Assembly: GCA_020027965.1 (NCBI GenBank)
Contig: JAHRHE010000024.1
Coordinates: 1-42,759, forward strand
Reading direction: 5' to 3'
Source: Nitrospirota bacterium
Lineage (GTDB): Bacteria > Nitrospirota > Nitrospiria > Nitrospirales > Nitrospiraceae
DNA length: 42,759 nt
Shown here: in pieces, positions 1-42,759 of the stretch
Position numbering within the stretch: position 1 is the first letter of the stretch
Layout of the letters: each line of letters begins with the position of its first letter
Translations under genes and position numbers: made by a program
Notes under the pieces: generated by a model
What the model saw: only the letters and a program-made list of their open reading frames with translations
Databases searched by the model: none
What the model was told of the DNA's origin: nothing

Positions 1-63
1 GATCAGGGATAATGCGACTCCCTGCTGCTCTTCGAACCCAATCAGTCAAGCGTTCTTAGGGAC

Positions 64-99
64 GCTCAAAAAGGCTTGCCAACGAGGCCGCAGGGAGCG
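64..99. repeat. Partial copy of the palindromic element found at 242-357
   Basis: This 36-base stretch matches 244-278 almost base for base (shared core GAGGCCGCAG / TAGGCCGCAG after GCTCAAAA-GGCTT). It looks like one arm of the same intergenic element. A matching right arm is not obvious here, so this copy seems truncated or degraded. Confidence 0.6.
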
Positions 100-241
100 T
101 GGACCCCGGAGCGTACCGGGAACCCGTTGCTCGGTCAAATGCAACCGGTGCATCGTGCTTTGAGGCGTTGACGGGTACCCATTGCCGGGTTTCAGGCAAT
201 GGGTGGACGAAAACGAAGCTTCTGGATTGATAATCCTGAGG

Positions 242-357
242 CTGCTCAAAATGGCTTCCAACTAGGCCGCAGCGAGCGAGAATCCGAGGCGTACTCACTG
301 CCGGTACGTCGAGGATTCGAGCGATGCGAGAACGACGTTGGAAGGCATTTTCAGCAG
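242..357. repeat. Intergenic palindromic element (REP/MITE-like)
   Basis: The outer arms 242-262 and 337-357 are inverted copies matching at 19 of 21 positions. The inner part (about 277-325) also folds, around GTAC-containing arms flanking a short loop at about 297-305, so the whole 116 bases can form one long hairpin. It lies directly upstream of tRNA-Leu and a second partial copy sits at 64-99. I recall similar palindromes scattered between genes in Nitrospira genomes. No ORF is carried. Confidence 0.7.
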
Positions 358-365
358 ACTCCCGT

Positions 366-452
366 GCCGAAGTGGCGGAATTGGCAGACGCACCAGATTC
401 AGGGTCTGGCGCCCTCACGGGTGTCCGGGTTCAAATCCCGGCTTCGGCACCA
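366..452 (+). tRNA. tRNA-Leu (anticodon CAG), CCA encoded
   Basis: The acceptor stem GCCGAAG (366-372) pairs with CTTCGGC (442-448), followed by discriminator A and an encoded CCA (450-452). The anticodon stem CCAGA/TCTGG encloses loop TTCAGGG with anticodon CAG, which reads CUG leucine codons. The long variable arm (about GCGCCCTCACGGGTGTC) is typical of class II tRNA-Leu. The T arm contains GGGTTCAAATCCC. CUG is a heavily used codon in this GC-rich DNA. Confidence 0.97.
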
Positions 453-845
453 GCCTTCGCCAAAGGCTTCGGCTGGCGTGCCAGCCAGGAGTCGAGGCGA
501 AGGCTGCCCGCAATAGCTTTAGCGAAGGCGGGCAAGGCTATATTACCACTACGGCCTACGCCGACCATAGTCGGCTTCGTCCGACGAAGGTCGGCTGGCA
601 AGCCGTACCGAGCTTCGCTTGAACCGCCCGCTCAGCTGATCGGGGTAAAGGGATAAGGGGTTAGCGGGGTATGGTAAGATCCCAAACTCCTCACTTCTCG
701 CTTACCCCATCACCCCCACCCCTCCACCGCCCTACTCCCTTACGCCGTCTCCTTCTGGTTCTGTCTCGTTCAGGCTTACGTGTTTCTCACGGGCACCCTG
801 TCGACTCTGGGGAATCCCGCATGTCACTGTTGGAAAGGAGACGTC
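453..845. other. Gene-free spacer with several hairpins
   Basis: No convincing gene is present. Bases 460-635 are rich in CTTCG/CGAAG motifs and hold stacked small hairpins, for example GCCGAC/GTCGGC near 560-577 and CCGAC/GTCGG near 580-595. Bases 644-673 form a purine-rich array of GGGGTAAG-like units, and 700-745 is its loose pyrimidine-rich complement, so the two can fold on each other. The ribosome-binding site of the next gene (GGAAAGGAG, 832-840) ends the spacer. Confidence 0.5.
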
Positions 846-1223
846 ATGGCGGCGCGCAGGCCTGAAGACTGTCACCGTCTGTTTGCCGAGACCTTCTCGG
901 CCGGCCAACTCGATGCGCTCATGGCCCTCTATGAACCGCGTGCCCAACTTGTCCCGCAACCCGGACAGCCGCCTGTCAGCGGTGAAGCCGCCAGGGACGT
1001 GCTGCGTGGGTTTCTCACGCTGAAGCCATCCATTAGAATCGAAACGCTGAGCGTGGTGAAGACCGACGACCTCGCCCTACTGCGGTCGAAGTGGACCCTG
1101 ACCGGCACCGGACCCGACGGCAAGCCCATCACCATGGCGAATCGCGCCACCGAAGTCGTCCGCCGGCAGCCGGATGGAACGTGGCGCTTTGTCATCGATC
1201 ATCCATTCTGCGGGGATGAGTAA
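846..1223 (+). CDS. SnoaL-like / ketosteroid-isomerase-fold protein
   Basis: A 125-residue protein with the pattern of the NTF2/SnoaL fold as found in small DUF4440-type proteins: an N-terminal helical part (FAETFSAGQLDALMALYEP), then alternating beta strands ending in DGTWRFVIDHPF. Such proteins bind small molecules or act as isomerases or hydrolases, but family membership does not fix a substrate. The ATG at 846 is chosen because GGAAAGGAG lies 5 bases upstream; an in-frame start further upstream has no such signal. It is followed by two very small ORFs on the same strand, possibly one transcript. The specific role is unknown. Confidence 0.75.
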   Translation: MAARRPEDCHRLFAETFSAGQLDALMALYEPRAQLVPQPGQPPVSGEAARDVLRGFLTLKPSIRIETLSVVKTDDLALLRSKWTLTGTGPDGKPITMANRATEVVRRQPDGTWRFVIDHPFCGDE

Positions 1224-1273
1224 GCGGCCAGGCGAAGGATGCCTGGGTGTCGTGCTCAAAGCATGGAGGCAAC

Positions 1274-1366
1274 ATGATCGACACGGCAAGCTGCTGGCCG
1301 GTGTTCGTGGCCGGCATTGTGATCGGATTCGTCGCTGCCGTCATGCTGAAGGCTTTGATCGGATGA
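1274..1366 (+). CDS. Tiny single-span membrane protein (30 aa)
   Basis: A 30-residue ORF starts at ATG 1274, 4-5 bases after a good ribosome-binding site (GGAGG). After MIDTASCW the sequence is a single hydrophobic helix (PVFVAGIVIGFVAAVMLKAL) with small residues spaced as in helix-packing motifs. It resembles small bacterial membrane peptides that regulate larger membrane proteins, but no family was recognised. It sits between the SnoaL-like gene and a 70-aa two-span membrane protein, all on the plus strand. The clean RBS and sensible hydrophobic profile argue for a real gene; its length leaves doubt. Confidence 0.45.
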   Translation: MIDTASCWPVFVAGIVIGFVAAVMLKALIG

Positions 1367-1413
1367 CCGTCCAACAGGGAGTGCGCACTGCTCGACCCAA
1401 CCAGGGAGGTGTC

Positions 1414-1626
1414 ATGATGAGCGTGGGAGCGAAGAGGACTCTTGGTGCGCGCATCAGCGCGCTGCTCAGCTTTATCTGCGGGTTGTTCGGCCTCTATGTC
1501 GGGCTCACGGACCGTATCTGGAAACTGGGATCGATCGGCTGGTTTACCGGCGGGACCGTGCTGGCACTGATCGCGCTGTTCCTCCTCGTCGACGGCGCAC
1601 TGGCGTCCCAGAAGGCCAAAGGCTAG
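1414..1626 (+). CDS. Small two-span membrane protein, unknown function
   Basis: A 70-residue protein starting at ATG 1414 (a second ATG follows at 1417), preceded by GGGAGGT. A basic N-terminus is followed by two hydrophobic helices, roughly residues 12-31 (ISALLSFICGLFGLYVGL) and 40-62 (GSIGWFTGGTVLALIALFLLV), then a short charged tail (SQKAKG). I recognise no family. It lies downstream of the 30-aa membrane ORF and converges with the kinase gene. It is probably an inner-membrane protein. Confidence 0.6.
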   Translation: MMSVGAKRTLGARISALLSFICGLFGLYVGLTDRIWKLGSIGWFTGGTVLALIALFLLVDGALASQKAKG

Positions 1627-1650
1627 CCGTCACAAGGGACAGGGACGAGG

Positions 1651-1684
1651 GACGGGCGGCCGGGCCGGCGCGATGTCGCCCGTC
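1651..1684. terminator. Possible bidirectional terminator hairpin
   Basis: GACGGGCG (1651-1658) pairs perfectly with CGCCCGTC (1677-1684) around an 18-base GC-rich loop, in the 88-base gap between two convergent genes. There is no T-run on either side, so intrinsic termination is only suggested by position and stem. Confidence 0.35.
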
Positions 1685-1714
1685 GGGACGACCGCCGTAC
1701 CTCAGAAGAGCCTC

Positions 1715-4012
1715 TTACTTGTTTTCTCGCGCGGCGCGCTGGGCCAGCAACGTGTTCAGTTCCTGTTGCGCGTCGGAATAGGTGGGCTGGAGCTGAAGGG
1801 CTTCCTGCAAGTGGGCGATGGCGCTGTTCTGGTCTCCTTGCTTCAGCAGCGCGCGCGCCAGGTTCCGGTGGGCAGTGGCATCCTCCGGCTTGAGCTGGAT
1901 GATTTCGTGAAACTCGGCGGCGGCCCCCTCCCAGTCACCCTTTAGGTACAGGGCCACCGCGAGGTTGTTCCGAATCATGAGCAGGTTCTGCTTGACCGGT
2001 GGCTTGAGCCGGATGGCCTCCCGGTACTGGGCGATCGCGCCGTCCCGGTCGCCCTTCTTCTGCAGCGCGAGCCCGAGATTGCTGTGCGTCATCGCGTCGT
2101 AGGGGTAGAGCCGGATGGCTTCCTGAAACTCCGCAATCGCGCCCGCCCAGTCGCCCCGTTTGTACAGCGCCATGCCTTGGCTCGCATGCCGTTCCGCGAG
2201 TTCCGGACTGAGCTGCTTGAGCGGCTGCAGCGCAAACTTGATGTCCTTCTCGCCTAGCTTTGAGACCTGAATGATCTCCGCCCGGGGTTGATAGCCCTCC
2301 TTCCGGAACTGAAGCGCGTGCGGGCCGGGGTCGAGCGAGACACTGAAGGGCGTCCTGGCCACGTGCACCTTGTCCACCACGACTTCGGCGCCGGAGGGGC
2401 TGGACTTGATCGACACCATGATCGCGCCCGCCTCGTAGGGTCGCGCCGGTCCTGGCGCCTCGCCTGCACCGGGTCTCGACGCGCTCGACTGATTCGGATC
2501 CGGAGATCCGACGGGTTTGTTGTGCGCCACCTCGGGTGGCGTGGAGGCTGTCGGAGCGGCTGATTCCTCCCCGAAGTTGCTGGCCTCGGCCGCGGGTGAC
2601 TCCGATGGCTGGGCAACCGGACTCTGAGCCTCGATCGACGGTTCTGGGGCCAGCGGCGCGGGAGCCTGGGTTACGGCCGGAGTGGGTTCGGTTCCGACGT
2701 AGCGGCCGAGCATGCCAGTTCGCCACGCGTTGAACACGGCCCAGCCCAGCACGACCACGAGGACGACAAGGGCGACGTGGCGCGGCCGCCATGTCCACCG
2801 GCCGGGCAGACTCGGCTCGGGGGCCTCCAGGAGGGTCGGATCGGTTTCATCCCTCCGAGGCGATGCCACGCGCACCTGGGGTGCTTCTCGGGCAGGGGTC
2901 GCGGCTGGCTTCCCAGCCGGCGGGGTCGAGAACTTGAAGCTGGTACCCAGCTCCGCGTGGAGCTTCTCTTCCCTGATAATCTGACCGGCCAGGTCGTGGG
3001 GAATCCTGAGGCGACCGGCCTGCTCCAGCAATTCCCATTTTTTCCGGTCGGAGATGACCCCCGCAGCCAGCGCCGCGCGTACGGCACGGCGCAAGTCCTC
3101 TTGCGGAGACAGGCCGGAGGCCGGTGTGAGCGGATCCTCGACAGCAGGCTGTCCGCTCGAAGGGATGGGTTTGCCGACAGGCGGGCGAGATGCGTGCGCA
3201 GTGCCACCTAGTCGCTGCGCCAGCTCGGACGCGCTCCAGCGCCGGCGCGGGTCGCGATGCAGGCATTCCGTGATGATCCTCCGCCAGGCTCCCGGCACTT
3301 CGGTCGGGATGTGCGCGGGTTTGGTCAGGAGGTTGGCCATGAACTGCGCATCGGTGTCTCCCTCGTGGGCGAACCGACCGGTGAGACAGTGCAGCAGCGT
3401 GACGCCGAGCGCATACACGTCTGTCGCGGGACTGATCTCGTTCTCGAGCGCTTCGGGTGCCATGTACCGGAGCGTTCCCTTGCTCCCGGTCCCGGACATC
3501 TGGGTACCTTCCACCGCGCGGACTAACCCGAAGTCGCCAAGTTTCCAGCGCCCCTCCACCCGAAGGATGTTGCCCGGTTTGACGTCTCGGTGCACGGCCC
3601 CTCTGGAGTGAATGTGGAGCAACGCCAGGGCAATCCCCTGTCCCATCGTCCACAGCTCCTGGTCCGGGATCCGCTGGGGCGGCTGAATCGCCTTGCCGAG
3701 GGCTACCTCCCCCAGCTCCGTGACCAGAAAGATCGTGCCCCCCAGCGGCCCCTCCGCGATCTGACCGGAGGTGCGGTAGGCAATAATGTAGTCGTGCGTC
3801 AATCCGGCCAGTGCACGGATTTCACGCAGGACCACCTCGCGCTGGGCCTCGTCCTCCGGCGCGAGGAGCTTGACCGCGACGCGGGCGACGAAGCGCCCGC
3901 CCATCTCTTCGCTGGCCTCGAAGACCCACCCGTACGAGCCCTTCCCGATGGCTCGGGAGAGGCGGTACCGATTCTCGAGGACGGTCCCGATCAGATGCTC
4001 GGCGTTGATCAT
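1715..4012 (-). CDS. Membrane Ser/Thr protein kinase with PEGA domain and TPR repeats
   Basis: A 765-residue Hanks-type kinase. The kinase domain spans about residues 16-268: glycine loop GKGSYGWV (23-30), VAVK lysine 48, HRD-type catalytic loop HRDVKPGN (141-148), DFG (160-162) and APE (185-187), so all catalytic residues are present. A helical segment (about 300-355), a transmembrane helix (about 412-428) and a Pro/Ala-rich linker follow. The extracytoplasmic part has a PEGA domain (about 530-597) and TPR units (about 607-755). The kinase is therefore cytoplasmic and the TPRs lie outside the membrane, a layout suited to sensing. It lies 83 bases downstream of a PP2C phosphatase gene on the same strand, suggesting a kinase/phosphatase pair. 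Targets are unknown. Confidence 0.93.
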   Translation of the reverse strand: MINAEHLIGTVLENRYRLSRAIGKGSYGWVFEASEEMGGRFVARVAVKLLAPEDEAQREVVLREIRALAGLTHDYIIAYRTSGQIAEGPLGGTIFLVTELGEVALGKAIQPPQRIPDQELWTMGQGIALALLHIHSRGAVHRDVKPGNILRVEGRWKLGDFGLVRAVEGTQMSGTGSKGTLRYMAPEALENEISPATDVYALGVTLLHCLTGRFAHEGDTDAQFMANLLTKPAHIPTEVPGAWRRIITECLHRDPRRRWSASELAQRLGGTAHASRPPVGKPIPSSGQPAVEDPLTPASGLSPQEDLRRAVRAALAAGVISDRKKWELLEQAGRLRIPHDLAGQIIREEKLHAELGTSFKFSTPPAGKPAATPAREAPQVRVASPRRDETDPTLLEAPEPSLPGRWTWRPRHVALVVLVVVLGWAVFNAWRTGMLGRYVGTEPTPAVTQAPAPLAPEPSIEAQSPVAQPSESPAAEASNFGEESAAPTASTPPEVAHNKPVGSPDPNQSSASRPGAGEAPGPARPYEAGAIMVSIKSSPSGAEVVVDKVHVARTPFSVSLDPGPHALQFRKEGYQPRAEIIQVSKLGEKDIKFALQPLKQLSPELAERHASQGMALYKRGDWAGAIAEFQEAIRLYPYDAMTHSNLGLALQKKGDRDGAIAQYREAIRLKPPVKQNLLMIRNNLAVALYLKGDWEGAAAEFHEIIQLKPEDATAHRNLARALLKQGDQNSAIAHLQEALQLQPTYSDAQQELNTLLAQRAARENK

Positions 4013-4023
4013 CGGCGTTTATT

Positions 4024-4094
4024 CTTGAATTTTGAATTCAGAATTTTCGTTATCCGGACCAATTCGAAATTGAAAATTCGCAATTCAAAATTCC
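4024..4094. repeat. AT-rich hairpin built of AATTTTGAATT-like units
   Basis: Within GC-rich DNA, this kinase-phosphatase spacer has a left arm of TTGAATTTTGAATTC-type units (about 4024-4051) and a right arm of AATTGAAAATTCGC-type units (about 4067-4093). Read in reverse complement, the right arm matches the left at most positions. Transcribed with the downstream kinase, it would form a long AU-rich hairpin just before the kinase start codon. Confidence 0.6.
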
Positions 4095-4095
4095 G

Positions 4096-4902
4096 TTAGG
4101 TTACCCTGACCACCGCCACGGTCACATTGTCCGCCCCACCGGCACCCAAAGCCGCCCGGACCAGTTGGTCGGCGACGTCACGCGCTGAGCGGGCGCTGGG
4201 ACGTGACATCAGCCCGGCGAGCGTGTCCTCGCCGATGACGGCGTTCAGTCCATCGGTGCAAATCAGCAGCACGTCGCCCGTCGCCAGCGTCAATTCCGCT
4301 TCCTGGCCGCCCTGCCCCTCCCGCCACTTCGGGGCTGCCTCAACCGAGATGGCCGATTCGCCCCCGCCCAGAAACGCAAGCAGGCGATTACGGCTAGGAT
4401 GGCTCTGCATGTCCGCCTCGCCGATGTGCCCGACCTGCCTCAGCACCTCCACAACCGAGTGGTCCTGGGTGCGATAGAGCCGTTGCCCATCCCGGAAGTG
4501 ATAGAGCCGGCTGTCCCCGATGTGAAGATGCAGGGCAGTGCGCGGCGTCACCACCACCGCGAGCGCCGTGGCCCCCATGCCACTCAGATCAAGCTGCGCA
4601 TCGGCCTTGGCCCGAACCAGTCGGTTTGCCTCATCAAGCGCCTGACGCAAGGCCTCAAAACGGGCGAGGAGCGGGCGATCCGGGGACACATACGCGACGC
4701 TTTGCATGAGCCGGTCGCGCACGATCCGACTGGCCACCTCCCCGCCGGCCTGGCCGCCCATTCCGTCTGAGACAACCACCATGACCCCGGACTTTCCGGC
4801 AAGCGGCGCCACCCCGATGGCATCCTCATTCTTCGCACGAACCAGGCCTGTATGAGTGACCCAGGCCACCTCCAAGCCCGGCAGCGTCAAAGTGTCAATC
4901 AT
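4096..4902 (-). CDS. PP2C-family Ser/Thr protein phosphatase
   Basis: A 268-residue metal-dependent phosphatase of the bacterial Stp/PrpC type. The signature motifs are in order: the N-terminal TGLVRAKNEDA (18-28), the metal-binding SDGMGGQAGGE (45-55), GDSRLYHF mid-protein, CTDGLNAVI near residue 215 and the C-terminal GGADNVTVAVV. No membrane segment is seen, so it is cytoplasmic. It is transcribed ahead of the membrane kinase at 1715-4012 and very likely reverses its phosphorylations, as in known stp-stk gene pairs (established for the family; inferred here). The start at 4902 lacks a strong ribosome-binding site. Confidence 0.93.
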   Translation of the reverse strand: MIDTLTLPGLEVAWVTHTGLVRAKNEDAIGVAPLAGKSGVMVVVSDGMGGQAGGEVASRIVRDRLMQSVAYVSPDRPLLARFEALRQALDEANRLVRAKADAQLDLSGMGATALAVVVTPRTALHLHIGDSRLYHFRDGQRLYRTQDHSVVEVLRQVGHIGEADMQSHPSRNRLLAFLGGGESAISVEAAPKWREGQGGQEAELTLATGDVLLICTDGLNAVIGEDTLAGLMSRPSARSARDVADQLVRAALGAGGADNVTVAVVRVT

Positions 4903-5147
4903 CGGGAATTCCCCTGCAACCGAACCATGCCTGCACGGCGCCGGCTATCGACCGCACGCACGCCGCGTCTCCGAGCGCCTCGGGGTCATGCACGCAGTAG
5001 CAGAATCTCTTTCGCGGCACAGGAAGTGGGCGAAGCGCTCGCATTCCATGGGAGCTGGGAGTGGAGCGTGTACCTGTCGAAGATGGCGAGGGGCGACAGG
5101 TAGAAGCGAGAGGGTGCGCCCCTTCCCCGACACGTCAGCAACGGGCG

Positions 5148-5465
5148 CTAGCGTTTCTCGGCGTCGTGCTTCTCCTCGGCAATATTCTTGCTGCTTTCGT
5201 TGAGGTCCTGATGCAGATCCTTCCGTTCTTCTTTCGTGAGGACTCCGTCTGACTTCATGGCTCTCTCTTTGGCCCGAATCTCTTTCTGCTCCGCCCGGAG
5301 CTTCCTGGCCTCAGCTTTGGTGAGCTCGCCGCTCCGAACCCCTTCCTTGATCCGCTGCTTCTGCCGGTGCTCCCGGCGATCGACCTTCGGGGACTGTGGG
5401 TCCGCCAACACTGGCGCCACCAGCGCCAGCGCGAGCATCGCTGCTACCACTGCACGTCCAAGCAT
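5148..5465 (-). CDS. Secreted, highly charged helical protein, unknown function
   Basis: A 105-residue protein starting at the ATG whose complement is 5463-5465, with AAAGGAG 7 bases upstream. An in-frame upstream start has no such signal and would spoil the signal peptide. Residues 1-21 (MLGRAVVAAMLALALVAPVLA) form a signal peptide. The mature part is almost entirely charged helix with two related segments, RIKEGVRSGELTKAEARKL and AMKSDGVLTKEERKDL, each an acidic GELT/GVLT turn between helices. It is probably a periplasmic helical protein. No enzyme motif is visible. It diverges from pyrE. Confidence 0.65.
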   Translation of the reverse strand: MLGRAVVAAMLALALVAPVLADPQSPKVDRREHRQKQRIKEGVRSGELTKAEARKLRAEQKEIRAKERAMKSDGVLTKEERKDLHQDLNESSKNIAEEKHDAEKR

Positions 5466-5752
5466 GGGGGGCTCCTTTCTGTGAGGTGCGGGCGCCGGCC
5501 CAGGTGAAGGAAAGCTCATCCGGTCACGAGTTGCGTCCGATTACCCTAGCGCGAGACTGGAAAAACGTCAAGAAAAAGGACCCGCCAGGAAGGATAAGAA
5601 TGATAAGAATTAAGGATATGCAGCGAGGGCGCGTGACTCTCGGTTCTGGTCCGGGTATACTGCGTGCACAATCGGTCACAGTCCGGGAACCTACATCCCG
5701 GCGCATGACCGGAGCGGTTTCACGGCCACACCTAAGGAGCGATGAGCGGCCG

Positions 5753-6328
5753 ATGTTGAAGGATGACCTGGTGAACGCCTTTGTGACCACGCGCTCATTC
5801 AAGTGGGATCCGGCCTCCGGCTTCAAGCTGGCGTCCGGGATCACGAGCCCGTACTACGTCGATTGCCGAGCCCTCATGGCCCATCCTGGCCCACGCCATC
5901 TGGTCGCTCGCCTCGCCTGTGAGACACTCCGGGGGCTGGAGTTCGACGCGATCGGTGGGTTGGAGATCGGCGCCATCGCGATCGCCACGGCGATCTCGGA
6001 CTACGGGTACCGGGCGCAGTCTCAACGCGAGTGGCGCACGTTCTTAGTCCGGAAAGAGCCCAAGGATCACGGGCTAGGGAAGCTCATTGACGGGGCGATC
6101 GTACCGGGCGACCGCGCGTTGATCGTGGACGATGTGCTGACCAGCGGAGGATCGGTCATCACAGCAGTGAGAAGCGCCAGGGAGGCCGGCCTCAAGGTGT
6201 CCCACGCGCTCGTCATCGTCGATCGCAATGAGCAGGACGGGCGCGCGCGGGTCGAGGAACAGGATGTCACGCTGCTTAGCTTGCTGACCATCGCGGATCT
6301 GCAAGCGGCGATGCCACGCGCAGGCTAA
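5753..6328 (+). CDS. pyrE: Orotate phosphoribosyltransferase
   Basis: This 191-residue enzyme joins orotate to PRPP to give OMP in pyrimidine synthesis. The PRPP-binding signature ALIVDDVLTSGGS is at residues 122-134, the catalytic loop RKEPKDHG at 100-107 and a GLEIGAIAIA phosphate-binding segment at 69-78. Length and order fit bacterial PyrE. The ATG at 5753 starts MLKDDLVNAF, normal for the family. A Shine-Dalgarno AAGGAG (5734-5739) lies rather far upstream (13 bases). An in-frame ATG at 5705 would add 16 unmatched residues. It stands alone among non-pyrimidine genes. Confidence 0.93.
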   Translation: MLKDDLVNAFVTTRSFKWDPASGFKLASGITSPYYVDCRALMAHPGPRHLVARLACETLRGLEFDAIGGLEIGAIAIATAISDYGYRAQSQREWRTFLVRKEPKDHGLGKLIDGAIVPGDRALIVDDVLTSGGSVITAVRSAREAGLKVSHALVIVDRNEQDGRARVEEQDVTLLSLLTIADLQAAMPRAG

Positions 6329-6335
6329 GGGCACC

Positions 6336-6358
6336 TGGTGGGGGGTTCACTTCCCACC
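6336..6358. terminator. Possible terminator between convergent genes
   Basis: GGTGGG (6337-6342) pairs with TCCCACC (6352-6358) in the 30-base gap between the stop codons of pyrE (+) and the lipoprotein (-). There is no T-tract, so this is positional evidence mainly. Confidence 0.35.
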
Positions 6359-6718
6359 TTACCCCTGACGCCTCACGGACGAATTGCATTGGAACTCCAC
6401 GCCCCACCGCCGCTCCGTGTGGACCTCCGGCCCTGCCACGCTGTCCGTGACGCGGTTCCTCGCCTTGACTTCTCCCTCGCGAACAATGCGATAGGCCCCC
6501 CCGCAGCGCTTCTGGATGAGCTGCAGCGCTTCCGCCCGGAACGATGACAGCAGGGGTCCGCGCCCGGCCTGGAACGGGTAGACGACCACACCGCCGGTGT
6601 CTGTCTCCTGGACCAGCTGGGCGCCGTCGGCACAACCGCCGCACACCAACACCAGCGCCAGGAATGAGGCTCTTGACCAGCGTCTCAGAGCGGCCCTATG
6701 ATAAGTACACATTGTCAT
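6359..6718 (-). CDS. Small putative lipoprotein
   Basis: About 119 residues from the ATG at 6718 (start MTMCTYHRAALRRW), 6-7 bases after GGGAGGG. GTG at 6721 is an equally placed alternative. The basic N-terminus, hydrophobic stretch ASFLALVLVCGGC and a cysteine at its end make a convincing lipobox (VCGGC), so the mature protein is probably anchored to a membrane and faces the periplasm. The mature domain (VVYPFQAGRGPLLSSFRAEA to the end) has a pattern of alternating strands and helices ending with a basic tail. I know no function. It diverges from the rhodanese gene across about 60 bases that must hold both promoters. Confidence 0.6.
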   Translation of the reverse strand: MTMCTYHRAALRRWSRASFLALVLVCGGCADGAQLVQETDTGGVVVYPFQAGRGPLLSSFRAEALQLIQKRCGGAYRIVREGEVKARNRVTDSVAGPEVHTERRWGVEFQCNSSVRRQG

Positions 6719-6777
6719 CACGCTCGATCCCTCCCCTGCGAACCACATCGATCGCGCGTCCAGAAGGAGGTTGGCCC

Positions 6778-7206
6778 ATGACACCCCGAACATATACCGC
6801 TTGTTTCGGGCTCGCCCTGGCCTTGCTGCTCTCGGGTAGTACCAGCGCCTCGGCCTATCATTCCTATTTGCTCACGGTTCAGCAGCTCAATGCCGGATTG
6901 GCCAAATCCAGCGGCCCTGCCGCCAAGGGCTTTTTCCTGGTTGATGTCCGATCCCCTGAGGAACATGCCAGCGGCGTCATCCCCGGTACGGACCTCAATA
7001 TCGAGTACCGCGACATGAAGGTCCGCCATCGCGAAATCGGCGCGAGACCCAACGACCATATTGTGGTCTATTGCCAGTCCGGGACACGCAGCAACATCGC
7101 GGCGGAGACGTTGGCCGACCTGGGCTACGCGCACGTCTACAACGTGCAAGGCAGTATGGACGCCTGGATTGCAGCCGGGTACCCAGTCCAACCGGTCCGG
7201 CGTTGA
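6778..7206 (+). CDS. Periplasmic rhodanese-domain protein
   Basis: A 142-residue protein with a signal peptide (residues 1-26, ending ASA) and one rhodanese domain. The active-site loop CQSGTRS begins with Cys99, the expected sulfur-carrying residue. Upstream are FFLVDVRSPEEHASG (52-66) and IPG, and downstream YNVQGSMDAWIAAGYPV, all standard for single-domain rhodaneses. An intact cysteine suggests sulfur transfer or a redox role outside the cytoplasm. AAGGAGG lies 8 bases before the ATG. The adjacent lipoprotein is divergent and gives no pathway clue. Confidence 0.88.
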   Translation: MTPRTYTACFGLALALLLSGSTSASAYHSYLLTVQQLNAGLAKSSGPAAKGFFLVDVRSPEEHASGVIPGTDLNIEYRDMKVRHREIGARPNDHIVVYCQSGTRSNIAAETLADLGYAHVYNVQGSMDAWIAAGYPVQPVRR

Positions 7207-7234
7207 ACAGGAGGGGTCTCCTCCGTCCTCAACC

Positions 7235-8122
7235 TTAGCCTTGCCCTCCCCGACGCGGCAGAACCCCGATCACGGACGGGAGGGGGATGTGCCGTGTCGC
7301 ACTCCCCTCCACCAAAGGCCGCCACGCAGGTTGCTCGCTGAGGTCACGCCGGTTCGCCAGGACCTCGGCCCCGATGAAGAGATCTGAGGAGGTCCCGCCG
7401 TCCATCGCCATCGCTCGTGTGAGACCCGGCAGACCGTCCCGGAGGCATTCGGCTAACTCAAACAGGGCCACGACGTCGGCCGTTTTGATGACCATGATCT
7501 GCCCGTCCAGATTCTCTCCGACCACCGTCTGATGCGCTTGCTTCCCGGTCTGGCGGACTCTTAATTTTCTCTGCTGATCCAGCAACATCAGTGATTGCGC
7601 CGCTTCGCGGTACGCCGGGCGGTCCTCGGCAAACGTCTCGACAGACAGATCCAGCACGCGGGCTTTGCGGAGCCCCTGTTCAACGGGTTCGGCCACAAAC
7701 AACCCTTGCCAACGCGGATGCCGCTTGCCCAGCGAGCGCCCGTCCTTCAAGAGCAGGCCCAAGTAGCTATAGTCCTCCCGAAACAGCCCGGCGTTAAACA
7801 CCACGTCGGCCCGGGTCCGCCGTTGCCATTCCTGGATGGTCAACGGAGCGGCAAGCCCTTCGTCCCGGAAATGGTACGTCGAGAACCGCAACCGCTCCGG
7901 ATCTACCTTCACGATCAGCAACGGAGGCACCTTCTCATGACAACGGGCGCCGGGGCTCCACAGCGTCACGTCCAGGCCCTCCGCCAGCCGGTCCCATTGA
8001 AGCTCTTGCCCAATCCCCGAGCCAGGAAGGCTGCAGAGCGCTCCGAGGGCCAGGCCCGCCAGCACAACTCCGAGGCGCCGTCCTCTTCGTCCATCACGCT
8101 TTCGCTGGACTCTCGGACGCAT
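7235..8122 (-). CDS. Exported phosphodiester glycosidase-like protein (NAGPA/DUF2233 family)
   Basis: A 295-residue protein. Starting at 8122 it has a very basic N-terminus (RPRVQRKRDGRRGRR), then a hydrophobic export helix (LGVVLAGLALGALCSL). The mature part shows the features of the NAGPA/DUF2233 fold: DVVFNAGLFRED, a central region of short strands, DGQIMVIKT and the signature AMAMDGGTSSDLFI. Relatives remove N-acetylglucosamine from phosphodiesters or act on cell-wall sugars, but the bacterial substrate is generally unknown. Only 4 bases separate the stop codon of the upstream epimerase from this start, so the two are probably co-translated. Confidence 0.75.
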   Translation of the reverse strand: MRPRVQRKRDGRRGRRLGVVLAGLALGALCSLPGSGIGQELQWDRLAEGLDVTLWSPGARCHEKVPPLLIVKVDPERLRFSTYHFRDEGLAAPLTIQEWQRRTRADVVFNAGLFREDYSYLGLLLKDGRSLGKRHPRWQGLFVAEPVEQGLRKARVLDLSVETFAEDRPAYREAAQSLMLLDQQRKLRVRQTGKQAHQTVVGENLDGQIMVIKTADVVALFELAECLRDGLPGLTRAMAMDGGTSSDLFIGAEVLANRRDLSEQPAWRPLVEGSATRHIPLPSVIGVLPRRGGQG

Positions 8123-8126
8123 AGAT

Positions 8127-9056
8127 TCACCGCCGGACTGCCAGGATCGCATGGAAGGCCTCCGCAAGGCGCGGATAGCGAAAGCGGTACCCCCATCGCT
8201 CGGCGCGCTGGGGCAACACCCGCTGACCGGTCAGGAGCAATTCGTCCGCCATCTGTCCCAGGACGAGTCGGAGCACGAACCCTGGTGTGGGGAGCCGGGC
8301 CGGTCGGTTCAACACCTGGCCCAGCGTGCCTGCAAATTCTCGGTTCATCACCGGATGCGGGGCGGTTGCGTTCACCGGTCCTCGGAAGGTCTGATTTTCC
8401 AGGGCCGCCACCAGCAGGTCGACCAGGTCGTCGCGATGAATCCAGGAGATCCACTGAGCCCCGCTTCCCAGCGGGCCACCGAGGCCGAGGCGAAACAACG
8501 GGAGCATCTTGCTCAGCGCGCCACCGTCCTTCCCGAGTACCAGGCCGATGCGAGGCAGCACCACGCGAATGCCAAGCGGTTCGGCCGCCCGCGCCGCCGC
8601 CTCCCAGCCCGAGCAAAGGGTAGCTAGAAATTCGGTCCCAGGGGGTGACTCTTCCGTGAGCGTTTCATCACCGCGGGGTCCATAGTAGCCAATGGCGGAA
8701 GCGCTGATCAGCAGGCCGGGCTTCACGCCGGGCGTGGAGAGCGCAGATACCAGGGCGGCCGTCGTCCCGATCCGGCTCGCTCGTAGGTCGTCCTTGACCC
8801 GATCGGTCCATCGGCTGCCCCCGATCGGCGCGCCGGCCAGATTGATCACCGCCTCGCAGCCCGCTAAGGCCGCGAGGCCCTGATGATCGGGCCGCTGGGT
8901 TCCCTCCCATCCGGTCACCGACACGCGCGGGTCCAGGCGCGCCCGGGCCGACTCAGGATCGCGGGCGAGCACGATCACCGAGTGCCCGAGCGTTACCAAC
9001 TTCTGGCACAGCGGCCGGCCGATAAACCCGGTGCCGCCGGTCACGACGACGCGCAT
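8127..9056 (-). CDS. TIGR01777-type NAD(P)-dependent epimerase (YfcH-like)
   Basis: A 309-residue extended short-chain dehydrogenase. It opens with the nucleotide-binding glycine motif TGGTGFIGRPL (residues 6-16). It then has AVINLAGAPI, family-typical SSRIGTT-like text (ASRIGTTAALVSAL), a SASAIGYYGPRGDE catalytic segment and RIGLVLGKDGGALSKMLPLF, and ends with the C-terminal domain of the TIGR01777 family. The substrate is not known for the family. Start 9056 (MRVVVTGG) follows the purine-rich GAGGGGGGGA; an upstream in-frame GTG would make that signal part of the protein. It is followed 4 bases later by the NAGPA-like gene. Confidence 0.88.
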   Translation of the reverse strand: MRVVVTGGTGFIGRPLCQKLVTLGHSVIVLARDPESARARLDPRVSVTGWEGTQRPDHQGLAALAGCEAVINLAGAPIGGSRWTDRVKDDLRASRIGTTAALVSALSTPGVKPGLLISASAIGYYGPRGDETLTEESPPGTEFLATLCSGWEAAARAAEPLGIRVVLPRIGLVLGKDGGALSKMLPLFRLGLGGPLGSGAQWISWIHRDDLVDLLVAALENQTFRGPVNATAPHPVMNREFAGTLGQVLNRPARLPTPGFVLRLVLGQMADELLLTGQRVLPQRAERWGYRFRYPRLAEAFHAILAVRR

Positions 9057-9234
9057 GGGTCCCCCCCTCACAATATCCCGATCGAGTGGCGCCGAGTATA
9101 AAGGGAGGCGGTGGGCCGGTCAATCACATGGCCAGTTGACACCTGGAGGAGACGGGGACTAGCATGCCCGTGACCGTCAGATCCTGACTCGTACCCCTGA
9201 TTGGCGATCCGTCTCGTCAGCCCAGGAGGACACC

Positions 9235-9660
9235 ATGCCAAACCCCGGTCCGAAGGAGCCAAAAGGACTTTCCGAGATCATTGACTATACCAGCAAGAAC
9301 ATCAAGACGATTGCGGCCGATGCCACGATCCAGGAGGCCGGACGGCTGATGGACAAGTTCAGCGTGGGCTCGTTGCTCGTGGTCAAGGACGGGCAATACG
9401 CCGGGATCGTCACCGATACCGATCTGGCCAGGAAGGGAGCGGCCAGGGGCGTCAACCCGGAGAAGGAGCCGATCAAATCCCTGATGAGCAGCCCGATCAT
9501 CACGATCGAGGGTCATCGTTCGGTGGAAGAAACGCAGGCCTTCATGAAGGCCAGGGGCGTGCGGCACCTCGCCGTGACGGAAGAGGGAAAGATCGTGGGA
9601 ATCGTGACGCTGAGCGACGTGATCCGGTATTACGCGAACTTTTTCGCCACCACGGAGTAG
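9235..9660 (+). CDS. CBS-domain pair protein
   Basis: A 141-residue protein made of two CBS domains (about residues 10-65 and 75-135) with little else. Typical segments are TIQEAGRLMDKFSVGSLLVV, YAGIVTDTDLARK, VEETQAFMKARGVRHLAV and IVGIVTLSDVIRY. CBS pairs bind adenosine nucleotides and act as energy or ligand sensors, usually controlling a partner protein. No partner is encoded beside it. AGGAGG lies 7 bases before the ATG. It is cytoplasmic. Confidence 0.9.
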   Translation: MPNPGPKEPKGLSEIIDYTSKNIKTIAADATIQEAGRLMDKFSVGSLLVVKDGQYAGIVTDTDLARKGAARGVNPEKEPIKSLMSSPIITIEGHRSVEETQAFMKARGVRHLAVTEEGKIVGIVTLSDVIRYYANFFATTE

Positions 9661-9671
9661 CCGTGACGGCT
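9659..9671. terminator. Short hairpin between convergent genes
   Basis: AGCCG-TGA-CGGCT is a perfect 5-base-pair stem with a 3-base loop, between the stop of the CBS gene and the stop of the convergent gene at 9673. It is short and lacks a clear T-run. Confidence 0.3.
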
Positions 9672-9672
9672 C

Positions 9673-10515
9673 TTACGCAGCCTTCCTGCTCTTAAACTGT
9701 TTCATCGCTTCTGCCAATGCCTTCCCCATTAAGGCGGTCGCATCCAACAGCGCCTCCTCGAACGCTCTCGTCACGACGTTGTGATACTCTCTCCCGAGCT
9801 GAGATTCTGCGAATTCCACGTAGCGCTCCAGCTCCCCATCGGTCAACGGTTGATAGATGTACAGGGATTGGACGATCCCCATTTGATCATACGCTTGCCG
9901 CATTTGGGGTCGTTGCCGCTCGACCTGGATCCTGACTCGATCCTGGCCGAGTCGCCGGTCTCTGGGCTGCACCGCGTCCATCGCGGTGGCAACGGCGATC
10001 GCGGTTGATTGCGCGATATTCAAATTCAGCTCCGTGGTATCCGCCGCGATGTTGAGGCGCCGAACCAGCGCAACCCGAGTGGGTACCGGTGGGGTTGCTT
10101 GAAGTTGCTTGGCGAAGACCTGAGCCTGTTGGACGCCCTGGGGAGTGGAGGCCGCTTCCTCAAGGCCGGTGATCTTTTTCCCCAGCCCGGTCTGGAGCCA
10201 CTCCAGGACCTTCCGCATGGTCTCCAGATTCAGGTCCTTTTCAACCTGCTTCGAGACCTGCCGTTGGAGTCGCTCGGTGTTGTACGCGTCCCTGAAGACC
10301 CGCTGGAATGCCTTGTACATGGGCTCCGGCACCTTGCCTTGCTGTTCGGCCAGTTGAGACATGGTGACGAGCGGGAGCTGGCGAAGCTGGTACTCGAGGC
10401 CGGACAGTTTCACCAGTTCCTTCGTGAGGGCCTCCTTCTGGGGCGACTCGGCCATGGCCGGAAGCGCCAGGAGAGCGATGGTCAGGAAGGCGAGCAACCG
10501 TGTGAGATGAAGCAT
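9673..10515 (-). CDS. Exported DUF2059-like protein
   Basis: A 280-residue protein. The start at 10515 (MLHLTRLLAFLTIALLALPAMA) gives a clean signal peptide ending AMA; longer in-frame forms would bury it. The mature protein is helical. Its C-terminal part (LTDGELERYVEFAESQLGREY followed by a helical tail) resembles the DUF2059 pattern in which a helical pair ends a periplasmic protein. An N-terminal repeat of similar character (LVKLSGLEYQLRQLP) suggests internal duplication. The tail KQFKSRKAA is basic. Function is unknown. The ribosome-binding site (AGAGG) is weak. Confidence 0.6.
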   Translation of the reverse strand: MLHLTRLLAFLTIALLALPAMAESPQKEALTKELVKLSGLEYQLRQLPLVTMSQLAEQQGKVPEPMYKAFQRVFRDAYNTERLQRQVSKQVEKDLNLETMRKVLEWLQTGLGKKITGLEEAASTPQGVQQAQVFAKQLQATPPVPTRVALVRRLNIAADTTELNLNIAQSTAIAVATAMDAVQPRDRRLGQDRVRIQVERQRPQMRQAYDQMGIVQSLYIYQPLTDGELERYVEFAESQLGREYHNVVTRAFEEALLDATALMGKALAEAMKQFKSRKAA

Positions 10516-10932
10516 AGAGAACCTCTGGTTGGTGTGAGAACGACCACGTGGCATCAGTCCGGCGCGAGCATCTCCGACACAGGCCCCTGAGCGGACCGTT
10601 CCCAGCGTTGATCTAAGGATGCAACGGAACCGGCCAAAGATCAATCTTGAGCTCACTTTGATCTTTTCGGAAAATCGGGGTGAAGGCTTGAGGCCGCAGG
10701 CGCGCGCCCGCCGGCTGAGCGGGACCCTGCGGGCTTCCCACGTCTTCCGGTCCTGTTCGTCGACGCCCTCTCAGCCAGGCGGGAGCTTCATGGGGGACAC
10801 CACCCCCCAGCGGCGATTCCCAGAAGCGAGATGGGTGCCGCAGTCCCCTCCTGAACGGACAACGAAGGGCTGGCAGGTGGGCAGCCCCAGCGGAGAGGTG
10901 ATGTCGCTGGCGTGGATCGGAGCCGGCCCGGC
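10516..10932. other. Gene-free stretch
   Basis: I see no supported gene. The region has an ATG-rich AT-poor composition, a small hairpin around GGGGG-ACACCA-CCCCC (about 10793-10808) and the promoter area of the minus-strand gene ending at 9673. No repeat shared with the rest of the window was noticed. Confidence 0.4.
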
Positions 10933-11220
10933 CTACTTCCGCAGCTTGGCCTGCTTGCCGTCAACCATCTTGACGGTGTACTCGATAGCTTCCTTCGTGT
11001 TCTGCTTGATCCTCGGGTACACGGCATCGTTCAACAACGTGTTCATGGATCTGTTGATGGCGGTCTGCGTGACGTACTCGGTGGCCTTCTTGACCTCAGG
11101 ACCGATCATGCCGATGCCGAGCTTCAGGGTGACCAGAGCGCTGACCGAGAGCACGATCGCCCATGGGATGGCCTTCACGAACCCTTCCATCAGCAGTTGC
11201 CCATAGCTCTTCCCTTCCAT
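10933..11220 (-). CDS. Small single-span membrane protein, unknown
   Basis: A 95-residue protein with a strong ribosome-binding site (GAGGAGGGAG) 4-5 bases before the ATG. One hydrophobic helix is present (AIPWAIVLSVSALVTLKLGI, about residues 18-37). A mostly helical, charged C-terminal part (EVKKATEYVTQTAINRSMN and onward) ends KQAKLRK. I recognise no family. It follows nuoN on the same strand, about 210 bases after its stop, but that gap and its own RBS do not show it belongs to the nuo transcript. Confidence 0.6.
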   Translation of the reverse strand: MEGKSYGQLLMEGFVKAIPWAIVLSVSALVTLKLGIGMIGPEVKKATEYVTQTAINRSMNTLLNDAVYPRIKQNTKEAIEYTVKMVDGKQAKLRK

Positions 11221-11433
11221 CGTTCTCCCTCCTCGTGAATGAATGACTCGGATCCAGCTGACACCGGATCCTCCGTGTGTGCCGCGTAAGGATGCCCTGA
11301 AACAAGGAAAAGATCAACCCTTGGCCTGATCGGCCGCGGCCCCGGACGTGGTGAGGGAGGGAAACGAACCCGGCACGGTAGGCCGAGGCTTGAAGATCTG
11401 GAGAAGCACCCGGCGAGGGGCAACCCGTCGCGG

Positions 11434-12930
11434 TCAGCCGCCGAATGGGAGGATGGCGGGAGGCATCGAGGCGGCGGGACCGGGCAAGTTGGAGAACATG
11501 AGCGTGGCAGCGACCACCCAGTCGATGAAGGGCTGCGGGTAGATGCCAAGGACCAAGGTGCCGGCGAGGCCGGCATATACTACCGCCTTCATGGGCGCAG
11601 AGATCCTGAGCGGAGAAGGATCCGCCGGCTCGTTGATGTACATCTTTTTGACCACGACCAGGTAATAATACATCGAGATGACGATGTTGATCAGCCCGAC
11701 GACGATCAGCGTGTACAAGCCTTCGTTGATCGCGGCCAGGAAGATGTACAGCTTCCCGATGAACCCGGCCAGCGGGGGAACGCCGGCCAGGGAGAGGAGA
11801 AAGACCAGCATCGCGAAGGCCATGAACGGCGACCGCCGGTTCAGGCCGTTGTAGTCCTCGATCTCATCGCTGTTGATCAGGTTGCCCACGGCGACGACAA
11901 TCGCAAAGGCGCCTAGGTTCGAGAAGAGATAGGTCAGCAGGTAGAACAGGATGGCGTCACTGCCCATCTTGGTGCCGGCGGCCAGCCCGATCAGGATGTT
12001 GCCGATCTGCGCGATCCCCGAGTAGGCCAGCAGGCGCTTGATGTTGCGTTGTGCGATCGCCACGATGTTCCCGTAGGTCATGGAGAGGATCGAGGCGAAG
12101 ACCAGCAGCAGCGCCCAAACCGGCTTGAGCGTCGCTAACGAGACGAAGAGCATCCGAAGCAGGATCGCGAAGGCGGCGCCCTTGGGGGCGATGGACAGAA
12201 ACGCCGTGACCGGCGTGGGCGCGCCATGGTACGTATCCGGGATCCAGGAATGAAACGGGACCGCGCCGATCTTGAAGCCGAGCGCCGCAAAGATGAGCAG
12301 GTAGCCGATGATCAGGCCGGGCGTCGGCTCGGCCCGGGCAAGGTCCGAGAACACCAGCTTGCCCGTCTCGCCGAAGACCAGGCTGATGCCATAGGCCAGC
12401 AACCCGGCCGCAAAGACACCCAGAATGAAGAACTTGAGCCCGGCTTCATTCGAGGCCACATCGTCACGCAGGTAGGCGACCAGGACGTAGAACCCAAACG
12501 TGGAGAACTCCAGCGTGATGAAGACCGAGAGGAGGTCATTGGCCGAGGCCATGAACATCATGCCGAGAGCCGACATTAAGACCAGGAAGTAGTACTCGCC
12601 TCTGAAGAAGCGGAAGCGGCGGACATAGTCCATCGAGACGAGGATCACCAGCAACGTCGCCCCCACGATGAAAATTTTGAAGAACAGCGCCATCCGATCC
12701 ACGACGAACATGTGGGCAAACAGAGTGCCCGTGATCCCCTCCAGCTCGAACCAGACGAGCGTGGCCAGCACGACTCCCAGGCCTCCCACGCTCAGATAAG
12801 CCAGCCGATCCTTCGGGAGTCGCGGCATCACGAAGTCCACGGTGAGCACCACGCACAGCCAGGCGGTCAACACCATCTCCGGCAGCAGGAGCAAAAGATC
12901 CGATCCCGACAGGGTTAAATTGAACGTCAT
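11434..12930 (-). CDS. nuoN: NADH-quinone oxidoreductase subunit N
   Basis: A 498-residue membrane antiporter-like subunit of complex I with about 14 helices. The key charged residues of the proton path are present: Glu141 in FITLEFSTFGFY, Lys220 in ALGFKIGAVPFHSW, Lys250 in FLSIAPKGAAFA and a TM12 lysine in GFIGKLYIFLAAI. It is the last nuo gene of the operon. Its ATG overlaps the stop of the second nuoM by 4 bases (ATGA), implying translational coupling. Confidence 0.96.
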   Translation of the reverse strand: MTFNLTLSGSDLLLLLPEMVLTAWLCVVLTVDFVMPRLPKDRLAYLSVGGLGVVLATLVWFELEGITGTLFAHMFVVDRMALFFKIFIVGATLLVILVSMDYVRRFRFFRGEYYFLVLMSALGMMFMASANDLLSVFITLEFSTFGFYVLVAYLRDDVASNEAGLKFFILGVFAAGLLAYGISLVFGETGKLVFSDLARAEPTPGLIIGYLLIFAALGFKIGAVPFHSWIPDTYHGAPTPVTAFLSIAPKGAAFAILLRMLFVSLATLKPVWALLLVFASILSMTYGNIVAIAQRNIKRLLAYSGIAQIGNILIGLAAGTKMGSDAILFYLLTYLFSNLGAFAIVVAVGNLINSDEIEDYNGLNRRSPFMAFAMLVFLLSLAGVPPLAGFIGKLYIFLAAINEGLYTLIVVGLINIVISMYYYLVVVKKMYINEPADPSPLRISAPMKAVVYAGLAGTLVLGIYPQPFIDWVVAATLMFSNLPGPAASMPPAILPFGG

Positions 12931-14759
12931 TCTTCTCCTCGTAAGGCGTCAGGCGTCAGGCGTGAGGCGTCAGAGGTGAGACGCGGGGTGCCAGGCATGA
13001 TCGGTTGGGCCTTCGCTTCGCGCCGCTCGGGAGAGCTCGCCGCAGGCCTCACGCCTCGAGCCTCTTGCTGCCCTGACGGCTGACCGCCCCGCGACTCTGC
13101 TCGGGGCCCTGAGCCTGTCCCTCGACTTTGCTCGGGACGGTGAGCCTGTCGAACCGTCGAAGGGCTGACCGCTGACCGCCGCTCGGCCGCCAGCGGCACG
13201 ACCTGAGTAATCCGGGAGATCAGCGGATCCACCCCCGACCGGATGACATCGTAGAAATGGCCGGGGAAGATGCCGAACGCAATGCTGCAACCGATCATGA
13301 GCAACAACGGCAGCCGATCCACCACGGTCACGGCGTCGTGGGCATGGCTGTACTTGGCTTCCATCGAGCCGTAGAAGACCCCGCGCATCATCCGGAAGAG
13401 ATAGGCGAGGGTCAACACGATCCCGATCACGGCGACGATGACCTGGAACGGGTACTTGTTCCAGCTCCCGACCAGGATCATGATTTCGGCGATGAAATTG
13501 ACCGTGCCAGGCATGCCGACGGAGGCCATGCAGGCGACGAGAAAACAGGCTGCCACGAAGGGCATTCGGTTCACGAGCCCGCCCAGGGAGGGGATCTCGC
13601 GCGTGTGCGTCTGGTCGTACACCCAGCCCGCCATGGCAAACAGCATCCCCGTGGCCAGCGCGTGCGCGAACATGTACAGCACGGCCCCTGTCAGGCTGAT
13701 GTAGTCCAGGGCCGCCATGCCCAGGAAGACGTATCCCATATGGCTGGAGCTCGAATATCCGATAACGTACTTGGTATCCTTCGCGTAGAACGCCACCAGC
13801 CCGCCGTACAGGATGCTGAAGATGCACAGCACCGCCGCGATCGGCATCAGCTCGCGCGTGGTCTCGGGAAGGATCTCAAAGCCCACGCGGATGATCGAGA
13901 AATGGCCCAGCTTCATCAAGACGCCGGCATGCAGCATGCTGGTGGCAGCCGGTGCCGCGGCGTGCCCCACCGGCGACCAGGAGTGCAGGGGCCAGATCGG
14001 CGCGATCGAGGCGAAGCCGATGAAGATCAGCAGCCAGATGATCGTGGCCAGGGACCCGGAGAATTTGGCCTGCTCGCGCAGCACCAGGATATCGAAGGTA
14101 TGGAGGCCCGAGAACTTGTAGATCAACAAGATCCCCATCAGCGCGACAACCGCCCCGACCGAGAGGAACAGGGTCAGTTTCATCGCCGCATACTCTTTGC
14201 TGTTCGAGGCGAAATTGAGAATGAACCCGACCGAGTCCCGCTTCTTGAGTCCTTCCGGATCGGTCATGTCCAGGTAGCCCTTGGTATGGCTGCCCCAGAC
14301 CCCCAGCAGCAGATACATCGGAATCACCGACATTTCGTAGAAGAAGTACAGGAAGAACAGATCCAGCGACATGTAGACGCCGATGGTGGCGGCGGCCAGG
14401 ATCAGCAGGAAGATGTAAAACTCTTTGGTCCGGTCCTTGATGTGCCAAGAGATGAAGATTCCCGCGAACAGCAGGATCGAGGAGGCCAGCACGAGAGGCG
14501 TCCCGATTCCATCCACGCCCAGATAGAAGGCGATGCCCAGCTCCCTAGACCATTCAAAACGCTGGACGAACTGGAATCCGCCCCGGGCAGGGTCATACGC
14601 GAAGAACAGGTAGAAGGAGCCCAGCAGCGACACCCCGGCCGACGCGGCGGCGATCAGGCGAACCTGCAACGCCTGCCGGTTCGACACGAACAGCAGGGCC
14701 ACCGCTCCCACGAACGGGGCGAACAGAATATAGAGGAGGGTGTAGTCGCTCATCGACAT
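12927..14759 (-). CDS. nuoM: Second NuoM-type antiporter subunit, with repeat-encoded tail
   Basis: A 610-residue NuoM-family subunit, the additional pump of a 2M-type complex I. Glu142 (TM5), Lys283 (TM8) and Glu425 (TM12) are in place. The TM7 position that is Lys234 in E. coli NuoM is Ile252 here (GFASIAPIWPLHSW), and the nearby PDAH motif reads PVGH. A loop of about 25 extra residues (about 157-188) follows TM5. Residues 529-610 are not NuoM-like: they are a Pro/Arg/Ser-rich tail encoded by repeat DNA (12930-13175), yet the ATGA overlap with nuoN is kept. The start may be 14759 or the ATG two codons later; only AGG precedes the first. Confidence 0.92.
   Translation of the reverse strand: MSMSDYTLLYILFAPFVGAVALLFVSNRQALQVRLIAAASAGVSLLGSFYLFFAYDPARGGFQFVQRFEWSRELGIAFYLGVDGIGTPLVLASSILLFAGIFISWHIKDRTKEFYIFLLILAAATIGVYMSLDLFFLYFFYEMSVIPMYLLLGVWGSHTKGYLDMTDPEGLKKRDSVGFILNFASNSKEYAAMKLTLFLSVGAVVALMGILLIYKFSGLHTFDILVLREQAKFSGSLATIIWLLIFIGFASIAPIWPLHSWSPVGHAAAPAATSMLHAGVLMKLGHFSIIRVGFEILPETTRELMPIAAVLCIFSILYGGLVAFYAKDTKYVIGYSSSSHMGYVFLGMAALDYISLTGAVLYMFAHALATGMLFAMAGWVYDQTHTREIPSLGGLVNRMPFVAACFLVACMASVGMPGTVNFIAEIMILVGSWNKYPFQVIVAVIGIVLTLAYLFRMMRGVFYGSMEAKYSHAHDAVTVVDRLPLLLMIGCSIAFGIFPGHFYDVIRSGVDPLISRITQVVPLAAERRSAVSPSTVRQAHRPEQSRGTGSGPRAESRGGQPSGQQEARGVRPAASSPERREAKAQPIMPGTPRLTSDASRLTPDALRGEE
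12938..13190. repeat. Repeat DNA forming the 3' end of the second nuoM
   Basis: 12938-12985 is a degenerate array of GGCGTCA(G)-like heptamers, and CCTCACGCCTCG near 13047 is a partial inverted match to it. From about 13105, CTCGACTTTGCTCGGGACGG and GTGAGCCTGTCGAA are of the GTCGAG-type repeat family seen at 14765, 18859 and 32925. It is translated as the tail of the second NuoM. Confidence 0.65.
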
Positions 14760-14764
14760 CCTAC

Positions 14765-14934
14765 GTGACGGGTGACCCCTCGACCCCTCGACCTCACTCG
14801 GGGTCGAGCCTGAGCGGGGTCGAAGGCTCGACGGGACTCGGCCCGCGACGAGCTCAGTCGAGTCGGGTCCTGAGCTCGCCGAAGGACGGGTGACGGGTGA
14901 CGGGTTTTAATTTCCTGCTCATCACGCGTCATTT
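14765..14934. repeat. GTCGAG-type repeat copy 1, spacer between the two nuoM genes
   Basis: 14765-14848 matches 18859-18942 with one mismatch in 84 bases, and 14849-14895 matches 19009-19055 exactly. The far end (14884-14904, units of GACGGGT) can pair loosely with TCATCACGCGTCA (about 14918-14932), giving a hairpin spacer. On the minus strand its end reads GTCACCCGTCAC, 5 bases before the second nuoM start. Confidence 0.85.
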
Positions 14935-16494
14935 TCACTCGTGTGGCGTCGTGGCCGAAACCTGGGCGGTCGCCATCTGGCCATGTTCTAATCGATCCAC
15001 TAACGCCTGCACCGAGCCGTTCATGATCCGCAGAAACGGAGCCGGGTAGAGCCCGATCCAGAAGATCATGACTGAGAGTGAGACCGCGATGAGCTTCTCA
15101 CGCGCGTTGAGGTCCTGGATCGTCTGAGTGAGCCCCTGCGCGAGCGGCCCGAACATCGCACGTTCGTAATACCAGAGGAAGTAGGCGGCGCCCAAGATCA
15201 CTCCGGTGACCCCAACCACGCCGTAAACCCAGTAGGCGCTGAACGCACCCAGCAGGACCAGGAACTCGCCGACGAACCCGTTGGTGCCCGGCAACCCGAT
15301 CGAAGCTAATCCAATGATCAGCAGGAAGGTGGCCAGCACCGGCACTTTTCTCGCGAGCCCGCCGAAGGCCGAGAGCTGGGTACTGTGCCGTCGCACGTAC
15401 AGGAATCCGGCCAGGAAGAACAGCCCGGCCGTGGTGAAACCAAGATTCACCATCGTAAGCAGACCGCCTTGCAGCCCCTGATAGTTGAGCGCGAACAGCC
15501 CCAGGAGCACAAAGCCGAGGTGGCTGATACTGCTGAACGCGAGGAGCCGGCGCAAATCCGGCTGGATGAGGGCCACAATGGCCCCGTACAGAATCGCGGC
15601 CAGGGCCAATCCCATCACGACCGTCACCACGCTCTGGCTCTTTGACGCCTCGGGCAGCAGCGGGAGGCTGAACCGCATGAACCCGTACGTGCCGAGCTTG
15701 ATGCCCGCCAGGATCACCGCCATGCCGATCGGGCCCTCTATGAGCGCGTCAGGCAACCAGGTGTGGAACGGGAAGATTGGGGCCTTGAACGCCAAGCCCA
15801 TGAACATCAGCCAAAAGATCAGGACCTGTCGCTCGGCCGGGATCGGGGTGGTCAGGAGTTGCAGAAAATCAAAGGAATAGATTGGTTCCACGTGATGGGT
15901 GACGGCCCAGTCGTGGTAGTTCAGGTTCAACAGCACGATGCCGACCAGCATGAAGACGCTGCCCAGCAGCGTGTAGAGCACGTACTTGAGCGCGGCGTAC
16001 TGGCGTTCCACCCCGCCGCCCCAGAGCTTGATCAGGAAATAACTCGGGATCAGCATCAGCTCCCAGAACACGAAGAACACAATCAGATCGATGCTGATAA
16101 AGATGCCAACGGTGGCGGTCTCGAGCGCCAGCAACGCAATGAAGTACTCTTTGATCTGGTAGCGAACGGTGTCCCAGGAATAGAGGATCACCAGCGTCGT
16201 CAGGAACGCGGTGAGGGGCACAAAGAGCACGCTGATGCCATCCACCGCCAGGTGATAGCTGATGCCGAGCGGGGGAATCCAGGGTACCTGCTCGGAGAAC
16301 TGCATCGCCGCCGAATCAGGCACAAATCGAGTCAGCAGGACACCGGTCAGGATCAATTCCAGCACCGAGATGCCCAGCGCGGCGTTCTTGACCAGGTCCT
16401 CCTCCTCCAGGGCCCAGAGTACGAGCGCACCGGCGAGGGGAAGAAACAGGATCAGCGACAGAATGGGAAATCCGAAGCTCAGTTCTTGCAGCAT
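14935..16494 (-). CDS. nuoM: NADH-quinone oxidoreductase subunit M (canonical copy)
   Basis: A 519-residue NuoM with the usual length and charged residues: Glu145 in FWELMLIP (TM5), Lys237 in GLAFKAPIFPFHTW (TM7), Lys266 in AGIKLGTYGF (TM8) and Glu410 in GFVGEFLVLLG (TM12). It is a proton-pumping membrane subunit of complex I. It starts 55 bases after the nuoL stop and is followed, after a 175-base repeat spacer, by a divergent second NuoM. Comparing the two copies shows this one is the standard form. Confidence 0.96.
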   Translation of the reverse strand: MLQELSFGFPILSLILFLPLAGALVLWALEEEDLVKNAALGISVLELILTGVLLTRFVPDSAAMQFSEQVPWIPPLGISYHLAVDGISVLFVPLTAFLTTLVILYSWDTVRYQIKEYFIALLALETATVGIFISIDLIVFFVFWELMLIPSYFLIKLWGGGVERQYAALKYVLYTLLGSVFMLVGIVLLNLNYHDWAVTHHVEPIYSFDFLQLLTTPIPAERQVLIFWLMFMGLAFKAPIFPFHTWLPDALIEGPIGMAVILAGIKLGTYGFMRFSLPLLPEASKSQSVVTVVMGLALAAILYGAIVALIQPDLRRLLAFSSISHLGFVLLGLFALNYQGLQGGLLTMVNLGFTTAGLFFLAGFLYVRRHSTQLSAFGGLARKVPVLATFLLIIGLASIGLPGTNGFVGEFLVLLGAFSAYWVYGVVGVTGVILGAAYFLWYYERAMFGPLAQGLTQTIQDLNAREKLIAVSLSVMIFWIGLYPAPFLRIMNGSVQALVDRLEHGQMATAQVSATTPHE

Positions 16495-16549
16495 ACGCCC
16501 TTCAACCCCTTGACCCTATTGACCCCTTTATCCCATCACACCGTTCACG

Positions 16550-18547
16550 CTATCGCGCCGCTACTCCCAGCGCGAACGACCCGGTCCACCAAATCAGGAT
16601 CAAGTGCACCAGGATGAACAGTCCCGCGACGATAATCGCGGCATAATGGTGCACCATCCCGCTTTGCAGCTTTCGCCAGGACCAGGCTGCCAGGTGGTTG
16701 GCATACCCCGTGACATTGATGACCCCGTAAATGACGTATTTTTCAAACCACGTACTGGCGGCCGATCCCGTCTCGGTGAGACGCCCGACTCCGCGGACCA
16801 CCGCGTCAATGACATGCCGATCGAACCAGTCCCAGGCAGCCCCCAGGCGCTTGGTGGGTTCGACGAAGACCGCATCGTAGACCTCATCCACGTAGTACTT
16901 GTTGCGCAGCGTCGAGTAGACGCGCGGAGCCTCTGCGGCCCAGCGATCGGCCGTGTCCGGCCGCACACTGTACAGGTAATGGGCCAGCCCCCAGCCGAGA
17001 AGAGCAATCCCCGTCGCCGCCCCCATCAGCGCCACCACGAGCCCGACCCTGACGTGCTCGCCCCCCCTCCCGGCCACGCCCACTACGGGACCCAGGAAGT
17101 GATGCAACCACCCCCCCTCGGGAGGAACACCCGGAAATCCGCCCACGATCGAGAGTGCCCCTAGCACGACCAGCGGCCCGATCATGATCGCGGGGGACTC
17201 GTGCAGATGTGCGGCCGCATGGGGCTCCACCCGCGAGTGGCCGTAAAAGGTGAGGTACGTGAGCCGGAACATGTAGAAGGCCGTGAGAAAGGCGCCAATG
17301 GCCGCGATGGCGTACAGGCCGTAATGCCGGTGTACGAACGCATGCGCCAGGATCTCGTCCTTGCTCCAGAACCCGGCCAGCGGGAAGATGCCGGCGATCG
17401 CGAGCGTGCCGATCAGGAAGAGGGCGTGCGTCCACGGGAGCTTGGACCTCAGCCCGCCCATCTTCCGGACGTCCTGCTCGCCAGAGAGGGCGTGGATCAC
17501 CGAGCCGGCCGAGAGGAAGAGCAGCGCCTTGAAGTAGGCGTGCGTCATGAGGTGGAAGATGGCAGCCGTGTACGCGCCGATGCCGCAGGCCAAGAACATG
17601 TACCCGAGCTGGCTGACCGTCGAGTAGGCCAGCACGCGCTTGATGTCATTCTGGACCAGTCCGATGGTCGCCGCAAACACGGCCGTCAGGCCCCCGACCA
17701 AGGCCACGGTGGTCATCGCGAGCGGCGCCATGTCGTAGATGGCATGGTTCCGCACGATCATGTAGACCCCGGCGGTGACCATGGTGGCTGCATGGATGAG
17801 AGCACTGACGGGAGTGGGGCCCTCCATGGCATCCGGCAGCCAGGTATACAGGGGAAGCTGGGCCGACTTCCCGACTGCGCCGATCAGTAGGCAGAGGCCG
17901 ATCGCCGTCGCCATCGCGGTCGAGAGCTGGCCGGCCTGGGCGAAGACCTGGGTATAGTCGAGCGTCTTGAAGTTCACGAACACGAGGAAAATCGCGACCA
18001 GGAACCCGGCGTCGCCGATGCGGTTCACGACGAAGGCCTTGGTGGCCGCTTTGGCGGCCGACACGCGGTCATAGTAGTACCCGATCAAGAGGTAGGAGCA
18101 GAGGCCGACGCCTTCCCAGCCGATGAAGAGCACCAGATAGTTGTTCCCCATCACCAGCAACAGCATGGAGACCATGAACAGGTTCATATAGGTGAAGAAG
18201 CGCGTGAAGCCTTCTTCCCCATGCATGTACCCGACCGAATACACGTGGATGAGGAAGCCCACACCGGTCACGACCAGCATCATGACGCAGGTGAGCGGAT
18301 CGACGAGGAACGCCAGGTTGATGGTTAGGTCCCCGCCGAAGATCCAGCGGTAGACCACCACTTCGCGGGTGAGCCCGGTGCTCAGGGTGGAGAGAAAGAC
18401 GGCGATCGCGCACCCGAACGACAGCCCGACCGAGCCCCAGCCCAGCCGATGCGCCACGCCGTGTGAATAGCGGTGTCCCAGCAGGCCGTTGACCAGCACG
18501 GCCAGCAAGGGAAGCACCGGTATCAGAACAACCAGGAGGTCGAACAC
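16550..18547 (-). CDS. nuoL: NADH-quinone oxidoreductase subunit L
   Basis: A 665-residue distal antiporter-like subunit of complex I. Glu145 (FIGWEGVGLCSY), Lys227 (GAVGKSAQLPLYTW), His252 and the TM12 lysine (GFWSKDEILAHAF) are all present. The C-terminal part after residue about 520 is long: a charged lateral helix region with WAAEAPRVYSTLRNKYYVDE and FDRHVIDAVVRGVGRL, then a final membrane helix. At 665 residues it exceeds E. coli NuoL (613), as expected if the lateral helix must span one more antiporter subunit (known for 2M complexes; not measured here). It starts at GTG, one base after the nuoK stop. Confidence 0.95.
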   Translation of the reverse strand: MFDLLVVLIPVLPLLAVLVNGLLGHRYSHGVAHRLGWGSVGLSFGCAIAVFLSTLSTGLTREVVVYRWIFGGDLTINLAFLVDPLTCVMMLVVTGVGFLIHVYSVGYMHGEEGFTRFFTYMNLFMVSMLLLVMGNNYLVLFIGWEGVGLCSYLLIGYYYDRVSAAKAATKAFVVNRIGDAGFLVAIFLVFVNFKTLDYTQVFAQAGQLSTAMATAIGLCLLIGAVGKSAQLPLYTWLPDAMEGPTPVSALIHAATMVTAGVYMIVRNHAIYDMAPLAMTTVALVGGLTAVFAATIGLVQNDIKRVLAYSTVSQLGYMFLACGIGAYTAAIFHLMTHAYFKALLFLSAGSVIHALSGEQDVRKMGGLRSKLPWTHALFLIGTLAIAGIFPLAGFWSKDEILAHAFVHRHYGLYAIAAIGAFLTAFYMFRLTYLTFYGHSRVEPHAAAHLHESPAIMIGPLVVLGALSIVGGFPGVPPEGGWLHHFLGPVVGVAGRGGEHVRVGLVVALMGAATGIALLGWGLAHYLYSVRPDTADRWAAEAPRVYSTLRNKYYVDEVYDAVFVEPTKRLGAAWDWFDRHVIDAVVRGVGRLTETGSAASTWFEKYVIYGVINVTGYANHLAAWSWRKLQSGMVHHYAAIIVAGLFILVHLILIWWTGSFALGVAAR

Positions 18548-18548
18548 G

Positions 18549-18851
18549 TCACCACTTCAAGAGATTCATCTCGTCGACGTTCGTGGAGATCTTCCCGCGG
18601 AAGACCACGATGATAATGGCCAACCCGACGGCCGCCTCCCCCGCCGCAATGGCAATGACGAACAGGGCCACGACCTGACCGGCCATGGAGTGGAGGTAAT
18701 GCGAAAATGCCACCAGGTTGATGTTCGCCGCGTTCAACATGATCTCGATCGCCATCAGCACGATGATGAAGTTCCGGCGGATCAACACACCGATCAGGCC
18801 CGTCATGAACAGGATCGCGCTGACCGTGACGTATGCGTTGAGTGGCACCAT
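18549..18851 (-). CDS. nuoK: NADH-quinone oxidoreductase subunit K
   Basis: A 100-residue three-helix membrane subunit. The hallmark glutamates lie in LMAIEIMLNAANIN and AIAAGEAAVGLAI, followed by the short charged C-terminus. Length and motifs are those of NuoK. There is no recognisable Shine-Dalgarno: repeat DNA begins only 7 bases upstream of the ATG, reading GTCACCCGTCAC on the coding strand. The 301-base gap to nuoJ is unusual because J and K are normally adjacent. Confidence 0.96.
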   Translation of the reverse strand: MVPLNAYVTVSAILFMTGLIGVLIRRNFIIVLMAIEIMLNAANINLVAFSHYLHSMAGQVVALFVIAIAAGEAAVGLAIIIVVFRGKISTNVDEMNLLKW

Positions 18852-18858
18852 AACTACC

Positions 18859-19152
18859 GTGACGGGTGACCCCTCGGCCCCTCGACCTCACTCGGGGTCG
18901 AGCCTGAGCGGGGTCGAAGGCTCGACGGGACTCGGCCCGCGATCGCTCGACCCAGAGGCTCCCCCTCGACAGGGCTCGGGGCCTTGAGCCTGTCGAAAGG
19001 TCGACGGGCGAGCTCAGTCGAGTCGGGTCCTGAGCTCGCCGAAGGACGGGTGACGAGTGACCGGGCAGACTCTTTCCACGCGTCACCCATCGAGAACCTC
19101 AGGGTCCGGCTCGACTGAGCTCGTCGCAGGCCGAGGTGGATCGAGGGACGCG
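18859..19152. repeat. GTCGAG-type repeat copy 2, spacer between nuoJ and nuoK
   Basis: This copy equals copy 1 (14765-14895) plus a 66-base block (18943-19008) placed between its two halves. It continues with GACGGGTGACGAGTGACC (19045-19062), an inverted ACGCGTCACCCA (19078-19089), and a further GTCGAG-rich segment ending in CGTCACGCGTCACC at the nuoJ stop codon. No gene is present in this 301-base gap. Confidence 0.85.
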
Positions 19153-19680
19153 TCACGCGTCACCTCCTTCTGAGTCCGCCGCTGTCGGCGTTTTGGCCAG
19201 CACGATTGCCCCGATGATCGCCCCGAGCAAGAACACGCCGACGATCTCGAAGGGGAGCAGGTAGTCGCTGAATATCTTGATGCCCACGGCGTAGGTGCCG
19301 CCGTGGCTGAGCACCGCCTCCGGCGGCGCGTCGCCCTTCGTACCGAGGAAGGGGGACCGCAGCATGAGCGCCACCAGATAGATGCCGCCGATCACCGCCG
19401 GGATCAGAAATACGGGGTACCGGTCATGCAGGTAGCGCTCGTCGGTCTTCAGATTCAGGAGCATGAGCACGAACAGGTACAGGACCAGGATGGCGCCGGC
19501 ATAGACGATGATCTGAACGGCGAAGAGGAATTCGGCATTGAGGAGCACGAATAGGCCAGCCACGTGGAGGAGCAGGGTCAGCAGCGCGACCCCGCAGTGG
19601 ACGGGGTGTTTCAGCGCAACGGTGAGCACCCCCGCTACGACGCTCACGAGCGAGAAATACGCGAAGAGGGTTAGAACCAT
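19153..19680 (-). CDS. nuoJ: NADH-quinone oxidoreductase subunit J
   Basis: A 175-residue membrane subunit of complex I with five hydrophobic helices. The typical core FAVQIIVYAGAILVLYLFVLM lies at about residues 53-73, including the conserved glycine-containing helix TM3 that forms a pi-bulge in NuoJ. A hydrophilic loop (ERYLHDRYPVF) and a last helix (FEIVGVFLLGAIIGAIVL) follow. It begins 6 bases after the nuoI stop. Its own stop is followed by the repeat spacer before nuoK. Confidence 0.95.
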   Translation of the reverse strand: MVLTLFAYFSLVSVVAGVLTVALKHPVHCGVALLTLLLHVAGLFVLLNAEFLFAVQIIVYAGAILVLYLFVLMLLNLKTDERYLHDRYPVFLIPAVIGGIYLVALMLRSPFLGTKGDAPPEAVLSHGGTYAVGIKIFSDYLLPFEIVGVFLLGAIIGAIVLAKTPTAADSEGGDA

Positions 19681-19686
19681 GAGGCC

Positions 19687-20253
19687 TTACGCTTTAGGCT
19701 TGAGCACCGACTCGGGAAAGAAATAGCGGTAGTCGCGGCTCTGTTGATCATCCTTTTCCTGATTATGGGCATACAGATATTTTTTTGCGTCTTCGAGATG
19801 GCGCTCACCGATCTCGTAGAGCCGCTTCTTGTCGAACAGGAGGGCGCGTTTGTCGTGGGTGGAGTATTCGTACAGCTTGGTCATGGCCAAGGCATTCACG
19901 GGGCACGCTTCGACGCAATACCCGCAGAAGACGCACTTGGTGATGTCGATGTAGAACTCGCTGGCATAGCGCGAGAGGGGAAGGGTCTTGTCCTCGGCAC
20001 TGACGACCTTGATACAGTGGGACGGACAGGCGACTTCGCACAGATCGCACCCCACACACCGCTCGGCGCCATCGTCGTATCGCAGTAACCCGAGCGCTCC
20101 GCGATGGGTGTCCGGGAGCGTCCGTTGCTCGCGCGGATATTGGAACGTGATGGGGCGATGAAACATGTGCTTGAACGTCACTTTCATGGCGTCCCAGATC
20201 TCATAGAACAGCGCCGCTCGCAACAGCTTGTTGATCATGGCGCCGACGTTCAT
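19687..20253 (-). CDS. nuoI: NADH-quinone oxidoreductase subunit I (two 4Fe-4S clusters)
   Basis: A 188-residue ferredoxin-like subunit carrying clusters N6a and N6b. Two full motifs are present: Cys66-x2-Cys69-x2-Cys72-x3-Cys76 (CVGCDLCEVACP) and Cys107-x2-Cys110-x2-Cys113-x3-Cys117 (CVFCGYCVEACP). I chose the ATG at 20253 because GGAGAG lies 6 bases upstream; a TTG four codons earlier is the alternative. In most complex I operons nuoH precedes nuoI. Here nuoG does, with only 23 bases between them. Confidence 0.95.
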   Translation of the reverse strand: MNVGAMINKLLRAALFYEIWDAMKVTFKHMFHRPITFQYPREQRTLPDTHRGALGLLRYDDGAERCVGCDLCEVACPSHCIKVVSAEDKTLPLSRYASEFYIDITKCVFCGYCVEACPVNALAMTKLYEYSTHDKRALLFDKKRLYEIGERHLEDAKKYLYAHNQEKDDQQSRDYRYFFPESVLKPKA

Positions 20254-20276
20254 TTCACTCTCCAATGAAGGCTCAG

Positions 20277-22979
20277 CTAGATTTTCTCGATCGTCACTCG
20301 GGCAAACTTAAACGACGGGACGCTGGTATCGGGATCAATCTCCAGCGGCATCAGATCCTTGACCGGCGGCTCGTTAAAATGTTCCGGAAAGAAGCAGGAG
20401 CCCGGCCGCAGGGTGAGATCAGGCTGCACAGCCAACTCCACCGACCCCTTGGCCGATGTCACCCGGACTCTGGCCTCCTCCGCCAACCCCATGCGCGTCA
20501 TGTCCTCCACGTTCATGGAGAGCCGCCCGGTGTTCGGCGCGATCTTGATGAGGCCGGAAGCCTGGGTAGACAGCTTGCCCGAATGATAGAGGAGCTGCCC
20601 CATGGTCAAGGCGAATGGCCACCGGGCGTGCTCCTCGCCCGCGCGTGTGGCGGCGCCCCGGTAGCGGCTCCCGACAGAGGCAGCATACCCATTGGACAGG
20701 TAGGCATCCGGTCTCGGCGAAAGCTTCTTGGGCTGTCCGAGATTGTAATAGCCGGGCAGCAGCTTCATGATCTCGTTCTGAATGTCCTGGGGCGACTCGT
20801 ATTCCGGCGCGTACCCCAGCCCGTTGGCGATGGCCGTCATGATGTGCCAGTCGGGGAGGCTCTCGCCGATCGGCTCCATGGCCTGGCGGAGGCGAAGGAC
20901 TTTGCCCTCCAGGTTGGTGATCGTCCCGTCCTTTTCGGCGTAGGTGCAGGCCGGCAGGACGACATGCGCCAGTCGGGCGGTCTCGGTGAGAAAGGGGTCC
21001 TGGCAGACCAGCAGTTCCAACCGCTCGAGAGCGGCCTTCACCTCAGCGGAGGCGGGCAACGTCGCGAGCGGATTCTCACCGACGACGTAGAGGGCTTTGA
21101 TCTCTCCACTCCGGCAGCGCCTGAGAATCTCCGGCAGCGTGGCACCCTTCCCCATCGGCGGCAACTCGGCCCCCCAGGCCTTGGCGAACTTGTCGCGGGC
21201 CACAGGGTCATCGAAGCGGGCCTGGCCGGGCAGAAATTCCGGCGCTGCACCCATGTCCACCGCCCCCTGCTCGTTCGGCTCTTCGGTGACCGTGTTCACC
21301 CCGCAGCCCGGCCGGCCCAGCTTGCCGGTGATCCAGGCGAGATCGATGAGGGAGAGGACCTGCCGGTAGCCACCGGGGCGGCGAACCACGCCCTCACCGC
21401 AGAGAATGATCGCGCGCGGGGCTTCCGCGAAGACCGCTGCGACTTCATGGATCTGGTCCACCGGCACGCCGGTCCCGGCGGCCACCGCCTCCAGTGAGAC
21501 CCCGGCTGCCGCGTGCTTCAGCGCGGCGAAGGCCTCCGGATGTCGGCCGGTCGCCTCTGCATCAATCAGGTCCTGCTCGATGACGGATTTCACGAGACCC
21601 TGGAGAAACAACCCTTCGCTGCCCGGGGTCACCATCATCGGATGCGACGCGAGGGCGGCGATCCTGGTCTGCACGGAGTCCACGACGATCACCTGGGACT
21701 TGTAGACTCGGATCGCTTCCTTCACGCGAACGGCGGTCAAGGGATTGGTCTCGGTGATGTCGGTCCCCACGAGCAGGATTGCCTTCGCCTTGGTGATGTC
21801 CTCCCAGTCGTTGGTCATCCGACCGACGCCCAGCGCCTCCCGGACCGCATGGACGAAGTTGAGGTGTCCATAACGGGCACTGCTGTCCAATTGGTTGGTC
21901 CCGATCGCCGCCCGCATGAGCTTCTGGAATAGATAGAGCTCCTCGTTGCTGCATCGGGCCGTGATCAGTCCGGCGATCGCCTGGGGGCCATGCGCGGCCT
22001 TGATTGAGGCGAGGCGGTCCACGACGGTGTGCATGACCTCCAGCCAGGGCGTCTCGACCAGTGTGCCGTTTCGCCGCGCCAGTGGCTGAAGGAGGCGGTT
22101 CTTGCTGTCGATGTACTGGAACCCGAACCGGCCGCGGACGCAGATCCCGCCGTGGCCCTTCGCGGTCTCGGAACGGTCACCCCACTTGTTCTTCCACGAC
22201 AGCGGGGACGTCACGCGGACCACCTCGCTATCCTTGGTCTCGATGGACATCTGGCAACCGTCGCCGCAGTAATTGCAGGTCGTGGTCGTCTTCTTCAACT
22301 GCCACGGCTTATACAAGTACTTGGAGTACTTGTTCGTGATGGCGCCGACCGGGCACACCGCCAGGCAGTCGCCGCAGAACTCGCAGGACAGCGGGAGATC
22401 CCCTTTTGCGACCACCTGGGTGAAGCCACCCTTCTTCACGAACTGCAGGGCGTCGATCATCAACACGTCTTTACAGACGTTGATGCACTCACCGCACGCG
22501 ATGCACCGGTTCATGTTAAAGTCCAGCACCAGGCTGCGGGTATCTTCGGGAATCAGCTTCTGCTTGGCATTGGCCAGGTTGGTGACCTGATGCTGGAACG
22601 CCATGTCCTGCAATTCGCAATGGCCGTCCGCGTCGCAGACGGGACAGTCCAGCGGGTGGACGGACAGATGTTTCTCCACCGCCTTCTTTCTGGCCTGGAA
22701 CAGATCGTCGCCCTCCGTGCGCACCACCAGACCCGCCGTCGCTTTGGCCGTGCAGGCGCGGACGGGGGCCTTCTTCCCCTCCACCATGACCAGGCACATC
22801 CCACAGGAGCCGAACGGGTCGAAGGTGTAGTGGTAGCACATCGCCGCGACGATCTTGCCCGTGCTAGAGATCACGTCGTACAGCGATACGCCGTCCTTCG
22901 CCGTCACGGGTCGCCCGTCGATGCTGAGCTCGATGGTCGCGGCTTCTGTATCAGGACTGGTTACTGGTTTCAGAGCCAT
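20277..22979 (-). CDS. nuoG: NADH-quinone oxidoreductase subunit G (iron-sulfur / molybdopterin-type)
   Basis: A 900-residue iron-sulfur subunit. A [2Fe-2S] domain holds Cys48, 59, 62 and 76. His104 or His108 and Cys112, 115, 121 form the His-Cys3 site. Then come 4Fe-4S sites at Cys159/162/165/169 and Cys199/202/205/209, and a further site beginning Cys235, 238 and 242 (CNYCGDGC). The rest is a molybdopterin-oxidoreductase fold with a C-terminal dinucleotide-binding-type domain, longer than a minimal NuoG. The two 4Fe-4S sites plus the extra cluster are like formate-dehydrogenase-type partners. nuoE and nuoF, which normally feed it, are not in this cluster. ATG 22979 has GAGGAAG just upstream. 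Confidence 0.94.
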   Translation of the reverse strand: MALKPVTSPDTEAATIELSIDGRPVTAKDGVSLYDVISSTGKIVAAMCYHYTFDPFGSCGMCLVMVEGKKAPVRACTAKATAGLVVRTEGDDLFQARKKAVEKHLSVHPLDCPVCDADGHCELQDMAFQHQVTNLANAKQKLIPEDTRSLVLDFNMNRCIACGECINVCKDVLMIDALQFVKKGGFTQVVAKGDLPLSCEFCGDCLAVCPVGAITNKYSKYLYKPWQLKKTTTTCNYCGDGCQMSIETKDSEVVRVTSPLSWKNKWGDRSETAKGHGGICVRGRFGFQYIDSKNRLLQPLARRNGTLVETPWLEVMHTVVDRLASIKAAHGPQAIAGLITARCSNEELYLFQKLMRAAIGTNQLDSSARYGHLNFVHAVREALGVGRMTNDWEDITKAKAILLVGTDITETNPLTAVRVKEAIRVYKSQVIVVDSVQTRIAALASHPMMVTPGSEGLFLQGLVKSVIEQDLIDAEATGRHPEAFAALKHAAAGVSLEAVAAGTGVPVDQIHEVAAVFAEAPRAIILCGEGVVRRPGGYRQVLSLIDLAWITGKLGRPGCGVNTVTEEPNEQGAVDMGAAPEFLPGQARFDDPVARDKFAKAWGAELPPMGKGATLPEILRRCRSGEIKALYVVGENPLATLPASAEVKAALERLELLVCQDPFLTETARLAHVVLPACTYAEKDGTITNLEGKVLRLRQAMEPIGESLPDWHIMTAIANGLGYAPEYESPQDIQNEIMKLLPGYYNLGQPKKLSPRPDAYLSNGYAASVGSRYRGAATRAGEEHARWPFALTMGQLLYHSGKLSTQASGLIKIAPNTGRLSMNVEDMTRMGLAEEARVRVTSAKGSVELAVQPDLTLRPGSCFFPEHFNEPPVKDLMPLEIDPDTSVPSFKFARVTIEKI

Positions 22980-22995
22980 GGTCTTCCTCAAGAGC

Positions 22996-23074
22996 TTATG
23001 GCCTATGGCAGTTGGCGTATGGCAGGACCGGACGATTGTTCTAGGCCATCAGCCATATGCTATACGCCATTCGC
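22996..23074. repeat. Hairpin spacer of TATGGC-like units between nuoD and nuoG
   Basis: The left arm (about 22996-23024) consists of units such as CTTATGGCCTATGGCAG and GGCGTATGGC. The right arm (about 23043-23074) of GCCATCAGCCATATGC and TACGCCATTCGCC is its loose reverse complement. The unit sequence differs from the other nuo spacers but the architecture is the same. Confidence 0.6.
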
Positions 23075-23078
23075 CGAT

Positions 23079-24329
23079 TCAGCGGTCGCACTCCCCCATG
23101 ACGATGTCGTAGGTGCCGAAGATCGTCACCGCGTCCGCGATCATGTAGCCCCGCGCCATATGATCAAACGCCCCCATGTGGATGAACGACGGCGCGCGGA
23201 TCTTCAGCCGGTACGGTTTCCCGCCGCCCGTGCTGACGATATAGAAGCCCAGCTCGCCCTTGTGCGCTTCGGTCCCGCAGTAGATCTCGCCCGGTGGAGC
23301 GTCGAAGCCCTGCGAGAAGAGCTTGAACTGCTGGATCATGGACTCCAAGTTGGTGAAGACCCGATCCTTCGGCGGCAGCGTGACGCTCGGCACGTCCGCC
23401 ATGATCGGGCCTTCCGCCGCCATCTGGTCGAGGCACTGCCGGATGATCTTTACGCTCTCCCGCATCTCCTCGACCCGGATCCAGTACCGGTCGTAGGTAT
23501 CGCCGTTCTTGCCGACGGGGACGCTGAATTCGCATCTGGGATAGGCCCCGTAGGATTCATACTTGCGCAGATCGTAGTCCACCCCGGAGCCGCGCAGCGT
23601 GGGACCGCTGAGCCCGAAGCTCAAGGCGTCCTCCGCCGAGATCACCGCGACGCCCTTGGTCCGGGCGATCCAGATGCGGTTCTTCTCGAGGAAGACCACA
23701 TACTCATCGATCTTGGGCAGGAAGTAGTCCAGAAACCGCCGGAGCTTGTCCAGCAAGGACGGGGTGAAATTGCGCTCCACCCCGCCAATCCGGTACCAGC
23801 TTGTGGTGAGACGGGCACCGCAGAGCTCGTCGAACCAATCGAGCAGGATCTCGCGGTCCCGGAACGTGTAAAAGAAGACGGTCATCGCGCCGATATCCAG
23901 CGCCTGCGTCCCCAGCCAGAATTGATGGCCGATAATCCGCTGGACCTCTGCGACGATCGTGCGCAGGTACTCGGCCCGCTCGGGGACCGTGATGTTCATC
24001 AGCTTTTCGACCGCGCGGCAATAGGCAAAGTTGTTGTACATGGCGCAGACGTAATCAAGGCGATCCGTGTGGGGAATGAACTGGTGGTAGGTGCCGTCTT
24101 CCGCCAGCTTTTCCACTCCACGGTGCAGAAACCCCATCACCGGTGTCGCCTTGACGATCCGTTCGCCTTCCAGCTCGAGAATGACTTTCAAGACTCCATG
24201 GGTGCTCGGGTGCTGGGGCCCCATGTTAAGCAGCAGTTCCTCTGTCCGGAGCGTCGGCAGGTTCGCGCTCTCCGGATGCTCCGGGTCCACCTTATAGACA
24301 GTTGTTCTCTGGTCCTCTAGCTTCGCCAT
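23079..24329 (-). CDS. nuoD: NADH-quinone oxidoreductase subunit D
   Basis: A 416-residue 49-kDa-type subunit that helps form the quinone site. Recognisable segments are LNMGPQHPSTHGVLK, GFLHRGVEKLAE, PHTDRLDYVCAM, GSGVDYDLRK and the C-terminal IADAVTIFGTYDIVMGECDR. The HPSTHG loop near the quinone pocket is intact. The start at ATG 24329 is preceded by GAGAG; a GTG four codons upstream is an alternative. The gene is separate from nuoC, not fused to it. Confidence 0.96.
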   Translation of the reverse strand: MAKLEDQRTTVYKVDPEHPESANLPTLRTEELLLNMGPQHPSTHGVLKVILELEGERIVKATPVMGFLHRGVEKLAEDGTYHQFIPHTDRLDYVCAMYNNFAYCRAVEKLMNITVPERAEYLRTIVAEVQRIIGHQFWLGTQALDIGAMTVFFYTFRDREILLDWFDELCGARLTTSWYRIGGVERNFTPSLLDKLRRFLDYFLPKIDEYVVFLEKNRIWIARTKGVAVISAEDALSFGLSGPTLRGSGVDYDLRKYESYGAYPRCEFSVPVGKNGDTYDRYWIRVEEMRESVKIIRQCLDQMAAEGPIMADVPSVTLPPKDRVFTNLESMIQQFKLFSQGFDAPPGEIYCGTEAHKGELGFYIVSTGGGKPYRLKIRAPSFIHMGAFDHMARGYMIADAVTIFGTYDIVMGECDR

Positions 24330-24403
24330 CGAGACTCTCACGCGTGACCTGTCCCTCGATCCTCCTCGCAGCCCTGAGGTTCTCGAAGGGGGCCCCGTGA
24401 CTC
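24330..24403. repeat. Hairpin/repeat spacer between nuoC and nuoD
   Basis: This short spacer contains TCACGCGTGACC next to nuoD and CCCGTGACTCCCTCAC near nuoC, with GTTCTCGAAGG-type repeat text between. It belongs to the same GTGAC/GTCAC-unit style as the other spacers, although a long stem is not evident. Confidence 0.4.
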
Positions 24404-24405
24404 CC

Positions 24406-24903
24406 TCACGATTGTGCTTCGTTCAGAAATTCAAACGTATCCCGCCAGCCCTTGCCCCGGAGCGGGAAATCCTTCCGGAGTGGATAGCCTTCGTTGTACT
24501 CATCCGGCATCAAAACCCGCCGCAGATCGGGATGGTTGCGGAACCTGATCCCCATCATGTCGTACACTTCACGCTCCATGAAATTGGCCCCCTTCCAGAT
24601 GTCCGTCAAGGAGTCCACCTCGCAATCCGATTCCGGCACGCGAGTCTTGAACCGGACGCGGTGGCGCTTCCGGATCGAATACACCTCGTAAACCACCTCG
24701 AAGCGTTCCTCGTCGTCCGGCCAATCCACGCTGCTCACGTGCACGAGGTAATCACAGTCCATCGCGGGGTCATCCCGGAGGAATCTGGCCACCTCGTGCA
24801 GCGAATCTCGCGTCACAGTGATCGCGAGATCGCCGCGCCATTCCACAGCCTTGACGAAGCCGGTCGGAAACAGTTGCTGAATTCGCTCGGCAATCGGGTG
24901 CAT
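24406..24903 (-). CDS. nuoC: NADH-quinone oxidoreductase subunit C
   Basis: A 165-residue 30-kDa-type subunit on the peripheral arm. Family text includes FLRDDPAMDCDYLVHVSSVDWPDD (two adjacent pieces), ERFEVVYEVYSI, DSLTDIWKGANFMERE and YDMMGIRFRNHPDLRRVLMP, the last being the NuoC signature. The ATG at 24903 (MHPIAERIQQLFP) fits the normal N-terminus. A GTG eight codons upstream would translate repeat DNA. There is no clear Shine-Dalgarno: the coding-strand repeat GTCACCCGTCAC ends 10 bases before the start. Confidence 0.94.
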   Translation of the reverse strand: MHPIAERIQQLFPTGFVKAVEWRGDLAITVTRDSLHEVARFLRDDPAMDCDYLVHVSSVDWPDDEERFEVVYEVYSIRKRHRVRFKTRVPESDCEVDSLTDIWKGANFMEREVYDMMGIRFRNHPDLRRVLMPDEYNEGYPLRKDFPLRGKGWRDTFEFLNEAQS

Positions 24904-24913
24904 TTCAAAATCC

Positions 24914-24990
24914 GTGACGGGTGACACGTGACACGTGACACGACGGAAGCGGACAGCTTGGTTCGACTAGTCTCTTGTTACGCGTCACCT
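24914..24990. repeat. Hairpin spacer of GTGAC units between nuoB and nuoC
   Basis: GTGACGGGTGACACGTGAC and further ACACGTGACAC units (24914-24942) face TTACGCGTCACCTCTCACGC (about 24977-24997) as a loose inverted match across a 35-base loop. It occupies essentially all of the nuoB-nuoC gap. Confidence 0.65.
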
Positions 24991-24991
24991 C

Positions 24992-25507
<516 letters not shown>

Positions 25508-25529
25508 GTCCTTACCTCATGGCCCAAAG

Positions 25530-25815
25530 GGGATGGCTGCACCGGCCGTTACTGCGCGCGTCATTCTCACCCGCCCACCCCGGGCGCGCCAAGACGCGCT
25601 CTTGCCCGCGCGAGCACTCCATCCATCTTTTCTTCAGTGGGCGGGCGGCGTGGCTGACCCCAATTGCGCGCGTCGAGCGAGCACACATCATTACCTCTTC
25701 ATAATAATTAATCCGGTGTGCGCGCTCCGCGAGCAGGCGGGTCAGCCATGCCACCGCTCCGCCCATCCTTATCGTGTGCGCGACGCGCGAGCACAAGGCC
25801 GGTGCTGCCGTCCCC
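25530..25815. repeat. Nested inverted-repeat element between nuoA and nuoB
   Basis: No gene is supported in this gap. GGGCGGGCGGCGTGGCTGACC (25638 on) is inverted as GGGTCAGCCATGCC...GCTCCGCCC (about 25739-25768). Inside it GCGCGTCGAGCGAGCACAC faces GTGTGCGCGCTCCGCGAG around an AT-rich centre (about 25690-25712). The flanks repeat CGCGCGAGCAC motifs again. The symmetry around one AT-rich centre suggests a MITE-like insertion. Confidence 0.6.
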
Positions 25816-25818
25816 GCG

Positions 25819-26202
25819 CTAATCCCACTCCAGCGCGCCTTTCCGCCAGGCGTAGACGTACGCCACGACGAACAGCCCGATGAACACCAGCATCTCCACT
25901 AGTCCGATCAGACCGATCTTGTCGAACACCACCGCCCAGGGATAGAGAAAGATGATTTCGATGTCGAAAATGACGAACAGCATGGCGAAAATGTAGTACC
26001 GGACCGGGAACGGCATCCGCGCGTCCGAAAACGGCTCACTGCCGCACTCGTACGGACTGAGCTTCTCCGACTCCGGGAACTTGGGTTGCACCAGATAGCT
26101 CAGCAGCAACGTGACGACCCCGAAGGCCAGTGCAATCCCGATGAAGAGCAGAATCGGAAAATAGCGGCTGAGATAGTCCAGCAGGAGGTCAGAACCGCTC
26201 AC
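25819..26202 (-). CDS. nuoA: NADH-quinone oxidoreductase subunit A
   Basis: A 127-residue three-helix membrane subunit, the first gene of the operon. Diagnostic are KLSPYECGSEPFSDARMPF, containing the Cys-Gly-Ser-Glu quinone-site loop, and FDIEIIFLYPWAVVF with its conserved acidic residues. It starts with GTG at 26202, preceded by GAGG. That GTG overlaps the stop of a possible 16-codon leader ORF (GTGA). Confidence 0.95.
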   Translation of the reverse strand: MSGSDLLLDYLSRYFPILLFIGIALAFGVVTLLLSYLVQPKFPESEKLSPYECGSEPFSDARMPFPVRYYIFAMLFVIFDIEIIFLYPWAVVFDKIGLIGLVEMLVFIGLFVVAYVYAWRKGALEWD

Positions 26203-26249
26203 GCCAGCCTCGCGTCAAAGGCGTTGACTTCCCGTACAGATTTGGCCAT
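26199..26249 (-). CDS. Possible 16-codon leader ORF overlapping nuoA
   Basis: ATG at 26249 opens a 16-residue reading frame (MAKSVREVNAFDARLA) whose TGA overlaps the nuoA GTG start as GTGA. AGAGG sits 4 bases upstream of its ATG. Tight overlap suggests that ribosomes finishing the leader could restart at nuoA. It is very short, so this may be chance. Confidence 0.3.
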   Translation of the reverse strand: MAKSVREVNAFDARLA

Positions 26250-26263
26250 CCTAGCCTCTAAAC

Positions 26264-26292
26264 CTTCGATAAATCAAGCGGACAAAGGACCT
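26264..26292 (-). promoter_or_regulatory. Weak candidate promoter for the nuo operon
   Basis: On the minus strand TTGTCC and TTTAGA are separated by 17 bases, upstream of the leader ORF and nuoA. Both boxes match the sigma-70 consensus only partly. The nearest other start-like signal is absent, so this is a tentative call. Confidence 0.25.
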
Positions 26293-26412
26293 ACCCCGCA
26301 CAATCCGAAAGCCCTAGCCGGCTTTCAAAAACGAGAGGTTGGTGAGTTTCTCAACGGAGGGTTGCGCAAGACCGGCACTGGAGAGGTCCCTGGGGTCGGC
26401 GCCGGGCGGTTC

Positions 26413-26625
26413 TTACCGGCCTTCTCCCGTTCGCTTGTTTTTGTTCATGTTTTCCGGTGGCATCCGGAGCGCACTAGGAGCCTGGCCTGACCCGACCGTC
26501 CATTCGGCCTCGAGCGGGAAGACCGCTTTGGCCTTCTTGCGCCGATGAATCTGCGTTTCGATCCGGCGCTGAGGGCGACCCCCGGAAGAGCGAGGCTGCT
26601 CACGAGGTCCTTTGGACTCGCTCAT
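26413..26625 (-). CDS. Small basic hypothetical protein
   Basis: A 70-residue ORF starting MSESKGPREQ at ATG 26625, with GGAGG 9 bases upstream; an in-frame ATG 5 codons earlier is an alternative. It is rich in Arg, Lys, Gln and Pro (RPQRRIETQIHRRKKAKAVF), with no hydrophobic segment. It may be a nucleic-acid-binding or disordered protein. No family is recognised. Confidence 0.35.
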   Translation of the reverse strand: MSESKGPREQPRSSGGRPQRRIETQIHRRKKAKAVFPLEAEWTVGSGQAPSALRMPPENMNKNKRTGEGR

Positions 26626-26679
26626 ACCAAGCACCTCCATGCCGACGCAAGAACCGCGCGCGCGCCGATCGCTTAGTCA

Positions 26680-27207
26680 TCAGCGGAGACCCGGACGGCC
26701 GCGGCCCTCCCAGGATCGCGGGTCGAGGCGTGGCACGGGGACATCATTCCCGCTCCGCACAGGGCTTGGATCGTAGGACTGCTCGTTTCCGTTCACCCCG
26801 TCCTCCTCGGGATCAGACCACATTTCACCGTTGCCCGGCTCGAATTCGCCGTTGCCGTTCACATCCAACCAATAGAAGAGCGGGTACGCCATCGTGACGG
26901 CCACCGGCGACCCGAATTCATTGACCCAGACCCGATAGGTCCGCCTGGCTGTCATGAAGTCAGTCGTGCCGGTCTGCCGAAGATCGAAGCGACGGAAGAA
27001 GAGATCGTTGCGCCAGTCATAATAGGCCTCCACTTCACGCCGATCATATTCCGCGGGCTCCTCAGGCAAGAACGCGGCGGCACGATTGGCCGTAGGTTCG
27101 GCGAACCCGGCGGTCCTTCCACGGCCCATCCCGTCTGACCCTGACTGGGCCAGGGCAGGAAGGCTGCACACGATCATGGCGCACAGAAGGGCCTCCCGTC
27201 GGTTCAT
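26680..27207 (-). CDS. Exported protein with EF-hand-like calcium loop
   Basis: A 175-residue protein with a signal peptide (MNRREALLCAMIVCSLPALAQ). The mature part has a Tyr/Arg-rich segment (YDRREVEAYYDWRNDLFFRRF), strands typical of a small beta domain (TYRVWVNEFGSPVAVTMAYPLF), and DVNGNGEFEPGNGEMW. The last resembles a calcium-binding EF-hand or dockerin loop (D-x-N-x-N-G), followed by a second acidic loop (DPEEDGVNGNE). It is probably periplasmic or surface-located and calcium-binding. I recognise no named family. It diverges from the OmpA-family gene. Confidence 0.6.
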   Translation of the reverse strand: MNRREALLCAMIVCSLPALAQSGSDGMGRGRTAGFAEPTANRAAAFLPEEPAEYDRREVEAYYDWRNDLFFRRFDLRQTGTTDFMTARRTYRVWVNEFGSPVAVTMAYPLFYWLDVNGNGEFEPGNGEMWSDPEEDGVNGNEQSYDPSPVRSGNDVPVPRLDPRSWEGRGRPGLR

Positions 27208-27351
27208 CGCGGCTCACCCGAGGCGTGCACAGCCCTGGCAGGGCGATATCGCACCTTAGCACCGGGTTCAGTGGGCTGTCAAACGAGGCGATCCGCCAGA
27301 GGCAGCCTCGTAGGAATCTGATACATGTATCGAAGAAATCGGGGCTTTGTC

Positions 27352-27379
27352 TTGACTTTGCGGAGAGATTTGATATGGT
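27352..27379 (+). promoter_or_regulatory. Candidate sigma-70 promoter of the OmpA-family gene
   Basis: TTGACT (27352-27357) and TATGGT (27374-27379) with a 16-base spacer lie about 40 bases before the ATG at 27420. The -35 matches the consensus at 5 of 6 positions. A palindrome ATACATGTAT (27321-27330) lies upstream and could be a regulator site. Confidence 0.5.
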
Positions 27380-27419
27380 AACCACGTAGTCGTAACCATG
27401 CCCTACTGAGTGGAGTAAC

Positions 27420-28955
27420 ATGAGCAAAACAAGAGTGACCCGACCGCTTTCGTTCTCTGTGCTGGCCCTGGTCCTGGCCTGGTGCGGCCCCTCCGGTGCC
27501 CTTCCAGCCGACACCCTCCCTGAGACGGTCCGAATGGGTCCCTCCGCCACCTCATTCATGGCCGGCTTTATCCGCCCAGGACTGCCGGTGCTTGGCGCGG
27601 TCGCTCCGGTCGGTGGGTTCCAGTCAACCGCCGCATCCAGACGGATGTACACCATCGGCGATATTCTGTATCTCAGGATGGCCAGGCCGGGCGACGCCTC
27701 CCCGGGCGATTTCTTCACGCTGTATCGTCAGGTCACCAATGTCTATCATCCCAGGACGGGGCACCATCTTGGCGACCTCGCCGCCATTTTGGGGATCGTC
27801 AGCATCGTCTCGATCACCGGTAACTTGGCCACGGTCCGCATCGAGCGCGCCTACCAAGCGATCGCGGTAGGTGACGCGGCTATGCCGTTCGTCCCGCCTC
27901 CTCAGGAGGAGCCTACCTTTGAGAGCCGGGCGCTGCCGGAAACCCCCGGCACGGTCGTGGCCCTCCAGCCCTATCGGACGCTCATCGCACAGGGCAACGT
28001 CATCTATCTGGACTGGGGACGAGAGGACGGACTCCAGACCCAGGACCTCCTGCGGATCTTTAGGGCGGGACCCGGTATTCCCATGCAGACGGTGGCCGAG
28101 GTACAGGTCATCGGCTTAGAGGATCACACCTCGACCGGAATGATCACGCACTCGACCGTCCCGATCACGACCGGTGATCGATTCACCTTTAAGGAGCATG
28201 GCGCGCGACCCGAAGCCCAGCTTGCCGGGAGGGAGCCGGAGACGACTCCGCCACAAGTGGCCTCGGTACCCAAGGGCGTGGATGTGGCCAAGTCGTTACA
28301 GCTTGAAGCGTCGAAAGGCCTCATTGGCATCCAACAGATCGGGGACCGCTTGATGATCACCCTGGCGGATCAGATCCAATATGAGTCCGGGCAGGTTCAG
28401 GTCAATCCTGAAGGCCTCGTGGTGCTCAAGCGGGTCGCGGAGATCCTCAAGGACGTGACCGATAAGCGTGTCGAGGTCGAGGGGCACGCCGACGATATGC
28501 CCATCGGCCCCACCCTCAAGCAGGAGTACCCGACCAACCAGGAGCTGTCGGAGGCTCGAGCCACGACCGTCGTGCGGCACCTCGTTGAGGACGGGGGGAT
28601 TGATCCCTCGGTCCTGTCGGCGATCGGATTTGGGGACACGCGGCCTGTGGCCAACAACAAAACCGAAGAGGGCAAGAAGAAAAACCGCCGGGTCGAGCTC
28701 GTGCTGTACCCTAAAGAGACGGAGGAGGGTGCACCGAGTGGAGCCCCAGGGCCATCGAGCCTGGAGCCGCCTCCACCCTCTCCGACGGGCGGGTCGTCCA
28801 CAGCTCCCTCGCTCATTCGAAACGTTTCCTCCCCCAGCGACACCGCCCCCCCAGTCGGCACCACGGTAATCGACCGGCCTTCCCCCAGTCTCTCCGAGGG
28901 ACGGACGAACGATCATCCGCCCTGCCCTGAGCTTGCGGCCCGGCGCCCGCAGTAG
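27420..28955 (+). CDS. OmpA-family peptidoglycan-binding protein
   Basis: A 511-residue exported protein. A signal peptide covers about residues 1-29. Two N-terminal modules of similar pattern follow at about 77-153 and 188-257, each with a GD/GN-IYL start, an FR/YR-x-x-x-P-G centre and a final T/AxGD. The OmpA C-terminal domain is at about 305-431. It contains VEVEGHADDMP (Asp358 region), LSEARATTVVRHL (Arg380) and KKNRRVELVLY (Arg424), the residues that bind peptidoglycan diaminopimelate in this family. The final 80 residues are Pro/Ser-rich and probably disordered. It is likely anchored to the cell wall outside the inner membrane. A good promoter precedes it. Confidence 0.88.
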   Translation: MSKTRVTRPLSFSVLALVLAWCGPSGALPADTLPETVRMGPSATSFMAGFIRPGLPVLGAVAPVGGFQSTAASRRMYTIGDILYLRMARPGDASPGDFFTLYRQVTNVYHPRTGHHLGDLAAILGIVSIVSITGNLATVRIERAYQAIAVGDAAMPFVPPPQEEPTFESRALPETPGTVVALQPYRTLIAQGNVIYLDWGREDGLQTQDLLRIFRAGPGIPMQTVAEVQVIGLEDHTSTGMITHSTVPITTGDRFTFKEHGARPEAQLAGREPETTPPQVASVPKGVDVAKSLQLEASKGLIGIQQIGDRLMITLADQIQYESGQVQVNPEGLVVLKRVAEILKDVTDKRVEVEGHADDMPIGPTLKQEYPTNQELSEARATTVVRHLVEDGGIDPSVLSAIGFGDTRPVANNKTEEGKKKNRRVELVLYPKETEEGAPSGAPGPSSLEPPPPSPTGGSSTAPSLIRNVSSPSDTAPPVGTTVIDRPSPSLSEGRTNDHPPCPELAARRPQ

Positions 28956-28999
28956 GAATTTCTGAGCAAACCGGTCTACAATGCCACGGCCTTCCGACC

Positions 29000-31468
29000 A
29001 TGGACGCCCCAGAGTCAGACAGCAGTGGGTTGCCGATACCCATCCCCACGGACCTGCCGGCCTATGCGGATGTTGTCGTGCCTCGGCACCTTCACCGGCC
29101 ATTCACCTATCGGATCCCCGATCACCTGAGAGGACGCCTGGAAGTCGGAGCCCAGGTCCATGTCCCCTTCGGAGCGAGCGTTCTGAATGGGGTAATCGTG
29201 GCGATGTGCGAGCGGCCTCCCGACGTTCCCATGCCCGGAGCGGGAGTCAGCCGCCGCCTGAGAGAGATCATCGCACGGCTGGATGAGACCTCGGAGGCGC
29301 GCCTCGACCCGGACCTGCTGACCCTGGCCCGTCTCATCTCCGAGTCGTACCTGACGCCCTTGGGCCAATGCCTCCGGCTGATCCTGCCCCCTTCGCCTCG
29401 ACACCGGTCCGCGCCGCGTTACGTCCTCGCGGACGCGGGTGAGAAACGCGACAAAAAGGTGGACGGGCTCTCTGCGACGGCCCGCGAGGTGCTGAGGCGC
29501 CTGGCCGAATCGCCGGCGGGCCTGACCGCGCCGTCGCTGCGCCGGACCATCGCGGGCCGGGTGGCGGGCGCCTTGGTGACGTTGAAACGCCGCCGGCTCG
29601 TGCGCCAAGTGGACTCGGACCGACCTGCACCGGCTGTCGATCCCCGCAGGCCGAGCACGCGCCGCCAGGCTTCGCTCTCAGATGCACCAGAGACACGACA
29701 GCCGAGGGATCTGCCCGGTGCCGGCGTATCCGTCACAATCGGAGGGTCGTCTGAGTGCCCGACCCAGTCAACCGGGTGGCCGCCGTGGTGGGACCGACTG
29801 CGCAATGCGCTCGACCAAGTCCGACACGAAGCCTTCCTGCTCCACGCCCCGGCGGCTACCCGCCTGCCCTGTGTGATTCAAGCGGCGGGCGAGACCCTCG
29901 CGCATGATCGCAGCGTGCTGATCGTCGCGCCTACGATTGACCGTGCCTCGACGATCGCTGCATCCGCTCGGGCGCGCTGGGGCGAGCGGGTGCATCTCCT
30001 GCATAGCGGGTTGCCGTCCGCGGCGCGTGCGAAGATCTGGCAACGCATCCGCACCGGATCGGCCTGTGTGGTGCTCGGGACGAGATCGGCGGTCTTCGCT
30101 CCGGTGAGTTCGATGGGGCTTCTCTGCGTCGAGGACGAACACGATCCGGCGCTCAAGGAGGAGCAAGAGCCCCGGTACCACGCCCGCGATGTCGCGTGGA
30201 TGCGCGCCGGCCGCCATCAGGCGGTCTTGCTGTTAGGGTCCGCGTACCCGTCGCTCGAGACCGTCTCTGCCATTTCCTCTCCATCATTACCTCTCCCACC
30301 TCTCCCGTCTGAGCTCCAAGCTGAATCCTCCGCCGGCGTGTCCAGACCGGCTGCGCCGACGATCCGGATGGTGGACCTCCGCCACGTCCCCTCCGGCGTG
30401 CTCCTGTCCCAACCCCTGGTCACCGGGATCGCCTCGGCACTGGAGGCGCGAACGGGGCAATTGGAGGTCATCCTGTTCCTCAATCGAAAAGGGTTCGCGC
30501 CGGCGCTGTCGTGCCGGGATTGCGGTGAGTCGCCGCGCTGTCCACAGTGCAGCGTCACGCTCACCTTCTACCGACGGGTCGGTCGGTTGACCTGTCCCTA
30601 TTGCGGCGGGTCCTCGCCGCTGCCGGAGACCTGTCCCTCCTGCCTGGCCGCCGGACTGCAACCGGTGGGAGTCGGAACCGAGCGCCTTGAGGAGGAGGTG
30701 CGGCGGCTGTTCCCGCGGGCGCGTGTCGGGCGACTCGACCGTGATACTGCCCGCACGCCGGCTCAGGCGGAGGCGGTGCGCCGGCAGGCCTCCTCCGGAG
30801 AACTGGAGATCCTGATCGGCACCCAGATGCTGCTCGGCGCAGCGCGCCTTCCCAGGGTCCCATTCGTCGGCATCCCCTACGCAGACGCCGGACTCCACCT
30901 GCCTGATTTTCGTTCCGCCGAGCGGACCTTCCAGACTCTGCAGGATGTGATCGCGCTGGCTCAGCCCGGCCACGCCGGCGGGACCGCCGTCCTACAAACC
31001 TACCTGCCCACACACCACGTCATGTCCGCCATCGCCGCCCAGCACGCCGCGATCTTCTATGATGAGGAGATGGCCGTTCGCAGGACCTTAGGCTTTCCTC
31101 CGTTCGGCCACCTGATCAGCCTCCGCGTGTCCGGCGCCAACCCCGATCGCGTGAGAGCAGCGGCCGAACGCTGGGCCGAGCGGCTCCACGTGGCTGCCCG
31201 ACAGAGTTCCCCCCAACCGGACGGACCTCGCATTGACCAGGCTCAGGGCCCTGCCGCGGACGCGAGAGACGAGGTCACAATCCTGGGACCCATCCAGGCC
31301 TCCCTGGCGCAGCTCAGAGGGCGGCACCGCTGGCAGCTCCTGGTCAGATCGACAAGCGCCGTCAGAGGGAGGCAGACGGTGAGAGCCACGCTCGAGGACC
31401 TCGACAGGAGCCAGGGACGCGGCGGGCTGAAATTCGAGGTGGACGTGGACCCGTTGGAGATGGGGTAA
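29000..31468 (+). CDS. priA: PriA (primosomal protein N') with lost helicase motifs
   Basis: An 822-residue PriA. The N-terminal DNA-binding domain includes RPFTYRIPDHLRGRLEVGAQV (two adjacent pieces). The zinc region has the expected eight cysteines (CRDCGESPRCPQC, then CPYCGG and CPSC, about 505-548). Family segments GTRSAVFAP, EQEPRYHARDVAWMRAG, GSAYPSLET, LFLNRKGFA, LIGTQML and DFRSAERTFQ are intact. The Walker A region GVTGSGKT is APAATRLP (283-290), the DEEH box is EDEH (378-381), and the motif VI arginines are missing (IALAQPG, 651-657). It can probably load or bind forks but not hydrolyse ATP; a Pro/Ser-rich insert lies at about 205-262. No clear ribosome-binding site precedes the ATG. 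Confidence 0.9.
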   Translation: MDAPESDSSGLPIPIPTDLPAYADVVVPRHLHRPFTYRIPDHLRGRLEVGAQVHVPFGASVLNGVIVAMCERPPDVPMPGAGVSRRLREIIARLDETSEARLDPDLLTLARLISESYLTPLGQCLRLILPPSPRHRSAPRYVLADAGEKRDKKVDGLSATAREVLRRLAESPAGLTAPSLRRTIAGRVAGALVTLKRRRLVRQVDSDRPAPAVDPRRPSTRRQASLSDAPETRQPRDLPGAGVSVTIGGSSECPTQSTGWPPWWDRLRNALDQVRHEAFLLHAPAATRLPCVIQAAGETLAHDRSVLIVAPTIDRASTIAASARARWGERVHLLHSGLPSAARAKIWQRIRTGSACVVLGTRSAVFAPVSSMGLLCVEDEHDPALKEEQEPRYHARDVAWMRAGRHQAVLLLGSAYPSLETVSAISSPSLPLPPLPSELQAESSAGVSRPAAPTIRMVDLRHVPSGVLLSQPLVTGIASALEARTGQLEVILFLNRKGFAPALSCRDCGESPRCPQCSVTLTFYRRVGRLTCPYCGGSSPLPETCPSCLAAGLQPVGVGTERLEEEVRRLFPRARVGRLDRDTARTPAQAEAVRRQASSGELEILIGTQMLLGAARLPRVPFVGIPYADAGLHLPDFRSAERTFQTLQDVIALAQPGHAGGTAVLQTYLPTHHVMSAIAAQHAAIFYDEEMAVRRTLGFPPFGHLISLRVSGANPDRVRAAAERWAERLHVAARQSSPQPDGPRIDQAQGPAADARDEVTILGPIQASLAQLRGRHRWQLLVRSTSAVRGRQTVRATLEDLDRSQGRGGLKFEVDVDPLEMG

Positions 31469-31517
31469 GCCGAAGGCCCGAGGCGCAGGGCAAGGGGTTC
31501 GAGGGAAGGATGACCAT

Positions 31518-31907
31518 TCAGCGCGGCTCGTCCGCCTGGACTGCCTCTTTCTTCCGGCCGATCCACCGGAAAATACCATACGAGAAGGTGAGCCAGAAGA
31601 TCGAGGAGAATAGTCCGAAGAGCACCGCGGTGAGCATCATCCCCATCTCCTGCTCGGTGGGCTCGGAGGACTGCATCCGAATGCGGACCATGGTCACGAC
31701 GGGCCAGGCCAGACTTTCCAAGCCCAACAGGGCGGTCGCCCACGCCCAGACCTCCGCGACCGTGGTGCCCCGCCAGCCGAGAAACCCTGCGACAGCCAGC
31801 GCCAGGACCAGCGCAAGGGCCAGCGACCTGTCGCCCCAGATGAGCCAGAACCCGACCGTCACGACCAGACTGCCGAGCACCGCGTTCAGTCGTTGAATCC
31901 ACATCAT
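31518..31907 (-). CDS. Four-helix membrane protein, unknown function
   Basis: About 129 residues from ATG 31907 (or the next ATG at 31904). Four hydrophobic helices are visible: AVLGSLVVTVGFWLIW, LALALVLALAVAGFLGW, WATALLGLESLAWPVVTMV and MMLTAVLFGLFSSIFWLTF, then a basic and acidic tail (WIGRKKEAVQADEPR). An acidic/Gln-rich loop SSEPTEQEMG precedes the last helix. No family is recognised. Longer in-frame versions would start in repeat-like DNA. Confidence 0.55.
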   Translation of the reverse strand: MMWIQRLNAVLGSLVVTVGFWLIWGDRSLALALVLALAVAGFLGWRGTTVAEVWAWATALLGLESLAWPVVTMVRIRMQSSEPTEQEMGMMLTAVLFGLFSSIFWLTFSYGIFRWIGRKKEAVQADEPR

Positions 31908-32090
31908 CTCTATGCGTGTGAAGGGTAAGGGGTGAGGCGTATAGAAGCGGAGTCTGCAAGCTTGGCCAGGTAATGTCAATGCTCTGTGCCGCGCCGTCCG
32001 AATGAGTTGCGAGCAGTCGGGTGTTCCAGTATCTTGGCCATGATGGTCCATCCCTGAGCACTCAGAGTGAAAGCCGGAACGGGCGCCCCG

Positions 32091-32921
32091 ATGCTAAAGA
32101 CGATTCTGTTCAGCGACCTGGACGGGAGCCTGCTCGACCCGTCGACTTATTCGTTCGCAGCCGCACGCGAAGCGTTGGAGGCGCTGCGGGCCCACCGGGT
32201 CCCCCTGGTGCTGGCGACGAGCAAGACCCGTGCGGAGGTCGAGCCCATTCGCTCCCGTCTGGATCATCATGATCCGTTCATCGTCGAAAACGGCGGGGGC
32301 GTCTTCATTCCGAACGGGCTCTTTGATGTCCCCGTCGACGGCGCCCAGCTCCGCGGTCCTTATCAGGTGATTGAAGTGGGGACCCCCCACGGCAGACTGC
32401 GCGCCGCCTTGAAGGAAATCGCCAACACGCTCGGAGGTGAGTTGAAAGGATTCGGGGACATGCCGGTCAAGGAGATCGCCGAGCGAACTGGGCTCACAGA
32501 GGCAGAGGCCCTCATGGCCAAGCAACGGGAGTACGATGAGCCGTTTGTCTTGGAGGAGTCGGCCACGAGGCTCGAAGAGCTTCAGCGCCTGGCCGCCGCG
32601 CGAGGGCTCACCTGCACCAGAGGGGGACGCTTCTATCATCTGATGGGGAGCGCCGACAAGGGGCTGGCCTGCCGGCTGCTCATTGACGCGTACCGTCGCC
32701 AGCACGGCCGCACGGGTGTGCAACTCCTTACTGCCGCGATCGGCGACAGCCTGAATGACCTCCCGATGTTGGCTGTGGTGGATCGGCCGATCCTGGTCCA
32801 GCGGGCCGACGGGTCGTATGACCCCGCGGTGCAACTCCCCAACCTGACCCGCACGCCAGGCATTGGCCCCAAAGGATGGAACCAGGCAGTCCTCGCGTTG
32901 ATAGCTGAGAGCCTGCCCTGA
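32091..32921 (+). CDS. HAD-family hydrolase, mannosyl-3-phosphoglycerate phosphatase type
   Basis: A 276-residue haloacid-dehalogenase phosphatase. Motif I is FSDLDGSLLD (nucleophile Asp9 and Asp11), motif II ATSKTR and motif III/IV GDSLNDLPML. IVENGGGVF, GFGDM and RGGRFYHLMG are characteristic of the MPGP (YedP-like) subgroup. In that subgroup it removes phosphate from mannosyl-3-phosphoglycerate to give the compatible solute mannosylglycerate. No mannosyl-3-phosphoglycerate synthase is in the window, so the substrate here is not proven. The ATG at 32091 fits the motif I spacing; an in-frame GTG at 32067 is a possible alternative. Confidence 0.8.
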   Translation: MLKTILFSDLDGSLLDPSTYSFAAAREALEALRAHRVPLVLATSKTRAEVEPIRSRLDHHDPFIVENGGGVFIPNGLFDVPVDGAQLRGPYQVIEVGTPHGRLRAALKEIANTLGGELKGFGDMPVKEIAERTGLTEAEALMAKQREYDEPFVLEESATRLEELQRLAAARGLTCTRGGRFYHLMGSADKGLACRLLIDAYRRQHGRTGVQLLTAAIGDSLNDLPMLAVVDRPILVQRADGSYDPAVQLPNLTRTPGIGPKGWNQAVLALIAESLP

Positions 32922-33228
32922 GCCGGGTCGAAGGGAGCTGAGGGCCGGCCCTGCCTGCGGCGAGTTCAGTCGAGCCGAGCCCGTGGTTCGACCCATCGAC
33001 AAGCTCAGGGTCCCGAGCTGAGTCGAGGGACGAGCTCACCACCCGACTCGACCGAGCTCGCCCGTCGAGAGCCTCTGGGTCGAGCGATCGCGGGCCGAGC
33101 GTGTCGAGCCTTCGACCCCGCTCAGGCTCGACCCCGAGCGAGGTCGAGGGGTCGAGGGGTCGAAGGGGGCTGAATCCTGACGGTTGAGGGCGGATCCCTC
33201 TTCGGTCGAGCGACGAGCGAGCTGTGAG
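32922..33228. repeat. GTCGAG-type repeat cluster, inverted copy 3
   Basis: 33070-33160 is approximately the reverse complement of 18870-18961, including the end of the 66-base block found in copy 2. Bases 32925-33060 hold further variants such as CGACAAGCTCAGGGTC and CTGAGTCGAGGGACGAGCTC. No gene is present. The promoter of the antiporter gene must lie in or beyond these repeats. Confidence 0.85.
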
Positions 33229-34392
33229 ATGGAACTCAAAGATTTTCTCTGGAGCCTGATCACCATCTACGTCTGCGCGAGGGTGATGGGCGAGTTGGCC
33301 GCCCGAATCGGCCAGTCGGCCGTGTTGGGTGAGCTCCTGGCCGGTGTCTTGGTCGGAGGCAGCGTGCTGGGGTGGGTGGAACAGACTGAGCCCCTGAAGC
33401 TGCTCGGCGAAGTTGGCGTGATGCTCCTCCTGTTGGAGGTCGGGCTGGAGTCCGATCTCCAATCCTTCCTGAGGGTCGGCTGGTCCGCTGCGCTGGTGGC
33501 GATCATCGGCGTGGTCACGCCGTTCGGGCTCGGGTACGGACTCGCAGTGGGTCTGCACATGTCTCAGCTCCAGGCCATCTTTGTCGGCGCCACCCTGACC
33601 GCCACCAGCGTCGCGATCTCGGCTCGGGTGCTCTTCGACCTCGGCAAGCTCAAGACCGCAGAAGGCAACATCATCCTGGCAGCCGCCGTGCTGGACGATA
33701 TCCTGGGCCTCGTGACGCTGTCCGTGATCGTCGGTCTGGCCGAGTCAGGGACGGTGTCCTGGCTGGACGTCGGCAGGACTGCGGGCCTGTCGGTGCTGTT
33801 CCTCACGCTGGCCATCCTCGTGGGCATCCGGTACGCGCACCTGTTCAGCCGTCTCGTCAACCGCATGCATACCCGCGGCCGGCTCGTCATTACCGCGCTG
33901 ACATTCACGCTCCTCCTCGGGTACGCTGCCGAGGTGATGCAGATCGCCCCATTGGTCGGCGCCCTTGCCGCGGGACTGGTCCTCGCCCGGACAGAACATC
34001 AGGGGCACATCGGAGAGAGAATCAAGCCGGTGACCGACGTGTTCGTGCCCATCTTCTTCGTCCTCGTCGGAGCCGCCGTCGACCTCAGGTACTTCAATCC
34101 GTTCCACCCGGAAAACTGGCCGGTCCTGCTGCTGGCGGGCGGGCTAGCCGTCGCCGCCGTGACTGGGAAGCTTGCGGCCGGTCTCGGAACCGTGGGCGGG
34201 ACCATCAATCGATGGGCTGTTGGTGTCGGCATGCTCCCGCGCGGGGAGGTCGGCCTGATCTTCGCCAGCGTGGGCCTCTCCCGCGGGATCATCACACAGG
34301 GCGAGTATGGCGCCCTTCTCATCGTCATCGTCCTGACCACCCTCCTCTCCCCCATGCTGCTGAAGCGGGCGTTCAGCGAGGCAGGGAGGTGA
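33229..34392 (+). CDS. CPA2-family cation:proton antiporter
   Basis: A 387-residue membrane protein with about 12 helices. TM segments include VLGELLAGVLVGGSVLGW (the first part of the Na+/H+ exchanger fold), VMLLLLEVGLESDL, then the ion-binding segment ATLTATSVAISARVLFDL and AAAVLDDILGLVTLS with the double aspartate (DD) characteristic of electrogenic CPA2 exchangers. It ends with RGEVGLIFASVGLS. No C-terminal TrkA-type regulatory domain is present, unlike KefB/C. It probably exchanges Na+ or K+ for protons. ATG 33229 (MELKDFLWSL) follows only a GAG; longer starts would begin in repeat DNA. Confidence 0.9.
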   Translation: MELKDFLWSLITIYVCARVMGELAARIGQSAVLGELLAGVLVGGSVLGWVEQTEPLKLLGEVGVMLLLLEVGLESDLQSFLRVGWSAALVAIIGVVTPFGLGYGLAVGLHMSQLQAIFVGATLTATSVAISARVLFDLGKLKTAEGNIILAAAVLDDILGLVTLSVIVGLAESGTVSWLDVGRTAGLSVLFLTLAILVGIRYAHLFSRLVNRMHTRGRLVITALTFTLLLGYAAEVMQIAPLVGALAAGLVLARTEHQGHIGERIKPVTDVFVPIFFVLVGAAVDLRYFNPFHPENWPVLLLAGGLAVAAVTGKLAAGLGTVGGTINRWAVGVGMLPRGEVGLIFASVGLSRGIITQGEYGALLIVIVLTTLLSPMLLKRAFSEAGR

Positions 34393-34552
34393 CGTGAGAT
34401 AGTCACAAATGCCGGAGGTCATCCGGGGCACGGTCGCGTGGGCTCTGCGAGAGCCTTCGTTCAAGATAGTCCTTGGCGAGGTCCTTGGCCCCCAATCCGA
34501 ACGTGGTGGTACAACGGGGTGAGCACGGCGATCGGCGGAAACATCGAGGCAG

Positions 34553-35515
34553 TTAGCGCCAACTGGAGGATGACGGACTGGCCGGCGATCGGCCGCCTGC
34601 CTGGGCTGCCGTCGGTTCGAGGTGCACTCTGACCGGCGCGCTGGCGGCGCTCAGGGAAAAGGATCGGTGTGGGAAGGGAATCTCGATCCCCCGAGCATCG
34701 AACGCCTTCTTGAGCCGCCGGCGGTATTCGCGTCCCACTGTCCACTGCTCCATGGGGATGGTTTTCAGCCGCGCTTTCATGACCACTTCCGATTCCTTGA
34801 AATCATCCACCCCGAAGATCTCGATCGGCTCGATCATCTTCTGAGTGAAGGCAGGGTCCTGCTTGAGGTCCGCTGCCACCTGTCGCATTACCTCGACCAC
34901 GCGATCGGTGTCCTCCTCGTAAGCGACCCCCACGTCGATCACATACGCGGACCACTGCTTGGTCATATTCGCCAGTGAGTTGATGGTCCCGTGGGGGAAC
35001 ACGTGGACGACGCCGGCCAGGTCCCGAAGCACGATCGTCCGGAAGGTAATTGTTTCGACTAACCCACCGGTCCCGTTTATCATCGCCACGTCGCCAACGT
35101 GAACCTGGTCTTCGAGGACGATGAAGAACCCACTGATGAGATCCCGGACCAGGTTCTGCGCGCCGAAGCCCACCGCCAGGCCGACGATCCCGGCTCCAGC
35201 GAGGATCGGGGTGATGTCCAGTCCAACTTGGGCCAGCGTAACGACGGCGGCGACGGCCCAGACCAGCGCCAGAGCCATCGTGCGCAGCAGGCTTGTCAAG
35301 GTCGCCACCCGCTTCCTGGCCATGCCTGGAAGCGTTTCGGTGGCCTCGCCCGCCTGCACCAGGAGCGACTCCAGGCGTGTCATACCGAGGCCGATGAAGC
35401 GGACGCCGATATAGGCCGCCACGATAATCAGGATGATGCGTACCCCGGCCTGCACCGAGGAGGTCATCGTGTCGAGGAGCCAAGGGCTGAGGTTTTGCAA
35501 GGATAGGCCGATCAT
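34553..35515 (-). CDS. MscS-family mechanosensitive channel
   Basis: A 320-residue channel protein. An N-terminal helix (AGVRIILIIVAAYIGVRFI) and a second membrane part (ALALVWAVAAVVTLAQVGL) precede the pore helix GAGIVGLAVGFGAQNLVRDL, whose Gly/Ala pattern is typical of MscS TM3. The beta domain (GFFIVLEDQVHVGDV) and an alpha-beta C-terminal region (RRRLKKAFDARGIEIPFP) follow. This two- or three-span form releases solutes under sudden low osmolarity. A Ser/Pro-rich tail of about 30 residues ends it. It converges with the antiporter gene and lies beside otsAB, which make trehalose. Confidence 0.92.
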   Translation of the reverse strand: MIGLSLQNLSPWLLDTMTSSVQAGVRIILIIVAAYIGVRFIGLGMTRLESLLVQAGEATETLPGMARKRVATLTSLLRTMALALVWAVAAVVTLAQVGLDITPILAGAGIVGLAVGFGAQNLVRDLISGFFIVLEDQVHVGDVAMINGTGGLVETITFRTIVLRDLAGVVHVFPHGTINSLANMTKQWSAYVIDVGVAYEEDTDRVVEVMRQVAADLKQDPAFTQKMIEPIEIFGVDDFKESEVVMKARLKTIPMEQWTVGREYRRRLKKAFDARGIEIPFPHRSFSLSAASAPVRVHLEPTAAQAGGRSPASPSSSSWR

Positions 35516-35564
35516 GCTGTTCTCCTCCTCTCCATTTCAATCAACCTGTCAATCAACCTGCCGT

Positions 35565-35804
35565 TCAGGGTGGACCTAGAGTAGAAGCACCTACCGTGGA
35601 CGACGTCTCACGCAGGATTCGCCCCTCCACTTTGGTCTGCTCGACCCGCTGTTCGAGAGTTTCACGGAGCGCGGCGTGCAGCAGTTCCTCGACGTCTCGT
35701 GGTTCGCGACTGAATACTCACCGTGAGCCGCCACCGGCCAGGCTCAGGCGGATGGTGCTCCCATCTGCTTTGCTCAGCGCCTGTGCTGCGAGTTCCGTCG
35801 TGGT
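35565..35804 (-). pseudogene. Possible broken reading frame downstream of otsB
   Basis: On the minus strand, translation of this spacer gives TTTELAAQALSKADGSTIRL...GGGSR, then a TGA, then VFSREPRDVEELLHAALRET and on to ILRETSSTVG in the same frame. Both halves look protein-like (amphipathic helix pattern), so this may be a remnant or an unrecognised small gene. No start codon with a ribosome-binding site was found. The remaining stretch 35516-35828 otherwise holds no gene. Confidence 0.3.
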
Positions 35805-35828
35805 CGATGCTCTGTCGACGACCAACCC

Positions 35829-36626
35829 TTACTGGACTTGTCTTTCGTCCCTCTCAAGCTGTGCTGCAAGCCAATGCAGCAAGGATTCCAGCTTCGGTGG
35901 ATCGGACACCCATGCGTCCTCTCCGGCCACGTGACGTCGCCCACCGACGCGCACTGAGAGACCACGACCCCGCATCACACGGAATGCATCGAAGTCGGTC
36001 TGATCATCGCCGAAGTAGACCGGAGCCCGGCCGCGCGCCCATTTCTCCTTCAGAAGCCTCGCCACGGCGGTGCCCTTGTCCCAAGAGCCGGCCAGTCTCA
36101 CTTCCAACACGCGCTTGCCGCGCAGCAGCATCACCTGGCCACCAGCACGCCACGGGGACAGGGCCCGCAACGCTCGGCGGCGCAGCCCAGCTCGATCGGC
36201 CGGTCTGACCAGCCGGTCATGCAGCGCAACGGTGACGCCCTTGTCCTCGATCAGGGCGCCCGTGATGCCTTCGGTAGCGCTCTTGAGGGCCCCTGCCCAT
36301 TCCCGAACTTCTCGTCTGGTAGGCCTCGGCCCCAACCAACGTCTTGCGGCGCCAGGTTCCTTGTACAGGAGTCCATGATGGGCCAGGTATCGGATGCCCG
36401 GCACTCCCACACGTCGCCGCAGATCATGGAGCGTGCGTCCGCTCACAATGACCACCGGGACGGAATGTGCCAGTTGGCTGAGTGTCTGTCTGACGGAAGC
36501 CGTGAGGCGCGCGTTCCCCGGACGCTGGACGATCGGGGTCAACGTGCCGTCATAGTCTAGGAGGACAATGAGGCGACGAGGAGGAATGGCTGTCAGCTTT
36601 GCGCGAAGCGATGGGCTCCTCTTCAT
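35829..36626 (-). CDS. otsB: Trehalose-6-phosphate phosphatase
   Basis: A 265-residue HAD-type phosphatase that removes phosphate from trehalose-6-phosphate. Motif I is LLDYDGTLTPI (Asp24 and Asp26), motif II is VVIVSGRTLHDLRRRV and the late motif is FGDDQTDFDAFRVM. KGTAVARLL gives the conserved lysine. The ATG overlaps the otsA stop (ATGA), so the two are coupled. This is the second step of the OtsAB trehalose pathway, making a compatible solute. Confidence 0.92.
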   Translation of the reverse strand: MKRSPSLRAKLTAIPPRRLIVLLDYDGTLTPIVQRPGNARLTASVRQTLSQLAHSVPVVIVSGRTLHDLRRRVGVPGIRYLAHHGLLYKEPGAARRWLGPRPTRREVREWAGALKSATEGITGALIEDKGVTVALHDRLVRPADRAGLRRRALRALSPWRAGGQVMLLRGKRVLEVRLAGSWDKGTAVARLLKEKWARGRAPVYFGDDQTDFDAFRVMRGRGLSVRVGGRRHVAGEDAWVSDPPKLESLLHWLAAQLERDERQVQ

Positions 36627-38083
36627 TCACTTGAGCCCTGCCTCTGATCCCACCACACCCCGGCATCGCGAAGGCAGCGATCCACCCAGGCATGAACGTC
36701 GTGCATTTGCAGGTGTCTTCGCATCGCGCTCATTCGGCGCCGTCGCTCTTCCTCGGGCATCTCCAGCGCTTGCTTCAGGGCGTCAGCCATACCTTCCGGG
36801 TCATACGGATTAATGATCAACGCGTCAGTCAATTCGTCGGCTGCGCCGGCCATCTGACTGACCAGCAACACACCCTGATCGTCCAGTTGGGACGAGACAT
36901 ATTCCTTGGCTACCAGGTTCATCCCGTCATACACGGAACTGACCAACGCGAGGTCCGCCATTCGGTAGTACGCGACCAGCTTGGAGAGCCCGATCCGGCC
37001 CTCGAGATACTCGAGTGGGTGCCAGCCTCCACTGCCATGGCGCGCATTGATCTCGGAGACCGTCTGCCTGATCACTTCTCGATAGCGACGGTAGGCCTCC
37101 ACCTCGCTCCTGGTCGGCACCGCGACCTGGACGAACGTGAACTTGCCGCGATACTGCGGGTACCGCGTGAAGAATGTGTCTAGTGCCCAGAGGCGTTTGA
37201 GCAGGCCCTTGGTGTAATCCAATCGGTCCACGCCGAGTCCCATGCGGATGCCCTGACGAAGGCCGAGCCCCCGGCGCGCAACGGCCATGTACGTTTCCAC
37301 CTGGGCCGTCTTGGCTAGGTCAGCGATGGAACGAACGTCCACGCTGATGGCCTGTGCCGTGAGCCTGGTCTTGTGGCCACGGTGCTGAATCATGTCATGG
37401 GACCTGTCCACCTCGGCCCCCAGGAACTGATGGGCGCACTCTGCAAACTCATGGACATACCCGGCGGTCTGAAAGGTCAGGCAGTCGGCCGCCAACAGCC
37501 CCTCGAGCAGATCACGGCGTTCCGGCAGGATGCGGAACACATCCGGCCCAGGCCAGGGGATGTGCCAGAACAGCGCCACTCTCCTTTCCGGGACCGCTTG
37601 CTTGAGCAAGCCAGGGAGCAACGCGAGATGAAAGTCGTGGATCCAGATAGGCCCAGGTCGCTCGCGGGACTCCTCGAGGACCGCATCGGCGAACCGACGG
37701 TTCAGGGCGCGATAGCCGTTCCAGAACCCCTTGTGATAGGCCACTCGGTCCAGTGTCACGTGACAAAGCGGCCAGAGCACCTCGCTGGCATAGCCGAGAT
37801 AGCCACCCTTCGCTTCATCTCGGGTCAGCCAGACCCGTCGGAGTCTGTACGTGTAAGAATGAGACTCCGAGGGAACCTCAACGACGTCTCCAGGCCCGAC
37901 CGCATCTCGATCCGCCTCGCCGCTTCCCCACGCCACCCAGGTTCCTCCGAGACGGCGCAGCACCGGATCCAACGCTGAGGTGAGCCCCCCATCAGTCTGC
38001 CGGCAGACCGGACGGCCTTTGAGCCATCGGTGCTCATACGGTTCCCGGTTTGACACAACAGTCAGATCAGATCGCGACAGCAT
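36623..38083 (-). CDS. otsA: Trehalose-6-phosphate synthase (glycosyltransferase family 20)
   Basis: A 486-residue GT20 enzyme, which links glucose from a sugar nucleotide to glucose-6-phosphate. Segments typical of the family are TVVSNREPYEHRW, TDGGLTSALDPVL, WPLCHVT, HDFHLALLPGLLK, FWHIPWPGPDVFRILP, GVDRLDYTKGLLKRL and LVAKEYVSSQ. I start at ATG 38083 (MLSRSDL) because GAGGTGATT precedes it; an earlier in-frame start adds 13 odd residues. Pairing with otsB supports trehalose synthesis. A related GT20 activity (glucosylglycerol phosphate synthase) cannot be excluded from sequence alone. Confidence 0.88.
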   Translation of the reverse strand: MLSRSDLTVVSNREPYEHRWLKGRPVCRQTDGGLTSALDPVLRRLGGTWVAWGSGEADRDAVGPGDVVEVPSESHSYTYRLRRVWLTRDEAKGGYLGYASEVLWPLCHVTLDRVAYHKGFWNGYRALNRRFADAVLEESRERPGPIWIHDFHLALLPGLLKQAVPERRVALFWHIPWPGPDVFRILPERRDLLEGLLAADCLTFQTAGYVHEFAECAHQFLGAEVDRSHDMIQHRGHKTRLTAQAISVDVRSIADLAKTAQVETYMAVARRGLGLRQGIRMGLGVDRLDYTKGLLKRLWALDTFFTRYPQYRGKFTFVQVAVPTRSEVEAYRRYREVIRQTVSEINARHGSGGWHPLEYLEGRIGLSKLVAYYRMADLALVSSVYDGMNLVAKEYVSSQLDDQGVLLVSQMAGAADELTDALIINPYDPEGMADALKQALEMPEEERRRRMSAMRRHLQMHDVHAWVDRCLRDAGVWWDQRQGSSE

Positions 38084-38237
38084 AATCACCTCATTATCCT
38101 GAATGGACTTGGCATTGTGCAACTAGCCGATCTGCCCCTCGTGCCTCAATCACTTCGCACCCTGACCGGGATAGCGGAGCGGGGAGCTTGGGTGGTCTCG
38201 GCAGACTCGATCCTGGTCCGCGGGCTGGCGAACACAG

Positions 38238-38963
38238 TCACGGACCTTTCCCCGGATCGGAGGAGTTCGCCTGCACGTGCACGGCACGGATCTTCCGAGC
38301 ACGGTCCTCCAGCTTTTGCGCTTCCACGTCTCGCCACGTCGCTCGTAGGAGGTCAGCGAGACTCTCCAGGCTCGCCGCTACCTCCGGGTGGTCCGGTCCG
38401 AGGACTTTTTCATTGATTCCAAGGGAGAGCTTGAAGAGCCGCTCCGCCTCCAGATAGTTACCTCGCAAGACGTGGAACTTCGCTAAGACCGTCAAGTTGG
38501 CGGCTACTTCGGGGTGCTCCGGCCCCCAGACCTTGGTGGTGATGAACAGGGAGCGGCCCAAGAGACGTTCCGCTTCAGCAGACTTCCCCTGCGTGGCATA
38601 CAAGATCGCCAGGTTTTTGAGGGTGATCGCCACTGCCGGGTGCACTGGCCCGAGAACGTTCTCATTGATCTCAAGCGCGCGCCGAAAGATCGGCTCTGCC
38701 TCAACCTGCTTCCCTTGTGTAGCGTATAGCACCGCCACGCTATTGAGGCTTTCGGCCAGACGGGGGTCTTCTTTGCCCAACTTTTCGGCCTGCTCAATGG
38801 CAGCGAGGAACAATCGCTCCGCCTCGGCGTAGCGGGCCTGGTGAAGCGCTTTGCTGCCAGCAGCTTCGTAGGTTTTCCACAGGGTTTCCTGCCCTGTAGC
38901 TTCTGTGGACGCCAGAATGAGGCACAAAATCCCCAAGGACCGCCATGGTGCATGGGTGTTCAT
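38238..38963 (-). CDS. Exported TPR protein (kinesin-light-chain type)
   Basis: A 241-residue protein with a probable signal peptide (residues 1-24, MNTHAPWRSLGILCLILAS then TEATG) and four to five 42-residue repeats of the kinesin-light-chain TPR kind. Examples are KALHQARYAEAERLFLAAIE, LATQGK-type turns, RALEINENVLGPVHPAVA and KLSLGINEKVLGPDHPEVA. The repeated G-P-x-H-P-x-V-A is characteristic. Such repeats bind proteins or peptides. It is likely periplasmic or extracytoplasmic. It shares no obvious operon with otsAB, as about 150 bases separate them. Confidence 0.8.
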   Translation of the reverse strand: MNTHAPWRSLGILCLILASTEATGQETLWKTYEAAGSKALHQARYAEAERLFLAAIEQAEKLGKEDPRLAESLNSVAVLYATQGKQVEAEPIFRRALEINENVLGPVHPAVAITLKNLAILYATQGKSAEAERLLGRSLFITTKVWGPEHPEVAANLTVLAKFHVLRGNYLEAERLFKLSLGINEKVLGPDHPEVAASLESLADLLRATWRDVEAQKLEDRARKIRAVHVQANSSDPGKGP

Positions 38964-38975
38964 CCAGGCATCCTC

Positions 38976-39176
38976 CTAGCTGCCGCCCTCTATCATGCAA
39001 GACATTCGCTGTTGCATTGGCCAAAGAACAGGCTTCGCATTGCGCAGGATGACAGGATCCACGTGAGCCCCACAATTTGCACAACGCCACACGTCGCAGT
39101 AGAGCTGCCCCGTATCGTCCTCGAGATCCATGAAGTAATCCTGCACCATCCATCCGCCACACCGCGGGCATCGCAT
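38976..39176 (-). CDS. Small zinc-ribbon protein
   Basis: A 66-residue protein with Cys pairs in MRCPRCGG and RCANCGAH, spaced as a zinc ribbon (CPxC-x25-CxxC). The segment MVQDYFMDLEDDTGQLYCD contributes an additional cysteine. It may bind zinc and act in nucleic-acid or protein contacts, but no partner is known. GGAGG lies 4-5 bases before the ATG. It lies 12 bases upstream of the TPR gene on the same strand, so they may be co-transcribed. Confidence 0.65.
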   Translation of the reverse strand: MRCPRCGGWMVQDYFMDLEDDTGQLYCDVWRCANCGAHVDPVILRNAKPVLWPMQQRMSCMIEGGS

Positions 39177-39207
39177 ACGGTCCTCCCACGTCTCTTTGCA
39201 GGTCCTC

Positions 39208-39468
39208 TTAGCTGACCTGCCGTTTCCCCTGTTCGATTACCTCGGTGACCGCGTCCGTCGCTTCCTCAGCAATCCGGCTCGCACGGTTGCCGATGCCCCC
39301 GGCGAGCACGCGAAGTCGTCGACGAGTGTGGTCTTCAGAGTGCCGAGCCAACAACAGGCCTGCTCCAGCACCCACGATCATGCCCATCATCAGTCCCGGC
39401 GGGAACAACTCAAAGACCGATAACAGTGTCAGTCCGCCGAACACCATAGAGCGCATGCCGTTGTTCAT
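39208..39468 (-). CDS. Small membrane protein with glycine-rich helix (YtxH-like?)
   Basis: An 86-residue protein. A hydrophobic N-terminal half (MVFGGLTLLSVFELF and PGLMMGMIVGAGAGLLLA) suggests one or two membrane passes, with a Gly-rich helix as in YtxH-type proteins. The second half is a charged amphipathic helix (RRRLRVLAGGIGNRASRIAE...). GGGAGGAC lies upstream of the ATG. It may be in a transcript with the zinc-ribbon gene. Function is unknown. Confidence 0.6.
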   Translation of the reverse strand: MNNGMRSMVFGGLTLLSVFELFPPGLMMGMIVGAGAGLLLARHSEDHTRRRLRVLAGGIGNRASRIAEEATDAVTEVIEQGKRQVS

Positions 39469-39525
39469 CCCGCCGTCCTCCCTTCTGTTATTGCTGCCCT
39501 TCCAAGGACTGACATCCGCAGAACC

Positions 39526-40857
39526 CTATGGCGCTGGCGACGCGGCCTGGGCCACATGGAGGACCACACAGCGGCGGCTGAACAGGGCTGCGACCGTCGC
39601 AGTTCCAAGCAGGATCATGCCGATGCCGATAAGGCTGGCAGCAGGCCCGATCGTGTCGGCCGCCCAACCGAAGCCAGCCATGCCGGCCATGGCGGAAGAC
39701 ATACTTCCCGTGCTGAACGTCGTGAACACGCGACCCAGCAGATGCGCTGGGGTCATTTCCTGGAGCAAGGCCCACACGATCGGTGTGAACAGCGCCGTGC
39801 TGCCTCCGATCACGACCACCAGGACGCACGCGAGTAACGCCGTGTCCAGCTGACTGAACCAACAGACTGCGAGCCCTCCAACGGCCGTAGAGCCGGAGAT
39901 GATGCGCAGCCGGTTGTGTAGATCGCCCTGCTTCATCCTCACGAGCCAGGCAGAGGTCACCAGCATGCCGATACCGAGGGCTGACCAGAGCCAACCCAGC
40001 TCGACGGGCCCGACGCGCAGCGACTGCTTGGCGTACAAGGGAAGGAGGAAGACGAAGGCGCTGGCCCCCAGACTGTACAGGGTAGTGATCATCATCAGGA
40101 TGAAGATCGTCCTGTGTTGGAGAAACACGAACCGAAGTCCGGCGAGCAACTCGTGCACGAATGTCTCCGAGACCACTGGCTGACCGGTCATGGCGCCGGA
40201 GTCCCGGACCCGGATCGGCATCAGACAGAGCGCCGAGATAAGGAAGGTGGCGGAGTCTACATACAGCACATTCTGGGCCCCGATGATCGCGATCCCAAAC
40301 CCGCTCACTACCGGACCCACCAGGATGCCGATGTGACCGGTGCTCTGGATCAGGGCATTGGCCGAGGTGAGCTGTGACCGGTTGACGATGTGCGGGACTG
40401 CCGAGGCCAGGGCAGGCCCGAAGATCGTCGAGACGATCGCAGTCAGGAACACCAACAAGTACAGCCGCTCCAACGTGAGCGCGTTCATCGCGTAGAGTGC
40501 GGGAATGAGCAGAATCATCAGGGTCCGGACGAGGTCGACCCAGATCATGACCGCCTTCTTGGGCAGGCGATCGAGGTACACGCCGATCGCGGGTCCGAAC
40601 ACGAGGGGTGGGATCGTCTGCAGCAGTCCGATCACCGTCATCTTGAGCGCCGAGCCGGTCAGCTCGTAGACGAACCAGAGCAGTGCGACCTTGTTCAGGC
40701 TGTCCCCGATCTGGGAGACGACCTGGCCACAGAAGAGCAGACCAAAATCCCGCGTGTTGAGCAGTCGCCATCCTACGCACCTGCGCCCAGCGAGGTCCGC
40801 TGGGGGCGCGCCCGGGACAGCCTGATGATCGATTTCCTGTGCGTGAGTCGGGGTCAC
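39526..40857 (-). CDS. MFS transporter (EntS-like exporter family)
   Basis: A 443-residue membrane protein with about 12 helices. The family cue is the early segment LLNTRDFGLLFCGQVVSQIGDSLNKVALLWFV (two adjacent parts), then GPAIGVYLDRLPKKAVMIWVD with the loop motif (G-x-x-x-D-R-x-x-K/R) between TM2 and TM3. The later parts (IVGPVVSGFG-like) fit the multidrug/siderophore exporter type (MFS_3). The substrate is unknown. It begins at GTG 40857, overlapping the glycosyltransferase stop as GTGA, so the two genes are coupled. A longer parallel frame in this region is an overlapping shadow. Confidence 0.85.
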   Translation of the reverse strand: MTPTHAQEIDHQAVPGAPPADLAGRRCVGWRLLNTRDFGLLFCGQVVSQIGDSLNKVALLWFVYELTGSALKMTVIGLLQTIPPLVFGPAIGVYLDRLPKKAVMIWVDLVRTLMILLIPALYAMNALTLERLYLLVFLTAIVSTIFGPALASAVPHIVNRSQLTSANALIQSTGHIGILVGPVVSGFGIAIIGAQNVLYVDSATFLISALCLMPIRVRDSGAMTGQPVVSETFVHELLAGLRFVFLQHRTIFILMMITTLYSLGASAFVFLLPLYAKQSLRVGPVELGWLWSALGIGMLVTSAWLVRMKQGDLHNRLRIISGSTAVGGLAVCWFSQLDTALLACVLVVVIGGSTALFTPIVWALLQEMTPAHLLGRVFTTFSTGSMSSAMAGMAGFGWAADTIGPAASLIGIGMILLGTATVAALFSRRCVVLHVAQAASPAP

Positions 40858-41951
40858 AACAGGCCATGAGCTGGTACTGGTGAAAGGCGAACCGGTCGCC
40901 TTCTCTGCGGCACTGCAAAGGCTCGAGCTTCGCCAATCAGGTGCTCATACACATCCAGGTAGTCCTGTACCATCCGCTCCACGGTGAATCGTTCCTCGAA
41001 GGCTTGCCGGCATCGGCGCCGATCGAGGAGGGCTATCCGCTCGACGGCAGCAGCCATCGTGCTTGGACCTTCACAGACGAAGCCGGTGATGCCGTCGTCG
41101 ATGAGTTCCGGGATCGAACCCCGGCGATAGGCCAGGACCGGCGTCCCACAGGCTAGCGATTCGATGAACGCGAGCCCGAACGGCTCCGGCCAGTCAAAGG
41201 GCGCGATGAGCGCGTAAGCCTCCCCCAGGAAATCGTCTTTCTCGGAGTCGGTCAGCTCGCCGACATACTCCACCAGGGGGTGGTCGAGCAGCGGCTCGAT
41301 TTCAGTGTGAAAATAGTCGCGGTCGGCCGGATCCACCTTGGCCGCAATGCGCAACGGCATCCCCACGCGTTTCGCGATCCCGATTGCGTGGTCCGGCCGC
41401 TTCTCAGGTGCGATGCGCCCGAGGAACGCCAGATACTTGCCAGGCTCTGGATGGTACGCGTACAAGTCTCGCGGTAGCCCGTGATGCACCGTGGCGAGCC
41501 AATTCGCCCACGGGAGCGGGCGGCGTTGCGCGGCTGAAATTGACACGAGCGGCATCTCAGCAAACTCCCGGAAGACAGGCACCAGCTCAGGCAGGTCGAG
41601 CCGCCCATGCAGCGTGGTGATGGTCGGGACGTTGGATTGACGGGCACGCGGGAACCCGAGGAAGTCCAGGTGCGAATGAATAAGGTCGAAGTCGCTGGAA
41701 GAGCCGAAGCCTCGTTCCAACAACATGAGCAGTGGTGCGTCGCGGTTGAAGATTCCTGTATTCAGACGGAGCGCCTGAGAACAGATCGGTTCGAGCCGAG
41801 CGGCTGTCCTGGAGTCACCACTGGCAAACAGTGTGACGTCGTGGCCCAGTCGAACCAATTCTTCGGTCAAATAGGACACCACCCGCTCGGTCCCACCGTA
41901 CCGTGTTGGCGGCACGCTTTCCCAGAGCGGTGAAACCTGTGCAATTTTCAT
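40854..41951 (-). CDS. GT4-family glycosyltransferase
   Basis: A 365-residue GT-B-fold enzyme. The N-terminal domain opens KIAQVSPLWESVPPTRYGGTE, with Rossmann strands and TTLHGRL. The C-terminal domain shows YLAFLGRIAPEKRPDHAIGI, VEYVGELTDSEKDDFLGEA and the donor-site EPFGLAFIESLACGTPVLAY (with the E-x7-E pattern), followed by GSIPELIDDGITGFV. Such enzymes transfer sugars from nucleotide donors, but the acceptor cannot be read from sequence. AAGGAGAG precedes the ATG. It overlaps the downstream transporter, pointing to a shared process such as polysaccharide or small-molecule glycoside export. Confidence 0.88.
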   Translation of the reverse strand: MKIAQVSPLWESVPPTRYGGTERVVSYLTEELVRLGHDVTLFASGDSRTAARLEPICSQALRLNTGIFNRDAPLLMLLERGFGSSSDFDLIHSHLDFLGFPRARQSNVPTITTLHGRLDLPELVPVFREFAEMPLVSISAAQRRPLPWANWLATVHHGLPRDLYAYHPEPGKYLAFLGRIAPEKRPDHAIGIAKRVGMPLRIAAKVDPADRDYFHTEIEPLLDHPLVEYVGELTDSEKDDFLGEAYALIAPFDWPEPFGLAFIESLACGTPVLAYRRGSIPELIDDGITGFVCEGPSTMAAAVERIALLDRRRCRQAFEERFTVERMVQDYLDVYEHLIGEARAFAVPQRRRPVRLSPVPAHGLL

Positions 41952-42372
41952 TTTCTCTCTCCTTTCGCCGTGCGATGGGCGGGACCCCGTTCCATCGATG
42001 GTTTGGGCCTGAGTCTATTGACCGGGCAGCCAACGTGTCCTCTCACATTCCGGGCAGCCACAGTTCCGTGAGGGCAATCGGCGTGCCCAACTCCACTCAC
42101 AGCGCGCGGGCGAAAAATCATTCGATTTGTCAGCGTCTTTTTTCAAATGAGGCCGGTGGAACCTTTCCCCTGCGTCGCCGCCCCACCGATGAGCCTGTAA
42201 AATTTACACTTGTAAGGATAGAAAATTTACCACCCACGGATGCCACGAGTCGGCTCGTCGGTCACCCGGTTTTGAGGGGTTCTCCCATCCCCCCCTCGGG
42301 CATCACCACTTGGGAAGGTTCCGCTGTTCTTCGGGACCGGAGTGGATGAAACCGATGGAGAAGGCTTCGAGT
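41952..42372. other. Gene-free stretch with an odd palindrome
   Basis: I see no gene. The most notable feature is an AT-rich island (about 42196-42230) in GC-rich DNA. TGTAAA-A-TTTACA at 42196-42208 is a perfect palindrome with one central base, and AAAATTTAC is repeated at 42222-42230. It is a possible operator for the glycosyltransferase gene at 41951, whose start is about 245 bases away. Confidence 0.4.
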
Positions 42373-42759
42373 CTAATAATGAGGTGGGGAATAAAGCGAT
42401 CGGTGGGGCTCCCGGCTGCTGACTGCCTGTGTCACCATGAAGAGCAGGTCGTCGCAGTCATAGGGTTTTGACAAGATCGAATAGACTCCTGCTTTCATAG
42501 CCCTCGTCCGGTCCTGCTTGCTCACGTCGCCGCTGAGCAGGATCACCGCTGGGACTTTCCCTTTGGGCACCTCCGTGAGCCATTCGCTCAGTTCAACTCC
42601 GCTCATCACCGGCATCAGATTGTCGGTGATCACCAGCTCGAAGCAGCCGCTTCCTAGCTGCGCCAGAGCAGCAACCCCGTTCTCAGCCTCCTCGCACTCA
42701 TACCCTCGCGACTCAAGCAGACTACGAACTGTGCACCTGATGTCAGGATCGTCATCTAC
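42373..42759 (-). CDS. Response regulator receiver domain (5' end beyond the window)
   Basis: Reading frame open to the window edge, 128 residues visible. It opens with the acidic pocket VDDDPDIR and has the phosphoacceptor in LVITDNLMPVMSG (Asp46 of the visible part), a Thr/Ser position in ILLSGD and the conserved lysine in LSKPYD. The protein ends soon after the receiver domain with a short tail, so it appears to be a single-domain regulator (CheY/Spo0F type) rather than a DNA-binding one. The start codon lies outside the window. No histidine kinase is visible. Confidence 0.88.
   Translation of the reverse strand, partial: VDDDPDIRCTVRSLLESRGYECEEAENGVAALAQLGSGCFELVITDNLMPVMSGVELSEWLTEVPKGKVPAVILLSGDVSKQDRTRAMKAGVYSILSKPYDCDDLLFMVTQAVSSREPHRSLYSPPHY

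Follow-up and report, generated by a model that had tools for sequence, protein, structure and literature searches.

The second NuoM encoded in the window (nuoM2, P0001; 12927..14759, reverse strand; 610 aa) lacks the TM7 lysine of the interfacial glutamate-lysine ion pair, and it belongs to a single clade of NuoM proteins that all lack this lysine. The window is the whole stretch of DNA that was analysed, 42,759 nucleotides of contig JAHRHE010000024.1 from a Nitrospirota bacterium (assembly GCA_020027965.1). As judged from alignments and a tree, the P0001 family is old and widespread; it has a hydrophobic residue in place of the lysine and a new histidine on TM8, and its natural occurrence suggests that this proton pump can work without the textbook switch lysine. 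Our favoured reading, to which we give a probability of about one half, is that P0001 would represent a separate subfamily of functional, lysine-free NuoM whose ion pair is rewired with the participation of the TM8 histidine.

The 2M operon and the residues of P0001

The nuo operon lies on the reverse strand and has an extra nuoM inside it, the order around P0001 being L-M1-M2-N in window coordinates. P0001 was identified by its ORF and translation, the NDH_I_M profile (TIGR01972) and Foldseek, and the adjacent nuoN (P0003; 11434..12930) by a profile match. The lysine-bearing nuoM1 (P0002; 14935..16494), which shares the operon with nuoM2, was assigned by NDH_I_M (530 bits) and its tree position. 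The other genes on this strand were nuoL (P0004; 16550..18547; 665 aa), nuoK (18549..18851; Pfam Oxidored_q2), nuoJ (19153-19680; Oxidored_q3), nuoI (19687-20265; Fer4), a nuoG-like gene (20277..22991; Molybdopterin, Fer2_4 and NADH-G_4Fe-4S_3), nuoD (23079-24341; Complex1_49kDa), nuoC (24406-24927; Complex1_30kDa), nuoB (24992-25507; Oxidored_q6) and nuoA (25819-26202; Oxidored_q4).

The lateral-helix region of the NuoL encoded in the window is approximately 27 residues longer than that of E. coli NuoL, Moorella NuoL and the second NuoL of its own genome, and this insertion was missing from the NuoL proteins of single-NuoM complexes. The order L-M1-M2-N together with the insertion identified the operon as encoding a 2M complex I of the Nitrospira kind, which has been described before (PMC6606698, PMC9040806, PMC12342949) and whose operon in N. 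moscoviensis was transcribed above the median (PMC6606698). The order of the subunits within the physical complex would follow the gene order and homology.

P0001 scored 427.3 bits against TIGR01972, above the curated cut-off of 263.8. NuoM was also its best profile; the NuoL profile PRK06590 gave only 132 bits against a cut-off of 556, which argues against a NuoL or MrpA type. A Foldseek search with the AlphaFold2 model of P0001 ranked NuoM chains first (TMq 0.86-0.88). The model supported the NuoM fold, with TM7 being weak (pLDDT <50 at residues 257-262).

Alignment with E. coli K-12 NuoM (NC_000913) placed the TM7 motif FASIAP (13998..14015) at FAVKMP, with Ile252 (codon 14004-14006) at the position of Lys234. 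The TM5 glutamate of the ion pair was kept despite its missing lysine partner (Glu142, codon 14334..14336; E. coli Glu144). The central TM8 lysine (Lys283, codon 13911..13913; E. coli Lys265), the bridging histidine (His340; E. coli His322) and the terminal TM12 glutamate (Glu425, codon 13485..13487; E. coli Glu407) were also retained. P0001 therefore carries the NuoM residue set E142, K283, H340 and E425 and has I252 in place of the TM7 lysine of the Glu-Lys pair, for which reason it was filed as a variant NuoM subfamily and not as a canonical NuoM. These assignments agree with the sequence-only reading, which had reported Ile252 at Lys234 and the retention of Glu142, Lys283 and Glu425, and likewise PVGH in place of PDAH (V264 = D246, G265 = A247). 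Two features were absent from that reading. Ser262 of P0001 stands at the gate leucine, Leu244, of the Leu-Trp-His triad, and a TM4 glutamate found in 69 of 81 lysine-bearing NuoM representatives was present in 0 of 48 lysine-free ones; E. coli NuoM has a leucine at this TM4 position.

The canonical copy had been said to keep all residues. P0002 does have Glu145, Lys237, Lys266 and Glu410, but two histidines are gone (L251 = H248 and L351 = H348) and the spacing from Trp246 to Lys266 is two residues short, so the statement was too strong. The description of the missing residue as the lysine of the proton path also needed changing. In the isolated Nqo13 module, the Glu-Lys pair lies approximately 14 Å off the main pathway and modulates the transfer barrier electrostatically, and the main path is Lys235-His292-Glu377, equivalent to E. 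coli Lys265-His322-Glu407 (PMC11496545). The lysine is thus published as the switch half of an ion pair, off the path, and the main path is intact in P0001 as Lys283-His340-Glu425. Loss of the lysine abolished function in the NuoM of both E. coli (PMC3046159) and Paracoccus (PMC9802314), and it is because of these mutants that a natural NuoM without it deserves attention.

Fixation in Nitrospiria and the lysine-free clade

NuoM2 was present in 170 of the 175 genomes of the family, and orthologues with 57-91% identity were spread across the order and reached several further families of its class. A search of the rest of the phylum for NuoM2 gave matches at the level of canonical NuoM only. All 75 M2 rows first examined had Ile252, His277 and Lys283, and column 252 was lysine in 78/78 other NuoM rows. 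At the DNA level, a motif search produced 120 distinct TM7-TM8 stretches from Nitrospiria; codons 252 and 277 were unconstrained in this search, and Lys283 was part of the pattern, hence the stretches are no evidence for that residue. Codon 252 encoded isoleucine in all 120 (95 ATC and 25 ATT) and codon 277 histidine (71 CAC and 49 CAT), so that change at both codons was synonymous only and Ile252 is neither chance nor a sequencing error. The stretch HSWSPVG..AAPA.SM.HAGV..K was near-invariant, as were Ile252 and His277, across the 57-91% identity range. A close relative with the lysine, which would have spoken against the sequence-only reading, was found in 0 of the 75 M2 rows and 0 of the 120 stretches.

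The spread of the lysine-free form was surveyed with one genome per species, in Moorella and other genomes, and in the two phyla to which Moorella and one Chloroflexi genome belong; the same residues were found in these other lineages. One sequence (L158) with an apparent TM7 deletion was excluded, its reading frame being broken in the contig. A tree of 129 NuoM representatives, filtered at 82% identity, was computed by a quick IQ-TREE search with no bootstrap after removal of the TM7-TM8 columns. One of its branches (SH-aLRT 100) separated all 48 lysine-free rows from the 81 lysine-bearing rows, so that the lysine state changed once on this tree. Within the lysine-free clade, the M2 rows of Nitrospiria (16 rows, SH-aLRT 100), a Bacillota group (19 rows, SH-aLRT 99) and a Chloroflexi group (11 rows, SH-aLRT 99) were recovered; their mutual order was left unsettled and fits one or two origins of 2M complexes. 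The M1 rows grouped with lysine-bearing NuoM, outside the clade. The lysine-free rows had Ile, Leu or Gln at the TM7 lysine position and kept Glu142, His340 and Glu425 in 48/48 and Lys283 in 47/48, and the gate leucine of TM7 was changed to serine in nearly all lysine-free NuoM.

The clade includes the second NuoM of 2M complexes from both Nitrospiria and Chloroflexi, as well as the NuoM that the 11-subunit complexes of Moorella and its relatives have as their only one. The Moorella genome had a single NuoM-like match at E<1e-40, and this was the lysine-free NuoM, placed between NuoL and NuoN in an operon of the order A-B-C-D-I-J-K-L-M-N. In the Moorella-type operons examined, A, B, C, D, I, K, L, M and N were present and J was detected in most; a nuoG-like query was unmatched, and between A-D and I there was no match beyond the gap expected for NuoH. 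The motif in Moorella and related Bacillota was GF..LVP.WP.H.WSPDGH..APTAVSM.HAGV.MKLG, with a variant carrying SPDGY and HAGVLKKIG. The Chloroflexi included L-M-M2-N operons with a lysine-bearing M1 and a lysine-free M2. The lysine-bearing copy came first in 159/159 neighbouring NuoM pairs, which include overlapping loci and are not independent genomes. When plasmids were searched with P0001, most matches were rhizobial, at approximately 31-34% identity, and these were set aside.

The sequence-only reading had stated that the second NuoM lost the lysine. The absence is real and fixed, but the tree, with its single old clade, ruled out that a duplicated gene had lost it recently, and P0001 did not lose the residue as a copy. 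No description of the lysine-free clade was found in the literature searched, which excluded the paper defining 2M complex I, reportedly Chadwick et al. 2018.

The TM8 histidine and the proposed gating of the subunit

His277 (codon 13929..13931) lies on TM8, six residues before Lys283, and aligns with Leu259 of E. coli NuoM and with His254 of E. coli NuoL, the 'histidine switch' position. A histidine was present here in 46/48 lysine-free and 0/81 lysine-bearing representatives and, without dereplication, in 206 of the 208 lysine-free NuoM whose motif could be read and 0 of the 214 lysine-bearing ones. The whole subunit was compared between the 48 and the 81 rows, a gain being an ionisable residue in ≥85% of the lysine-free and ≤15% of the lysine-bearing rows. 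Apart from Y55, where Phe is changed to Tyr, His277 was the sole ionisable gain, and the only ionisable losses were the TM7 lysine and the TM4 glutamate. In simulations, His254 of NuoL switches between a link to Lys342 and the N side and a link to the ion-pair lysine, Lys229 (PMC13358369), and its helix is adjacent to the TM5 glutamate (PMC4938563). This role and this position recommend His277 as a candidate partner of Glu142, and as a concrete candidate for the other residue that the sequence-only reading had allowed for.

In lysine-free NuoM, the ion pair of TM5 glutamate and TM7 lysine at the interface, by which canonical NuoM is gated, would then be rewired. The TM7 lysine has given way to isoleucine or leucine with the TM5 glutamate retained, the surrounding TM6 and TM7 positions (Leu195, Leu199 and Ser262) would be repacked, and the TM8 histidine at the NuoL His254 position would likely be the new titratable partner and may take over the role of the lysine. 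With the core relay intact, the subunit has most likely kept the ability to move or relay a proton, under a different gating, and proton movement through lysine-free NuoM would be expected from its residues. That Glu142, Lys283, His340 and Glu425 hardly vary and that the subunit sits between NuoN and NuoL in Moorella-type operons both point to a working module. In Moorella, coupling to NuoL must pass through a NuoM that is the only one and stands between NuoL and NuoN. A bolder claim, which we hold tentatively and at somewhat less than even odds, is that a widely distributed module of glutamate and TM8 histidine naturally replaces the Glu-Lys switch, that the lysine is dispensable for coupling and that both sampled 2M lineages recruited this module.

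Several observations count against the rewired pair. Two natural sequences, L226 (Gln/Leu) and L188 (Leu/Leu), lack both the lysine and the histidine; L188 is nested in the lysine-free clade and has apparently lost the histidine, and L226 is a deep branch. The lysine mutants of E. coli and Paracoccus were non-functional (PMC3046159, PMC9802314), HycC is a lysine-free relative without a proven pumping role (PMC9474812), and the AlphaFold2 confidence in TM7 of P0001 was low. In addition, the loss of the lysine has a single origin, so its association with the histidine represents one evolutionary event and allows no statistical test of compensation. The sequence-only reading had proposed that a pump of this kind may translocate differently, not at all or by another residue, and sequence cannot separate these.

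The main rival, which we consider less likely than the rewired pair, is that lysine-free NuoM serves as a coupling relay or spacer that passes an electrostatic or conformational signal and translocates no proton itself. The switch lysine reported as essential in the mutants above is missing, and the gate leucine, whose replacement by alanine abolished catalysis in Paracoccus (PMC9802314), is serine here. HycC, which has the same kind of change (Lys to Leu), tolerates E135A and K239A and lacks an evident route to the P side (PMC9474812). However, Lys283, His340, Glu425 and the orphan Glu142 were near-invariant in the 48 rows, and a pure spacer needs none of them. If the relay reading were true, a 2M complex I would translocate 4 and not 5 H+, and a Moorella-type complex 3 and not 4.

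It is improbable that another subunit, such as NuoN, NuoM1 or NuoL, reaches into the interface and provides the charge that is missing. The ion pair does lie at a subunit interface, and the distal lysine of the neighbour is near in published models (PMC9271201). However, comparison of the NuoN and NuoL found beside lysine-free and lysine-bearing NuoM gave no clear intramembrane charge gain. The NuoN match was Lys428 in VVVKKMY, at an apparent helix end, and the NuoL match corresponded to Thr169 in the NuoL of the window. A compensating lysine, which the sequence-only reading had named as a refutation, was thus found neither clade-wide in the subunit nor clearly in NuoN or NuoL. A TM8 lysine at position 282 was rejected as a compensating residue: it was limited to rows with a His266-to-Tyr change and is absent in P0001. 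The two changes co-occurred in 14/14 rows, at three independent places of the tree.

There is very little to recommend the idea that the substitution tunes ion selectivity or direction, through reverse or ferredoxin-linked operation or another cation. For the Nitrospira 2M complex, operation in the direction quinol to ferredoxin has been proposed (PMC6606698), and Moorella-type operons had no nuoG-like match and only the NuoH gap between A-D and I, but the same residues occurred in Chloroflexi of differing lifestyles. Finally, a decaying or assembly-only subunit under relaxed constraint, for which the lysine loss alone speaks, was contradicted by the near-invariance of Ile252, His277 and the TM7-TM8 stretch over 57-91% identity with synonymous codon changes only, by the presence of the gene in 170/175 family genomes and by the clade supplying the sole NuoM of Moorella.

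Implications and comparison with known systems

For complex I, the wave and domino models both take the Glu-Lys ion pair as their central switch. A large natural family without the lysine, with its glutamate partner and the relay kept, offers a ready-made test of coupling models, and Moorella offers a system whose only NuoM is lysine-free. The same family bears on the proton stoichiometry of 2M complex I. The additional proton was asserted in PMC7117926 and hypothesised in PMC9040806, and a measurement of it was not found in the 2M complex I literature searched. The much repeated fifth-proton claim rests on the fourth antiporter-like subunit and is unproven; since that extra subunit was lysine-free in both sampled 2M lineages, the claim should be measured and not assumed.

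Compared with NuoM/ND4/Nqo13 (TIGR01972), P0001 shares the fold, the profile and the equivalents of Glu144, Lys265, His322 and Glu407. It differs from canonical NuoM in having no TM7 lysine, a TM8 histidine, serine for Leu244 and no TM4 glutamate, and lysine-free NuoM of Nitrospiria has an insert in the TM5-TM6 loop as well. With the known 2M complex I, the window shares the order L-M1-M2-N and the lateral-helix insert of NuoL. In the consulted sections of PMC7117926, PMC9040806 and PMC6606698, M2 is presented as a fourth pump that contributes one more proton, and its missing lysine is not mentioned; this analysis adds that NuoM2 falls into one clade with the NuoM that Moorella-type complexes have as their only one.

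HycC of the E. coli formate hydrogenlyase has Leu208 at the TM7 lysine position and keeps the TM5 glutamate, Glu135 (PMC9474812, PMC5061711), with which our alignment agreed, so that lysine loss has a precedent in the superfamily. HycC belongs to another enzyme and differs from P0001 in having Phe233 or Ser234 at the TM8 histidine position; His222 on its TM7b has been proposed as a stand-in switch (PMC13358369). The closest counterpart of the histidine itself is the switch of NuoL and MrpA (NuoL His254, B. subtilis MrpA His221), P0001 His277 being aligned with NuoL His254. NuoL and MrpA, unlike P0001, retain the TM7 lysine too, and P0001 retains the TM8 lysine of NuoM where NuoL has Thr260.

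Residues of TM7b and TM8 in the lysine-free NuoM

Within the clade of NuoM proteins without the TM7 Lys (E. coli NuoM Lys234), the changes His266 to Tyr and Met282 to Lys (numbering of NuoM2, the lysine-free second NuoM of the window) invariably co-occurred and arose 3 independent times. Because the two changes are coupled in this repeated manner, a contact between TM7b and TM8 at positions 266 and 282 is suggested. Two lysine-free proteins were without the TM8 His (His277), namely the deep-branching L226:1465-3024 (Gln/Leu) and L188:1510-2964 (Leu/Leu), a second copy in genome G463, and these relatives are natural test cases of whether the TM8 His is needed. In a Chloroflexi lysine-free NuoM (L240:1492-3024), the TM8 Lys was shifted by one position, with Lys at 282 and Ala at 283.

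The C-terminal tail of NuoM2

The final ~85 residues of NuoM2 (window ~12930-13185) formed a low-complexity, Ser/Arg/Pro-rich tail. Alignments of relatives to NuoM2 mostly stopped near residue 525-565 and part of the tail stretch was matched elsewhere in the genome (C227 and C177). The tail has the look of a dispersed repeat that became part of the reading frame.

The MrpD-like subunit and NuoM1

Manganitrophus and its relatives have a five-pump complex whose second subunit is MrpD-like (L059:10645-12639, L149:3703-5574 and L173:5704-7179). Like the lysine-free NuoM, this subunit has lost the TM7 Lys, which is replaced by Asn (GFLVNAAVPPLHAW), and it was without a TM8 His at the NuoL position.

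Judged by its sequence, NuoM1 of the 2M operon is, like NuoM2, unusual. Alignment of the window's NuoM1 (14935-16494) with E. coli NuoM showed a Trp246-Lys266 spacing 2 residues shorter and Leu at both the His248 and His348 positions of the E. coli protein, a pattern shared by most Nitrospiria NuoM1 representatives.
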